Assembly (NCBI GenBank): GCA_021777995.1 | Contig: JAJYCW010000011.1 | Location: 1-54,988 of the forward strand | Length of the DNA: 54,988 bases | Origin: a bacterium | GTDB taxonomy: Bacteria > Armatimonadota > Chthonomonadetes > Chthonomonadales > Chthonomonadaceae | Reading direction: 5' to 3' | Part shown: positions 1 to 54,988 of the stretch, in pieces | How positions within the stretch are numbered: position 1 is the first letter of the stretch | Layout: each line of letters opens with the position of its first letter | Made by a program: the position numbers and the translations under genes | The notes under the pieces: generated by a model | What the model saw: only the letters and a program-made list of their open reading frames with translations | Told to the model about the DNA's origin: nothing | The model's database searches: none

Positions 1-1
1 A

Positions 2-442
2 TCTATGGAGATACCCTTGCTACGCGCCGCTGTAAGTGAGGATGTACCCGTCTTGGCAATTTGTCGAGGTATGCAGGTGCTTAATGTCGCTTTAGGAGGT
101 ACATTGTACCAGCACCTGCCAGAACAACGCCCATCACCCATCCACCATGTGCAGCAAGGACCACGAAGTGCGTTTAGCCATACCGTGGAGGTCGTTGAAG
201 ACACTTTGCTTGCAGACATTGTCGGTTCGGGCGAGATGCACGTTAACTCTCTGCATCATCAGGCAGTGTGCCAGCAAGCAGAAGGATTTAACGTCACTGC
301 GCTTGCCCCAGACGGGATTATAGAGGCAATGGAACGACCCAACAGTAGGTTTGTAGTGGCCGTTCAGTTTCATCCTGAAGAGACATCCGTTCACGATGAA
401 CGTACGAGAATGCTGTTCACTGCATTTCTTGATGCAACCTAG
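2..442 (+). CDS. Gamma-glutamyl-gamma-aminobutyrate hydrolase family (peptidase C26), C-terminal part
   Basis: This is the C-terminal part of a class I glutamine amidotransferase-like hydrolase of the PuuD/C26 family. These enzymes cleave gamma-glutamyl amides such as gamma-glutamyl-GABA in the cytoplasm. The nucleophile elbow AICRGMQ carries the catalytic Cys. LHHQAV, and QFHPEE near the end with the catalytic His, are also typical. Family members are about 240-260 residues, and only about 147 codons are inside the window. The frame is open to the left edge, so the ATG at position 5 is very unlikely to be the true start. The gene ends before a strong bidirectional hairpin at 487-521. The substrate cannot be told from this fragment. 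Confidence 0.85.
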   Translation, partial: SMEIPLLRAAVSEDVPVLAICRGMQVLNVALGGTLYQHLPEQRPSPIHHVQQGPRSAFSHTVEVVEDTLLADIVGSGEMHVNSLHHQAVCQQAEGFNVTALAPDGIIEAMERPNSRFVVAVQFHPEETSVHDERTRMLFTAFLDAT

Positions 443-486
443 CGGCGTGTTACTCTCCGAGTGTGCGAGATAATATACCGGGAATA

Positions 487-521
487 CAAAGCAGGTCATG
501 GATTGTCCATGACCTGCTTTG
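487..521. terminator. Bidirectional terminator hairpin
   Basis: A perfect 16-bp inverted repeat (487-502 pairs with 506-521) encloses a 3-nt loop. It has A residues on its left flank and T residues at its right end. It sits between the convergent C26 hydrolase gene and the DUF2325 gene, so it probably terminates both. Confidence 0.75.
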
Positions 522-549
522 CTCTGCAACTGTTCGCGGAACTAACTGG

Positions 550-2361
550 TTACTTTTTGGCAGCTGATTGAAGCATCATAAGTGCCTGTAGCAACCCGGC
601 GATTGGGAACACGCCTGCAACTTGCACACATGGCTTACCTGCCTGCTCACAGATGCTTCGCGCTCCGTGCCAGTCCTTTCGGCTGAAGCGAACTGGCAGA
701 ACAACCAGATCGGCTCCCGCCACCGCTGCTTCCAGGCGGCTCAGTGTATCCGCAGTGGTGAGTGCTGGCCAAATTAACTCCTCGGGATCAAGGACCTCTC
801 GAAGCTTCTGCATTCCAGCATCACTCTTAACGTCACCTAAAACAAGTATTCGTTTAGAATGAGTGAAGTTGCGCACCTGTTCGATAACATCGCTCAGTTC
901 CTTGAGAGTTTCGGGCGAGTCCACATCAACAGCATCAAGTCTGCCGGCACGTAACCGACTTTCCCAATCTAGCTGAATCTCGCGCACCGTGTCTCTGAAG
1001 CGGTCGTCGCCTTCCAGCAGTGCCGCCCAAGGCAATAGCGCTGCCCGCAGCCGTGGATCAGTTGCCGGCGTGTTGACTAATTTAACCTGAAGCACAGCTT
1101 CGGCCAGCTCTGTTGAACTCTTCTCGATGTCCGATCCAAAATCGGGTTGATTCACCAGTTGGATGAGTGCTTCAACCGCGTGTCCTCGGCCTTCCGCTGC
1201 AGCAAGCGGCAGCCGTGCCTGTTCCCAGGCAACATCAAGCTTAGTGGCCTTATCCACAAGTTCCACGATAGGTACCTTTGGCCGTAAGCTAAACAGATAA
1301 CACTGCGCATCTCGTGCCCACATCCGAAGATCGTCAAACAGCTGCTGCTGGAAGGGATCTCTCGCACCAATCCTGAATAGAAGGCGATTAAAGCGTTGCT
1401 GAATGGCTGCTACAGATTCCGCTAGTGGCTGCACATCTTGTACAGTAAGTCGCTCCCGGTTCTCGACCCACCATTCAAAGGCTTCTTGAGCCCTGGCTGT
1501 TTCCTCATGCCGTTCTGCTAGCTCGCCCCATTGAAAGGCGGTTGGATGGTGCTCGAGCTCTCGGTCTGCAGAAACTGTGTACTCGTGGTCGCCCGCAGCT
1601 TCGCGTAGTGCATCGATCTCGTTGGAGAGCTCTGTTACCGCAACTACTTCGGTATCAGCGGCTTCCTCCTCAAGTCTCCGCATGCGACAGGCTATCCCAC
1701 GCAGTCTGAGGGCATTGGGAACATGAAGGTCCCCGTTTTCACGTTTGAGCGGGAAGACATCGTTCCAGGTTCGAACCAATTCCCGTAACTGTACCGCTTC
1801 AGCTTCAATCTCTACCAGGGGGCGCATCGGCTGCCGCGGCATGCGAGAAACCTCTGCATCGATTTTGGGCGTGAGGGGGCTGGCTGTTCGAATTGCTAGT
1901 GGGCTGGGGCCACCTGTAAGCGCCTCCGAGGAGGAGTCACGCAGTTCGTGTATCGAAGAACTGGTATGCAGCGAAGTAGGACGAGGTGTAGATGGCTGTT
2001 GAGACGGCTGCCAGGGTGCAGGAGCCGCTCCGCTCACAGTAGTTGCCTGGGAAAGAGCCTCAAGGAGCTCGCGAACAGCTACTCTAACCTGCCATAGCTC
2101 ATTATAAAGGCTGTTGTCCTCTACTGCACGTGCAGTCTGCAACAGTCGAGTGAGGCGGTCAAAGGCGCCACGCAAAAAATGCGTGCGCTGGGCTGCATAC
2201 TCGGCTAGGCGATACTGAACTTGCTGACAATAAGCATCAAAAGCTTCTTGCGAGCGAAGGGGCGATCCCTCTGATCGTGCTCCAGTATCCGCAGCGCGAA
2301 CTGCTTCAGGCTGAACGCTGCCAGTGAGAGGTTTAAATGTACCATACTCGACTTCAGACAT
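550..2361 (-). CDS. DUF2325 domain-containing protein, 603 residues
   Basis: The last ~100 residues resemble the DUF2325 family: a RILVLGD strand, then an AGADLVVLPV strand, then SICEQAGKPCVQV. DUF2325 has a small Rossmann-like fold and its biochemical role is not established. The other ~500 residues are rich in Glu, Arg, Ala and Leu and look almost entirely helical, with a Pro/Ser-rich linker at about residues 105-175. I recognise no domain there. No signal peptide or membrane segment is visible, so the protein should be cytoplasmic. The ATG at 2361 has a CAGGAG Shine-Dalgarno 11 nt upstream. DUF2325 proteins are usually 100-450 residues, so this is a large, possibly scaffold-like member. 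The gene stands alone. Confidence 0.6.
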   Translation of the reverse strand: MSEVEYGTFKPLTGSVQPEAVRAADTGARSEGSPLRSQEAFDAYCQQVQYRLAEYAAQRTHFLRGAFDRLTRLLQTARAVEDNSLYNELWQVRVAVRELLEALSQATTVSGAAPAPWQPSQQPSTPRPTSLHTSSSIHELRDSSSEALTGGPSPLAIRTASPLTPKIDAEVSRMPRQPMRPLVEIEAEAVQLRELVRTWNDVFPLKRENGDLHVPNALRLRGIACRMRRLEEEAADTEVVAVTELSNEIDALREAAGDHEYTVSADRELEHHPTAFQWGELAERHEETARAQEAFEWWVENRERLTVQDVQPLAESVAAIQQRFNRLLFRIGARDPFQQQLFDDLRMWARDAQCYLFSLRPKVPIVELVDKATKLDVAWEQARLPLAAAEGRGHAVEALIQLVNQPDFGSDIEKSSTELAEAVLQVKLVNTPATDPRLRAALLPWAALLEGDDRFRDTVREIQLDWESRLRAGRLDAVDVDSPETLKELSDVIEQVRNFTHSKRILVLGDVKSDAGMQKLREVLDPEELIWPALTTADTLSRLEAAVAGADLVVLPVRFSRKDWHGARSICEQAGKPCVQVAGVFPIAGLLQALMMLQSAAKK

Positions 2362-2403
2362 GAAGAATGGGCACTCCTGTTAGAATGTGGTGATTCCGCA
2401 GCA

Positions 2404-2421
2404 GGATTAATGGATTAATCC
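2404..2421. promoter_or_regulatory. Palindrome upstream of the DUF2325 gene
   Basis: GGATTAAT-GG-ATTAATCC is an 8-2-8 perfect inverted repeat, 42 bp upstream of the DUF2325 start. It could be an operator. No clear -35/-10 pair is visible around it, so this is only a candidate. The rest of 2362-2674 (about 310 bases) shows nothing else I can support. Confidence 0.3.
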
Positions 2422-2674
2422 GGAACTTACTGGGAGTCAGAATGGAAATCATAACGAATAAACGCACCTAAACTACATCCTCAATCCACTGTGTTAGGAG
2501 GTAAAGTGTTTGAGGCCTTCCTGATATGTTGAACAATTATACCATAACGTATGCCCATAATCAGTGCTATATAAAGTTGCACGTGGGCAAACTGCGCCAA
2601 TACATGTACAGAGAAATTCACACAGTAGCGAAAATCATGCCTGCTATTTCAGAAATGACGAACCTGCCGAACAA

Positions 2675-2746
2675 CTGCCGGGGAAGGATTCGAACCCTCG
2701 ACCTACTGATCCAGAGTCAGTTGTGCTACCGCTGCACTACCCGGCA
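2675..2746 (-). tRNA. tRNA-Gln (anticodon CTG)
   Basis: Read on the minus strand, the sequence folds as a complete cloverleaf. The acceptor stem TGCCGGG pairs with CCCGGCA. The anticodon stem ACTGA/TCAGT closes the loop CTCTGGA, giving anticodon CTG (reads CAG, Gln). The T-arm is GAGGG-TTCGAAT-CCTTC with one G-T wobble. The discriminator base is G, and CCA is not encoded. A consensus promoter lies just upstream. Confidence 0.93.
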
Positions 2747-2759
2747 TCAACAGTCACAG

Positions 2760-2788
2760 ATTATACCTCCTCACTTTGGCAGTGTCAA
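2760..2788 (-). promoter_or_regulatory. Consensus sigma-70 promoter of tRNA-Gln
   Basis: On the minus strand TTGACA (2783-2788) is followed by a 17-bp spacer and TATAAT (2760-2765), a perfect housekeeping promoter. The -10 element lies 13 bp before the first base of the tRNA, so transcription would start only a few nucleotides ahead of the mature 5' end. Confidence 0.88.
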
Positions 2789-2878
2789 GGACCGGCATGC
2801 TCGACTCATTCTGTTACGCCATTCATCAATAGGTTAGACGACATAATATCACCTTAATGTTTCATGGGGTACATCCTT

Positions 2879-2945
2879 AGAACGTTCTCAGAATAGATAG
2901 TCCATTAGCCAGACTGGCCAATGCATGGTGGGTGGAAACTTTCCA
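2879..2945. promoter_or_regulatory. Two palindromes upstream of the purine permease gene
   Basis: AGAACGTTCT (2879-2888) is a perfect 10-bp palindrome, and TGGAAA-C-TTTCCA (2933-2945) is a 6-1-6 inverted repeat. Both lie in the 349-bp gap between the tRNA and the permease gene. They could be operators, but I cannot pair them with a convincing promoter. No purine riboswitch core is visible in this leader. The rest of 2789-3095 shows nothing I can support. Confidence 0.25.
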
Positions 2946-3095
2946 GAACGAGGTTTGTTTTCGCCAAAGGTTATTTTGAACCACTAAAGTAATTAAGCAA
3001 TAAGAGGAGTGTAGCCTCGCTTAAAATGAGTCGATAGCGGTAGACTACTCTATTGCTCGATTGCACGAATTCAATTCCATGATGAGGGAACTTCG

Positions 3096-4397
3096 ATGCT
3101 TCAACGACTGTTTCATTTAGACGAGCGGAATACCTCGGTGCGTATTGAAATCACTGCGGGCCTAACCACCTTCATGACGATGGCCTACATCATCGTCGTT
3201 AACCCATCCATCCTGCACACAATTCCAGGTCTGTATCATGCACGTGCCTCGTTAGCTGCCGCCACATGTCTGGCTGCGGCGATTCCTACAATCATGATGG
3301 GTTTATTCACCAATACGCCCTATGCCCTTGCCCCAGGATTGGGCCTGAGCGGCGTTCTAGCATACACGGTATGTGCCAGAAACGGTGTGCCATGGACTAC
3401 TGCTATGGGCATCGTTGTTATTGAAGGCTTAATCATTGCGCTGCTTGTAGTGACTCGCACACAGCAGGCTGTTGTTCAGGCGATTCCACTGGATCTTAAG
3501 AGGGCTTTTGCGGCGGGAATTGGACTGTATTTGACCTATTTGGGCCTTGCACAGTCGCAAATTACGCGTTTACGGTACTCTTACGGAGATATTGCAAAGA
3601 GTACCATACACAACCCAGCCGTTCTTCTTGGTGTCCTGGCGCTAGTGGTTACCACAATGCTTTACGTTAGGAAGGTGCGTGGATCATTTTTAATTGGCAT
3701 TGCAATTACCACTCTAGTATCGCTCACAGCCGACACCACCCACCTGCCTATTACTAATCAACCGTTTGTCCTTCCACACTTCGGTACATTATTTTATGCA
3801 AATGTTTTAGATGCCCTAAAGCCAGGGCTGTGGGCAACCATACTCGCCTTCGTGATGAGTGACTTCTTTGGTGCCATTGGCACTGTTGTTGGGGTGGGGC
3901 AGCGAGCCGGGCTGGTGGATGCTAACGGAGATATACCGGGCTTGCGCAACATCCTTTTGGTGAATAGTTTCGCAGCGATATGGGGCGGTTTCTGTGGTAC
4001 GTCCAGTTCCTCTACATACGTTGAGAGTGCGACCGGTGTAGCCGAAGGAGGACGGACCGGGTTGACTGCAGTGGTAGTGGGAATTCTGTTTTTGTTGGCA
4101 ATGTTTGCCACACCGTTGGTGAGAATAATTCCGGCGCAGGCGACGGCCCCGGCACTGATAATAGTCGGTTTCCTCATGCTGTCTACCGTCACCTACATTG
4201 ATTGGGGTAACGTTGAAACGGCTCTACCGGCGTTCATCACTATCATCGGCATATCGACTAGCTATTCTATCGCTACGGGTATTGGGTTGGGCTTCATTAT
4301 GTACGTAATCATAATGGCGGTACGCGGAAAGCTTATGAAAGTTCATCCCATCCTGCTGGTGATCGCTGTGCTGTTTCTACTCTCATTCCTGTTTTAG
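3096..4397 (+). CDS. NCS2-family purine permease (AzgA/PbuG-like)
   Basis: A 433-residue polytopic inner-membrane protein of the nucleobase:cation symporter-2 family, AzgA/GhxP/PbuG branch, which imports hypoxanthine, guanine or adenine with protons. The N-terminal signature is clear: EITAGLTTFMTMAYIIVVNP, then ALAPGLGL, and later CGTSSSSTYVESATGVAEGGRTG, which corresponds to the conserved substrate-site segment of this branch. Length is normal and about 12-14 hydrophobic segments are present. The ATG at 3096 is preceded by TGAGGGA at a suitable distance. The gene is monocistronic and closed by the hairpin at 4401-4436. Which purine is preferred cannot be read from sequence. Confidence 0.88.
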   Translation: MLQRLFHLDERNTSVRIEITAGLTTFMTMAYIIVVNPSILHTIPGLYHARASLAAATCLAAAIPTIMMGLFTNTPYALAPGLGLSGVLAYTVCARNGVPWTTAMGIVVIEGLIIALLVVTRTQQAVVQAIPLDLKRAFAAGIGLYLTYLGLAQSQITRLRYSYGDIAKSTIHNPAVLLGVLALVVTTMLYVRKVRGSFLIGIAITTLVSLTADTTHLPITNQPFVLPHFGTLFYANVLDALKPGLWATILAFVMSDFFGAIGTVVGVGQRAGLVDANGDIPGLRNILLVNSFAAIWGGFCGTSSSSTYVESATGVAEGGRTGLTAVVVGILFLLAMFATPLVRIIPAQATAPALIIVGFLMLSTVTYIDWGNVETALPAFITIIGISTSYSIATGIGLGFIMYVIIMAVRGKLMKVHPILLVIAVLFLLSFLF

Positions 4398-4400
4398 GCG

Positions 4401-4436
4401 GTTGCTCCCTGCTGCCATTTGGCAACAGGGAGCAAC
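4401..4436. terminator. Bidirectional terminator hairpin
   Basis: GTTGCTCCCTG (4401-4411) pairs perfectly with CAGGGAGCAAC (4426-4436), with an inner TGCC/GGCA stem and an ATTT loop. It lies between the convergent permease and BSP protease genes and should serve both. Confidence 0.7.
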
Positions 4437-4445
4437 TTAATCGGT

Positions 4446-5195
4446 TTACTTGCCGTTCCTCACTACTGGCCACTGTACAATGTTGTGTATTTTGCCATCA
4501 CGAATATCAGCCGTAAATTCGTTCCAGAGCGTTGGCAGGTCATCCCCGGTGTACAGCTTAAACAGATCATCATTGTATTTGTTCTGTCGAAGCGCGTAGT
4601 TCAACTGGTATATGATATTTCGGTCATGCTTCAGTTCGATCCAGCGTAGAAACGCTGCGGTGGTCCGGTATGCGTCCGTATAGTGGGCGGTATCAGGGTT
4701 CACAATCGGCCGTGGACTTTTTGGTTCGTAGTGATAAAACCGCACGTAATCTGCTATGCCTTCCACTAGCCACCCGGCATTGTAGCTAGGATACTGCTGT
4801 ACAACATGCGTTAGTTCGTGAACAATCATTCCAATGTCTTGCGGGTTACTGCGGATATACTGAGCGGATGCAAATATGTGCGTACCAGTTGTATAGGCGA
4901 CCCCGTCCATGGGTTGTATAGTTATTTCTGCTGTGGTTGGCGGCTCAAATCCCGGGCTTGCGAGTATTCTGCAAATCTTAGGATACCAATCTAATGCTGT
5001 CTTGCGAGCCTTCTCAGCCCACGACTGTAGGTCTGGGGCTTTGGTCGTGTCTAGCGTAATCGTGATGTGTGCATGGAATTCATTCTGGGCGGGGGTAGTT
5101 GGTGTACCTGTCGTTGGTGTTTGAGCATTTGCGGTATAGCCTATCGTGCTTGCGGCCAGTACAGCCAATAGAGGCAGGGCAGTGATGCGACTCAT
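4446..5195 (-). CDS. Secreted basic-secretory-protein (BSP) family putative metalloprotease
   Basis: A 249-residue protein with a signal peptide (hydrophobic core about residues 5-20, likely cleavage after ANAQ). The mature part matches the BSP family first described in plants, whose gluzincin-like motif suggests zinc proteolysis. HELTH is at residues 126-130, and downstream WLVEGIADYVR (about 142-152) supplies a Glu in the position of a third zinc ligand. The ATG at 5195 has AGGAG 5 nt upstream. The gene stands alone. Proteolytic activity of this family is largely inferred from the motif, and the substrate is unknown. Confidence 0.75.
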   Translation of the reverse strand: MSRITALPLLAVLAASTIGYTANAQTPTTGTPTTPAQNEFHAHITITLDTTKAPDLQSWAEKARKTALDWYPKICRILASPGFEPPTTAEITIQPMDGVAYTTGTHIFASAQYIRSNPQDIGMIVHELTHVVQQYPSYNAGWLVEGIADYVRFYHYEPKSPRPIVNPDTAHYTDAYRTTAAFLRWIELKHDRNIIYQLNYALRQNKYNDDLFKLYTGDDLPTLWNEFTADIRDGKIHNIVQWPVVRNGK

Positions 5196-5295
5196 AGTAT
5201 CTCCTGATGTTGAACGAGGATGGTTGTAAATGGTTCAAGAAAGTTTGCTAACTTACTCTAGACAATAGACGAACCATTGTTCTTGTGGTTTCTGG

Positions 5296-5333
5296 AAAAA
5301 TTTGGGGCAGCGTGGAAAATTCCCATGCTGCCC
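5296..5333 (-). terminator. Terminator after the fucosidase gene
   Basis: On the minus strand GGGCAGCATGG and CCACGCTGCCC form an 11-position stem with one mismatch and a 7-nt loop, followed by CAAATTTTT. It begins just past the stop codon of the fucosidase gene. Confidence 0.7.
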
Positions 5334-5340
5334 GCTGTAG

Positions 5341-6639
5341 CTACCGCAGAAACAGTTCGATTACAGGGATATCTTGATCCGGCTGGTGGATTGGCAACTC
5401 TAGTGTGAGCAGAGATTTCTCTTTAGCAGCGGGAGTCATCTGGCCATACGACTCCTCGGGAATGGACTCAAGCATCCTGATTTCGGAAGCGTCGTTCAGC
5501 AGTTGTGCATACTCGACTTGTCCGCCAAAGCCGTCTAGGTGGAGATGGCGAAACGGCCAGGCAAAGACGTGAACGTAGAGGCGTTTAGTTGTTGGATTAT
5601 AAGTGAGTCGGCAGTCCTGGGGTGTCTTGAACTCTGGCGGTGCCTGCGTACATCCGTAGATTGAGCGACCATGTCTGCGCATCCACCGCCCCATGCCGTG
5701 CAGGCGGTCTAGTGCTCGCTGATCGAATTCGCCCCTACCTGTTGGACCAACATTAAGTAACAGGTTTCCACCTTTACTCACACTGTCCACCAGCATCTGC
5801 AACAGCATTGTTACAGATTTCCAGCTGCTTTCGTCCCGGTGGTAACCCCAGGATCCGCTGAACGTTTGGCACGCCTCCCACACAACGGGATTGCCGTTTA
5901 CTCGCACCCAATCACGGGGCTGGTACTGTTCAGGCGTCTTAACGTCCTGATCAATCTCAAGGCGGTCGTTAAGGATGATGTTTGGCTGTAGGGACCTTAC
6001 CATGGCAATTAGCTTTTCACTTTGCCACACGTCCTTACCCTTCCCTTCGAACCTATTTGTGCGACCAACCGAAAAATCATACCAGAGGATGTCTACCTGT
6101 CCGTAGTTGGTAAGCAGTTCACGGGTTTGACCATGCAGGTATTCCGCATATTTGGTGATGTCTTTTGCGCCTTCTTTGGCAGCATAGTCTGCATTATCGC
6201 GCATGGGGTGATGAGCGTCGAGGGTGTAATGGGGATGATGCCAATCGAGCAGCGAGTGATAGAAGCCAACTCGCATGTCTCGTTTCCGAAAGCTGTCAAC
6301 CATTGGACGCAGCAGATCTCGTCGTGCCGGTGTGTTTGTCGCTTTGTAGTCTGTGAGAGCGGAGTCGAACAGAGTAAACCCTTCATGGTGCTTGGTCGTT
6401 ACCACGAAATACTTCATTCCGGCCTCTGCCGCTGCCGAAGCCCAGACTTCTGGATCGTACAGGTCAGGATCGAAGTGCTTAAAGTATTTGGCGTAGGTCT
6501 CTGTATCGATTCGCTCGTTGCTTTTTACCCATTCGTGGCGAGCGGGCAATGCGTACAATCCCCAATGAATGAACATTCCAAATCGATCATGAACGAACCA
6601 GTCTGTGTCACCCGCAGTCTTCGCCGGTAGTAGTGTCAA
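5341..6639 (-). CDS. Alpha-L-fucosidase, glycoside hydrolase family 29
   Basis: A 432-residue GH29 (beta/alpha)8-barrel enzyme that removes alpha-linked L-fucose from glycans by retaining hydrolysis. The N-terminal family signature DRFGMFIHWGLYALP is intact, as are KHHEGF at 83-88 and WHHPHY near 133. Asp188 in LWYDF occupies the position of the GH29 nucleophile; the acid/base residue varies in this family and I do not assign it. No signal peptide is evident, so action on imported oligosaccharides is likely. The start is a TTG (6637-6639) behind AAGGAGG at a 9-nt spacing; no ATG nearby has a comparable site. A short AGCCGG/CCGGCT hairpin (6663-6680) lies in the leader. Confidence 0.88.
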   Translation of the reverse strand: MTLLPAKTAGDTDWFVHDRFGMFIHWGLYALPARHEWVKSNERIDTETYAKYFKHFDPDLYDPEVWASAAAEAGMKYFVVTTKHHEGFTLFDSALTDYKATNTPARRDLLRPMVDSFRKRDMRVGFYHSLLDWHHPHYTLDAHHPMRDNADYAAKEGAKDITKYAEYLHGQTRELLTNYGQVDILWYDFSVGRTNRFEGKGKDVWQSEKLIAMVRSLQPNIILNDRLEIDQDVKTPEQYQPRDWVRVNGNPVVWEACQTFSGSWGYHRDESSWKSVTMLLQMLVDSVSKGGNLLLNVGPTGRGEFDQRALDRLHGMGRWMRRHGRSIYGCTQAPPEFKTPQDCRLTYNPTTKRLYVHVFAWPFRHLHLDGFGGQVEYAQLLNDASEIRMLESIPEESYGQMTPAAKEKSLLTLELPIHQPDQDIPVIELFLR

Positions 6640-6814
6640 CGATAGTGCCCTCCTTCCGAGTGAGCCGGAAAGTACCGGCTAACGGTGCAGTTCTAGAAAA
6701 CAACTCGGAGTTCCTGCTTGAAAATTTTCGGGGGATTACGAAAATAATTTAAGCACAATTACACAATCACGTATTTTATACAACGGAGAGTTAAGTGTTA
6801 TTGTGCACGTGGTA

Positions 6815-7222
6815 TTAAAGTAATTCATCGACTGCTGTGGCAGATGCAACTACCACTGCGATTGCAAGCTGGCCGCAGTGTGAGAGGCTGAGCGACACAG
6901 GAAGAGGCTTATCTCCATGGGCAGACAACAATACCAGGAACGGAGCCCCGGTTGTTCGCTTTCGCACTTCCAACTGACGGTTATCTACAGTAAATAGCTT
7001 GGGAAGGCACTTCTTCACCGCTTCTTTCGCGCACCACCGCGCGGTGAAATGCAGACGAGGGTCGCGCTGCGTTGCACAATATTCAATCTCGTCCAAAGTA
7101 AAATTGTCAACGTAAAAGGGGTGCAAGCTATAGTCGATAGCATAAGGAAGTGTATCCGGATTTTCAAGATCCACGCCGCATAGTGGCGCTGCAGAGGTAT
7201 TATCCGTGAGGGGTATGGTCAT
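6815..7222 (-). CDS. 4'-phosphopantetheinyl transferase (AcpS-like)
   Basis: About 135 residues, the size of holo-ACP synthase. These enzymes transfer 4'-phosphopantetheine from coenzyme A to a Ser of acyl or peptidyl carrier proteins. GVDLE near residue 16 has the Mg-binding Asp, and WCAKEAVKK (Lys66-Glu67) is the second metal/CoA motif. SLSHCGQLAIAVVVA is the C-terminal family signature. I place the start at the ATG 7222, which has GGAGAGG 8 nt upstream; a TTG at 7240 would lie inside that ribosome site. The gene follows the RelA/SpoT gene at about 50 bp and is probably co-transcribed. Whether it serves fatty acid ACP or a secondary-metabolite carrier is open. Confidence 0.78.
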   Translation of the reverse strand: MTIPLTDNTSAAPLCGVDLENPDTLPYAIDYSLHPFYVDNFTLDEIEYCATQRDPRLHFTARWCAKEAVKKCLPKLFTVDNRQLEVRKRTTGAPFLVLLSAHGDKPLPVSLSLSHCGQLAIAVVVASATAVDELL

Positions 7223-7270
7223 AGGTAGATGCCTCTCCAACCATTGAAGCGCCCTAAAATCAATCGGTTA

Positions 7271-9604
7271 CTACTTGGGCTTGGAGTCATCTCGATCGCC
7301 GCTGGCACGATAAACATCCAGGATATCCCCTAGACCGTATACTTTTTGAATTATCTCGTCGAGGTGATCGGTGTTCTTGACTTCGATGGCTAGTTCAAAA
7401 GTAGCCGTTCTATCCCTATGTGATTGCGTCTTTACCGCCGTGATATTGGTTTTCGCTTCGCCAAACACTGTTCCAACGTCGGCCAGGAGTCCCGTTCGAT
7501 CCAGAGTGATCACCGTAAGGTAGACCTGATAGACCTGCCCCTCATTTCCCCCATATTCAACTGGCACGCATCTGTCGGGCTCGGTGGCAAGATAGTGTCG
7601 TGCATTGGGACATTCCCGCCGGTGCAAGGCCATTCCCCGTCCACGTGTAACGTAGCCGACAACATCATCCCCGGGAATCGGCAGACAGCAGCGTGAGCGT
7701 CTAAATAGCACATTGTCGGTGTCGATCGAGCCTGCTGTCACCTTCAGTTTGCGGTCGTCAGCGCGTTTGCCGCCGATCTGAATGCCTCGATCCACTTCTG
7801 GCACGGGCTTCAACCGATTAAGGACGGTAAGTGCTGCCAGCGCGCCGTATCCAATAGAGGCCAGCAGCTCTACTTCACCTGGCATGTTAAAATCCGATGC
7901 GATTGACCGTAGAACCTCGTCCTTCAGGAGGTCACGGGGGGAATCTGTCCATGCTTTGGGTTCTCGATCAAGCTGGTGTGCCAGCTCCTTTTCCAGTAGG
8001 TCGCGACCGCGTTGAACATTCTCCACCTGATGGAGGCGTTTGAAGTACCCCTTTATCTTGCTGCGTGCATGTGAAGTTTTGGCGAGAGCGAGCCAATCGC
8101 GACTGGGGTTGGCATTTGGGCGGGTGAGTATTTGTACCACGTCTCCGTTATGAAACTGATACGCAAGAGTAACCATGCGGGCATTTACCTTTGCTCCTAC
8201 GCAGTGATCACCTACCTCACTATGCACGCGGTATGCGAAATCGATTGGCCCGCTTCCTGCGGGAAGATCTACCACGTCGCCCTTAGGAGTAAACACGACA
8301 ACCTGATCTGTAAACAGATCCTCGGTGACGTTACGCATGAACTCGTTGTGATCGCGGCTGTCGGCCTGCCAGTCAAATAGTTGCTGGCGAAGGAACGAGA
8401 GGCGCCGTTCAAACTGGTCACTTGTCTTTCCACCCTCTTTGTACTGCCAGTGGGCAGCCACACCGAATTCGGCGGTTCGGTGCATCTCCCACGTACGAAT
8501 TTGTACTTCTAGCGGAGTACCGTGTGGGCCAAGGACCTTGATATGAAGCGACTGATACATGTTGGATTTCGCTTGCGCGATGTAATCTGTAAACATATTG
8601 GGGATAGGTGACCACAGTGCACTCACTATCCCCAAACACTGGTAGCATTCGCTTCTGGTGGAAACGATCACACGAAGAGCCGTCAGGTCATAAAGATCGG
8701 TGAAGTCCAGCCCCTGCTGCCGCATCTTGTTGTAAATGCTGTACAAGTGCTTTGGGCGGCCCTTCACTTGCGCAACGATACCGTCTTCTGCTAACCGTTG
8801 CTGCAGCAGACCAATCGCTTCATCAACCTCGGCTTGGCGTTCATCTCGGTTGCGTGCGACCATCGCCGTAATCTCTTGAAAGGCTTCTGGCTCCACGTAG
8901 GAGAACGCTAGATCCTCGAGCTGCCACTTCAGTTGCCAAATACCCAATCGGTGTGCGATGGGGGCGAATATTTGAAGTGTTTCTGAGGCCATGCGAAGCT
9001 GACGATGGGGCGGAAGAGCGCTAAGTGTGCGCATATTGTGTAGGCGGTCTGCAAGCTTTATAACGATTACGCGTAAATCACGCGCCATGGCGAGGAATAT
9101 CTTGCGGAGGTTTGCGGCATTTTTCTGTATTTCTGCTTGTCGCTTCCTTCGCTTAATGGTCGCCTGATGCTCCGATTCGTCGGTGTCATCCGGACGTTCT
9201 TTTCCTTCATCGATACCAATATTTTGTAATTTAGTGACACCGTCAACAAGCATGGCCACTTCGTGGCCGAACTCGGATTCCACTTCCTCAATCGTTACCC
9301 CGCAATCCTCTACGGTATCATGAAGGATTCCTGCGGCAAGGGTCTGCTCGTCCATTTCGAGATCGGCAAGAATCTCCGTCACTTCAACAGGGTGGGTGAT
9401 GTACGGTTCTCCGCTTCGCCGACGCTGAAGAAAGTGCTTTTCAAATGCAAATTTGTAGGCGCGTTCAACGAGACTTACGTCTGCATTAGGGCGGTAGACA
9501 TTTAAGCGAGCTTTGATGCGTTCCAGGCCCTGGTCCGCCTCGCGAAATGCCGCTTCTGCGCGCTCTTGCATGTCATCGTTGGACTCGGGTAAAACTGAAG
9601 ACAT
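7271..9604 (-). CDS. rel: RelA/SpoT-family bifunctional (p)ppGpp synthetase/hydrolase
   Basis: A 777-residue long RSH protein that makes and degrades the stringent-response alarmone (p)ppGpp. Domain order is complete. The HD hydrolase domain (about 45-200) has HDTVED at 95-100. The synthetase domain (about 255-375) contains YDLTALRVIV. The TGS domain (about 415-480) begins near DQVVVFTPKGDVV. A zinc-finger/RIS region carries RCCLPIPGDDVVGYVTRGRG, and a C-terminal ACT domain runs to about 765. The intact HD motif argues for a bifunctional Rel rather than a synthetase-only RelA. The ATG start has CAGGTG upstream, inside the end of the preceding small frame. It lies upstream of the phosphopantetheinyl transferase gene. 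Confidence 0.95.
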   Translation of the reverse strand: MSSVLPESNDDMQERAEAAFREADQGLERIKARLNVYRPNADVSLVERAYKFAFEKHFLQRRRSGEPYITHPVEVTEILADLEMDEQTLAAGILHDTVEDCGVTIEEVESEFGHEVAMLVDGVTKLQNIGIDEGKERPDDTDESEHQATIKRRKRQAEIQKNAANLRKIFLAMARDLRVIVIKLADRLHNMRTLSALPPHRQLRMASETLQIFAPIAHRLGIWQLKWQLEDLAFSYVEPEAFQEITAMVARNRDERQAEVDEAIGLLQQRLAEDGIVAQVKGRPKHLYSIYNKMRQQGLDFTDLYDLTALRVIVSTRSECYQCLGIVSALWSPIPNMFTDYIAQAKSNMYQSLHIKVLGPHGTPLEVQIRTWEMHRTAEFGVAAHWQYKEGGKTSDQFERRLSFLRQQLFDWQADSRDHNEFMRNVTEDLFTDQVVVFTPKGDVVDLPAGSGPIDFAYRVHSEVGDHCVGAKVNARMVTLAYQFHNGDVVQILTRPNANPSRDWLALAKTSHARSKIKGYFKRLHQVENVQRGRDLLEKELAHQLDREPKAWTDSPRDLLKDEVLRSIASDFNMPGEVELLASIGYGALAALTVLNRLKPVPEVDRGIQIGGKRADDRKLKVTAGSIDTDNVLFRRSRCCLPIPGDDVVGYVTRGRGMALHRRECPNARHYLATEPDRCVPVEYGGNEGQVYQVYLTVITLDRTGLLADVGTVFGEAKTNITAVKTQSHRDRTATFELAIEVKNTDHLDEIIQKVYGLGDILDVYRASGDRDDSKPK

Positions 9605-9613
9605 AAATGCTAT

Positions 9614-9832
9614 TCACCTGTAAAACCAGTGTTCAACCGGTTCATCCAGCTCCTGAATTGCACCGCGGACATACCGTGCAAGTATATCAGTGTACCACGA
9701 TATAATGGGATGCTCTTCGAATGACGTGTACCTCCACTCAGCAGTTGGCAATAGGTCTACCAGCAATGCCAGGTTGGGAGCACTCTCGACATTGAGGACT
9801 AGTGTTGCTAGAAGTTGATCCTTATTTATCAC
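9614..9832 (-). CDS. Small hypothetical protein upstream of rel
   Basis: A 72-residue frame with a GTG start, ending 9 bp before the rel start codon, so that the rel ribosome site lies in its last codons. That arrangement would suit a translationally coupled leader gene. I recognise no family. The product has no signal peptide or membrane segment and contains several Trp and Tyr residues near the C-terminus. No strong Shine-Dalgarno is visible before the GTG, so it may be a chance frame within the rel leader. Confidence 0.4.
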   Translation of the reverse strand: MINKDQLLATLVLNVESAPNLALLVDLLPTAEWRYTSFEEHPIISWYTDILARYVRGAIQELDEPVEHWFYR

Positions 9833-9997
9833 TGTACGAAATAATGCGCCGTGAGGATCAACTTCATGTATAGCGGTTGTGGGAACCTATAGCGGGGTAA
9901 CCACACTAACGAGATGTTTATTGGTGCCCGTTCGTGAAAAGGGTTAGGTACACTCTACCGATAGCGTAACAAAAAAAACCGAGGAATGAGTACTAAA

Positions 9998-10600
9998 ATG
10001 TTCACAGGTCTAGTGGAGGCAGTTGGCACCGTTAGTGATATAAGCCTGGGCGAAAAATCCGCACGCCTTACAGTAACATGTGGTGTGATTTCTGCGAGTA
10101 CTGTAATAGGTGAAAGTATTGCCGTTAACGGGTGCTGCCTAACAGTAATTGGGATTAACAATGAAAGCCTCACCTTTGATGCTGTGCCCGAAACGTTGAG
10201 GATGACTAATCTTGGCGACCTGCAACCCGGTGATTCGGTGAATATTGAACGCCCGGTGGCTGCCAACGCGAGAATGGGCGGACACTTTGTGCAGGGGCAT
10301 GTTGACGGTGTAGGGACCATTGTGTCGATAACGCCAGAAGATAATGCGATGATTTTTACCGTGAAGGTGGATGAAAGTTTACAAAAATATCTCGTAAGCA
10401 AGGGCTCAGTTGCGGTAGACGGCATAAGCCTGACGGTGGCACGAGTGGAGCCATCAGGCTTCTCCGTATGGATCATACCTCACACTCTCGAGGTCACGAT
10501 TTTAGGATTCAAGAAAGTTGGATGTAAAGTTAACATCGAATGCGACATTCTCGGGAAGTATATAGAGCGTCTATTAGCTTACCGAACTGATCATTGCTAG
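9998..10600 (+). CDS. ribE: Riboflavin synthase, alpha chain
   Basis: About 200 residues with two lumazine-binding repeats, the normal architecture. The trimer converts two 6,7-dimethyl-8-ribityllumazine molecules to riboflavin and a pyrimidinedione. The first repeat starts MFTGLVEAVGTV, and GGHFVQGHVDGVGTI marks the start of the second. SLTVA and the LGKYIERLL tail are typical. An in-frame ATG exists at 9986, but GAGGA (9981-9985) abuts it. The same site is 12 nt from the ATG at 9998, which gives the canonical N-terminus, so I choose 9998. No FMN riboswitch core is visible upstream, and no other rib synthesis genes are adjacent (ribF is at 21657). Confidence 0.93.
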   Translation: MFTGLVEAVGTVSDISLGEKSARLTVTCGVISASTVIGESIAVNGCCLTVIGINNESLTFDAVPETLRMTNLGDLQPGDSVNIERPVAANARMGGHFVQGHVDGVGTIVSITPEDNAMIFTVKVDESLQKYLVSKGSVAVDGISLTVARVEPSGFSVWIIPHTLEVTILGFKKVGCKVNIECDILGKYIERLLAYRTDHC

Positions 10601-10652
10601 GAGTTAATCGTGGCGTCAACTTTGCGTTAAGCACGAACGGGAGAGAACCACT

Positions 10653-11333
10653 GTGACGGACAACATGCCCGATGGGTTGCCTACAATTGTCTCGTTAAAT
10701 GTTGGACGTCCTGCCTGGCATATGAGTGGTACAGCAGCTCACGGAGAGACCAAATGGTATTCCGGCATTGTAAAGTCATCTATTACGGAGCCAGTATTAC
10801 TTGGTGAGTTGAATCTGGAAGGTGATGAACAGGCGGATGGCTTAAACCACGGCGGTCGTGACAAGGCCGTACTGGCATACGCATGGTCGCATTATAATCA
10901 CTGGCCTTCTGAATTGGGGCGCACCACGCTGCCGGTGGCAGCGTTTGGCGAGAACTTTACACTATCAAACTGCAACGAAGCAACTTTTTGCATTGGCGAC
11001 ACCTACGAGGTGGGTGCAGCTATCCTGCAGGTTTCTCAGCCTCGCCAACCTTGCTGGAAACAGGAGCGCCGATTGGATTGTCCCGGTCTTATAGTGAGGA
11101 TGACAGGCAGTGGCAGAACGGGCTGGTATTTTAGAGTTCTTCGCGCGGGGCTCGTTGGGCCTGGAAACCAGTTCAGGTTAGTTGCACGTCCAAATCCAGA
11201 CTGGACTGTGGAGGCCGCCAATAGGGTTATGTATGCACGTCCAATTGAAGTTGCACGTGACCATTCACTGGCTGCGTGTCCGTATCTTTCTGAGTCCTGG
11301 GTGAATACACTACTGCGGCGTTCACCCAAATGA
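10653..11333 (+). CDS. MOSC domain-containing protein (YiiM-like)
   Basis: A 226-residue protein of the YiiM group of MOSC proteins, relatives of the molybdenum-cofactor sulfurase C-terminal domain. Several members bind molybdopterin cofactor and reduce N-hydroxylated compounds. The pattern is clear: DGLNHGGRDKAVLAYA near residues 63-78, FGENFT, and QVSQPRQPCWK containing the conserved Cys that ligates the cofactor. The GTG start at 10653 has GGGAGA about 8 nt upstream. It follows ribE by 52 bp. A cofactor link to the MogA-like protein at 28351 is possible but not shown by position. Confidence 0.8.
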   Translation: MTDNMPDGLPTIVSLNVGRPAWHMSGTAAHGETKWYSGIVKSSITEPVLLGELNLEGDEQADGLNHGGRDKAVLAYAWSHYNHWPSELGRTTLPVAAFGENFTLSNCNEATFCIGDTYEVGAAILQVSQPRQPCWKQERRLDCPGLIVRMTGSGRTGWYFRVLRAGLVGPGNQFRLVARPNPDWTVEAANRVMYARPIEVARDHSLAACPYLSESWVNTLLRRSPK

Positions 11334-11371
11334 TCTGTTATGCGCATTAAGTCTAGCTCCACGAGTGGTGA

Positions 11372-11401
11372 TTGACAAGTCTGTTATGCTTGGGCTATAC
11401 T
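11372..11401 (+). promoter_or_regulatory. Sigma-70 promoter for the aminotransferase pair
   Basis: TTGACA (11372-11377), an 18-bp spacer and TATACT (11396-11401). The ATG of the aminotransferase is 79 bp downstream of the -10 element. Confidence 0.7.
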
Positions 11402-11480
11402 CTTCGATAATGGAATGTACTGATCCTAACGAGGGTAATAGGCTATCGTCTTATGGATCAAGAGGTAGTGTATCCTCATA

Positions 11481-12680
11481 ATGAATAGCTCTAGTATCCC
11501 CGGTAAGCCCCTGAACAAAATAGTGGAGTCGTGCCCTCCCTCAGGTATTCGTCGCTTTTTTGATATTGCTCGACAGATGGAGGGAGTGATCGCTCTGGGC
11601 GTTGGGGAGCCCGATTTCGTTACACCTGACGTCATTCGATCTGCTGGTGTTAAGGCGATCACCGATGGGTTAACCGGTTACACTTCTAATAGTGGATTGG
11701 CCGAGCTTCGGACGGCAATTTGTGCCTATCTTAACCGCTCTTATGGTGTGAGTTATTCATCTGAACAGGAATGCCTTATAACGGTGGGAGTGTCGGAGGG
11801 GCTAGATCTTGCCTTGCGGGTGCTAATTAATCCCGGGGATGAGGTGATTGTTCCAACCCCCTGTTACGTAGCCTACCTACCTGGAATTGAGTTCGTCGGT
11901 GGTTGTCCAGTGACTGTTGAATGCGCGCCTGAAACCGGATTTGAGATTGATCCCGACGCTATCGAGAATGCAATCACTCCTCGTACAAAGGCTCTTCTTA
12001 TCGCATCGCCCGCTAATCCTACTGGTGCAGTCCAACCAGCACACATACTTCAAAGGCTGGTAGACATAGCCGTTAAGCATGACCTGTACATTATTTCGGA
12101 TGAGATTTACGAACGTCTATGCTATGACAGCCCGCCGTTGTGTATGGCCTCCCTAAAAGGAGCTCAAAACCGTACAGTAGTTTTGAATGGATTCTCGAAA
12201 AGCCACGCAATGACCGGCTGGCGAGTGGGGTATTGCTGCGGTCCAGGAAATATAATTGCACTGATGACCCGCATCCATCAATACACAATGTTGTGCGCTC
12301 CTCACATGTCTCAGGTCGCAGCAACGGTAGCGATGAACGAGGGTGATGCAGCAGTGAACCTGATGATTGCAGATTACAAGACTAGGCGCTCCGTATTTGT
12401 TGCGGGCCTCAATGCGCTAGGCCTCGAGTGCAAGATGCCTGGTGGTGCCTTCTATGCATTTCCGTCGATTCGGTCGTCTGGACTTTGCTCACAGGAATTT
12501 GCTGAAAAACTACTGTTTGAAGAGAAGGTTGCAGTAGTTCCGGGTGATGTGTTCGGTCCAGGGGGTGAAGGGCATATTCGCTGTTCTTATGCAGCTTCCG
12601 TTTCATCGCTCACTGAGGCATTAAAGCGGCTGCAATCCTTTCTAGACCGATATCGAGCCGCTGGAAACAGCGCACAGTGA
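11481..12680 (+). CDS. Class I/II pyridoxal-phosphate aminotransferase (aspartate aminotransferase-like)
   Basis: A 399-residue fold-type I PLP enzyme of the AspC/PatA-like group. Features in order: GVGEPDFVTPD (about 41-50), SPANPTGAV (176-184), ISDEIYERL with the Asp that contacts the pyridine nitrogen (205-213), Lys240 in NGFSKSHAMTGWRVGY forming the Schiff base, and a C-terminal IRCSYA containing the carboxylate-binding Arg. Such enzymes transaminate aspartate, aromatic amino acids or N-succinyl-diaminopimelate; the exact substrate is uncertain. The stop codon overlaps the start of the next gene as GTGA, so the two are translationally coupled. Confidence 0.85.
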   Translation: MNSSSIPGKPLNKIVESCPPSGIRRFFDIARQMEGVIALGVGEPDFVTPDVIRSAGVKAITDGLTGYTSNSGLAELRTAICAYLNRSYGVSYSSEQECLITVGVSEGLDLALRVLINPGDEVIVPTPCYVAYLPGIEFVGGCPVTVECAPETGFEIDPDAIENAITPRTKALLIASPANPTGAVQPAHILQRLVDIAVKHDLYIISDEIYERLCYDSPPLCMASLKGAQNRTVVLNGFSKSHAMTGWRVGYCCGPGNIIALMTRIHQYTMLCAPHMSQVAATVAMNEGDAAVNLMIADYKTRRSVFVAGLNALGLECKMPGGAFYAFPSIRSSGLCSQEFAEKLLFEEKVAVVPGDVFGPGGEGHIRCSYAASVSSLTEALKRLQSFLDRYRAAGNSAQ

Positions 12681-13309
12681 GGAAATCCCTGATTTGCGCC
12701 ATTTCTAGTTTGTTACTCGTCAATACTATTGGTGTATGCCGCGCAGACCAGGATCTTTTATCACCTTCAGCCACAACATCGTACCCAAACCAGCTGAAAT
12801 TGACGGCTATTGGTGCGCCGTGGCACCATGGTGACAGTTATGCCTGGTTGCAATACGCCTCGCCACAGGGCATTGAGTTCCAACTTGAGCGCACAAAATT
12901 ATTTCCTGACAGACCCGCGCGCTATGGGCTCAATGTGGCGTATCCTCTGTTAATCGATATTGGATCTATACCAGCGCTAACGGTGGGCATACGCGATGCA
13001 TTGGGAACCGGGATTGACCATATGGCGCTCTATGCAGCTGTAGGTAAAGAAACTCCCCTGAGCGAGTCACAATCGAAATGGATTCGTAGTTTCACGCTAA
13101 CGGCGGGCGTGGGAACTGGAAATCTGGAAGGTCTGTTTATTAGTATGAGATTGCGGCTAAGGTCGGGACTGCAGTTGTTCGGCGAGGAATACCGCTATCG
13201 TCCAGATGTAGGGTTTGAATTCCCGCTTGAACGCCAGGTTTCGGCAAAGGTAGCTTCACTAAACGGCCGGCTATTTTTCGGTGCTGAGATACGTATACTA
13301 AACAATTAG
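12677..13309 (+). CDS. Exported protein of unknown function
   Basis: A 210-residue product with a clear Sec signal peptide (MRKSLICAISSLLLVNTIGVCRA). I do not recognise the mature part. It is rich in alternating hydrophobic and polar stretches with aromatic residues, for example FTLTAGVGTG and LRLRSGLQLFGEEYRYRP, which suggests beta structure, possibly an outer-membrane or periplasmic beta-barrel-like protein. This is only an impression from composition. Its GTG start overlaps the TGA of the aminotransferase gene. The biological link between an aminotransferase and this exported protein is not evident. Confidence 0.65.
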   Translation: MRKSLICAISSLLLVNTIGVCRADQDLLSPSATTSYPNQLKLTAIGAPWHHGDSYAWLQYASPQGIEFQLERTKLFPDRPARYGLNVAYPLLIDIGSIPALTVGIRDALGTGIDHMALYAAVGKETPLSESQSKWIRSFTLTAGVGTGNLEGLFISMRLRLRSGLQLFGEEYRYRPDVGFEFPLERQVSAKVASLNGRLFFGAEIRILNN

Positions 13310-13343
13310 CTGATTCGCAATCAGCACATCAGGCAAGGTAACT

Positions 13344-14450
13344 ATGGCAGACTCCACGCAAGATAATCGCAAAGTCGTTCTAATCAAGAGCCTACGAACC
13401 AAGAACCGGTTTTATGCGCTGGTTCACCCGGATCGTAATATTAGAAACGCAGACACTGTACCGGAAACGCCGCCAGATCTTATCCTTGGCATAGCCTATC
13501 CGTGTTTGGAGGATGGTCTCAACGACTTTGCCGTAATTCGTACCACGTTTGAAACACTTGACCTGTTTTCGGAAGATGATCCTCTTCGTGAAGAGATGAT
13601 GGAGATTGTTAATGATGCTAGAGATAATCTAGTACGACGACTTACAGAACTTCGAGACCTCATTCACGAAAATCGATCGTTCTTTCTTGGCACCGATTAT
13701 AACGAATTTAAAGCCTACACAATGGGCATGATAAATCGAGGCCATCAACGCCGCACCCTAGACAGCATGATGAAACTCGATGTTTTTAGCAGTGTTGCCG
13801 AGGCTGAGGGATTTTCAGATTCAAACGATTTACCGTACCGATATGAATTTAATGAAGGTGCGCTTGTAGCAGATACGTCTGCATTACCACCCCGTGAGTT
13901 CATTGTCGCACTCTTCGATGACGTGCTTTCCAGCGTTCTGGACGACAAGAATTACGGACGCAAGTATCTGTTCGACCGGAACGTGTTTCAGAAGTTTATT
14001 GCCGTCATGTTTGTAAACTATGCCACCACGGATCCGATTTTCTACGGTATCAACCGCCATGATTATGCAGTTTCCGGCGATAAGGAGATGGATGATACGC
14101 CACTCTACATTGCAATTCGTCGGCAGATTTTACAGATTGAGCAGCACCTTGTTGTGGAATCGGGTGTCGACGGCGAACCCCGCGTGGGTGTGCCAGAGTT
14201 TGACGGTCGTAAGGATCACCTTGACCTGATTTACAATGATGTTGAGCTTCCAAGCCAACTTGTAAACGAAGAGATTCTATTGGGTCCTATTACCTCGCTC
14301 TGCCTAACGGCCAAGCAGCTTCGACGCAGCGTTGATGCTGATACCGTTCGACGCGCACAGGTTGTACTGGATGACGCCACAAAATTGGTCACCGCCTTAA
14401 AGCGCATTGGAGTTCTCTCTGAGCTTACGGTAAACCCTGCTGAAGATTAG
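13344..14450 (+). CDS. Conserved-looking cytoplasmic protein of unknown function
   Basis: A 368-residue acidic protein without signal peptide or membrane segments. I recognise no domain. The N-terminus (VVLIKSLRTKNRFYALVHPDRN) is basic, followed by long charged, helical-looking stretches. The C-terminal third (about 290-360) looks like a helical bundle with LCLTAKQLRRSVDADTVRRA. AAGG lies just ahead of the ATG. It follows the exported protein by 34 bp, so it may be the third gene of the 11481 operon. Codon use looks like its neighbours and gives no sign of transfer. Confidence 0.6.
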   Translation: MADSTQDNRKVVLIKSLRTKNRFYALVHPDRNIRNADTVPETPPDLILGIAYPCLEDGLNDFAVIRTTFETLDLFSEDDPLREEMMEIVNDARDNLVRRLTELRDLIHENRSFFLGTDYNEFKAYTMGMINRGHQRRTLDSMMKLDVFSSVAEAEGFSDSNDLPYRYEFNEGALVADTSALPPREFIVALFDDVLSSVLDDKNYGRKYLFDRNVFQKFIAVMFVNYATTDPIFYGINRHDYAVSGDKEMDDTPLYIAIRRQILQIEQHLVVESGVDGEPRVGVPEFDGRKDHLDLIYNDVELPSQLVNEEILLGPITSLCLTAKQLRRSVDADTVRRAQVVLDDATKLVTALKRIGVLSELTVNPAED

Positions 14451-14574
14451 TTCATTCGCTACTCTACACCAATGCTGGCGCTGCTCGTTTCATGTGGTTG
14501 ACAGCTATCTGGACTCTGGCTTCCGCGCGGTAGGCTGTTTCTCGCGGCTTCCTCTTCACCACCATTTCCACCAG

Positions 14575-14608
14575 TTTGTTACCGAATGCTTAAGCTGGGG
14601 GTAACAAA
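14575..14608. other. Inverted repeat in the leader of the cyclophilin pair
   Basis: TTTGTTACC (14575-14583) and GGTAACAAA (14600-14608) form a perfect 9-bp stem around a 16-nt loop that itself contains GCTTAAGC. It lies about 95 bp before the first cyclophilin gene and 125 bp after the 368-residue gene. No T-run follows, so an operator or mRNA structure is as likely as a terminator. Confidence 0.35.
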
Positions 14609-14702
14609 TATCTGTTGGGTGAGCCGCTGGCAATAAAACGAGAACCCACATAATTCCGTAAATAATCTGGTTCGTAACGATACGAAACCCGAAAGGTGAT
14701 GC

Positions 14703-15404
14703 ATGCGCAATGCTATTCTAGGACTGCTCGCTCTGGTTTGTGTAGCGATTGGAATATCGGCCATCACTAGCCACCTTCATCCTGGTGGTGAGCTGGCACC
14801 CGAGGATCAGCCGCCACCTCAACAGCCTAAGCGCCCACCCCGGCAGAGGTTTACTCCCGCACAGTCTGCTGCTGCCTTTTCGCAAGCCGAGAAGAGCGCA
14901 GAACAGGTTGTTATGACGGTGAAACACCGCGGCGAAATTGACATAGACCTTTTTCCATCTGCCGCGCCAAAAACCGTCGCACAGTTTGTGCAACTAAGTA
15001 AGGCCGGTTTCTACAATGGTTTGCTATTCCACAGAGTTATTCCGAATTTCGTTGCACAGGGCGGTGACCCAAAAAGCAGGAATGTCTCCGGGAGCGCCAT
15101 CGCGGGTTTATCGGAACAACAGGTCGCGCAACAATATGGACTGGGTAAAAATGGATCCGGGCACAGCATTGTCTTTGAGCAAAACCGGCTAACAAATCAA
15201 CCTGGAACGCTCGCAATGGCGCTCAGTTCAACAAGATCCGATACCGCAGACAGTCAATTCTTCATCAATCTTAAAGATAATAGTAACCTGGATGGTGACT
15301 ACTGTGTGTTCGGTAGGGTAACCAAAGGCATGAGGGTTGTTAAGTCCATACACCAGGGGGATCGGATAGATTCCATCCGCGTGCTGTCGGCTAATCCAGA
15401 GTAA
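14703..15404 (+). CDS. Exported or membrane-anchored cyclophilin-type peptidyl-prolyl isomerase (copy 1)
   Basis: A 233-residue protein with an N-terminal hydrophobic segment (about residues 4-22) acting as signal or anchor, a Pro/Gln-rich linker (about 28-55) and a cyclophilin domain from about 70 to 230. Cyclophilins isomerise Xaa-Pro bonds during folding. Family motifs are FYNGLLFHRVIPNFVAQGGDP, with the conserved Phe-His-Arg, then LAMAL and DSQFFINL. The gene starts with ATG behind a GAAAGG site. It is followed 69 bp later by a closely similar gene, evidently a tandem duplication. Action is expected in the periplasm or at the membrane. Confidence 0.88.
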   Translation: MRNAILGLLALVCVAIGISAITSHLHPGGELAPEDQPPPQQPKRPPRQRFTPAQSAAAFSQAEKSAEQVVMTVKHRGEIDIDLFPSAAPKTVAQFVQLSKAGFYNGLLFHRVIPNFVAQGGDPKSRNVSGSAIAGLSEQQVAQQYGLGKNGSGHSIVFEQNRLTNQPGTLAMALSSTRSDTADSQFFINLKDNSNLDGDYCVFGRVTKGMRVVKSIHQGDRIDSIRVLSANPE

Positions 15405-15473
15405 AACAAATAACGTGACCTGTTGGTCCGTTTCACAATACCAAAACGACGAAGACCGAGAGGTACTATAACG

Positions 15474-16109
15474 ATGAACAAGTTTATTAGGATTTCACTA
15501 ATAGTCTGTGTTGCTGCGGGGCTGCTTCGTGGAGCAAGCTTCGCAAATGCAGAACCAGAGACGAGCCATCCCATAAAGGTTGAGGTTGCCGTAAAACATC
15601 GCGGTGACTTTGTGCTCGCACTATATCCCAAAGCAGCTCCTAAGACGGTAGCGCACTTCGTGGCGCTAGTGAACAAGAAGTTTTACAACGGAATACTATT
15701 CCACCGCGTCATTCCAGGATTTGTGGCACAAGCAGGGGATCCCAAATCCAAAACGGTGCACGGTTATGACATTGCACACCTTAGCGATACCGAAGTTGGT
15801 GCACGATACGGCCTTGGGATGGGTGGTAGCGGCACCACAATACCATTTGAAAAAAATGCCCTGACTAACCAACCAGGCACCATTGCTATGGCCCTTAGTG
15901 CTCCGGCTAGCGACACTGGAGACAGCCAGTTTTTTATTAACCTGGTATATAACCAGTCTCTAGATGGTCAATACTGCGTATTTGGCAAAGTAGTCAGCGG
16001 TATGAACGTTGTAATGAAGATACGGCAGGGGGATCGCATCACCTTCATGAAGGTACTCGATAAGCGTTCAGCCAAGGACACTCACAAGAAGACCAACAGC
16101 AAAAAATAG
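15474..16109 (+). CDS. Exported cyclophilin-type peptidyl-prolyl isomerase (copy 2)
   Basis: About 211 residues: a signal peptide (MNKFIRISLIVCVAAGLLRG, likely cut after ANA) then a cyclophilin domain with FYNGILFHRVIPGFVAQAGDP, IAMALS and DSQFFINL. It is clearly paralogous to the preceding gene; the catalytic cores align almost without gaps, while the N-terminal regions differ. I use the ATG at 15474, which has GAGAGG about 10 nt upstream and gives a clean signal peptide; the upstream in-frame GTG at 15423 would add a basic non-signal stretch. A short Lys-rich tail ends the protein, and a hairpin at 16121-16149 follows. Confidence 0.88.
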   Translation: MNKFIRISLIVCVAAGLLRGASFANAEPETSHPIKVEVAVKHRGDFVLALYPKAAPKTVAHFVALVNKKFYNGILFHRVIPGFVAQAGDPKSKTVHGYDIAHLSDTEVGARYGLGMGGSGTTIPFEKNALTNQPGTIAMALSAPASDTGDSQFFINLVYNQSLDGQYCVFGKVVSGMNVVMKIRQGDRITFMKVLDKRSAKDTHKKTNSKK

Positions 16110-16120
16110 GCGCACATCAG

Positions 16121-16149
16121 GGTGCCTCGGGCTTTTATCCTGAGGCACC
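16121..16149. terminator. Terminator hairpin between convergent genes
   Basis: GGTGCCTCGGG (16121-16131) pairs with CCTGAGGCACC (16139-16149) with one G-T wobble; the loop CTTTTAT is T-rich. It overlaps the stop region of the minus-strand metalloprotease-like gene, so it may end both transcripts. Confidence 0.6.
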
Positions 16150-16740
16150 TTCATCGTCTGATTCTAAACTTTGCACCAGCCGCCTTAGGTATCCCCACGA
16201 TGCTCGGTCAATGTGCTTTAATCTGGCATTTCGGTAGAGGTACCATGAAAAGGCCTCCGCAAACCCTTCCTTGGGGCTCTCTTGCGCGTACCTAGTGACT
16301 ACGCTGTTCGTATGCATGTCGTGCCGCCACAGAACCCTGTAAGTGCGTCGTTCATCTGATGTCATTCGTTCAAACCACACAAAATGCCCAAATTCGTGGG
16401 CAAGCACCATGCGAAGTTTATTGCCGCTCAGGGAACTGGATAGTTCGATCTCGCAATCTGCCTCAAGAAGGCTTCCACCACTATGATAATATCCATCGAT
16501 GGTTCCTAGTGTGTCTAACGCGGCCCGGCTGGACGAACAGGCATCGGTGCGGAGAGTTCGGGGTGAAACAATACGGATCAAAACCGTACGTCGCCCCGTT
16601 AGCGCGGGCGGCACCTGGGTGCAAAACTGTTCTACAATACGGCAGTGTTGGGCGCTAGGATTAAGGTAAAATGCCGGATTGGCCGTACTGCATTGCAGCA
16701 CGATACTGGTGGACGTTAAGAGAAGTCGTGCGAAGTACAA
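16135..16740 (-). CDS. Small secreted HExxH protein, putative zinc metalloprotease
   Basis: A 201-residue product with a hydrophobic N-terminus (about residues 4-20) that looks like a signal peptide. I cannot place it in a named family, but it has HEFGH at 115-119 preceded by a hydrophobic strand (MVLA) and, about 45 residues later, GFAEAFSWYL with a Glu at 162. That spacing is what gluzincins use for the third zinc ligand. Four Cys residues (34, 40, 68, 96) could form disulfides outside the cell. It is single and convergent with the cyclophilin pair. Activity is inferred from the motif only. Confidence 0.6.
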   Translation of the reverse strand: MYFARLLLTSTSIVLQCSTANPAFYLNPSAQHCRIVEQFCTQVPPALTGRRTVLIRIVSPRTLRTDACSSSRAALDTLGTIDGYYHSGGSLLEADCEIELSSSLSGNKLRMVLAHEFGHFVWFERMTSDERRTYRVLWRHDMHTNSVVTRYAQESPKEGFAEAFSWYLYRNARLKHIDRASWGYLRRLVQSLESDDEGASG

Positions 16741-16882
16741 GTTTTTTCCTCTGGTGCTCGAATACGCTCTACATCTAGATTACGTACACTTCGCAGGGCA
16801 TTGTGACAGGTCTGGCAACCTTGACTTTATGCGTGATGTATAATAGATAGGCGTGTACTTCGGTCGTTCTGGAGGGTTTACT

Positions 16883-17773
16883 ATGCCAACTTGCGCAGGC
16901 GTTGCCTTTAAGCGAGTATCCAGGTCGTATTGGTTCAGCACCGGTGGATTAGATCTGTGTGAGCGACAGACCGTGGTGGCTGATACGCAGCGAGGCTTGG
17001 AGCTTGGTACGGTAAGAGTGGCTCCTCGTGACGTGCGGGATGATGAACTTGACGCACCGTTGCGCTCTATAGCACGCATCGCGACAGAACAGGACCTTGC
17101 CGTAGCCAGTGATAATCGAAAATACGGCGATAGACTATTGGATCATTGCCGGCTGCTTGCGACTCAACTTCAGGTACCGATGAGAGTGTTGCACGTGGAG
17201 GTGTCGCTCGATCGCTCGCATATAACAGTCTACTTTGCAGCTGACAGCCGTGTGGACTTTCGAGAATTTGTACGACAGCTTGCCCTGTATGCCGGTGCGG
17301 GCGTGCTCTGCTATCAGTTAGGTGCGCGCGATCAGGCGAGGCTGCTTGGTGGTGTTGGTTCCTGCGGTCGCCCACTTTGTTGTGCAAGTTTTCTCACCGA
17401 GTTCGAGCCGGTTTCGGTTCGAATGGCGAAGGATCAGAGTCTGTTCCAGAATCCGGTGAGGTTTGCAGGGGTATGCGGAAAGTTAATGTGCTGTTTGCGT
17501 TACGAGCAGGACTCCTATTCAGATACGCAGCAGAGTATAACGATCGGTGCGCTTGTATCTTCCGAGCTTGGTGACGGGATTGTAGTTGGGTTTGATGCAG
17601 TGAACGAGGTCGTATCGTTGCGCCTTGCTAAAAGCGACGAGGTTGCAGTGCTATCTGCCGACAAAGTGAATGTACTACGTGGTGGGCAGTGTACGAGTTG
17701 TAAACATAAGCATCAGCACAGTATAGGTGAGGATCGGGAACTTGATCAGGATGAATTGGAGGAGGGATACTAA
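16883..17773 (+). CDS. ricT: PSP1/RicT (YaaT)-family protein
   Basis: About 296 residues of the PSP1-domain family. In Bacillus, RicT (YaaT) forms a Fe-S-containing complex with RicA and RicF that controls RNase Y processing and phosphorelay activity. The Cys-rich core CGRPLCCASF and GVCGKLMCCLRYE is present, matching the family cluster-binding signature. I use the ATG at 16883 because GGAGGG (16871-16876) is 6 nt upstream; an in-frame GTG at 16853 has no such site. A short C-terminal extension contains CTSCKHKHQH, a possible extra metal site. Its stop overlaps the next gene's ATG (TAATG). Confidence 0.85.
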   Translation: MPTCAGVAFKRVSRSYWFSTGGLDLCERQTVVADTQRGLELGTVRVAPRDVRDDELDAPLRSIARIATEQDLAVASDNRKYGDRLLDHCRLLATQLQVPMRVLHVEVSLDRSHITVYFAADSRVDFREFVRQLALYAGAGVLCYQLGARDQARLLGGVGSCGRPLCCASFLTEFEPVSVRMAKDQSLFQNPVRFAGVCGKLMCCLRYEQDSYSDTQQSITIGALVSSELGDGIVVGFDAVNEVVSLRLAKSDEVAVLSADKVNVLRGGQCTSCKHKHQHSIGEDRELDQDELEEGY

Positions 17774-18003
17774 TGCCCATCTATGAATTTAGGTGCAAAA
17801 AGTGTAACTTTGATTTCCGGACACTTGTGAGGTCTAACGCAAACGCCGAACCAGTATGCCCACAATGCGGTGATGAGAAAGTTGTGCGACTGCTGTCGGT
17901 CACAGCGAAACAGGGTACTGATGGTGACAGCGGTGCCTCAATGTGCGGATCTGGGCAGTGTTGCAGCTCTATGGGTGGTGGATGCGGTTGTAACTTCAAT
18001 TAG
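17773..18003 (+). CDS. FmdB-family zinc ribbon protein
   Basis: A 76-residue protein opening with MPIYEFRCKKCNFDF and CPQCGDEKVVRLLS, the regulatory FmdB-type zinc ribbon with two CxxC pairs. Function of these proteins is poorly defined; the founding member was proposed to regulate formamidase. The C-terminal tail is Cys- and Gly-rich (CGSGQCC, GGGCGC), as in many members, and might bind extra metal. It overlaps ricT by one base and precedes metG by about 50 bp, so it sits in a housekeeping operon. Confidence 0.85.
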   Translation: MPIYEFRCKKCNFDFRTLVRSNANAEPVCPQCGDEKVVRLLSVTAKQGTDGDSGASMCGSGQCCSSMGGGCGCNFN

Positions 18004-18056
18004 GGTATCAGCGTTGCAACGCGTGAAACGATTTAAGAAAGCGATAACCTGTACTT

Positions 18057-20105
18057 ATGACGGATAGCGGTAGAGATGGTTTCTATATCACCACACCGAT
18101 ATACTACGTTAATGGCTTGCCCCATATCGGAACTGCACTGACTACAGTAGCATGTGATGCAATTGCGCGTTACCATAGAACGTTGGGTGAAAAGTCAAGA
18201 CTGCTTACTGGTACCGATGAAAACGGAGCCAAAATTCAAGACGCAGCAGAACAAGCGGGAAAGCCTACCGATGCCTTCGTTAACGGCCTGTCGGCAGCAT
18301 TTCGCGCCTGTTGGCAGGATCTTGACGTGCGGTTCGATGACTTTATTCGCACCACCGAACCGCGTCACATTCGGGCAGTGCAGGAATTTTTTACACGACT
18401 TGTTGAACGTGGCTTTGTTTACAAGGACACGTACCAGGGCTGGTACAGCACGAGCGACGAAACCTTTTATCGGGACACTGACGTTGTAGATGGCCGATCT
18501 AAGGAAACCGGAAAGCCGGTGGTTCGCGTTAGCGAGGAGAACTACTTCTTCAAGCTGTCTCAGTTCGGTGACAGGCTCCTACAGTATTACGAAGAGAACC
18601 CGGGTTTTCTTCAGCCGGAATTCAGGAAGAATGAAGTTGTTGGGTTCATTAATGAGGGTCTTCGGGACATCTGTATAACGCGGCCAAACAAGGGCTGGGG
18701 GATACCATTTCCGGGCGACCCCAGCAAGGTCATTTACGTTTGGTTCGACGCGCTGATCAGCTATCTTGCATCTACCGGGTGGCCGGATGATCCAGAGTGG
18801 GAAAAATGGTGGCCGGCGGATCTTCATTTTATGGGCAAGGAGATATTTGTTCGTTTTCACGCCACTCTATGGCCTGCAATGCTCCTTGCACTGGACATAC
18901 CCCTGCCGAAGTGCGTGTTTGCCCATGGCTTCTGGACTTTACCAGGATTGCGTGCTGGTGAGAAAGCCGGAAAGAGCACTGGTGGTCTGCCTCATCCTAC
19001 CTCTTTTGAGCTGTTGATCGCCTCTAAGGCGGGTATTGACCGTTCAATCGCTGTTGATGCACTCCGTTACATGCTCTGTCGGGAGATGAACTTCGGGCTT
19101 GATACCGAGTTTTCGGTAGAGTCGTTTCTTCGTCGTTATAACACCGATCTGGCGAATGACCTTGGTAATCTGGTCAACCGTACAGTGAATATGCTCCACA
19201 AATTCTGCGCAGGAATTATTCCAGAGTGTGCGTCGCCGGATCCTGAAATCGTGGCACTTGCGCGGGTGGTTCAACAGACCTATCACGAGCATATGTCTCA
19301 CTTCAAATTAAACAGTGCTATCGAGATTGTTATGCAGCTGGTTGCGCGCATGAACAAGTATATTGACACCTCCGCACCGTGGGCACTCGCTAAGGCGGTA
19401 ACAGCAGGCGATACGGAAGCGCAAGCCAAAATCGATACTATTCTCTATAGCTGCCTGGAAGCCGCGCGTATTTGTGCGCTTCTACTTGCGCCATTTATGC
19501 CTACAGCGAGTATGGCATTGTGCGGCCAGGTTGGTGCATCCCAAACCTCTCCACATTGCAGCGACCTGGACTGGGGTAAACTCGCACCCGGAACCGTGGT
19601 AGATGCGGCTGTTCCTATCTTCCCGCGTATCACGGACACGTCGCCCACGGAAGCTGAACTAATGCAGATTGGCGCACTGGTAAATAAAAACGAGGAGCAA
19701 GTAACATCGGTGGATACAACCAACGAGGCGGTAAAGCCCGGAACACCCGTACAGGCTGTTCAACCCGGGGATGATAGCATCATGATTGGCATTGAAGACT
19801 TTATGAAGGTCCAGCTTAAAGTTGGGGAGGTGCTTGCCGCAGAGCCTGTTCCTAATGCCACGAAGCTGTTACGACTGACTGTAAAGGTTGCCGGTGACGA
19901 AGCGCGTACGATACTGGCGGGTATTGCAGAGTACTACAAGCCAGAAGATCTGGAAGGCCGACAGGTTGTGGTGGTAGCCAATTTGCAGCCACGAAAGATG
20001 CGCGGGATAGAATCACAAGGTATGCTGCTTGCTGCAGACGTCGAGGGGCGGGCAGTATTGGTACGGCCAGAAGAGCTCGTGCCTGTTGGCGCCAGGGTGA
20101 GATAG
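18057..20105 (+). CDS. metG: Methionyl-tRNA synthetase with C-terminal tRNA-binding domain
   Basis: A 682-residue class I synthetase charging tRNA-Met. The HIGH-type motif is HIGT (residues 23-26) after TTPIYYVNGLP. The zinc-knuckle Cys residues of many MetRSs are absent: GWYSTSDETFY lies where they would be. WFDALISYL and the anticodon-binding helix RYNTDLANDLGNLVNRT are typical. The KMSKS loop reads KAGKS (303-307) in GEKAGKSTGG, keeping both Lys but not Met-Ser, and is followed by a short insertion before DALRYMLCRE. Residues about 575-682 are an EMAP-II/CsaA-like tRNA-binding domain. Only 5 bp separate it from pdxT. Confidence 0.93.
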   Translation: MTDSGRDGFYITTPIYYVNGLPHIGTALTTVACDAIARYHRTLGEKSRLLTGTDENGAKIQDAAEQAGKPTDAFVNGLSAAFRACWQDLDVRFDDFIRTTEPRHIRAVQEFFTRLVERGFVYKDTYQGWYSTSDETFYRDTDVVDGRSKETGKPVVRVSEENYFFKLSQFGDRLLQYYEENPGFLQPEFRKNEVVGFINEGLRDICITRPNKGWGIPFPGDPSKVIYVWFDALISYLASTGWPDDPEWEKWWPADLHFMGKEIFVRFHATLWPAMLLALDIPLPKCVFAHGFWTLPGLRAGEKAGKSTGGLPHPTSFELLIASKAGIDRSIAVDALRYMLCREMNFGLDTEFSVESFLRRYNTDLANDLGNLVNRTVNMLHKFCAGIIPECASPDPEIVALARVVQQTYHEHMSHFKLNSAIEIVMQLVARMNKYIDTSAPWALAKAVTAGDTEAQAKIDTILYSCLEAARICALLLAPFMPTASMALCGQVGASQTSPHCSDLDWGKLAPGTVVDAAVPIFPRITDTSPTEAELMQIGALVNKNEEQVTSVDTTNEAVKPGTPVQAVQPGDDSIMIGIEDFMKVQLKVGEVLAAEPVPNATKLLRLTVKVAGDEARTILAGIAEYYKPEDLEGRQVVVVANLQPRKMRGIESQGMLLAADVEGRAVLVRPEELVPVGARVR

Positions 20106-20110
20106 GCTAG

Positions 20111-20713
20111 ATGGCGGATATTTCAATTGGAGTGCTTGCGGTACAGGGCGACTTTCATGCGCACATTAAGATGCTTCAAACCTTGCCAGGTGTCAATGCC
20201 TTGGAAGTTCGAACGCAACAGGATCTGGAGTCTGTAGACGGTTTGGTACTTCCCGGCGGTGAGTCTACTACGATCATCAAGCTCCTCACGATATCGGGCC
20301 TGGGCCAGGCGATTATTCAACGTGCCCAACAAGGAATGCCGGTATACGGTACATGTGCTGGTTTGATTCTCCTGGCGAAGCAGGTGAATGAGCGTCCAGA
20401 TCAACCGACATTGAACTTGATGGATATTTGCGCAGCCAGAAATGCATTTGGGCGACAAGTGGATAGTTTTGAGACGGATTTGGTGGTCGATACGGCTGAT
20501 GGATCTATACCTGTTCGAGGGGTTTTCATACGCGCCCCGTTTGTTGCTCACTATGAACCTGCCGTGAAAGTACTGGCTACCTACCGTGACAGAGTTGTTG
20601 CAGTTCAACAGGGAAGGCTACTGGCCACTGCCTTTCATCCGGAGCTGACCACCAACAACGCCATACATCAATATTTTGTCGGCATGGTGCGTCGGAGCGT
20701 CGAACAGGTTTAA
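20111..20713 (+). CDS. pdxT: Pyridoxal 5'-phosphate synthase glutaminase subunit
   Basis: A 200-residue class I glutaminase that delivers ammonia to PdxS for DXP-independent PLP synthesis. Motifs: IGVLAVQGDFHAH at the N-terminus, LVLPGGESTT (46-54), the nucleophile Cys82 in YGTCAGLILLA, and AFHPELTTN near the C-terminus supplying His and Glu. Length is normal. PdxS is not in this window, so the two subunits are unlinked here. The stop overlaps the truB ATG (TAATG), implying coupling. Confidence 0.94.
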   Translation: MADISIGVLAVQGDFHAHIKMLQTLPGVNALEVRTQQDLESVDGLVLPGGESTTIIKLLTISGLGQAIIQRAQQGMPVYGTCAGLILLAKQVNERPDQPTLNLMDICAARNAFGRQVDSFETDLVVDTADGSIPVRGVFIRAPFVAHYEPAVKVLATYRDRVVAVQQGRLLATAFHPELTTNNAIHQYFVGMVRRSVEQV

Positions 20714-21660
20714 TGGATCTACAGTCCCCGTGTGGAATTCTTGTGGTCGACAAACCTTCAGGTTGTACGTCTCATGATGTGGTGAACCTTATTCGCCGTG
20801 CTTTTCGCACACGTCAGGTAGGGCATACCGGCACGCTGGACCCCATGGCCACCGGGGTAATGGTGCTGTGTCTCGGTATGGCAACACGCCTTGCCGAGTA
20901 TCTAACCTCCTGTAAAAAACACTATACTGCAGAGTTTCAGTTTGGCCTTCAATCAAACTCTTATGATTCCACAGGAGTCATCGTCGAACAGAGGGATGGA
21001 TCCCACCTGACCCGACGTGATATTGAGAATGCCGCGTACGGATTTGTTGGGGCAATTCTTCAAGTGCCACCCATGGTATCCGCGGTGCACCACGAAGGAA
21101 AGCGGCTGTACGAGTTGGCCCGTGAGGGAAAGGTCGTTGAGCGTCAACCGCGCAAGGTGTATGTGGATGAACTGGAACTTGCAGAGTTCACACCTGGAGT
21201 TGTGCCTCTCGCAACTTTTGAGATTACGTGTTCGTCGGGATTCTACGTAAGAGTTCTCGCCGATGATCTTGGGCGGGCACTTGGCGTTGGAGCAATCATG
21301 TCCTCACTTCGACGGTCGTGGGTTGGTAATACACCACAAAATGCATTTACAGTCGAAGAGGCCGTGTCACTAGATACGATTTCGTCCAAGGCAGATATTA
21401 CAGAGCTGCGCAAACTGCTAATTCCAATGGAGCAGGCCGTTGCTAGTTATCCTGCTTACATAGTTGATGAGCAATCTGCAATAGACCAGGTTAGCCACGG
21501 CATCGCACTGCCGATACAGCCTTCAAATTTTCTGGAGAACTCGACTGCGCAACTTAACCATGGCGTAATTATGTTGTTTTCCGCAAACCGCAGGCTACTT
21601 GCGGTCGCCAGAGAGGCCGATGGGTACCTACAGCCGTTTAAGGTTTTTAACGTGCAATGA
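20713..21660 (+). CDS. truB: tRNA pseudouridine-55 synthase
   Basis: A 315-residue TruB that forms pseudouridine 55 in the T-loop of tRNAs. The catalytic Asp43 lies in GHTGTLDPMATGVM; KPSGCTSHDVV (14-24) precedes it and SGFYVRVLADDLG follows at about 175. The C-terminal region is longer than the minimal TruB and could be a degenerate PUA-like domain. Start overlaps pdxT and stop overlaps ribF (ATGA), matching the common truB-ribF pairing in bacteria. Confidence 0.94.
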   Translation: MDLQSPCGILVVDKPSGCTSHDVVNLIRRAFRTRQVGHTGTLDPMATGVMVLCLGMATRLAEYLTSCKKHYTAEFQFGLQSNSYDSTGVIVEQRDGSHLTRRDIENAAYGFVGAILQVPPMVSAVHHEGKRLYELAREGKVVERQPRKVYVDELELAEFTPGVVPLATFEITCSSGFYVRVLADDLGRALGVGAIMSSLRRSWVGNTPQNAFTVEEAVSLDTISSKADITELRKLLIPMEQAVASYPAYIVDEQSAIDQVSHGIALPIQPSNFLENSTAQLNHGVIMLFSANRRLLAVAREADGYLQPFKVFNVQ

Positions 21661-22616
21661 GAATATTCAATGGCCTAGAGACCGTTCCAGCGTTCTCTCA
21701 AAATACGACGGTTGCAATTGGCTCCTTCGACGGAGTGCATCTAGGACATCAGGCACTGATAAAGAAGGCTGCAGACGATGCGCGAGCCAATGGCCGCCCC
21801 TTGGTAGTGCTAACCTTCGACAGGCACCCCGCAGAGCTTCTACGTCCCGAAACAGCACCCAGACACATAACAACTTCGAGCCAACGCGCGGAGTTAATTG
21901 ATTTCTTGGGAGTAGATAATCTGGTCATTGCACGCTTTGACGATGAGTTGGCTGAAATGGATCGTGAAGTATTTCTGAAGCATGTGCTAAAGTCAACCTT
22001 GTCAGCTGCAGCAATTGTCGAGGGGCGTGATTTCTGTTTTGGACGCAACAGAGCAGGCGACGTACACTACCTGGAAGCCAATCAGCGAAATCTCTCTTAC
22101 GTTGTAGAGGCACTGGATCCCGTGGAAGTTGATTCTGTAGCAGTAAGCAGCAGTCGCATCCGAGAGCGGATTGGCCAAGGTGATATTGCTAGTGCCGAAA
22201 AGCTGTTAGGTCACCCTTATCTGTTCGAAGGCAGGGTGATCAAGGGCCAGCAATTAGGTAGGAAATTGGGGTACCCCACTGCAAATCTCAGCAGTGTTGA
22301 ACGTCAGATTGTGCCCGCAGACGGAATATATGCGGTTATGGTGCAGCTAGAGGATGGTAGGGTATTTGGTGGCGCCTGCAGCATTGGATCTAGGCCCACT
22401 GTTGCCGATGCAGGTAGAAGTATAGAGGTCTATCTTTTTGGATTCGAGGGCGACCTTTACGACAGTAAAATAGAAGTGCGTTTTGTAAAACGGCTGCGGA
22501 GCGAGGAAAAGTTTGAAACCCTCGTTGCACTCAAGATGCAAATTGACGCAGATGTCGAGATGGCGAAAAACTGTCTCAATGCATGGGTAGGGTGGCAACC
22601 GCTGGCCAGCAGATAG
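21657..22616 (+). CDS. ribF: Bifunctional riboflavin kinase/FAD synthetase
   Basis: A 319-residue enzyme making FMN from riboflavin and then FAD. The N-terminal nucleotidyltransferase half has AIGSFDGVHLGHQAL and later VEGRDFCFGRNRAGD and SSSRIRERI. The C-terminal flavokinase half begins near GHPYLFEGRVIKGQQLGRKLGYPTAN and continues with DGIYAV and EVYLFGFEGDLYDSKIEVRFVKRLR. Both halves look intact. It starts inside truB (ATGA overlap), and the stop codon merges with the terminator hairpin. Confidence 0.95.
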   Translation: MRIFNGLETVPAFSQNTTVAIGSFDGVHLGHQALIKKAADDARANGRPLVVLTFDRHPAELLRPETAPRHITTSSQRAELIDFLGVDNLVIARFDDELAEMDREVFLKHVLKSTLSAAAIVEGRDFCFGRNRAGDVHYLEANQRNLSYVVEALDPVEVDSVAVSSSRIRERIGQGDIASAEKLLGHPYLFEGRVIKGQQLGRKLGYPTANLSSVERQIVPADGIYAVMVQLEDGRVFGGACSIGSRPTVADAGRSIEVYLFGFEGDLYDSKIEVRFVKRLRSEEKFETLVALKMQIDADVEMAKNCLNAWVGWQPLASR

Positions 22617-22644
22617 GGGTGCTCGGCGTTAGGCCGAACACCCC
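22616..22644. terminator. Bidirectional terminator hairpin
   Basis: GGGGTG-C-TCGGC and GCCGA-A-CACCCC form a stem closed by a short GTTAG loop, starting in the ribF stop codon. It lies between convergent ribF and ilvD. Confidence 0.65.
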
Positions 22645-22652
22645 ATTAAGCT

Positions 22653-24335
22653 CTAAAAGGTAACAGCTCCGTCGGCTGCGGAACGAACACATTTTGCGTA
22701 TTTTGCCAACACGCCGCGTGTCTCTCTTGGTGCTGGCAGCTGCCAATTTGCACGACGCTCAGCAAGTTCCTCGTCGCTCAGATCAACATGCAGTAATTTC
22801 TTGTCAGCGTCGATTGTGATGATATCGCCGTCTTTCAGCAGTGCAATGGTCCCGCCAACCCAAGCTTCAGGTGCAACGTGCCCCACAACCAACCCGTGAG
22901 TACCACCAGAAAAACGACCATCGGTCAGCAGTCCAATACTGTCGCCAAGGCCCTGACCAACCAGCGCAGCCGTAACAGCCAGCATTTCGCGCATGCCCGG
23001 GCCACCCACGGGGCCCTCTCCTCGAACAACTACCACATCTCCGGGCTTCACCTCCCGTCGCTGCACGGCCGCGAAACATGCCTCCTCACCATCATACACC
23101 CGAGCAGGACCCGTGATGCTGCGAGATTTCAATCCCGCAACCTTGGCAACAGCTCCCTCGGTTGCAAGGTTTCCATGCAACACCACCAGGTGACCGGTTG
23201 GGTAAATAGGATTATCTAGAGGTCGCACTACTGTCTGGCGCCGTTTATTAATAGGCATGACGTCATGAAGGTTTTCTGCGAGCGTTTTACCGGTAACCGT
23301 AAGGCAGTCACCATGCAGCAAACCAGCTTCCAGCAACATCTTCAGAACTGCGGGTGTACCACCTGCTGCATGAAGGTGGTACATAACGTACTTTCCGGAG
23401 GGGCGCAAATCGGCAAGGTGTGGAATGCGGTCTCCCAACCTGTCGTAATCTTTCAGGTCCCAGTCTACGTCAGCTTCCCTCGCAATGGCAGTAAGGTGCA
23501 GAAGCGCGTTGGTGGAGCCGCCTAACACCAGAACCAGGGTATAGGCATTTTCCAGTGCTTTCCTGGTGATGATGTCGCGGGGTCGGATGCCCTGGCGGAT
23601 AAGCTCTACAAGCTGTGATCCAGCCTGAAATGCAGTTCTATCTTTGGCGGACGATACCCCAGGGTAGCTCGCATCATAGGGTAAAGACATTCCCATGGCT
23701 TCTATCGCGCTCGCCATGGTGTTGGCCGTGAACATACCCCCGCACGCGCCAGCTCCAGGACAAGCATTGCATTCTACGTCGTGTACATGTGCGGCATCGG
23801 CAGTACCAGCCTGAAACTGTCCGACTGCCTCAAAGATAGATACAACATCGAGATCCTCGCCCGCTTCTCCTACTCCAGGCATGATCGACCCGCCATAGAC
23901 GAATATTGAGGGTATATTCATCCTGGCGGCAGCCATGATGCAGCCAGGCATATTTTTATCACAACTACCAATGGTCAGTACACCATCGTGATTCATGCCG
24001 CCGCTTACAACTTCAATGCTGTCAGCAATTACCTCGCGCGATACAAGGCTGTACCGCATCCCCTGGTGCCCCATCATAATGCCATCCGAGGCAGTAGGGG
24101 CGCCAAACACCTGTGGCATGCCCCCGCCAGCGTAGACCCCCTCTATGCCCTTTCTGGCAAGTCTATCCAGGTGCATGTTGCACGGGGTGATGTCTGAGTG
24201 GAGATTTGCTACGCCGATAATTGGCTTATCGAAATCGTTGTCCTTGAACCCCACCGCGCGCAACATTGCTCGGTTGGGTGCGCGTTCGGCGCCTGCAGTA
24301 GTCATTCGACTGCGGCTGTTAAATGAATCCGTCAT
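22653..24335 (-). CDS. ilvD: Dihydroxy-acid dehydratase
   Basis: A 560-residue IlvD/Edd-family enzyme converting 2,3-dihydroxy-isovalerate and -methylvalerate to the keto acids of valine and isoleucine synthesis. Fe-S cluster cysteines are present: [10 protein letters not shown] and [17 protein letters not shown], followed by [20 protein letters not shown] near the C-terminus carries the conserved Ser region, and GHVAPEA follows. Length and motifs fit IlvD rather than Edd. Its ATG overlaps the stop of the GHL10 gene upstream (ATGA), an odd functional pairing. No other ilv genes are in view. Confidence 0.95.
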
Positions 24336-25948
24336 TTACTTGCTCCAGTGCGTTCGTATTGTTCGGGTTGCTTTGGCTCTGGCTGAAGGTGCTTTTTTGA
24401 AGCCAGTACAGCTTTAGGCCGTAAGTTGATTAATGAATACTCTGACTCTATCTCGCTTGGTGATACAGCCAGAATAGATGCCTCCAATGCTCCGGAGGGA
24501 AGCTCCTTAGACCTACAGTCCGCAGGAAGTATATAGGAATGCCAGCCATCGACGGTGCGTACTTGCAGCACCCACCAACGCACGGTTACTCTTGAATGGC
24601 TGCTTGTCCATTCCACCGTAGCAGGTTTAGCACTGGAGTTTATGGCTTGTTCCAATGCGATTGTTGGCTGAGCGGGCCTGGAATCACCAAGCCATGGGGA
24701 TGCTGGTAGTAATACCCTATGGTGATATACTTTCGATAGCGCTGCGTCTATTGAATTCACATCGTGCATCAGGGTAACCATGCTGAACATCACAGCTCCA
24801 TCAGAATCTGGTACCGTTCTGGTAATTTTTATTTCATCGGTTATCTCTGAAGTCGGCCAGCTGCCCGCACCAAAAGATTTATCAACACGGTCGGCATAGA
24901 GACCGGGCCAAATATGGCGGTGACGGTAGTTCTGCCGTTGCCACCAGGTGAGGAGGACAGGAAAACTTTGAGCCTGCGGTTCAATTTTCCAGTACAATTG
25001 CGGTGCTAAGTAGTCGCACCATCCGCTCCTTAACCAGAGTCGGGAGTCGGAGTAGATCATTGCATATGAGTTGTAACCTTCGATGGTGGGCGGATGTGAC
25101 GGCTGCCAGATGCCAAATGGGCTGATTCCAACCAGGACCCATGGCTTAACAGACTTTACTGCCGCATATAGGTTACGCACGAAGTCGTCAATGTTACGAC
25201 GGCGCCAGCTGTCTAGAGCGAGGGTGCCTCCACGCGACTTGTAGGCTCGGTAGGTTTGTGCGTCGTTAAAGGGAATGTACCCACCGGCAACGCTTCTTTC
25301 AGGATACGGGTAGAAATAGTCATCGAGGTGAACTCCGTCGATGTTATAGCGATGAACTACATCAAGGATAACCTGCGTAACATATCGTTGCACCTGCGGA
25401 AGGCCTGGGTTAAGCCACGTTTGATCCCCGTAGTGTACGATCCAGTGTGGGTGTACGCGGATTACCTGATTGTTTGCAAGGGGGGATTTGCTAAGGGCAA
25501 ATCGCGCCCTAAAAGGGTTAAACCAGGCTTGTACCTGAATTCCCTTAAGGTGGGCAGCATGTATCAGGAAAGCTAGAGGATCATATGCAGGAACGGGCGC
25601 GCGACCCTGTACTCCTGTAATGAATTCGCTCCACGGTTCGATTGACGATTTGTAAAGAGCGTCGCACGCGGGACGTACCTGAAAGATAATAGTATTCAGT
25701 TTAAGACTTGCAGCCTTATTAACGATGCTTAGAAGCTGCTGTTTCTGAATACTAACCGGTAGGCCCTTATTCGTGGGCCAGTCGATATTAGCTACAGTTG
25801 CGACCCACACTGCCCTAAACTCTCGGCCAATGGCAGGCGGCGGCGTGAGCTGAGAATCCGAATTTTTGGGATTTGCAGCGGCCGATATGCAACACCGAAA
25901 TATACAGGCCAAGCAGAGCATGATGAAAAGCGAGGTGTTGCGCGACAT
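24332..25948 (-). CDS. Exported glycosyl hydrolase-like 10 (GHL10/DUF187, YngK-type) protein
   Basis: A 538-residue protein with a signal peptide (about residues 1-25) and a GHL10 TIM-barrel domain: [20 protein letters not shown], then [23 protein letters not shown] and [15 protein letters not shown]10 proteins are thought to act on cell-wall or other glycans, but few have been assayed. The C-terminal ~120 residues include a fibronectin-like stretch ([20 protein letters not shown]). TATAAT lies only 6 nt before the ATG, so the message may be leaderless. The stop overlaps the ilvD start. Confidence 0.82.
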
Positions 25949-25954
25949 AGGTGC

Positions 25955-25960
25955 ATTATA
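25955..25960 (-). promoter_or_regulatory. -10 element giving a possible leaderless GHL10 mRNA
   Basis: TATAAT on the minus strand ends 6 nt before the ATG at 25948. Transcription would then begin at or next to the start codon. No Shine-Dalgarno lies between. The -35 region (around 25978) is weak, so this remains a candidate. Confidence 0.45.
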
Positions 25961-26042
25961 CCCGCCTCGTTTGAAAGAAGGTAAGCGCGGTGCCTGTTCT
26001 TGGCGGCAACTACCTATCCTTCGCCGGATTTAGTGGACATAG

Positions 26043-26891
26043 CTAGCGAGCGGGCACCAAAGGCAATGAGTGCGACACTGTTAGGCTGTAGCCGTCAAAT
26101 GCGGTGATAATTCCATGTTGACCGAGAACTGCTTCCAGTTGTTCATGGTTCGCGCCACCCATGTGGGAGAAATGGGTGGCTACAAAGGGAGTATTTTCAT
26201 TGATTGAGCCGGCTCGTTGAAGGCGTGACTTCATTTCAATTACTTGGTACATGTCTAAGTGGCCGGTATATTCTGTGGGTATGGGTCCTTTTGTGCACTC
26301 GGCAATCACAGCATCAAACTCCTGTCGCTCTAGAAACTGCCAGGTAGTCTCGGTATACCACCCGGTGTCGGAGGCGTAAAGAATTTGCGTGCCATCTTGG
26401 GCTTTTATGATGTAATTAAGGCACAGTTGTGATGGATCATGAACTGCCTCAATAGCGGTGATACGATAGTCCTCGAAGCTCAAAAGGTGGTCTGGAAGTG
26501 CCGTAGTAAGGCAGACTGGTAGTCTTGAGATGTCGACTTCTCGGCGAATTCGGTTGAGCGCGGGCGATGGACCCACAATCCGCAAGGTTTCAGGCAGGGC
26601 TTCCGTGGTGAACCACTGCCCCATGTACTGTAGTTCTGTAGGGCACAAATGATCATCGTGCGAATGAGTAACAAGTAAATACCGCAGTTCTCGCAGATTA
26701 AGTGAATTCTGTACAGCTTGCATGTGTAGGTCTGGAGGGAGGTCCACTTTTAGTACACCATCGATAATCGCCGATGCACGTGATCGAATATTCTTGCCAC
26801 CGGTTGCTCGTGCGTATTGACACACGGAACAATCACAAAAGAGGCCCGGCCAGCCTTCAGCCGCACCAGTGCCAAGTAAAGTTATCTTCAC
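26043..26891 (-). CDS. Metallo-beta-lactamase-fold hydrolase, PhnP-like
   Basis: A 282-residue MBL-fold protein resembling PhnP and other phosphodiesterases. The N-terminus MKITLLGTGAAEGWPGLFCDC with CDCSVCQYA looks like the PhnP zinc-binding Cys site. THSHDDHL is the di-metal HxHxDH motif; YASDTGWYT and VATHFSHMGG supply later ligands. Start is GTG (26891) behind GGGAG at about 9 nt. PhnP cleaves cyclic ribose phosphates in phosphonate breakdown, but no phn genes are adjacent, so the substrate is open. It is 94 bp upstream of the GHL10 gene. Confidence 0.78.
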   Translation of the reverse strand: MKITLLGTGAAEGWPGLFCDCSVCQYARATGGKNIRSRASAIIDGVLKVDLPPDLHMQAVQNSLNLRELRYLLVTHSHDDHLCPTELQYMGQWFTTEALPETLRIVGPSPALNRIRREVDISRLPVCLTTALPDHLLSFEDYRITAIEAVHDPSQLCLNYIIKAQDGTQILYASDTGWYTETTWQFLERQEFDAVIAECTKGPIPTEYTGHLDMYQVIEMKSRLQRAGSINENTPFVATHFSHMGGANHEQLEAVLGQHGIITAFDGYSLTVSHSLPLVPAR

Positions 26892-27047
26892 GTTATAATC
26901 TCCCTGCTGACCTCTGCGTCGCAGCGCCAGTTGTCGTGAGACGACCGCTTTATACAGAGTCGTATAGTCGCAGAACCGAGGTTAGTCTATTATACAAATG
27001 ATAATGCATAATTAGGCATTTTGCTAGTGTATTATTTGTCACAAAAG

Positions 27048-27065
27048 GTGTGAAATAGTTCACAC
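27048..27065. promoter_or_regulatory. CRP/FNR-family binding site candidate
   Basis: GTGTGAAATAGTTCACAC is a perfect palindrome and contains TGTGA-N6-TCACA, the exact CRP consensus core. It lies about 85 bp before the HEAT/TlpA gene. A TATAAA at 27076-27081 is a possible -10, which would put the site centre near -31, a position that could repress as easily as activate. No CRP gene is in the window. Confidence 0.55.
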
Positions 27066-27148
27066 TCTGGCGGGATATAAATATCAGGATTACCTGTATG
27101 CCATACTGGGATGTAAGGGGCAGCTACGGGGGGAGGGGACCAAATAGC

Positions 27149-28354
27149 ATGCAGAGCGAAAGCAACACCGCGCACCAACGGTCACGTATTCCTGGTTGGG
27201 TAACTATTTCAGTCATATTACTTGCAGTCGCCATTATAGTGCGGTTGACACATGATCACAGTGTCAGAAGCCATAATCCCCTACAAGGCAACCACGAGCA
27301 GGCACCTGCGGCTTTGGCAGCCGTCGTTCAAAAGCTTCCAGACAATGCACAGTTGCCATATGTGCTTAACCTGGCTGGTGCCGACCACACCCGGGCGAGT
27401 GAGGGATTGCGATACGCCATTGTTGATTGGGTGGGGCAGCATTATGTTTTGGATCCGGGCAAGCACAGGTCGCTTCCGGAGCCAACACTTCAGTTCTTGA
27501 TTAGTTTTCTCCATGATGAGGACTCCGTCGTGCGTACACGCGCCATGGAGGTTATTCACCAGGATACGGTAAAGCCTGGATTGTACTACCTTCTGTGCGG
27601 TCTGCAAGATGAGGATCCGTGGGTAGCGGAAGATGCAGGAGAGTTACTTGCTCAATGGATGACCAGAAATAGACACAATCCTTTGCGATTGCAACTTATA
27701 CCCGGATTGATATCGGGCCTTCGCAGCAGGGATTCCGATGTGGTGCAGTTCGCTACCGTTACCCTTGCAATAGCCTTGGGCAACCAGTGGCACGTTTCCC
27801 GATTGGCATCAATCACTAAGCGCGATGCTATAACTGCCAAGTGGCTTAAATGGTGGAAATCCCGCGGGCCACAGTGGAAAACGGACGCACCATTCAACAA
27901 TATTAAGCCGTTTACGCCTACACATACCGATGCCGTTGGTGACTTCTACGCGGAAGGAGTATCGGGTCGCGCCTTAACAAACGCGGACCTCATGGGGCAT
28001 GTTACACTCGTGAACGTTTGGGGTATGGGCTGTGGTCCCTGTATTGCAGAGATGCCTTCCTTTGTGCAACTCTATAGCCACTACCGGTCTGCAGGTCTGC
28101 GCGTTATTGGTGCGGCGGAAAATGGTATTTCCGACAGACACGCGATACTGTCCTGGTGTCGGAAAAATGGGATTGATTATCCGCAGGTAAACGCAAATAG
28201 GCAGGTGCGATACCGTTTTGGTAGTATAGAGGATGTACCTGTCACTTTGCTGTTTGATAAGCAGGGCCGTGTTATACGCATTTGGCAGGGCGGACCAAGG
28301 CCACTTTACGCCTATGAACCGGCAATTACAGCGGCATTAGAGGGCAGGATATGA
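27149..28354 (+). CDS. Membrane-anchored HEAT-repeat and TlpA-type thioredoxin-like protein
   Basis: About 401 residues. An N-terminal membrane anchor (WVTISVILLAVAIIVRL) is followed by helical HEAT-like repeats (about 75-235, e.g. LHDEDSVVRTRAMEVI and LQDEDPWVAEDAGELL) and a C-terminal redoxin domain (about 275-400). The redoxin active site is CGPC (Cys295, Cys298) in NVWGMGCGPCIAEMPSF, as in TlpA/ResA thiol reductants; VPVTLLFDKQGRV carries the cis-Pro. The domain should face the periplasm. I choose the ATG at 27149, preceded by GGGAGGGG; a frame start at 27098 would place that site inside the gene. It overlaps the MogA-LarC fusion by ATGA. Confidence 0.75.
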   Translation: MQSESNTAHQRSRIPGWVTISVILLAVAIIVRLTHDHSVRSHNPLQGNHEQAPAALAAVVQKLPDNAQLPYVLNLAGADHTRASEGLRYAIVDWVGQHYVLDPGKHRSLPEPTLQFLISFLHDEDSVVRTRAMEVIHQDTVKPGLYYLLCGLQDEDPWVAEDAGELLAQWMTRNRHNPLRLQLIPGLISGLRSRDSDVVQFATVTLAIALGNQWHVSRLASITKRDAITAKWLKWWKSRGPQWKTDAPFNNIKPFTPTHTDAVGDFYAEGVSGRALTNADLMGHVTLVNVWGMGCGPCIAEMPSFVQLYSHYRSAGLRVIGAAENGISDRHAILSWCRKNGIDYPQVNANRQVRYRFGSIEDVPVTLLFDKQGRVIRIWQGGPRPLYAYEPAITAALEGRI

Positions 28355-29301
28355 TAGCCGTAGTGGTGACCGTGAGCGACCGCTGCAGCCGTGGCGAAGC
28401 GGAGGACAAATCTGGCCCGCTGGCAGTAAGCATGCTCGCCGCGCTCGGTTGGAATGTGCAAGAGCGTGTGGTGGTACCAGATGAGAAAGATCAGATCGTT
28501 GATGTACTCATTTCGGCCTGCAATAGTGGTGCATGGCTAGTTATCACTACGGGTGGAACGGGCCTGGCACCACGAGATGTCACCCCGGAGGCAACTCTCG
28601 CCGTAATTGAGCGTGAGGTACCGGGCATATCAGAACTGGTTCGCTGGCATGCCTACCGGAGGACTCCAAATTCGGTCTTGTCGCGCAGCGTGACAGGGGT
28701 GAAGGGACGTACGCTGATAGTTAACCTTCCGGGATCGGTAGGTGGCGTTCGCGACGGAATTCAGCTAATAGGTCCGTTGCTGGAGCATGCTGTTTCCATA
28801 CTACGTGACATTCCACATTCACACGAGCAGATGGTCTCTTCCCATTCGGAAACTCCTACTGCGGTGGATATATTGCAGGCGAATATTGACGACATGAACC
28901 CACAGTTTTGCGAGATCTTAAGCAGTCGTCTGTTCGAAGTAGGTGCCGTGGATGTATTCTACACGCCCATCCAGATGAAAAAGCAGAGACCCGGCTTTCT
29001 GCTTACCGTGCTAATATCGCCGAAGTTAAGCGAACGTGCGGCAGACATCATTTTTACCAATAGTACGACGCTAGGTGTTAGAATGCTAGAAGCCGAGAGG
29101 TTTATACAGAGTCGCAAATGGGTTACGGTGGAGACTAATTATGGCCCAATACGAGTTAAGGTAGGTTCATGGAAGGGCAGGGAAACTACCGCTGCACCGG
29201 AGTACGAAGATGTACGCGCTGCAGCGGAGCTTCACGGGGTATCGGCGGCCGACGTGCACTTCGCGGCACAAACCGCCTATGCAACTAGGGAATCCAATTA
29301 G
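28351..29301 (+). CDS. Fusion of MogA/MoaB molybdopterin-binding domain with LarC C-terminal domain
   Basis: A 316-residue two-domain protein. Residues about 1-160 are a complete MogA/MoaB domain: VVTVSDRCSRGEAEDKSGP, ITTGGTGLAPRDVTPEA (66-82) and NLPGSVGGVRDG. MogA adenylylates molybdopterin before molybdenum insertion. Residues about 171-316 match the C-terminal domain of LarC, the CTP-dependent nickel insertase of the nickel-pincer nucleotide cofactor: NIDDMNPQF (178-186), GAVDVFYTPIQMKKQRPG (198-215), TTLGVR and PEYEDVRAA. The His-rich N-terminal domain of LarC is missing. No stop or frameshift separates the halves. No larA, larB, larE or moa genes lie nearby. It is coupled to the TlpA-like gene upstream and overlaps the convergent M42 gene by 17 bp. 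I know of no described function for this combination. Confidence 0.88.
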   Translation: MIAVVVTVSDRCSRGEAEDKSGPLAVSMLAALGWNVQERVVVPDEKDQIVDVLISACNSGAWLVITTGGTGLAPRDVTPEATLAVIEREVPGISELVRWHAYRRTPNSVLSRSVTGVKGRTLIVNLPGSVGGVRDGIQLIGPLLEHAVSILRDIPHSHEQMVSSHSETPTAVDILQANIDDMNPQFCEILSSRLFEVGAVDVFYTPIQMKKQRPGFLLTVLISPKLSERAADIIFTNSTTLGVRMLEAERFIQSRKWVTVETNYGPIRVKVGSWKGRETTAAPEYEDVRAAAELHGVSAADVHFAAQTAYATRESN

Positions 29302-30343
29302 TTTCCTGAGAGATACCCGCCACAAACTCAGCCATTAAGAGCGCGGCATTACTGATGTCGTCTAGATCCATCACTTCACAAGGAGTGTGCATATACCGTA
29401 GCGGTACAGAAATCAGGCCAGTTGCCATTCCACCTTGTGAGACCTGCATTGCATTTGCATCCGTACCTGTCCCCGCCGGCAGCGCTTCAATTTGATAGGG
29501 AATATCAAGCTTTATTGCTGCGGCAACTAATAGCTCGAATACGCGTGGATTGATGTTGGCCCCTCTACCTATAACCGGACCCGCTCCTAGCTTGATATCG
29601 CCAACCTTCTTTTTGTCAGCACCTGGAAAGTCCATCGCATGGCAGACGTCCGTGGCGATACCCACCTTAGGCGCAATTGCGTAGGCCGCCGCCCTGGCAC
29701 CTCGCAAGCCAATCTCCTCCTGAACATTGGCTACTGCAAAGACACCGCACTGCACGCTACGCTCTTTTAACAACCGCAACGCCTCGGCCACTACCACGCA
29801 GCCCATCTTGTTATCAAAGCTGCGAGCTGTAGCACGCGTGCCCTGCAGCATCTGAAACTCTGGTGCGTAGGTTACACAATCGCCAATGGCAACTACTTTT
29901 TTGGCCTCATCGCCGTTTATCGCGCCTATGTCGATCCAGAGATCATCTGTACGTGGTACCTTGTCGCGTTCTCCAGCTTCCAGGAGGTGAATTGCCTTAC
30001 GGCCCAGTACCCCTGAAATCGGTCCGTTGGCGGTATGAATATTGACACGCTGGCCTACGGCGACTACGCCATCATGGCCGCCTATCTGGCCGAAGTAAAG
30101 ACTGCCGTCGTCCGCAATGTACCTAATCTGAAACCCAATCTCGTCCGCGTGACCTGCCAGCATCACCCGCAATGGGTGTTCGGGGTTGATCGCTGCGGTT
30201 ACGTTTCCAAGGACGTCGGTTGTAACCGTGTCGGCGTAGGTTTGAACGTACCTGCGGTATACGGCTTGAACCGCCTGTTCGTAACCAGATGGACCCGGTG
30301 TGTTTACCATGGTCTTGAGAAACTCGAGGGTTGAATGGTCCAC
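29285..30343 (-). CDS. M42-family aminopeptidase (FrvX/endoglucanase-M type)
   Basis: A 352-residue cobalt/zinc aminopeptidase of family M42, cytoplasmic and usually forming a tetrahedral dodecamer that trims peptides. Metal ligands fall in the expected motifs: LAGHADEIGFQI (His and neighbouring Asp), RSFDNKMGC (bridging Asp), NVQEEIGLRG (catalytic Glu pair), ATDVCHA (Asp), and YMHTPCEVMDLDD (His). Length is normal. The start is GTG (30343) with GGAGGAG about 7 nt upstream. It is convergent with the MogA-LarC gene. Confidence 0.92.
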   Translation of the reverse strand: MDHSTLEFLKTMVNTPGPSGYEQAVQAVYRRYVQTYADTVTTDVLGNVTAAINPEHPLRVMLAGHADEIGFQIRYIADDGSLYFGQIGGHDGVVAVGQRVNIHTANGPISGVLGRKAIHLLEAGERDKVPRTDDLWIDIGAINGDEAKKVVAIGDCVTYAPEFQMLQGTRATARSFDNKMGCVVVAEALRLLKERSVQCGVFAVANVQEEIGLRGARAAAYAIAPKVGIATDVCHAMDFPGADKKKVGDIKLGAGPVIGRGANINPRVFELLVAAAIKLDIPYQIEALPAGTGTDANAMQVSQGGMATGLISVPLRYMHTPCEVMDLDDISNAALLMAEFVAGISQETNWIP

Positions 30344-30653
30344 GGAATAGCTCCTCCAATAAATTAGATCAAAATAAAATGTGCTAACCGGCGTTAAAAC
30401 TTGCAGCCGTTTCGATTGGGACGACCGTTCACAGACGCGAACGCTAATCGAACAGGCTATAGGCTAGTAAATAGGATACCTGCGCGATTGACAATCTGCT
30501 CATTCTTGCACAACATCCAAGCATGTGTAATATTTCACAATCAGGCAACCAATACGGCTCTGCAGGTAAATTCAAAGTCGATTATGGGCCATAATCAAAT
30601 AGGAAAAACCCAATTCGCATGTTGATGTGACTGAACGGAGAAATACGCCTATC
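30344..30653. other. Divergent intergenic region
   Basis: About 310 bases between the M42 and epimerase genes. A TTGACA at 30488-30493 has only a poor -10 (CAACAT) at 17 bp. I see no RNA gene, strong hairpin or repeat. It presumably holds both promoters, but I cannot place them. Confidence 0.4.
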
Positions 30654-31598
30654 ATGCCCAATGCGCTTGTAACAGGAGGAGCTGGCTTTATTGGCTCACA
30701 CCTGGTCTCGCAGTTAGTATCGCGAGGAATTCGGGTAACGGTCCTAGATAACCTTTCTACTGGTGATATACGCCGCCTCAGTCGGTTCGATGGGCAGGTC
30801 AGCCTACTCCAAGGCGATATCCGTGATGAGGAGATGTGTCGCAGGGCATGTACCGGGATTGACTGCGTCTTCCATATGGCAGCTGCAATTTCCGTGCCGC
30901 AATCGCTTGAGGATCCAGTAGGCACCGAGGAGATAAATACCAAAGGCACACTGAATATGTTGATTGCGTGCCGGGATTCTGGAGTACATCGTTTCGTTCT
31001 ATCATCCTCGGCCGCAGTTTACGGCAATACTGCGGTAACGCCAGTTAACGAGCAGATGCTTCCAATGCCCGAGTCCCCATATGGTTTACAGAAGCTGTGC
31101 GGTGAACACTATTGCCGAATATTCACCAAAAACTTCGGTGTAGAGGCAATCGCCTTAAGGTACTTCAACGTGTACGGTCCGGGTCAAAATCCTAATAGTC
31201 ACTATGCTGCCGTAGTTCCACGTTTCATAACCTGCCTGGCGAATAATAGGCCGCCTACGGTATATGGCGATGGGGGACAAACACGAGACTTTTGCTATGT
31301 GGAGGATGTTGCCCTAGCGAATATCGCTGCAGGTCTGGAGGCGCCTGCCACTGCAGCCGGAGAGGTATATAACATCGGCAGCGGTAGGTCTGTGTCGTTA
31401 TTAGACCTTTTGGAGACACTGTACAAATTAAGCGGCCGACGGTTAGAGCCGGTTCACGAACAAGCGCGAGCGGGTGATATTCGGCATTCTGGTGCGGATA
31501 CAAGCAAGGCTGCCGATGCTCTAGGCTTCCGATCAAGGTTTGACCTCGAGCAAGGATTGGCGCCTACGTTAAAATACTATTTAAATGAGCTGACCTGA
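30654..31598 (+). CDS. NAD-dependent sugar-nucleotide epimerase/dehydratase (UDP-glucose 4-epimerase-like)
   Basis: About 314 residues of the extended short-chain dehydrogenase family. VTGGAGFIGSHL binds NAD, SSSAAVYG contributes the catalytic Ser, and SPYGLQKLCGE gives the YxxxK pair. LRYFNVYGPGQNPNSHYAAVVPRFI and YGDGGQTRDFCYVEDVA are typical of GalE-like and UDP-glucuronate epimerases that feed polysaccharide synthesis. The ATG at 30654 gives a canonical N-terminus; GGAG is 13 nt upstream. A GTG at 30627 is possible but less likely. Exact sugar specificity cannot be assigned. Confidence 0.85.
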   Translation: MPNALVTGGAGFIGSHLVSQLVSRGIRVTVLDNLSTGDIRRLSRFDGQVSLLQGDIRDEEMCRRACTGIDCVFHMAAAISVPQSLEDPVGTEEINTKGTLNMLIACRDSGVHRFVLSSSAAVYGNTAVTPVNEQMLPMPESPYGLQKLCGEHYCRIFTKNFGVEAIALRYFNVYGPGQNPNSHYAAVVPRFITCLANNRPPTVYGDGGQTRDFCYVEDVALANIAAGLEAPATAAGEVYNIGSGRSVSLLDLLETLYKLSGRRLEPVHEQARAGDIRHSGADTSKAADALGFRSRFDLEQGLAPTLKYYLNELT

Positions 31599-31739
31599 TG
31601 GTGCAGATTAACATTTTATCTTCCCGATTCGCAAGATGCACCAACCTGTGATAAACTCATAATATGCGAATAGACCTAAAATTAACTGTTACAGTATGAA
31701 CGGTATTTCAACGCGTAATTGGTGCTGGGAGATCACGGG

Positions 31740-32447
31740 TTGAAACAGCATTATAAGCCGACCGGGTTTACGCTTGTTGAGATGCTCGTCGTGCTGGCGA
31801 TCATCGCAATACTCGCAGGCTTTTTGGTGCCGGTGATTCGGGCTGAGCGACACAAAGCCCTCCAAACTGTGTGCATTGATAATATGCATCAGCTTGGTTT
31901 GGCGCTGTCTATGTATTCCCAGGATTACGATGGTGGCTACCCTGGCTACATGGTGGATCGCCTGGATCGTGAACATTCCGCGGATCAGCTCTACTGGCAT
32001 TCGCACTTCTGCCGGGGTACGCATGACTCTGCGGGGCAGTTGAATTGGGCACTGCTTACTCGTCCGTATGTAACGCGTAGATTGCCGAAAGGGCACGGAC
32101 GCAATTCAGTTTTCTTCTGTCCCGCAGATACCGATCGAACGGCACGTCCTTACACCTCATTCGAGCTAAAAATGTACCTGGCTGCTGGAGGTCGCACTAG
32201 TGGCATACAGGATGCGGCTGGTATGGCGATGATCTGGGAACAGTGGGACTTCCACGCGCCAGTTCACTACTCAGAGTTTGATTTGCGCGCAACACTTGAC
32301 ACCGTGTTTGTGGACGGGCACGCCAAGGCTTTGCGAATGAGTGATACGACGAGTGCCCGCTATGGCAATGGTCCAAATCTGCATTGGCGCTTTAAATCCC
32401 GTGGTGGAGCTTCAGCAACTTCGAACGGAAGCGATGTAATTCAGTAA
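31740..32447 (+). CDS. Prepilin-type (type IV pseudopilin-like) protein
   Basis: About 235 residues with a type III signal: a short basic leader (KQHYKPTG), cleavage before FTLVEM with Glu at +5, then the hydrophobic helix LVVLAIIAILAGFLVPVI. The rest, with NMHQLGLALSMYSQDYDGGYP and a C-terminal TVFVDGHAKAL, is the prepilin-processing-associated type common in Armatimonadota and Planctomycetota. The H-X9-DG His is not obvious here, though DGH is kept. I use the TTG at 31740: GGGAG is 8 nt upstream and the protein then starts like a prepilin. The surface-exposed domain has unknown ligands. Confidence 0.78.
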   Translation: MKQHYKPTGFTLVEMLVVLAIIAILAGFLVPVIRAERHKALQTVCIDNMHQLGLALSMYSQDYDGGYPGYMVDRLDREHSADQLYWHSHFCRGTHDSAGQLNWALLTRPYVTRRLPKGHGRNSVFFCPADTDRTARPYTSFELKMYLAAGGRTSGIQDAAGMAMIWEQWDFHAPVHYSEFDLRATLDTVFVDGHAKALRMSDTTSARYGNGPNLHWRFKSRGGASATSNGSDVIQ

Positions 32448-32518
32448 ATTTGTGAAAGTTGCAATAGGTTAGTTTGAAATGATTATTGCGAATGTCAAAA
32501 AATGGAATGCGATTTACC

Positions 32519-32547
32519 TTGACAATTCACGAAAAGGGCGATATAAT
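32519..32547 (+). promoter_or_regulatory. Perfect sigma-70 promoter of the lacI-type gene
   Basis: TTGACA (32519-32524), a 17-bp spacer and TATAAT (32542-32547). Transcription should start near 32554, at the edge of the palindrome at 32555-32570. Confidence 0.88.
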
Positions 32548-32554
32548 CTCAAAT

Positions 32555-32570
32555 GAGAATACGAATTCTC
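32555..32570. promoter_or_regulatory. LacI-family operator candidate 1 (autoregulatory)
   Basis: GAGAATACGAATTCTC has perfect 6-bp arms (GAGAAT/ATTCTC) around ACGA. It covers the expected transcription start of the regulator gene, so binding would block initiation. It matches the palindrome at 33646-33661 at 13 of 16 positions, with the shared core AGAATACGNATTCT. TCTCA-AA-TGAGA (32547-32558) overlaps its left edge. Confidence 0.7.
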
Positions 32571-32605
32571 AAAATGCAATACGTCGGAAAGGAAACGTGC
32601 ATCTC

Positions 32606-33622
32606 ATGCCTACCCAGCGAGAAATCGCCCGGTTGTCGCGTGTGTCACAGGCCACAGTCTCTCGGGTACTCAACAATGATCCTCGAGTAAATGAAGAGGC
32701 TAGAGAGCGCGTACTAGCAATAGTTCAGGAGCAGGATTATGCTCCAAACTTTCAGGCCCAATCGCTCCGTGTGCAGAGAAGCGGTACATTGGGGTTAGTA
32801 GTACATCGTGCCCCGGATGCTTTGTCACAAGATCCGTTCTTTAGCCCGCTTGTCGTGGCGATATTACAGATCTCTAATGAGCGAGGATATCATCTGTGCG
32901 TTGACACTGCCCGTACAATGCGGTCTCAGCGTACAATTCATGAAGAGTTGCTGCGAACTCGACGAGTGGATGGTCTTATCCTGGTTGAGTCGCGAGACTT
33001 CGATGAGCGCATCGCCAGGTTGGTGGCGGGTGGATTTCCGTTTGTACTGATAGGCCGATACGGTGACGGCACAAGTGTGTTGTCCGTCGACAATGATAAT
33101 GTAGCGGCCGGCCGTATGGTGACAGAAAAGCTTCTTGCAGACGGGCACCGCCACATAGCTTATATTGGCGGCCCTCTTGGAGTTAATGTTTCCGAAGATC
33201 GAAAGGCAGGCTACAAAGCTGCGTTATCAGCAGCAGGCTTACCTATGGACAATAGGCTCATCGTGCACGGCGATTTCTCCAGCGAAGGCGGCCAAATCGC
33301 TATGCGTAGATTGTTGGCAAATGTGCCAGAGGTCGATGCTGTTATCTCGGTAGATGACCTCACCGCTGCCGGGGCGTTGCGCCTGGCACGTGGCAGGGGA
33401 GTGTCGGTACCGGAGCAGATAGCCTTCGTAGGGTTCAACGACTCTACATTCTGTTCGCATCTGGATACACCTCTTAGCTCTGTGTGCATCAATATTGGTG
33501 AACTTGCTAGACAAGCGACCAATATGCTGATAGACCTAATAGAACAGCAGCCGGTGGATCATCATCGGCGAATTGTCGAGAGCCGGCTAATAGAGCGGCT
33601 GTCTACACGCAATGTTGGATGA
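32606..33622 (+). CDS. LacI-family transcriptional regulator
   Basis: About 338 residues. The N-terminal helix-turn-helix is classical (REIARLSRVSQATVSRVLNND) followed by the hinge (YAPNFQAQSLR) and a periplasmic-binding-protein-like sensor domain (TLGLVVHRA onward; DGLILVESR; HIAYIGG; FVGFNDSTFCSHLDTPLSSV). Such proteins usually repress sugar genes until a sugar binds. I start at the ATG 32606 because the HTH begins right after it; a longer frame to 32486 would run through the promoter. Two matching palindromes, over its own start site and upstream of the prepilin gene at 33787, are its likely operators. Confidence 0.92.
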   Translation: MPTQREIARLSRVSQATVSRVLNNDPRVNEEARERVLAIVQEQDYAPNFQAQSLRVQRSGTLGLVVHRAPDALSQDPFFSPLVVAILQISNERGYHLCVDTARTMRSQRTIHEELLRTRRVDGLILVESRDFDERIARLVAGGFPFVLIGRYGDGTSVLSVDNDNVAAGRMVTEKLLADGHRHIAYIGGPLGVNVSEDRKAGYKAALSAAGLPMDNRLIVHGDFSSEGGQIAMRRLLANVPEVDAVISVDDLTAAGALRLARGRGVSVPEQIAFVGFNDSTFCSHLDTPLSSVCINIGELARQATNMLIDLIEQQPVDHHRRIVESRLIERLSTRNVG

Positions 33623-33645
33623 GTAGCATTCGCTTACGAATTGGC

Positions 33646-33661
33646 AAGAATACGTATTCTT
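33646..33661. promoter_or_regulatory. LacI-family operator candidate 2
   Basis: AAGAATACGTATTCTT is a perfect 16-bp palindrome with a central CG, as in many LacI-family operators. It lies 125 bp before the H-X9-DG prepilin gene and shares AGAATACGNATTCT with the site over the regulator's own promoter. A further half-site, GAATTCTCAA at 33754-33763, repeats ten bases of the first operator region (32563-32572). I could not identify a convincing promoter between the operator and the gene. Confidence 0.68.
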
Positions 33662-33786
33662 CCTGTTCTCGTTACGCGAATAATTATACGCACTTTCTGT
33701 TCTCTATACCCAGGTGGTTTTCCGAATGGCAGAAATCTTAGCAACTGTCATTTGAATTCTCAACATATCGCGGAGATATAAGTACT

Positions 33787-34557
33787 ATGAACAAGCGAAG
33801 CGGCTTCACGCTGATCGAACTGCTCGTGGTTATTGCAATTATTGCTATACTGGCAGCCATTCTGTTCCCTGTATTCGCACAGGCGCGTGAGAAGGCTCGA
33901 GCGATCTCCTGTCTTTCCAATGAAAAGCAGATGGGCCTTGCTGAATTAATGTATGCGCAAGACTATGACAACTACTTGCCCGTTTACGGAAGCTACCCAG
34001 AAACGTATCAGGTGGCGGCAAAGCTCGTGCCCTACATCAAAAGCAATCCGATTTTCAAGTGCCCCGACTCTTCCTATCCCGAGGGAGCGTTGCAGCACAA
34101 ACAGCGTGATAACGGCACAGATTACATGCTTCCGCCTGATGATGGCTGCGTAGGTCTTCCTCATTCACAGGTTGGTGCGGCACAATATTATAATGACGTC
34201 TACCCACCGATGGATTATGCAACTAACTGGTCACTTTATAACTGGCAGACAGGTTGCAATGGTAAATATGGTGGGTACGAGGCGGGCCAGTCTTTTGACT
34301 CCCCAAACATTACTAGCCCGGCGAAGTGCGTAATGCTCATCGATTTCCCGCCAGCAAACTTTGTGTGGCCCGGACCCGCATTCTGGGGAGCTCCTGCTGA
34401 CGGACGACACAGTAATGGTTCAAATGTCGTGTTCATGGATGGACATGCACATTGGTTCCAGTTCTCAAAGCTCTATCCTGAGGGCGTGGAATGGAGTGGA
34501 AAGAACAACGAATGGAACGCATGGGGCTTCACGTGGGCGTCGCCAAGCGTTCAGTAG
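33787..34557 (+). CDS. Prepilin-type H-X9-DG domain protein
   Basis: A 256-residue protein of the kind greatly expanded in Armatimonadota and Planctomycetota. Leader MNKRSG, cleavage before FTLIE, then the hydrophobic helix [20 protein letters not shown], then [21 protein letters not shown]. The C-terminal H-X9-DG motif is exact: the His in GRHSNG is followed by nine residues and DG in VVFMDGH. The helix should assemble into a pseudopilus or anchor in the membrane, with the globular part outside. AGAGATATA precedes the ATG. Likely regulated by the LacI-type protein through the palindrome upstream. A strong terminator follows. Confidence 0.88.
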
Positions 34558-34580
34558 GTAGCCGCCTTCTGCTCAACCTA

Positions 34581-34614
34581 CCCGCATACCAGTAACTATG
34601 GTATGCGGGTTTTT
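34581..34614 (+). terminator. Rho-independent terminator
   Basis: CCCGCATACCA (34581-34591) pairs perfectly with TGGTATGCGGG (34599-34609), followed by TTTTT. It closes the prepilin transcript just before the lipoprotein gene. Confidence 0.88.
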
Positions 34615-34635
34615 CATGAAAGGTTTTAAAAAGAG

Positions 34636-34866
34636 ATGCGACCACGTCCTGTATCATTACGTAGACTAGCCGTTTGTGTTGCAATGGCCTCTATTGCTGG
34701 TTGCAATGGCCAGCAGGCACCTCCTGCCGCCCCCCCGGTTGAAACTCACAAATCTGTTCAACAGCAGATTAAGGATATCGAAAACAACCCGGGCATTCCG
34801 CCTGCAGCCAAACAACACGCTATACAGCAACTGCAGTCTGGCACGTCGACATCGGGGAAGCCGTAA
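34636..34866 (+). CDS. Small lipoprotein
   Basis: A 76-residue product with a lipoprotein signal: basic start (MRPRPVSLRR), hydrophobic core and lipobox SIAGC with the lipidated Cys at residue 23. The mature part is short, with a Pro/Ala stretch and a helical QQQIKDIENNP...AAKQHAIQQLQ segment. I recognise no family. The gene sits one base before the ATG of the GH13 amylase gene, so the two are very likely co-transcribed and coupled. It may anchor or assist the amylase at the cell surface; this is inference. Confidence 0.68.
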   Translation: MRPRPVSLRRLAVCVAMASIAGCNGQQAPPAAPPVETHKSVQQQIKDIENNPGIPPAAKQHAIQQLQSGTSTSGKP

Positions 34867-34867
34867 A

Positions 34868-37000
34868 ATGAGCAATTTTACTGCTGGGCGGCGGAAGCGC
34901 CGAAAGCTAGCAGGTGCTGCCGCTACGCTGGGTTTAATACCTTCCGCATCGGTGGCACAGCAAAGCGTACTTACTCACTTTCAGTTTGTGCCGCCCGCAG
35001 GTGCTCGCAAAGTCTACGTAGCTGGCAGCTTTAACGATTGGAATGCCGGGCAATACGCATTGCACAAGAATTCTACCAACAGTTCATGGGCTACAAATAT
35101 ACGTATACCGGTAGGTGTATACGTATATCGCTTTATTGTAAACGGCACTACCTGGTTACCAGATCCTAAAGCTACCGGAGTTGATGACGGCAACAATAAC
35201 ATTAATTCGGAGTTAGTTGTATCTCCAGATTACTATAGCCGGAAGCCTGGTCGATTGGGCGACAACCTCATTACACTTGGAGCGATAAGGCACGTTCAGG
35301 ATCGCAGGTACCTGTGGCGTTTTGACGCCAATAGAATGGTTATAGGTCTAACCACGCGAGCTAACGACGTCCAGCGATGCGTAGTGATAACGGAGAACGG
35401 GTCGAGTTGCTTTCTTCATCAATACTACAAGGATGCTTTGGTTGCCAGGTGGCGCGCCCGCGTACCTGCCGTTGGAAACCCCATGGGATATGCATTCATT
35501 GTTGAGGACGGAACCGCGAAAGTGCTCTACGATAGGAATGGAGCGCACGAGTTCCGCCCGAATGAGATAATCCACTGGTTTACTGTCGATCCTGCAAGTT
35601 ATCCTTTGCCTAGCCCTCCAAAATGGCCAGTCAATTCTGTTTTTTACCAGATCTTTCCAGATCGTTTCTGTAATGGCGATTCGACCAACGATGGCCCCGA
35701 CGTGAAGCCATGGGGGACTATTCCCACCCACACGAATAGAATGGGCGGCGACCTGGCAGGGGTTGCAAAACGGCTAACTTACCTGCGAGAACTTGGAATT
35801 AACGCGATATACTTTAATCCAATATTCTCCGCAGACAGTAATCACGGGTACGACACGCGCGACTACATGCATGTTGATCCTCGCTTCGGCACTAATGCAC
35901 AGCTCGTGCACTTAATCGAAAACGTACATAAACTCGGCTGGCATGTAATCTTAGATGGCGTATTTAACCATACAGGAGTCAACACACGCTGGTTCCGCTC
36001 GATAGAAAAGCGCGGTGCAAAGTCACCTTTTGTTCACTACTACTACGTTAAGCGATTTCCTGTTAGAGTTCACCTAGGTGAGAAAAGTTATGTGTCCTGG
36101 TTTGGTGTTCCCACGCTTCCTAAATTAGATCTTGATAATGCTGCAACAAGAAAGTACATGTTAAATGTGGGCACATACTGGATACGAGCTGCGCATATTG
36201 ATGGCTGGCGTCTTGATGCCTCCGATCAGGTAGATCCAACCTATTGGGTGGCATTTAGAAAACAGGTAAAAGCACAAGACCCCAATGCGTATATTGTGGG
36301 AGAGAACTGGGGCGACTCTCATGCTTGGCTGCAGGGTGATATGTTTGACGCTGTCATGAACTACCCCTGGCGGCAACTCGTTCTGAACTTCTTTGCGTAT
36401 CGAACACTCCTCCCACAACAGTTTCGTAGGTCTCTTCGTACGGTGAGAAACAACACTCCAGCTGCGTGCACGAATGTGATGTTCAATTTACTCGGTAGCC
36501 ATGACACAGTGCGACTTGCAACAATCTTCAAGGGGCATTTGGCACAACAAATGCAGGCCATGGCTTTTCAATTTACTTACCCTGGAATACCCACTATCTA
36601 TTACGGCGACGAAATTGGGCTGCAGGGTGGAGCAGATCCTGATGACCGTAGATGTATGATATGGGATAGAACAAAGTGGAATCAGCCGCTTCTGCATTTT
36701 ACGAAACGCCTTATTGCATTACGCAAGGCGTATCCCGTGTTTGATCGAGGAAGTTATGACACAGTTGCCGCGAAGGACCGCGACGGTCTTTTCGCGTTCA
36801 AACGATGCTACGGGGCAAGCACGGCCGTTGTGGCATTTAACAATAGCGACCGACCTCTCGATGTTTCCTTGCCTGTTAAGTATAACGTGCATAAGTGCTG
36901 GAAGCCCGTTTTGGGTGAATGCGATCTGCTGCAACAGTTGCCTGGCCGTTTGGTGTTCGTGTTGAAACCGCACGGGTTCATCGTATTTGTTCGCTCGTAA
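34868..37000 (+). CDS. Exported alpha-amylase-family enzyme, GH13 (cyclomaltodextrinase/neopullulanase-like)
   Basis: About 710 residues. The N-terminus has RRKRRK then a hydrophobic stretch ending SASVAQQ, a signal peptide, perhaps Tat-type. A CBM48/E-set domain (about 35-110, KVYVAGSFNDWN) is followed by a second beta-sandwich, the GH13 barrel (about 255-620) and a C-terminal beta domain. Four GH13 regions are intact: DGVFNHTG, GWRLDASD with nucleophile Asp450, VGENWGD with acid/base Glu479, and GSHDTVR with Asp546. It should cleave alpha-1,4-glucans or maltodextrins outside the cytoplasm. The ATG 34868 gives the signal peptide; the longer open frame overlaps the lipoprotein gene. Confidence 0.88.
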   Translation: MSNFTAGRRKRRKLAGAAATLGLIPSASVAQQSVLTHFQFVPPAGARKVYVAGSFNDWNAGQYALHKNSTNSSWATNIRIPVGVYVYRFIVNGTTWLPDPKATGVDDGNNNINSELVVSPDYYSRKPGRLGDNLITLGAIRHVQDRRYLWRFDANRMVIGLTTRANDVQRCVVITENGSSCFLHQYYKDALVARWRARVPAVGNPMGYAFIVEDGTAKVLYDRNGAHEFRPNEIIHWFTVDPASYPLPSPPKWPVNSVFYQIFPDRFCNGDSTNDGPDVKPWGTIPTHTNRMGGDLAGVAKRLTYLRELGINAIYFNPIFSADSNHGYDTRDYMHVDPRFGTNAQLVHLIENVHKLGWHVILDGVFNHTGVNTRWFRSIEKRGAKSPFVHYYYVKRFPVRVHLGEKSYVSWFGVPTLPKLDLDNAATRKYMLNVGTYWIRAAHIDGWRLDASDQVDPTYWVAFRKQVKAQDPNAYIVGENWGDSHAWLQGDMFDAVMNYPWRQLVLNFFAYRTLLPQQFRRSLRTVRNNTPAACTNVMFNLLGSHDTVRLATIFKGHLAQQMQAMAFQFTYPGIPTIYYGDEIGLQGGADPDDRRCMIWDRTKWNQPLLHFTKRLIALRKAYPVFDRGSYDTVAAKDRDGLFAFKRCYGASTAVVAFNNSDRPLDVSLPVKYNVHKCWKPVLGECDLLQQLPGRLVFVLKPHGFIVFVRS

Positions 37001-37195
37001 GGTGGTGATGTACTGCTATAACCTACTTTACCAGCAGCATGAAGGTATCGGGAGGGGCGCGTGGTGTTTGTCTCAACCGGATGATGATACAACAAGCTCG
37101 ATGAAACAAACCTAAGCTGCGGGCCCGCCAAAAAAGCTGAATTTGACCAATTATTTGGAGGTTTGGGCGATACCGATAAGGATTACGAAAGAAGG

Positions 37196-37224
37196 TTGAC
37201 AATTTACCAGAATAGAACTATAAT
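37196..37224 (+). promoter_or_regulatory. Perfect sigma-70 promoter of the gntR-type gene
   Basis: TTGACA (37196-37201), 17-bp spacer, TATAAT (37219-37224). The predicted start is near 37231. TACCAG (37205-37210) within the spacer and CTGGTA (37227-37232) after the -10 are inverted copies. Confidence 0.85.
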
Positions 37225-37227
37225 TAC

Positions 37228-37241
37228 TGGTATTACAACCA
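37228..37241. promoter_or_regulatory. GntR-type operator candidate over the transcription start
   Basis: TGGTATTACAACCA has the arms TGGT/ACCA and the GT-N3-AC core seen in many GntR-family operators. It lies at the expected start of transcription of the regulator gene, so autorepression is likely. TACCAG at 37205 could be a second half-site. Confidence 0.55.
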
Positions 37242-37277
37242 ATTTCAACCTAAAATAACAAAAAGGTAAACGTTTCA

Positions 37278-38414
37278 TTGTCTCGACTACGCCGGCCCAT
37301 TGTTCAGACACTGTTCGATACGCTGCTTGCTAGGATAAAAACGGGTGAATACAAACCAGGAGCTTGGCTACCCACCGAGCGCGAATTATCGATAGAGTTT
37401 GGTGTCGACAGGTATGCAGTGAGGGCGGTACTTGCTGCGCTAGCGGATAGCGGGCAAATTGTACGCCAGCCGGGTAAACGTCCCTGGGTGCGTGAAGCGG
37501 CAGACGCTCGTAACGGCATACCACCAACGCAGATAGCCAATCGTAGGGACCCCCTCCGGTTCATCAGTGTTATACTTCCTCAGCACCTGCTTTATCCAAC
37601 ATCCCATGCAATTCTCTGCGGTATTCAAAGTGCACTTCGACAATCGCAATGCAATCGGCGATTAGTCCTTTTCGATAACAACGACTCTACACCTGATCTT
37701 GCACAACGCGAGTACGCAGGATTAGAAGCAGCAATTGAGGACGGTGCTGCCGGCGTTATTCTGTGGCACAAAGGGGGCGACACTACATTGCCCCTTCTGC
37801 AGAAACTGGCCGCGCAGCAGGTTCCGGTTGTCTATGTAGACCGTTATCCTAAAACACTAAACTGCGACTTTGTGGGTATTGATAATGCTCAATGCGCCGC
37901 AGATGCAGTGGAATATTTTGTGGGACTGGGTCACAGCCGAATTGCGCTGGTGTCGAACGACGAGCGTGTTACCGCGGTAAATGAACGGGAAACCGGTTTC
38001 CTGGATGCGATGAGCCAACACGGGCTGGAAGCTAGCACCGACAGCATTCTTCGGATTCCATTCTCGGGCTCGCCAAGTGTGGAATTAGTTACAGATTTCA
38101 TGAATCGCATCCGTCCCAGTGCGATATTCTGTGTCAACGACTACAGCGCGTTCAGAATGCAGGCAATACTTGAAGAACAGGGCATTAATATTCCGGGGCA
38201 GGTGAGCATTGTTGGATGTGATGATATTGAGCGTTTCTCACCACGGCCGGCAGTATTATCTACCTTCAGACAGCCGTGGGAAGCAATAGGTGTCCGCGCG
38301 GGCAAACTGCTGCTGAAACGTCTAGGCGAAACTGACTCCTCTCCCAACTTGCACATAATGCTGTCAGCCGCTTTGCTAGAGCGCACGACGAGTGGTCCAG
38401 TTACTTCGCGATAA
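37278..38414 (+). CDS. Chimeric GntR-type HTH regulator with LacI-type sugar-sensing domain
   Basis: A 378-residue regulator. Residues about 5-70 form a GntR winged helix (TLLARIKTGEYKPGAWLPTERELSIEFGVDRYAVRAVL...GQIVRQPGK). Residues about 95-378 are a periplasmic-binding-protein-like domain (FISVILPQ; GVILWHKGG; YVDRYPKTLNCDFVGIDN; ALVSNDERV; VGCDDIERFSPRPAVLSTFRQP). This architecture is that of the arabinose repressor AraR, so the ligand is probably a sugar. Start is TTG (37278) with AAGG about 10 nt upstream. It has a perfect promoter with overlapping operator. It follows the amylase gene by 277 bp and is convergent with the transporter operon. Confidence 0.88.
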   Translation: MSRLRRPIVQTLFDTLLARIKTGEYKPGAWLPTERELSIEFGVDRYAVRAVLAALADSGQIVRQPGKRPWVREAADARNGIPPTQIANRRDPLRFISVILPQHLLYPTSHAILCGIQSALRQSQCNRRLVLFDNNDSTPDLAQREYAGLEAAIEDGAAGVILWHKGGDTTLPLLQKLAAQQVPVVYVDRYPKTLNCDFVGIDNAQCAADAVEYFVGLGHSRIALVSNDERVTAVNERETGFLDAMSQHGLEASTDSILRIPFSGSPSVELVTDFMNRIRPSAIFCVNDYSAFRMQAILEEQGINIPGQVSIVGCDDIERFSPRPAVLSTFRQPWEAIGVRAGKLLLKRLGETDSSPNLHIMLSAALLERTTSGPVTSR

Positions 38415-38554
38415 CCGGTACGCTTTCCACCCAATTTCCTGCACGTTTGCCGGGTACGTGCTTGACAGTGTTTCTGCCCGAAGTTAGTCCACCTGGTTCC
38501 AGTCATCCTGGCAGCTACCTGCAAAGCGTGAAGAGGGCTCTGCTCAGCGTGAGT

Positions 38555-39910
38555 TTATACCTTCTGCTCAGCTAGTTCCGCACGCTCAATCTCCTTTGCA
38601 GCTTTAAGGGGAACGTTGCTCTTTGTCCACTCTGGTAGGAATGGTATAAAAATGAACGCGACTACGGTGAACAGAAATCCGACCAACAGCGACATATTCC
38701 AGCCGTGAATAATAGAGTGGTGACTGCTAGGACCAAAGTAGTCATAGAGAAACGTACCCAGCTTGTTGCTCAGATTTCCCGCAAACGCAATTGCCGCCGC
38801 TATGAGGCTGTAGATGGTTCCCTCGAGACCTTTTGGCGTCGCTCGGGCGGCTAGAGTATTGAGGAACATTCCATAGAGAATACCGAAAAAGCCGGTTATA
38901 ACTAGGATAATTCGAGCTGCCCAAAGACCATGCATGAAGTACCATGCGGGGTAGGATGCGCAGTCCATTAAGAAGGCACCCCAAACAAGAGACCTCATCG
39001 TAAGATAACGGGAGAGAATTCCGAAGACAAGAAGTCCAGCGAGTACTCCGGCCGACGACCACTTGACTAGTAATCCGATTGTGTAGTCGTTAAAAAGAAG
39101 ATAGCCCTTCTCAAAATAGTAGAGTTGAATATTGATACCTGGAGTGAGGATGAGGTAAAACACGTAGCCCAACAGCACCCACAGGCTAGGCGAAAGCAGT
39201 GTCTTGGCGAGCGCCGTAATATTTGCACGATTTTGTATCTTATCCGCCTGTTTTGACAATATTCTATGTTCGTGGGACATTCCTTTGTGGCTTATCGGCC
39301 GTTCGGGTATGAGGAACGCCAAGGGTATTCGCAGTGCAAGAAGCCCCGCAACAATTAGTGCACAGGTTTCAATTGAGAGGTATTGGGCCGAATATGCTTG
39401 CACATTGGCTGCAATGGTCAACCCAAGTAGCAAGGGTACCAAGCTCTGCAGTGCGAGAAGTGTCCCAAAAAGCCCTGTGGCGTTTCCTATGCGCACCATT
39501 ACTGCGTTCAATGAAACACTTACTAATGTGCCGCCAAAACCAATCACCAGCAGGATCGATATGAGCGACGCATAGGTCAGATGCTGGGTCCGTGCCATTA
39601 TGATGTAACCGATGACCTCGATTACATAGCCAATAATGAAGTAGGATCGGCGCCGATAACCCATTATTGGAAACAGATCTGAACCAGCACCAAGAAACGG
39701 CTGAATATAAGCCGGTATACCAAGGATTATGGCCATGGTACCTACTGTATCTGCGGAAAGACGCAGCGGTCCTCGTTCAAACCGTTGTAATGTCTGGCCA
39801 ATCACTGCGCCGCCTAGCGTGGAGATAAGAGCTAGGAGCATGACCAGGACGACTACGCGGGCGACATCAATTTGCGACGGGTCTGATTCGTTGTCAGTAA
39901 ACGTTGTCAA
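38555..39910 (-). CDS. Major facilitator superfamily transporter
   Basis: A 451-residue membrane protein with about 12 hydrophobic segments. The loop after the second or third segment (SDLFPIMGYRRRSYFIIGYV) and a second-half segment (GLEGTIYSLIAAAIAFAGNLSNKLGTFL) recall the folate-biopterin-transporter (BT1)/PucC-like branch of the MFS. The solute is unknown. The start is TTG (39908-39910) with GAGGA about 7 nt upstream. It begins 20 bp after the dppF-like stop, so it is the last gene of the ABC operon. Having a secondary carrier in such an operon suggests re-export or further transport of the imported compound. Confidence 0.8.
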   Translation of the reverse strand: MTTFTDNESDPSQIDVARVVVLVMLLALISTLGGAVIGQTLQRFERGPLRLSADTVGTMAIILGIPAYIQPFLGAGSDLFPIMGYRRRSYFIIGYVIEVIGYIIMARTQHLTYASLISILLVIGFGGTLVSVSLNAVMVRIGNATGLFGTLLALQSLVPLLLGLTIAANVQAYSAQYLSIETCALIVAGLLALRIPLAFLIPERPISHKGMSHEHRILSKQADKIQNRANITALAKTLLSPSLWVLLGYVFYLILTPGINIQLYYFEKGYLLFNDYTIGLLVKWSSAGVLAGLLVFGILSRYLTMRSLVWGAFLMDCASYPAWYFMHGLWAARIILVITGFFGILYGMFLNTLAARATPKGLEGTIYSLIAAAIAFAGNLSNKLGTFLYDYFGPSSHHSIIHGWNMSLLVGFLFTVVAFIFIPFLPEWTKSNVPLKAAKEIERAELAEQKV

Positions 39911-39930
39911 TGGTTGATCCTCGTGGGATA

Positions 39931-40779
39931 TTATCTGATAGAAGTGCCAATGCGTGGTATTGCGGCAAGGAGTCTACGGGTGTAGGCCTCTGCAGGTCGA
40001 TCGAATATGTCGTCCACGGGGCCTTGCTCTACAATTCGTCCTTTTTCCATGACGGCTACGTCATCAGCCAGATAACTGACGACTTCAAGATTGTGCGAAA
40101 TGAACAGATAGGTTAGATTAAATTCCCGTTGCAGTTTGATGAGTAGATTAAGAACCTGGCTCTGCACGGAAACATCCAGTGCGCTGGTGGGTTCGTCCAG
40201 CAATATAAACCCTGGTTCCACGGAGAGAGCGCGTGCGATGGCAATTCGCTGCCGCTGGCCCCCGGAAAATTCGTGTGGATACCGATCCAGTGTTTCTGCC
40301 GGCAGCGATACGTGATCTAGCAACTCTAGTGCGCGCCGTTCACGATCTTGTGGTCCTGTACCGATTTGGTGAATTACCATCCCCTCGGTGAGTGCCTCTC
40401 GAACGGTCAGGCGGGCATTGAGCGAAGCATAGGGATCTTGAAAAACGACTTGCATCTCTCGTCGTAGTGCCCGTTTATTGCTACCACTCCTACTAGAGAA
40501 TGGTTGGCCGCGGTATAGTATCTCACCTGACGTTGGCTTTAGCAGATCCAGCACCATGAGGCCAAGTGTTGTTTTACCAGAGCCGCTTTCGCCAACAACC
40601 GCCAGTGTTTTGCCCTGTTTAATGCTGAGATCCACGTGATCAACAGCGGTATGAAACTGTTTACGTCCCAAAATGCCAGTCCGTATAGGAAATTGCTTTG
40701 TAACACCACGCACTTCCAGAACGGGCTTGTCGAAGTCAGTGGGTCCAGATGGACTCATGCCTTTGTAACCAGAGGTCAT
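39931..40779 (-). CDS. Peptide-type ABC transporter ATPase (DppF/OppF-like), short
   Basis: A 282-residue nucleotide-binding subunit. Walker A GESGSGKTTLG, Q-loop VVFQDPYASLN, signature FSGGQRQRIAIARAL, Walker B ILLDEPTSALD and the switch His in LFISHN are all intact. It ends soon after AEAYTRRLLAAIP, so it lacks the C-terminal oligopeptide-transporter extension with its Cys cluster that DppF proteins of ~320-330 residues carry. Its ATG overlaps the dppD-like stop (ATGA), so the two ATPases are made together and should pair as a heterodimer. Confidence 0.9.
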   Translation of the reverse strand: MTSGYKGMSPSGPTDFDKPVLEVRGVTKQFPIRTGILGRKQFHTAVDHVDLSIKQGKTLAVVGESGSGKTTLGLMVLDLLKPTSGEILYRGQPFSSRSGSNKRALRREMQVVFQDPYASLNARLTVREALTEGMVIHQIGTGPQDRERRALELLDHVSLPAETLDRYPHEFSGGQRQRIAIARALSVEPGFILLDEPTSALDVSVQSQVLNLLIKLQREFNLTYLFISHNLEVVSYLADDVAVMEKGRIVEQGPVDDIFDRPAEAYTRRLLAAIPRIGTSIR

Positions 40780-41780
40780 CGGGTGGGCTCCTGACTGGTT
40801 ACCGCCTCGGCGGACGGATACAAGTGACAGCGCACCGAGCGGTACTCACCTTGGCTCGTTGTCGATGGCATTTGTGTGTTGCAGATTTCCATTCTTTTGG
40901 AACAACGATCGTGAAACCGACAGCCTCCTGGCCACCTGGTAGGAGGAGGTACAACGCCCTCCAGCGTAAACAGTGCATTACCACGTCTGGAACGTGATGG
41001 CAGACTGGCGATCAGTCCTTGGGTATAAGGATGGTGGGGGTTGGAGAGAAGATCCCTGGTGGGCGCCTGTTCTACGATCTGGCCCGCGTACATCACCGCT
41101 ACCTTGTCTGCTACCTGCGATACAATACCCAAATCATGAGTGATAAGTAGCATAGACATTCCCGTGTCTCTCTGTAGGTCCCTTAACAATGTTAATATCT
41201 GTGCCTGTATGGTAACATCTAGCGCCGTGGTGGGCTCGTCTGCCAACAGGAGTTGTGGTTCATTCGCTAAAGCTATGGCAATCATGACCCGTTGGCGCAT
41301 GCCACCGCTTAGTTCGTGCGGGTATTGCCGCAGCACCTTATCGGGGCTATTCATTCCAACTCGTTCAAGGAGGGAGTGTGCTCGCGCCGTGGCGGCGTCA
41401 CCGCGATACTTGCCGTGTGTTAGCATTGCCTCCCGTATCTGAAAACCTATTGTAAATACGGGGTTAAGGCTAGTCATCGGCTCCTGGAAAATCATGCTAA
41501 TCTGTCGACCCCTTATACTGCGCATCTGTTCCCACGTTAGATCAAGGAGATCTTTACCGTTAAATTGTATAGTACCGCTCTCAATGAAACCGGCTGGTTC
41601 AGGCACTAACTGCATTATGGATAACGCCGTGATCGATTTTCCGGAGCCGCTCTCTCCCACAATCGCCATGGTCTCTCCAGGCAAGAGCGCAAATGAAACA
41701 CCGTCTACTGCCCTGCTGAGACCAGCCGGTGTGTTGAAATACGTTCTTAAACTGTTAACCTCTAGAAGTGGAGGGTTCAA
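40776..41780 (-). CDS. Peptide-type ABC transporter ATPase (DppD/OppD-like)
   Basis: A 334-residue ATPase with Walker A GESGSGKSITALS, Q-loop MIFQEPMTSLNP, signature LSGGMRQRVMIAIAL, Walker B LLLADEPTTALD and ITHDLG. The C-terminal extension has Cys residues (GGCRFHDRCSKRMEICNTQ) like the Fe-S-binding motif of DppD proteins. The start is TTG (41778-41780) behind GAGGAG at about 8 nt. It follows the second permease directly. Substrate could be di- or oligopeptides, but this family also moves nickel, sugars and glycopeptides. Confidence 0.92.
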   Translation of the reverse strand: MNPPLLEVNSLRTYFNTPAGLSRAVDGVSFALLPGETMAIVGESGSGKSITALSIMQLVPEPAGFIESGTIQFNGKDLLDLTWEQMRSIRGRQISMIFQEPMTSLNPVFTIGFQIREAMLTHGKYRGDAATARAHSLLERVGMNSPDKVLRQYPHELSGGMRQRVMIAIALANEPQLLLADEPTTALDVTIQAQILTLLRDLQRDTGMSMLLITHDLGIVSQVADKVAVMYAGQIVEQAPTRDLLSNPHHPYTQGLIASLPSRSRRGNALFTLEGVVPPPTRWPGGCRFHDRCSKRMEICNTQMPSTTSQGEYRSVRCHLYPSAEAVTSQEPTR

Positions 41781-41781
41781 A

Positions 41782-42810
41782 CTAGGAGCTCCTCAGTCTT
41801 GGGTCTACGGCATCGCGCAACGCATCGCTGAATACGTTAAGCGCCAGTACCAGGATAAAAAGCGCGGTAGACGCAGCGGTAAGGTTCCACCATATGATAG
41901 GATCCCTGGCTAATTCCAGACGGGCTGCGTCAATCATATTGCCCCAGCTTCCTGTTCCAGCAGGTACGCCAATACCAAGATAGCTGAGAATGGTCTCACT
42001 AAGAACGAGCGAACTGAAGTTAAGTGTAACCGTGATGATCACAACAGGAAGTATGTTGGGGAGGATGTGAGTGACGAGGATCCGTATGTCACGTACTCCC
42101 AGTGCTCGTGCAGCACGCACATATTCGCGGTCTCGGTGCTTTAGAGTTTCACCGCGCACGAGCCTGCAAAGGTCAACCCAACTAGTAATCCCCAGCGCAA
42201 AGCAGAGATTAACCAACCCCGGACCAAGTACCAGTAGAAAAGCAATATTCAACAGAATGCCTGGTACAGATCCCAGAGTAGTATAGAGATATTGAATTAG
42301 GTCGTCGACGCGATGTCCAAAATACCCTGCCAACATGCCCAGTAGAACAGCCACAGGAGTGATAAGCAGACTTGTGAAACCGCCAATTATAATGGATGTA
42401 CGGCAGCCTCTTAAAGTCTCTAGCAATACGTCGTTACCGCTGCCATCAGTACCCAGTACGTGCCACCCTTTCAATGGGTGTGGGTGCGGTTCACCTGTGG
42501 TCATCTTTGCAAACGGCGCAGAGTATGTGCGCTCTGCTTCCACGTGCATAGCATTAAAAAGGTGGGTAATTACAGACTCTGGCTGTGCAAGCGCGTTGCT
42601 TTTCCATGTAATGCTGTCTAGGGTGGCGACGAAACAGTACACCCCAATAATGACAAGAGAAAATATGGCAGCTCTGTTGCGCCCCAATCGTCTATAGGCT
42701 TCTGCCCATAAAGGTTGTCGACCAGCACGCCGGATACCCGCCAGTACAACGACAATGGCGACTATTGGGACAAGATTGCTAATCGTAAACAGGGAAGTGA
42801 AAGCTTGCAA
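41782..42810 (-). CDS. Peptide-type ABC transporter permease (DppC/OppC-like)
   Basis: A 342-residue inner-membrane permease with the family pattern LGTDGSGNDVLLETLRGCRTSIIIGG and the EAA loop EYVRAARALGVRDIRILVTHILPN. SWGNMIDAAR, which corresponds to the usual C-terminal signature, is present. An extra N-terminal membrane segment (about 10-25) precedes the usual first helix (FSLVIIGVYCFVA). Start appears to be TTG (42808-42810), 3 bp after the upstream permease stop. It should pair with the 314-residue permease to form the channel. Confidence 0.9.
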   Translation of the reverse strand: MQAFTSLFTISNLVPIVAIVVVLAGIRRAGRQPLWAEAYRRLGRNRAAIFSLVIIGVYCFVATLDSITWKSNALAQPESVITHLFNAMHVEAERTYSAPFAKMTTGEPHPHPLKGWHVLGTDGSGNDVLLETLRGCRTSIIIGGFTSLLITPVAVLLGMLAGYFGHRVDDLIQYLYTTLGSVPGILLNIAFLLVLGPGLVNLCFALGITSWVDLCRLVRGETLKHRDREYVRAARALGVRDIRILVTHILPNILPVVIITVTLNFSSLVLSETILSYLGIGVPAGTGSWGNMIDAARLELARDPIIWWNLTAASTALFILVLALNVFSDALRDAVDPRLRSS

Positions 42811-42813
42811 TGG

Positions 42814-43758
42814 TTATTCCAGCCTTACTCTTTTGTCTACCAGGGCATAGCTAATATCCGTTAAAATGTAGCCAAATATTGTAACGAGTGCTCCTATAAA
42901 CACCATTGCCCTCACAACTGCAAAGTCCTGGCTGTTGATTGCGTCTACGAGATAATTGCCAAGACCAGGAATGTTGAAAAAACTTTCAAGTAAAATGCTT
43001 CCCAGGAAAAGACCCGGAATGGCTTGAACGCTTGTAGTAAGTACAGGGATAGCTGCATTTTTCAGGACATGTTTGAACAGCACCTGAGCTTCGCTAACCC
43101 CCTTTGCCCTGGCAGTCCTAACGTAATCCTGGTTCATTTCATCAAGCATAAATGTTCTGAATTGCCGCACCGATGCCCCCATACCACTTATAACGGCTAC
43201 TACTACAGGTAAAAACGCAAACCGCAGGCTTTCCCAACCTGGAAGGAATCCTGCAACCGGCGTCAGCTTCAACAAGCGGCCAAACACGAACTGCCCGCCA
43301 ATGATGTAAACAAGGTACGTTACTGACATCATAAAAACACAGAGGGATGTGCCATAGATGTCAAGATAAGTTCCACGAAAGTAGGCAACTACCAGGGCTA
43401 AGGAGAGATTGATGGTTATTGCAGCAGTAAAACTCAGTAGGGCGATCTCGAATGAAGGGAACCAGCTCTCCTTGATGCGAGTCATAACTCTCTCACCCTT
43501 AACTGAGTCGGATCGACCTAGGCGAAGCAAAAACAGGCCCTCAGTTGTATCCACAAACTGCTGCCATTTCGGCTTGTCATAACCGTGCTGGTGTTCCCAG
43601 TCTTTAATCTGCTGTGCAGTTGGATTTTTGGCAGAAAGATTTCGCCGTGCAATCTCGGTGGGCGACGCAGTCATATAAAACAGGACGAACGTGAGAAAAC
43701 AGACGCCTATTAGAATTGGAATGGAATACAGCAGGCGTCGTATCAGGTAGCCGATCAT
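42814..43758 (-). CDS. Peptide-type ABC transporter permease (DppB/OppB-like)
   Basis: A 314-residue permease starting MIGYLIRRLLYSIPILIGVCFLTFVLF, the classic N-terminus of DppB proteins. The EAA loop is QDYVRTARAKGVSEAQVLFKHVLKNAAIPVL. LESFFNIPGLGNYLVDAI and a final segment follow. The periplasmic loop between the first two helices is normal. Its ATG overlaps the stop of the binding-protein gene (ATGA), so synthesis is coupled. Confidence 0.92.
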   Translation of the reverse strand: MIGYLIRRLLYSIPILIGVCFLTFVLFYMTASPTEIARRNLSAKNPTAQQIKDWEHQHGYDKPKWQQFVDTTEGLFLLRLGRSDSVKGERVMTRIKESWFPSFEIALLSFTAAITINLSLALVVAYFRGTYLDIYGTSLCVFMMSVTYLVYIIGGQFVFGRLLKLTPVAGFLPGWESLRFAFLPVVVAVISGMGASVRQFRTFMLDEMNQDYVRTARAKGVSEAQVLFKHVLKNAAIPVLTTSVQAIPGLFLGSILLESFFNIPGLGNYLVDAINSQDFAVVRAMVFIGALVTIFGYILTDISYALVDKRVRLE

Positions 43759-45791
43759 GAGCCCGCATTACCTCCTGGTTTAGACCGTCGAACATGGCGG
43801 TTAGCACGCTGTTTTACGACGTTTAGTGCCGGAACAGCGGATGCAATGAGCAGAGTTAATACAAGAACAAGTGGCCACACCTTGGGCTTATTCCATCTGT
43901 GTTGCAGTTTGGCTCGCAATGCGCCATCGATTCTGTAGTATTCGGGCGAATCCAGTGCAATCGGGTTTGGCTTGTAGTTTTTGAGCCATGGCTGAACCAG
44001 TGCATAGGCTTCAGAGTGACGCTGATAGACCAGCGGGCAATCCCGCACAGAGATGTCTCGCAGTTCAGCAATGAGGTGCGCACGAGCAGGTGTGTCGTTC
44101 ATTGTCTGCATTTCGGCAAATATTCTGTTGTATTCAGGATTGTTGTAATCGGATTCATTGGGCCCAGGCCGCTTGTTTGGTCCATACAGAAGAAACGCGA
44201 AATTCTCAGGATCTGGATAGTCGGCTACCCAACCCCAGTTAGCGAACTGGAACTGTCCATTGTTCACATGATCCTGAAAGACGTTGTACCGGTAGGAACG
44301 TGCGACCACGTCTATGCCAAGCGCATCTAGTTCCCGGACATGTAGAGCCAGCGCCTGTCTACCCGCTGCGTCGGTGTAACTGTTGTCGTAATAGATTACC
44401 AGGCGTTTATGCGTGGTGGGATCAATGCCGTTGGGATAGCCAGCCTCGGCAAGAAGGGCTTTAGCACGCTGTAAATTGAATACCCGGTACGGATTTACGT
44501 AGTGCGGGTCGTACCCGAATAGGCCGGGAGGTACCAGCCATTGTGCAGGTGTACCGAGGCCCAAGGTTTCGAGGTCAATCTCTTCGCGTTCGTCAATTGC
44601 CATTGAGATTGCCTGTCTAAGGTGCCTTGCTCTGGCTGAGAAGCCTCCCACGACAGGATCATCCATATTGAAAATATAGTAGTCAACATCGATACCTACC
44701 GATTTTACAAGGCGAATACCGCGTGCTGCAAGATCTGGAGACAGGTAATCTGGGCGCGGCATTGCCTGCTGAAAGTTGTTTTGGGAAACACCTGTAGCAT
44801 CTAGATAACCCTGTCGGAATTCGTTCCAGGCTGTAATTCCTTCGCGAATGATGTTGAATTGAACGGTGTTAACCAATGGGAGCTGTTTGCCGGCATCTAC
44901 CAGAAGACCGGCCGCACGGTCACCAGGCATACCCGTATTCGGATAATACTCGACTGGCCGATTTGGATTCGTTTTGAGAACAATCTCACCCCTCGGCACA
45001 TACTTGGCAAGCACATACTGACCACAGCCAACTGGATGAGTGGCAAGGTGAGCGCCGTACATCTCAACAGCTTCATGGGCCAGTGGAGCCGTGAAGGACA
45101 TCGCCATAAGATATCGGAGCTGCGGATATGGGTGATTGAGCAGTATTCTAAAGATGTAAGGATTTCGTCTATCTAACTGGAGGCCTGCTATGGGATACGA
45201 ATAGTCTGGTTTTTTGTGCTCGTTGATCAGTTTACGGTTGTGTGCCTCGTAGGCAGCCATGCCCTCAATTTTGGTGTCGAAGTATGCGACGATAGGGCAC
45301 GGTACGGAAGGGTCCGCCATACGCTTAAAGCTGTAAATAAAATCCGCCGCGGTTATTTGCCTGCCCTGTCCGTGCGGGAAGCAGGGATCGTTTTGGAAGT
45401 GGAGGTCGGACCGTATCTGAAAGGTCCATAACTGACCATCGACCATCTTCTTGCTGCCATCCGGCATGGCCGCCAGATAACGGACTTTCTTTACGATTGG
45501 CATACGAGCCCCAAGACATAGATCCAGTTGAAGGGGATTGCGTTTGAGATAGTCGTACTTAAAATAGGACGAATATAAAAGATTGACAATCGATCCAGAA
45601 TCGACGTCATACGCAATGGTTGGGTCTAGGGTTTTTACGTCATCTGTAAGGGCTAGGTAGAGTATGGACCGCGACGAATTAGCAGCAGGGTACGGACTGT
45701 TGCCGCAACCTGCACTAAATACTACAACGCACAGGCATATGAAAAATGTGCCTATGCTGCGGAACCTGTACGTGAGGTTTTTATAATTCAT
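43755..45791 (-). CDS. ABC transporter substrate-binding lipoprotein, family 5, with C-terminal membrane segment
   Basis: About 678 residues. The ATG at 45791 gives a lipoprotein signal: MNYKNLTYRFRS, hydrophobic core, lipobox FSAGC. The frame is open a further 333 bases upstream, but that part has no signal and overlaps the divergent gene at 46021, so I exclude it. The SBP_bac_5 domain starts near TDDVKTLDPTIAYD and runs to FQFANWGWVADYPDPENF and beyond. Unusually a second membrane helix (VWPLVLVLTLLIASAVPALNVV) sits near the C-terminus with a basic tail. It leads the six-gene transporter operon. No clear Shine-Dalgarno is visible. Confidence 0.85.
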   Translation of the reverse strand: MNYKNLTYRFRSIGTFFICLCVVVFSAGCGNSPYPAANSSRSILYLALTDDVKTLDPTIAYDVDSGSIVNLLYSSYFKYDYLKRNPLQLDLCLGARMPIVKKVRYLAAMPDGSKKMVDGQLWTFQIRSDLHFQNDPCFPHGQGRQITAADFIYSFKRMADPSVPCPIVAYFDTKIEGMAAYEAHNRKLINEHKKPDYSYPIAGLQLDRRNPYIFRILLNHPYPQLRYLMAMSFTAPLAHEAVEMYGAHLATHPVGCGQYVLAKYVPRGEIVLKTNPNRPVEYYPNTGMPGDRAAGLLVDAGKQLPLVNTVQFNIIREGITAWNEFRQGYLDATGVSQNNFQQAMPRPDYLSPDLAARGIRLVKSVGIDVDYYIFNMDDPVVGGFSARARHLRQAISMAIDEREEIDLETLGLGTPAQWLVPPGLFGYDPHYVNPYRVFNLQRAKALLAEAGYPNGIDPTTHKRLVIYYDNSYTDAAGRQALALHVRELDALGIDVVARSYRYNVFQDHVNNGQFQFANWGWVADYPDPENFAFLLYGPNKRPGPNESDYNNPEYNRIFAEMQTMNDTPARAHLIAELRDISVRDCPLVYQRHSEAYALVQPWLKNYKPNPIALDSPEYYRIDGALRAKLQHRWNKPKVWPLVLVLTLLIASAVPALNVVKQRANRHVRRSKPGGNAGS

Positions 45792-46020
45792 AAAGTCATG
45801 GCGTGAGACACGGCTCGTGCGTGGTAGAGTACAACCGGGCAACACTGCCGTACCGAACAATTGAATTAATATACCTGCATTTGAGCCAACTTTCGCATTC
45901 TTCAACGAGCAAATTAATGGCCTATCGTGGCTGGTGTGGTAAATTGGAATGACATTTTGAGATGTGTACGAAACTCGTCGTTTTATGTGACAGGCAATTC
46001 GTGAAAGGTAACCACCGCCA

Positions 46021-46431
46021 ATGCTAGAGACCGGTGAGATATTGCAGTTGCAAGCCCTTGCCGACACCGTAATTCCTGCCGATAACTGGCCCGGTGCCGT
46101 TGAAGCAGGGGTATGCAGCTTCATTCTAAATCTGCTTGAGCACGAAGAGAACTGGCGGGTATCCGCATACCGTAACGGCCTATTGGCACTTGACCGTCTC
46201 GCCCACAGCGTTAATTCGTCTCCATTTCACACGCTAACTTTGCAGCAGAAGACTCAACTACTCGAAATGGTAGAAACTCGCTCTGCCGAAGCCCAACGCG
46301 CTGGAGTGGACCTCGATTGGTTACGTGTGGTGTTTCGACACTGTGCTGAAGGCTACTACGCAGATTCTGGCAATGGCGGCAATATTGACAACAAATCCTG
46401 GGAGATGGTTGGGTTCAAGGTGACAATATGA
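46021..46431 (+). CDS. Gluconate 2-dehydrogenase subunit 3-like small subunit
   Basis: A 136-residue protein of the gluconate dehydrogenase subunit 3 family, which partners GMC-type flavoprotein dehydrogenases. LQALADTVIPAD opens the domain, and YYADSGNGGNIDNKSWEMVGF is the conserved C-terminal signature. Most relatives carry a Tat signal that exports the pair; here the protein starts straight into the domain with no signal. AAAGG lies upstream of the ATG. The stop overlaps the start of the GMC gene (ATGA), as expected for a complex. Confidence 0.8.
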   Translation: MLETGEILQLQALADTVIPADNWPGAVEAGVCSFILNLLEHEENWRVSAYRNGLLALDRLAHSVNSSPFHTLTLQQKTQLLEMVETRSAEAQRAGVDLDWLRVVFRHCAEGYYADSGNGGNIDNKSWEMVGFKVTI

Positions 46432-48077
46432 GTGACTATGATGCGATCGTGGTCGGTACGGGCGCCGGCGGCGGCATCTCAGCATGCGTCCTGGCAGAGA
46501 GCGGCTTTTCTGTACTCCTAGTGGAGCGCGGGGAGCTGCTTTCATATGGCGACGTAGGCCGAGATCACCTCCGCAATCAACGTCTGTCTGTTTATGGTCA
46601 CAATGCGGGACCTGGCCCGGGAAACCCACGAACCACACGGAACTCCCAAGGAGAGCTTCTGACGTTTATGCCCTGGCAGGGAGGGTACCATGCCAATGCC
46701 GCCTGTGTAGGCAGTGGCACGCGTGTTTATGGGGCTCAGGCGTGGAGGTTTGTACCAGAAGATTTTCGTATGGCTTCAATTTATGGGGTGCCACAGGGTA
46801 GTTCACTAGCCGATTGGCCCATAGAGTATTTAGACCTTGAGCCTTACTACACTCAGGCAGAGTGGGAGGTGGGCGTATGTGGCGACGAATACGCCAACGC
46901 GCATGGTGCTTCCCGTTCGAAGGGTTATCCAATGCCACCTATGCGACAGACGGTGCAGTACAGTACTTTGAAATCTGGTGCCGATAAGCTTGGGTGGAAT
47001 ACAGCGCCTGTTCCCCTCCTAATCAACTCAAAGGAATATGGCGGGAGAGCTGCTTGCGCCGAGTGCCAGCATTGTGTTGGGTTTGCTTGCCCTGTGGACG
47101 CTAAGAACGGATCCGCCAATACAGTCATACCTCGTGCATTGGCCACTGGAAAATGTGAGTTGCGTTGCGCTACACTGGCAAAGAGGCTTGTGTGTGATGA
47201 GAATGGACAAGTTATTGGCGTGGAATTGGCGACGGAAACCAACGGGGAAATCACAACACAGGTGGTGTACGGCAGGAAGATCATAGTATCCTGCGGTGCC
47301 ATTGAATCTGCCCGGTTGCTACTAAACTCACGATCTGCACGCAATCCTGCAGGGGTGGGCAATCATCATGATCTTGTTGGCCGAAACCTGCAGGGGCACT
47401 ACTATCCTGGGGCTATGGGTGTGATGCCCTATGATGTGTACGATGGCATAGGGCCTGGTGTAGTGATCTCCACGTCTCGGTTTAACCATGGTAATAAGGG
47501 CATCATTGGAGGTGGAATGATTGCAAACGAGTTTATCATGACTCCTATTACCTTTTGGCACCGTGCACTTCCTCCTCATATTCCTCGGTGGGGCCAGGCG
47601 AACAAAGACTGGATGCGTGAAAACTATCGGCGGACTATTCACATTACGGGCCCTGTTCAGGAAATACCATCTCGTGATGCTCGCGTAACAGTTAACCCTA
47701 ATGTCTGTGACAAGTATGGCGTGCCGGTAGCACATCTTTCGGGTAGCACTCATGAGGAGACCGTGCGGACTTCTGCGTTCATGTGGGAGCGGTGTGTTGA
47801 GTGGTTGAAAGCATCCGGTGCTGTGACGGTCTGGGGTGAGGCGCCAAGTGGGGCCTGGCTAAGTGGTGGACAGCATCAAGCTGGTACCTGCAGGATGGGG
47901 AACAGCCCTTCTCAGTCTGTAACTGACCGCTGGGGCAGAGTACACGATCAGGCGAATCTTTACATTTTAGACTCCTCACTGCATGTTACCAATGGCGGAT
48001 ATAACCCTGTTTTAACCATCATGGCGCTGGCATTCCGCGGCGCGGAAAAGGTAGTTTCTGAACTTAATGGTCACTAG
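46428..48077 (+). CDS. GMC-family FAD-dependent oxidoreductase, large subunit
   Basis: A 549-residue GMC oxidoreductase that oxidises a sugar, sugar acid or other alcohol. FAD-binding VVGTGAGGGISA and LLVERGE are at residues about 8-35. A Cys-rich stretch CAECQHCVGFACPVDAKN (about 211-228) matches the Fe-S-type Cys cluster of FAD-dependent gluconate/glucose dehydrogenases. The C-terminal GMC domain has GGQHQAGTCRMG and DSSLHVTNGGYNPVLTIMALA with the active-site His/Asn region. No signal peptide or cytochrome subunit is visible, so the acceptor is unclear. The 3' end overlaps the M16 protease gene by 11 bp. Confidence 0.88.
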   Translation: MSDYDAIVVGTGAGGGISACVLAESGFSVLLVERGELLSYGDVGRDHLRNQRLSVYGHNAGPGPGNPRTTRNSQGELLTFMPWQGGYHANAACVGSGTRVYGAQAWRFVPEDFRMASIYGVPQGSSLADWPIEYLDLEPYYTQAEWEVGVCGDEYANAHGASRSKGYPMPPMRQTVQYSTLKSGADKLGWNTAPVPLLINSKEYGGRAACAECQHCVGFACPVDAKNGSANTVIPRALATGKCELRCATLAKRLVCDENGQVIGVELATETNGEITTQVVYGRKIIVSCGAIESARLLLNSRSARNPAGVGNHHDLVGRNLQGHYYPGAMGVMPYDVYDGIGPGVVISTSRFNHGNKGIIGGGMIANEFIMTPITFWHRALPPHIPRWGQANKDWMRENYRRTIHITGPVQEIPSRDARVTVNPNVCDKYGVPVAHLSGSTHEETVRTSAFMWERCVEWLKASGAVTVWGEAPSGAWLSGGQHQAGTCRMGNSPSQSVTDRWGRVHDQANLYILDSSLHVTNGGYNPVLTIMALAFRGAEKVVSELNGH

Positions 48078-49344
48078 CAAGCAAATCCCTGAGAATATAT
48101 GCTGTAGTACGCTGCCAAGCGGCATTCGTGTAGTATCTGAATTTGTTGAAACCGTAGAGTCTGTCTCAATAGGCTTATGGATAGGCACTGGTTCGTGCGA
48201 TGAGTCCACGGATGAAGCTGGCATCACGCATTTCATCGAGCACATGTTATTTAAAGGAACAGCTACCCGAACCGCTCGAAAAATTGCAGATGACATTGAA
48301 TCTGGCGGCGGGCAGTTAAATGCCTACACAAGCAAGGACGTCACGTGCTATGAGACACGGGTGCTTGCATCCGAAACCGAAACAGCCATTGACGTGCTAT
48401 GTGACATGTTGTGCAACTCCAGTTTTGACGACGAAGAGATAAACCGCGAAATTCAGGTAGTACTTGAGGAAATTAAGATGATTGAGGACACACCTGAGGA
48501 AGCTGTTCTCGATCTTTATGACTCCAATGCGTTTGGCTCCAATCCGTTGGCTCCGCCGGTTTTGGGTACCGCTGCGACAGTGTCCTCTATCACGCGGGAA
48601 AAGATACTACAGACGATGAGATTGCGGTATTGCCCAAACCGTATCGTTGTAGCGGCTGCCGGTAACGTGCACCATGACAGGCTCGTTCAGCTTGTTACCC
48701 GATATTTGGGCCACATGGAGGGTAAATCGGATGCTCGACCGTACATTGCGCTTCAAACATCACCTGGCCAAACCCGAGTGACGCGGCGTGATGCGGAACA
48801 AGTACATTTTGTACTTGGCGGGCCAGGAGTCTCTCGCCACGACCCTGGTAGATACGCCCTGAGCATACTTAGCAACTGCCTAGGTGGGAATATGAGCAGC
48901 CGGCTATTTCAGGAAATACGTGAAAAGCGGGGACTTGCATATAACATAGGCACCTACTCTAGAGTTTTTGATACAGGTGGAAGTCTCTGCGCCTTTGGGG
49001 GAACAAGCAATGAAAACTTTGACCTGGTTGTGGATCTTACCATTGCTGAATTTGAGCGTGTACGGCAGGATGGCCTCGAAAAGGATGAGCTACACAAGGC
49101 AGTTCGTCAGATGAGTGGTGTCATTCCCTTATCGCTAGAGGGTATGGCAGCGAGAATGGCACGACTTGGCGACACAATGATGTTCTACAACCGTGTCATA
49201 CCCCTAACAGAGGTTCTGGAGGCATACCAGGCGGTGGATCATAACTCGGTACTCGAAGCAGCGAGGGCGTCATTAGATCCTGCATCAATAGCCCTTGCTG
49301 CAATAGGACCGTTTAAAAAGACTGGCAGGAGGAAAGCTACTTGA
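48067..49344 (+). CDS. M16-family zinc peptidase (processing-peptidase-like)
   Basis: A 425-residue member of the pitrilysin/processing-peptidase family, similar to Bacillus YmxG. The inverted zinc motif HFIEH (residues 55-59) lies in GITHFIEHMLFKGT, and the third ligand Glu falls in EIQVVLEEIKMIED. The second half has EKRGLAYNIGTYS, the conserved substrate-side RxxxY region. No signal peptide, so it is cytoplasmic. Its start overlaps the GMC stop; no strong ribosome site is visible. Its TGA overlaps the dapB TTG start. Its place ahead of dapB recalls Bacillus, where a YmxG-type gene lies near lysine-synthesis genes. Confidence 0.9.
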   Translation: MVTSKQIPENICCSTLPSGIRVVSEFVETVESVSIGLWIGTGSCDESTDEAGITHFIEHMLFKGTATRTARKIADDIESGGGQLNAYTSKDVTCYETRVLASETETAIDVLCDMLCNSSFDDEEINREIQVVLEEIKMIEDTPEEAVLDLYDSNAFGSNPLAPPVLGTAATVSSITREKILQTMRLRYCPNRIVVAAAGNVHHDRLVQLVTRYLGHMEGKSDARPYIALQTSPGQTRVTRRDAEQVHFVLGGPGVSRHDPGRYALSILSNCLGGNMSSRLFQEIREKRGLAYNIGTYSRVFDTGGSLCAFGGTSNENFDLVVDLTIAEFERVRQDGLEKDELHKAVRQMSGVIPLSLEGMAARMARLGDTMMFYNRVIPLTEVLEAYQAVDHNSVLEAARASLDPASIALAAIGPFKKTGRRKAT

Positions 49345-50156
49345 TAACGGTAGGCGTATGTGGGGCGGCAGGAAGAATGGGCCGTGAGGTGGTTGCTACT
49401 ATATGTTCGGCTGAAGATACGAAACTAGTGGCAGCAGTTGACAGGACAGCCGTTGGTGTCGATGCCGGGGACATTGCTGGTTGCGGGACATATGGCGTTC
49501 AAATTAGGTCGGACCTAGGTGAGGCGCTATTGGCAACGAAGCCCGAGGTTATGGTGGACTTCTCTGTACCCTCTGCTGTAAAAGCGAATGCACTAACCGC
49601 ACTTAACGCGGGAGTAAGGCTGGTTATTGGGACAACCGGTCTAGCCGAAGCCGATCTGCGAGAACTCGATGGGGCCGCGCGCGCGAACAAAACAGCTGTT
49701 TTCGTTGCGCCTAACTTTGCAATTGGCGCTGTTCTAATGATGGAGTTTGCACAACGCGCGGCAAAGTATTTGCCCGACGTTGAGATCATTGAACTGCACC
49801 ATGAGCAAAAAGTGGATTCACCCAGTGGCACGGCAATGTTGACGGCTCAACGAGTTGGTGCGGCCCGGCGTGCAGCGGGATTGGTAAGCACGCCAATGCC
49901 GAATGAACTAAAGTTTAATGCCGCAGGAGCCCGGGGCGCTTGTGAGCCAGGGACAGGTGACGTACCGGTTCATAGTGTGAGGCTTCCCGGGTTTGTAGCG
50001 CACCAAGAAGTGATTTTCGGCGCTCCTGGCCAGATACTTACTATACGCCACGACTCGCTTAACCGCACTTCGTTTATGCCCGGGGTACTGCTCGCGGTAA
50101 GGAAGGTTATTAACCTCCCTGTTGGACTAACCGTTGGCCTCGATGCAATCATGTAA
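49341..50156 (+). CDS. dapB: 4-hydroxy-tetrahydrodipicolinate reductase
   Basis: A 271-residue DapB, reducing the DapA product with NAD(P)H in the diaminopimelate/lysine pathway. VGVCGAAGRMGREV is the nucleotide-binding loop, TTGLAEADL and APNFAIGAVLM follow, and ELHHEQKVDSPSGTA holds the catalytic His-His-Lys region. Start is TTG (49341) with AGGAGG 8 nt upstream, overlapping the M16 stop. Its stop overlaps the next gene (TAATGG). A DapA-superfamily gene is 3.7 kb away on the other strand. Confidence 0.94.
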   Translation: MITVGVCGAAGRMGREVVATICSAEDTKLVAAVDRTAVGVDAGDIAGCGTYGVQIRSDLGEALLATKPEVMVDFSVPSAVKANALTALNAGVRLVIGTTGLAEADLRELDGAARANKTAVFVAPNFAIGAVLMMEFAQRAAKYLPDVEIIELHHEQKVDSPSGTAMLTAQRVGAARRAAGLVSTPMPNELKFNAAGARGACEPGTGDVPVHSVRLPGFVAHQEVIFGAPGQILTIRHDSLNRTSFMPGVLLAVRKVINLPVGLTVGLDAIM

Positions 50157-50668
50157 TGGAATCCGTAACATTACCCGACTATCTCTGTGAGGGACTTGAC
50201 GTTGTTTTCGTTGGCGCCGCAGCCAGTCTGTGGTCTGCTGGCGCCGGTCACTATTATGCCGGCCCAAACAACCGGCTTTACGCCTTATTGCATCGTGCAC
50301 ACTTCACCAGTGATCAATTTGACAGTTCGGAGGATTACAAACTTTTAGCATTGGGTATTGGGCTAACCGGCCTGAAGAAGACCGTAGCCAGCAGCGCCAA
50401 CCATTTACTCCCTCCCGCGACGGTAGCTGAAAAAGCAGAACTTCACAGAAAGCTACGATTAACCCGCCCACGGTGGATATGCTACAACGGACGCGACGTT
50501 TACCAAATGGTCCATGGTGAGCCTAGTTGCGGCTGGGCTGAACAGGCACCAACCGACTACGGAACGAGGGTGTTTGTAGCCATAAGCTCGAGTGCTCGCG
50601 CGGATCGCTGGGGAGAGGAGCGCCTACAGCAATATCGGGAGCTGTTTACCCTGATACACGATGAATAA
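50156..50668 (+). CDS. Mismatch-specific uracil-DNA glycosylase (MUG/TDG)-like protein lacking the usual Asn
   Basis: A 170-residue protein aligned throughout with MUG: LPDYLCEGLDVVFVG, then SAGAGHYYAGPNNRLYALLHRAHFT. MUG/TDG remove uracil or thymine opposite guanine. The first motif, GINPG in E. coli with a catalytic Asn, reads GAAAS (residues 20-24), so the Asn is Ala. The C-terminal motif (VAISSSARADRW) also departs from NPSG. A Deinococcus MUG with a diverged first motif is reported to use an Asp elsewhere, so activity by another route is possible. It starts inside dapB and ends the operon. Confidence 0.78.
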   Translation: MESVTLPDYLCEGLDVVFVGAAASLWSAGAGHYYAGPNNRLYALLHRAHFTSDQFDSSEDYKLLALGIGLTGLKKTVASSANHLLPPATVAEKAELHRKLRLTRPRWICYNGRDVYQMVHGEPSCGWAEQAPTDYGTRVFVAISSSARADRWGEERLQQYRELFTLIHDE

Positions 50669-50705
50669 GGCAGATGAGAAGCAACCAGGCAAATTGCGAA
50701 ATTAT

Positions 50706-50734
50706 TTGCGTGTTCGATTGTTTCTCGGTATAAT
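50706..50734 (+). promoter_or_regulatory. Candidate promoter of the hybrid histidine kinase gene
   Basis: TTGCGT (50706-50711), 17-bp spacer and TATAAT (50729-50734). The start codon is about 185 bp downstream, leaving a long leader in which I recognise no riboswitch. Confidence 0.6.
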
Positions 50735-50920
50735 ATAATCGTTATGTCTACCTGGTTGTGGCTGTAATGGTTTGTGCCGCTAATTGCCTGTGATAGGTAA
50801 GGACCGGCCGTGGTCTTGTTGCCAACTAACATGATTCGCAGGTGCATCAGCCCGCCAACGTCTATATTTGACGAGTGTGGGTGCTGATCTAACCTACAAC
50901 AACGGAAAGTTGGCATCAGC

Positions 50921-53827
50921 ATGTCTCAGTCAGAACACGGGGATCAACAACGGATCCTCGATGGACGGTCCCGCTGGAAGCAGAATAAGGGCACCGAGCA
51001 CCACAAGCACTCCGGTAGTAAAAGCTCCCACCAGTTGCGCGCATTGGGTTCTTTGGCGCACGATCTTACAGACCTAAAAGGCACGATAGTTTCGCTGGTT
51101 TCACAGTTTGTATTACCCTTGCTAAATTCAGATTGTGCCGCATTTATCGTTCCCAGTGACGAGTATCACACACCTAACATCCTCGCGCTGTACTCTAACT
51201 CCGGTATTTCAGCTGAGCTAAATTCGCACGCCGCCTTAGATCTTCTCAAATATGCGCGTGAATTACTGGATGAGAGTACCCTTTGGACCGGGGAGGGTGG
51301 TAATAGCTTTCCCAATGTACAGATAAAGAGCGGTGTGGATGGCAGCAGTATCCTAATGGCGGTGATAAACCACCGCGGTCGTTGCATTGGGATTTTCTCC
51401 GCATGTGTGACCTCAACCGAGGGATTTGATGACAATGACGAATCGTTTTTAGCAGCTTGTGCGGCTCTTGTATCCAGCACGCTGTCGACATATACTACAC
51501 TCTGCAATAATTGGCCCTGTGTTAAGCTAACCGACACCAAGGAATGCGGGGTGCTAACCGACCTAATTGTCGAAACCGCAGTTGGATTATCTGTGGACCT
51601 GATCTGCGCCGTGGATACCAACATGGCTGTCACCTATTTTAATGGTGCGTACGACGACTGCTTTTACAAGCATCATGGTGTTCGTTTAGCTGTGGGGCAA
51701 AAGATTGGTGATATTCTTACAAATTCGCCGGATAGGGAGAGAATAGTCAGTTCGTGGCATCGCGTGTTAACGACCGGAATGACCGTGCACGAACGGCGGG
51801 ACATTGTACATGATGGCGTTGAGGAAGTATATGCAACGTCTATTTCACCGCTGCGCGGCAAGAATCGCGAGGTATGCGGTGCCGTAATGCTGCTGCGCGA
51901 CATCACTGATCATATTACTGTTGCAAGACAAGTGAAACGGTCGCAAGAATTGCTCCAGAAATCACAACAAATAGCCCGCCTTGGCAGTTGGGAGATGGAT
52001 TTTACTTCCGGGAAGCTGAGTTGGTCCGATGAGATGTACGATCTGTTGTGCATTAGCAGAAGTACCGTCTCGCCGAGTTTTGATTACATACTGCAATCGT
52101 GCCATTACCATGACCGAGCTACCCTCGAGAACGCCGTAGCTTCGGCAAAATCAACCGGGCAGCCCTGGTCAATTGATTTCAGGTTAAAAACACCAGACGG
52201 CGTGCGATGGTTCTGCAGCATGGGCTCTCCCGTTGTTGGTAGTGAAGGGCATATCGCACGCTTTGAAGGCGTGTTAATGGATATAACAGCTCGCAAAACG
52301 GCGGAGCTTCATGCCGATAAGGTTCACAAGCAATTTGTGCAGTTCATGGACAACCCAAGTATTCTTGCATGGATCACCACTGTTGATACCGAGATTCACT
52401 ACATCAATGAGCCCTATGCAAGGATGTTTGGACTTACCGCTAGCGAACTCGTCGGTAAGAATGGCTACGACATGTTCCCAGAACACCAGCTTAAGGCAAT
52501 AATCGATCATAACAAAATGGTGGCTGCAACTGGCACAAGCCACGAGATGGAGGAGTCGCTTACAAGGCCGGACGGTACTCTTGGTACCTACCTGGTCCAA
52601 AAGTTTCCAATAACGAGTGACTCGGACGAGGTTCTGGTTGGCGGTATTGCAATTGATGTGACGTCGCAGAGGCAGTTACAGGCTGAGTTACTTCAGTCTC
52701 AAAAGATGGACGGAATCGGTCGACTTGCCGGTGGGATAGCACATGACTTCAATAACCTTCTGTCTGTTATTCTAGGATACGCAGAGTTAGTGCAGGAGAG
52801 CCTCGACCCGGTGGAAGTTCAAGCCGGAGTAGCCCAAATACAAAAAGCAGCACACCGCGCCGCAGCACTTACTAACCAATTACTCTCCTTTGCGCGTAAG
52901 CAAATTGTTTCCCCCACGTTAGTAGAGGTGGCAGATGTAATTGAGAATACGTTTTCAATGCTGAAGCCATTGATTGGTGACAACATTACATTTACTGTGG
53001 AAATCGTGCCCCACGAGGGACGGGTGCTCATAGATTCCAACCAGTTCGAACAGGTCGTCGTTAATCTGGTGGTGAACGCTAGAGATTCCATAGTTGGCCA
53101 TGGAACCGTGAAAATCACTGCCAGACCCGATTACTATGATGAACCGTTTAGGCATCCGTCGTTCGAAATTGCTGCTGGTGATTACACGCGAGTAGAAGTA
53201 ACCGATAGTGGAGGGGGTATGAGCCCCGAAACAATCTCCCACGCATTCGAGCCATTCTACACCACGAAGCCAAACGGCAAGGGGACTGGGCTTGGGTTGG
53301 CAACGGTATACGGCATAATTAAACAGAATCGCGGTTATGTATGGCTGGATTCAGTGCCTGGACTAGGTACCACAGCCACGATATTATTACCACTCACTTA
53401 CAATGCCGATGTGCTTAATGCACTTCCTGCACCCGTCGCAAATCGGGCAGGGAATGAAGTTATTATGGTAGTGGAAGACGAACACGTACTGAGAGTTCTA
53501 ACCGTAAATGCACTTACTGTTCGCGGTTATAAGGTTCTTGAAGCTTCTAATGGAAGAGAGGCACTGTCCATTGTTAGCGACCGCACGGTACGGATTGATT
53601 TGCTCATTACGGATTCGAACATGCCAGAAATGGGTGGCATTGAACTGGTGAGAAACTTGAGGAGCCTTAGGCCAGAATTACCGGTTATTATTTCAACGGG
53701 TTACTCACAAGAAATGACAGCCGCATCGGATGATGTGCCGGGGGATATTGAATTTCTTCTTAAGCCCTACACAATGGCGAAGCTTGCCGATAAGGTTTCA
53801 GAAGTCCTGCACCACCGCGCCAAATGA
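50921..53827 (+). CDS. Soluble hybrid histidine kinase with GAF, PAS and receiver domains
   Basis: A 968-residue sensor kinase with no membrane segments. Domains in order: a divergent GAF-like domain (about 45-195), PAS (about 215-335), PAS_3-type (about 345-460, GSWEMDF...GVRWFCSMG), a third PAS (about 470-590), a HisKA box with His608 in GGIAHDFNNLLSVILGYAE, an HATPase domain (about 690-815) with NLVVNARDS, DSGGGM and GKGTGLGLATVYGII, and a C-terminal receiver (about 845-960) with Asp898 in ITDSNMPEMGG and the Lys in LLKPY. All catalytic residues are intact. No separate response regulator lies nearby. The signal is unknown but should be cytoplasmic. Confidence 0.92.
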   Translation: MSQSEHGDQQRILDGRSRWKQNKGTEHHKHSGSKSSHQLRALGSLAHDLTDLKGTIVSLVSQFVLPLLNSDCAAFIVPSDEYHTPNILALYSNSGISAELNSHAALDLLKYARELLDESTLWTGEGGNSFPNVQIKSGVDGSSILMAVINHRGRCIGIFSACVTSTEGFDDNDESFLAACAALVSSTLSTYTTLCNNWPCVKLTDTKECGVLTDLIVETAVGLSVDLICAVDTNMAVTYFNGAYDDCFYKHHGVRLAVGQKIGDILTNSPDRERIVSSWHRVLTTGMTVHERRDIVHDGVEEVYATSISPLRGKNREVCGAVMLLRDITDHITVARQVKRSQELLQKSQQIARLGSWEMDFTSGKLSWSDEMYDLLCISRSTVSPSFDYILQSCHYHDRATLENAVASAKSTGQPWSIDFRLKTPDGVRWFCSMGSPVVGSEGHIARFEGVLMDITARKTAELHADKVHKQFVQFMDNPSILAWITTVDTEIHYINEPYARMFGLTASELVGKNGYDMFPEHQLKAIIDHNKMVAATGTSHEMEESLTRPDGTLGTYLVQKFPITSDSDEVLVGGIAIDVTSQRQLQAELLQSQKMDGIGRLAGGIAHDFNNLLSVILGYAELVQESLDPVEVQAGVAQIQKAAHRAAALTNQLLSFARKQIVSPTLVEVADVIENTFSMLKPLIGDNITFTVEIVPHEGRVLIDSNQFEQVVVNLVVNARDSIVGHGTVKITARPDYYDEPFRHPSFEIAAGDYTRVEVTDSGGGMSPETISHAFEPFYTTKPNGKGTGLGLATVYGIIKQNRGYVWLDSVPGLGTTATILLPLTYNADVLNALPAPVANRAGNEVIMVVEDEHVLRVLTVNALTVRGYKVLEASNGREALSIVSDRTVRIDLLITDSNMPEMGGIELVRNLRSLRPELPVIISTGYSQEMTAASDDVPGDIEFLLKPYTMAKLADKVSEVLHHRAK

Positions 53828-53890
53828 TAGCAACCTTGCATCTACAAATTGCCTGCAGACTCGCTTCCTAGCATAGATTATAGGATGTTG

Positions 53891-54805
53891 TCAGGAGTCT
53901 TGTAATACTGCGGACAGATATGGTTCGAGCCGCGAACGCAAGTGGTTTAACTGCTCCTCAGTTAGAACCTTAATTGGGGGACGCACGGAATATACAGGCT
54001 TGCCCCTCATGGTAATCACAGATTTGTTGACTGCGAATGGGGGAAAATCTTGCAGTATTGCCATCACCTCATCCAAAATGCGTTGTGCATTCCTGCTTCC
54101 GTTTACGTCCCCCGTCAGATACAACCTGCGGACATTGGCAACTAGCTCAGGAAAGCTGTTGGCCGTACCCGAAATGGACCCCGCACCTCCAGCCGCAGTT
54201 ATTAGATGCGTAAGGTGATCGTTTCCAGCGAATACCAATAGGTGCGGAAATGTGTTGACATATTGAACTGTGCCTTCCCAATTTCCTGTGCTGTCTTTTA
54301 ACCCTGCAAGATTGGGGTGGTGCTGCAGTTGTTCAATAACCGTATTGGTGATTGGCACCATTGAAAACTGGGGAATGTGGTAGAGGAGCACAGGAATATT
54401 AGCTGCATCAAGGACTCGTTCGAAATAGTCTACAATTCCCGCCTCTGTGGTCTGCTTGAAGAAAAATGGCGGAAGTACTAATGCAGCATCTGCACCGGCC
54501 GCGGCTGCATGCTTTGTAAGGACCACAGCATCCTTAACAGAGGCTGCACCGGTACCGGCGATTATTTTCAAGCCGCTGTTAGCAGCTAAAGCTGCATCAA
54601 CCAGCCGGTTACGCTCTTCAACTGACAGGCTTGTACCTTCGCCATTCGTCCCGGATACCACCACACCGTCAATGCCTGACTGCTTCTGCCAGTGCAGCAG
54701 CTCCGGTAAGCCAGAGTATGCCACCTCGCCGGTAGCCTCAAAAGGAGTGAGAATTGCTGTAAATAGACCGGCAAGTTGCGGGAATCTTGGAGTTAGGTCT
54801 GTCAT
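53891..54805 (-). CDS. DapA/dihydrodipicolinate synthase superfamily aldolase
   Basis: A 304-residue (beta/alpha)8 lyase of the DapA/NanA superfamily. GLFTAILTPF opens it, SGTNGEGTSLSVEER (47-61) is the pyruvate-binding loop, LLYHIPQFS carries the catalytic Tyr, and Lys170 in GLKDSTGNW forms the Schiff base. True DapA enzymes usually have GTTGE and an Arg after the YxxP loop (YNxPxRT); here these read GTNGE and YHIPQFS. It may therefore be a keto-sugar-acid aldolase or N-acetylneuraminate-lyase-like enzyme rather than the lysine enzyme, although dapB is near. An AAAGGG site precedes the ATG. Confidence 0.8.
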   Translation of the reverse strand: MTDLTPRFPQLAGLFTAILTPFEATGEVAYSGLPELLHWQKQSGIDGVVVSGTNGEGTSLSVEERNRLVDAALAANSGLKIIAGTGAASVKDAVVLTKHAAAAGADAALVLPPFFFKQTTEAGIVDYFERVLDAANIPVLLYHIPQFSMVPITNTVIEQLQHHPNLAGLKDSTGNWEGTVQYVNTFPHLLVFAGNDHLTHLITAAGGAGSISGTANSFPELVANVRRLYLTGDVNGSRNAQRILDEVMAILQDFPPFAVNKSVITMRGKPVYSVRPPIKVLTEEQLNHLRSRLEPYLSAVLQDS

Positions 54806-54819
54806 AGGTTCGTACCCTT

Positions 54820-54988
54820 TTATTGTTTTGTCCCTGCGCTGGTTGACAAACTTGGCTTGACGGTCACAGGTGACGGTGGTGGCTGGGACAGGTCTTTGTC
54901 CTTAAGGAAATTGTGTCGGTAGATGCACAGCTTAATAATGTCTCGCTCATACGGAGCAGCTGCTGCAATGGTTGTTAGGTTATGTTCC
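54820..54988 (-). CDS. C-terminal end of an unidentified protein
   Basis: An open minus-strand frame enters from the right edge and encodes the last 55 residues of a protein ending at TAA (54820-54822). The tail contains APYERDIIKLCIYRHNF and a Pro/Ser/Thr-rich end (SQPPPSPVTVKPSLSTS). I cannot assign it. Its stop lies 14 bp before the ATG of the aldolase gene and overlaps that gene's AAAGGG ribosome site, so the two are probably one operon. Confidence 0.55.
   Translation of the reverse strand, partial: EHNLTTIAAAAPYERDIIKLCIYRHNFLKDKDLSQPPPSPVTVKPSLSTSAGTKQ

Follow-up and report, generated by a model that had tools for sequence, protein, structure and literature searches.

A MogA-LarC2 fusion protein in the Chthonomonadaceae probably serves two separate metal-cofactor pathways

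In molybdenum cofactor (Moco) synthesis, MogA adenylylates molybdopterin, and Asp49 and Asp82 of the Escherichia coli enzyme are required for activity (PMC9458074). MogA proteins are trimers (PMC3896444). Cnx1 and gephyrin, two-domain molybdenum insertases, combine a MogA-type G domain with a MoeA-like E domain, and their two domains act sequentially on one cofactor; in PRK03604, the C-terminal partner of the MogA-type domain is MoaC. LarC of the nickel-pincer pathway, represented by the proteins of L. plantarum and Moorella thermoacetica, consists of the halves LarC1 (TIGR00299) and LarC2 (NF052512), which in L. plantarum are joined by a ribosomal frameshift. Ahead of nickel insertion, LarC transfers CMP to the pincer precursor's phosphate, and it hydrolyses this bond afterwards (PMC11796402).

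We analyzed a stretch of 54,988 nucleotides (the window; contig JAJYCW010000011.1 of assembly GCA_021777995.1) from a genome of the family Chthonomonadaceae, referred to as G000. A preliminary description, made from the window alone, had proposed that one uninterrupted frame joins a complete MogA-type domain to the C-terminal half of LarC, and the open frame, Pfam, NCBIfam and a structure model all agree with it (Table 1). In Pfam, residues 5-146 matched MoCF_biosynth (E = 2.6e-31), and residues 164-302 matched Ni_insertion (LarC, PF01969; E = 5.1e-44). The latter match covers only profile positions 237-374 of 375, and the N-terminal LarC1 domain is thus missing from the polypeptide, as described earlier, and is encoded as a separate gene. 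The NCBIfam model nickel_LarC2 (NF052512) matched residues 173-289 with 141 bits, above its cut-off of 50. The MogA half passed the domain model TIGR00177 (113.5 bits against 85.35) and scored below the equivalog cut-offs of PRK09417 (121 bits against 158) and PRK03604 (154.7 against 285), a shortfall perhaps explained by the partial architecture. Automated annotation is likely to label such a gene "MogA" or "LarC" alone and overlook its second half, so that a nickel-pincer pathway goes unnoticed in a family in which LarA is missing from half of the genomes.

The structure model of the fusion has a mean pLDDT of 87 and shows two confident domains connected by a loose linker at about residues 159-165, where pLDDT falls below 50. 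It matches the Cnx1G/MogA structures on one side and LarC2 (6bwo/6bwq) on the other. The MogA half, whose MoCF_biosynth fold is indicated by Pfam, the model and the structural matches alike, is 45% identical to Thermus thermophilus MoaB (2is8) over the structural match and also matched gephyrin G and Cnx1G. For the LarC2 half, the matches included LarC2 6bwo (3.7e-21) and full LarC 12bi (3.1e-27). Like MogA, Cnx1 G and gephyrin G, the protein has a full domain with the equivalents of both catalytic residues, gephyrin Asp61 and Asp94, and this pair (Asp44 and Asp76) is retained in 16 of 17 orthologues in the family. Signature positions of LarC2 (N-[IVL]-D, P184, MKK, R213 and PE at 283-284) vary little or not at all in the family alignment.

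Table 1. Features of the fusion gene and of the gene upstream, in positions of the window
Feature	Positions	Strand	Basis
Upstream gene, HEAT repeats and TlpA-like thioredoxin	27098..28354	+	Stop overlaps fusion start (ATGA)
MogA-LarC2 fusion gene	28351..29301	+	Uninterrupted frame, 316 aa; Pfam and NCBIfam domains; orthologues in family
MogA (molybdopterin adenylyltransferase) domain, residues 3-155	28357..28815	+	Pfam, structural match
Asp44 (gephyrin Asp61, Cnx1G Asp515, E. coli MogA Asp49)	28480..28482	+	Gephyrin alignment; invariant, 17/17
Asp76 (gephyrin Asp94, Cnx1G Asp548, E. coli MogA Asp82)	28576..28578	+	Gephyrin alignment; 16/17, Ala in G003
LPGS motif of MogA site (LPFS in G003)	28726..28737	+	Alignment
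Interdomain linker	28816..28857	+	Length and sequence vary between orthologues (alignment)
LarC2 (CTP-binding C-terminal half of LarC, the nickel-pincer cyclometallase), residues 170-310 approximately	28858..29280	+	NF052512, PF01969

The fusion is present in all 17 genomes of the Chthonomonadaceae, a family of soil and hot springs (11 genera, one closed chromosome), with orthologues at 45-75% identity. Agreement among 17 independent assemblies, one of them closed, rules out the possibility raised in the preliminary description that a sequencing or assembly error had merged two genes. Nor is the architecture common. In a census of 291 Armatimonadota genomes it was confined to these 17, with none of the 274 genomes outside the family carrying it, so that a widespread fusion is excluded within the phylum. 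Among the best 80 loci of a wider genome scan, both domains occurred in one frame only in two Chthonomonadaceae records. In other families, MogA, where found, is a separate gene. We rejected mogA-larC adjacency as the ancestral route to the fusion, as no locus outside the family had both genes among the matches listed. Trees of the two domains are consistent with a single origin, although such short domains do not prove it. Literature searches for the MogA-LarC2 architecture returned no description, and as far as the literature could be searched it is undescribed, in line with the earlier statement that no characterized example was known.

No lar or moa genes adjoin the fusion within the window, but both pathways are encoded elsewhere in the genome, and in the relative G010, the distance between the fusion and molybdopterin-synthase genes is about 2 kb. 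G000 contains MoaA, MoaC, MoaE and MoeA together with a sulfite-oxidase-type molybdoenzyme. Among the lar genes, a search of G000 recovered LarB (G000:C144:8243-9043), LarE (G000:C144:6291-7166) and a stand-alone LarC1 distant from the fusion (G000:C184:13532-14266); larA was not found there. Across the family, LarB was detected in 16 and LarE in 15 of the 17 genomes. No second MogA was found in any family genome, G000 included, which speaks against another copy freeing the MogA domain of the fusion for a different role.

The stand-alone LarC1 gene, matching PF01969 positions 1-235, was detected in 15 of the 17 genomes; the two without a match, G004 and G005, are fragmented assemblies (97% and 94% complete). 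Its C-terminal end is the point at which full-length LarC enters the interdomain linker. Loss of the N-terminal half of LarC is therefore ruled out, since its gene is located elsewhere in the genome, and the separate LarC1 gene together with LarC2 on MogA indicates that LarC has been split at the interdomain linker. Full-length LarC is present in four of five genomes searched from other families of the same order; the fifth, an assembly 64% complete, yielded no LarC match. The fusion genomes share with those of known LarC systems a LarC2 bearing the signature residues, LarC1, LarB and LarE, but differ from them in that the genes encoding LarC1 and LarC2 lie far apart and LarC2 is carried on MogA. 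That LarC can be cut into two proteins at one exact position makes the division of labor between its halves, nickel handling and CTP chemistry, testable in trans. The gene immediately preceding LarC1 in G000, G002, G003, G006 and G010, which span several genera, is a menaquinone-biosynthesis gene (VitK2_biosynth, MqnD-like; L259:3714-5267 on G000:C184). A gene for a secreted DUF2092-like protein lies between larE and larB in G000 (L260:7299-8093, G000:C144) and G003 (L262:6709-7599).

LarA was absent from 8 of the 17 family genomes, including G000 and the closed genome of Chthonomonas calidirosea T49. Because LarA is the known user of the nickel cofactor, the product of the LarC2 half would have no known consumer in G000, and a cofactor user other than LarA is expected in these genomes.

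We consider it probable (roughly 0.8) that the fusion is a bifunctional protein serving two separate and ordinary pathways, those of molybdopterin and of the nickel-pincer cofactor, after LarC was split. In an ancestor common to the Chthonomonadaceae, LarC would have divided at the linker between its domains, and its C-terminal CTP-binding half would have been added to the C-terminal end of MogA, of which the family has no other copy. The MogA half would adenylylate molybdopterin with ATP, after which MoeA would insert molybdenum. The LarC2 half, acting with LarC1 in trans, would cytidylylate pyridinium-bisthiocarboxylate mononucleotide and so allow nickel insertion. From the genomes and alignments, we infer both enzymatic activities and the LarC1-LarC2 association in trans, as well as any scaffold role. 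What the halves would have in common is a type of chemistry, the attachment of a nucleotide to a ligand phosphate ahead of metal insertion. The trimeric state of MogA proteins makes a shared oligomeric scaffold a reasonable guess, and both halves probably share one, while the metal-handling partners MoeA and LarC1 would stay separate proteins. The fusion resembles Cnx1 and gephyrin in joining a MogA-type domain to a second cofactor-maturation domain, but here the partner, LarC2 in place of the MoeA-like E domain, belongs to a nickel cofactor. The preliminary description had spoken of a nucleotidyl-transfer and metal-insertion enzyme. The first part holds, in that each half belongs to a step in which nucleotide transfer readies a ligand for its metal; as the protein has neither the nickel-binding LarC1 domain nor MoeA, it is better termed a pair of nucleotide-activating domains than a metal inserter.

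The genome of C. calidirosea T49 (G003; 3,437,861 bp, PMC4959169), closed in a single contig, amounts to a natural knock-out, with decay of the Moco half of the fusion and survival of the nickel half. It is the only one of the 17 that lacks MoaA, MoaC, MoaE and MoeA together, and neither of the two molybdoenzyme families sought was found in it. LarB, LarC1, LarE and the fusion are all retained. Of the 38 residues of the MogA half that are invariant in the other 16 genomes, G003 has lost 10 (C12, D19, S21, L29, T67, D76, T78, E87, G128 and H146), compared with at most two in any other member. One of these is the catalytic Asp76, replaced by Ala, so that the Asp pair is incomplete in this species. 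The LarC2 half has lost 1 of 22 invariant residues. The gap between the mean identities of the two domains to the family lies 7.4 SD from the other members. Consistent with this, no branch of the MogA tree is longer than that of G003 (2.68; median 0.35), whose branch in the LarC2 tree is ordinary (0.43; median 0.71).

Decay of the MogA site in G003, with LarC2, LarC1, LarB and LarE persisting, suggests that nickel-pincer synthesis in this species needs no MogA chemistry, and the intact LarC2 half in a genome without Moco synthesis makes the two activities look separable. The simplest reading, based on one lineage, is that selection maintains the MogA half solely for Moco synthesis and that LarC2 functions independently of MogA catalysis. 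A stronger form of coupling, in which ATP activation of molybdopterin and CTP activation of the nickel-pincer precursor on one polypeptide coordinate cofactor output, or one activity influences the other, beyond mere tethering, appears rather unlikely.

The decayed domain in G003 is still full-length and attached to LarC2. Together with the trimeric state of MogA proteins (PMC3896444), this could indicate that the main role of the MogA domain is structural, as a scaffold for LarC2 oligomerization, and that adenylylation is incidental. For the family as a whole, we regard this as quite unlikely, because 16 of 17 orthologues keep the catalytic Asp residues and a further MogA was found in none of the genomes, both of which point to a catalytic role in members that make Moco. 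A scaffold role in C. calidirosea itself is plausible.

The preliminary description had favored a shared or new cofactor, which would require the halves to cooperate on one pathway, either with MogA adenylylating the nickel-pincer precursor or with LarC2 acting on molybdopterin. Maintenance of the physical fusion across 11 genera, the missing LarA in 8 of 17 genomes and the parallel chemistry of the two enzymes, each placing a nucleotide on a ligand phosphate before the metal (PMC11796402, PMC9458074), are compatible with this proposal. However, LarC1 persists, encoded separately, and the two standard pathways are otherwise complete, the usual Moco genes being present in family members other than C. 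calidirosea, where the MogA site lacks Asp76, Thr78 and Gly128 while LarC2 and its partners LarC1, LarB and LarE remain. A shared or new cofactor is therefore very improbable. Least probable of all is that the LarC2 half no longer takes part in nickel-pincer synthesis and instead, for example, binds CTP or regulates something else: the distant LarC1 locus and the absence of LarA from 8 of 17 genomes could be read in this way, but LarC1, LarB and LarE are retained with the fusion almost family-wide, the signature residues are conserved and the equivalog-domain cut-off for LarC2 is passed, and larB, larC and larE without larA characterize a recognized group of about 15% of the genomes surveyed (PMC11796402), indicating that a user other than LarA is usual.

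In support of the bifunctional reading, the fusion in G010 ends a co-directional run with moaE and a gene encoding an endonuclease IV-ThiS/MoaD-like protein. In the window, the ATGA overlap between the stop of the upstream gene and the start of the fusion suggests that the two are likely co-translated. The same HEAT/TlpA-thioredoxin gene lies beside the fusion in G002, G003, G005 and G010, a link to the fusion that is positional only. The one other window gene seen to be tied to molybdenum-cofactor biology encodes a MOSC/YiiM-like protein (10653-11333). The gene adjoining moaE in G010 (L273:10030-11181) is itself an odd fusion with a molybdopterin-synthase partner, in which an endonuclease IV-like protein carries a C-terminal ThiS/MoaD-like domain ending in Gly-Gly.
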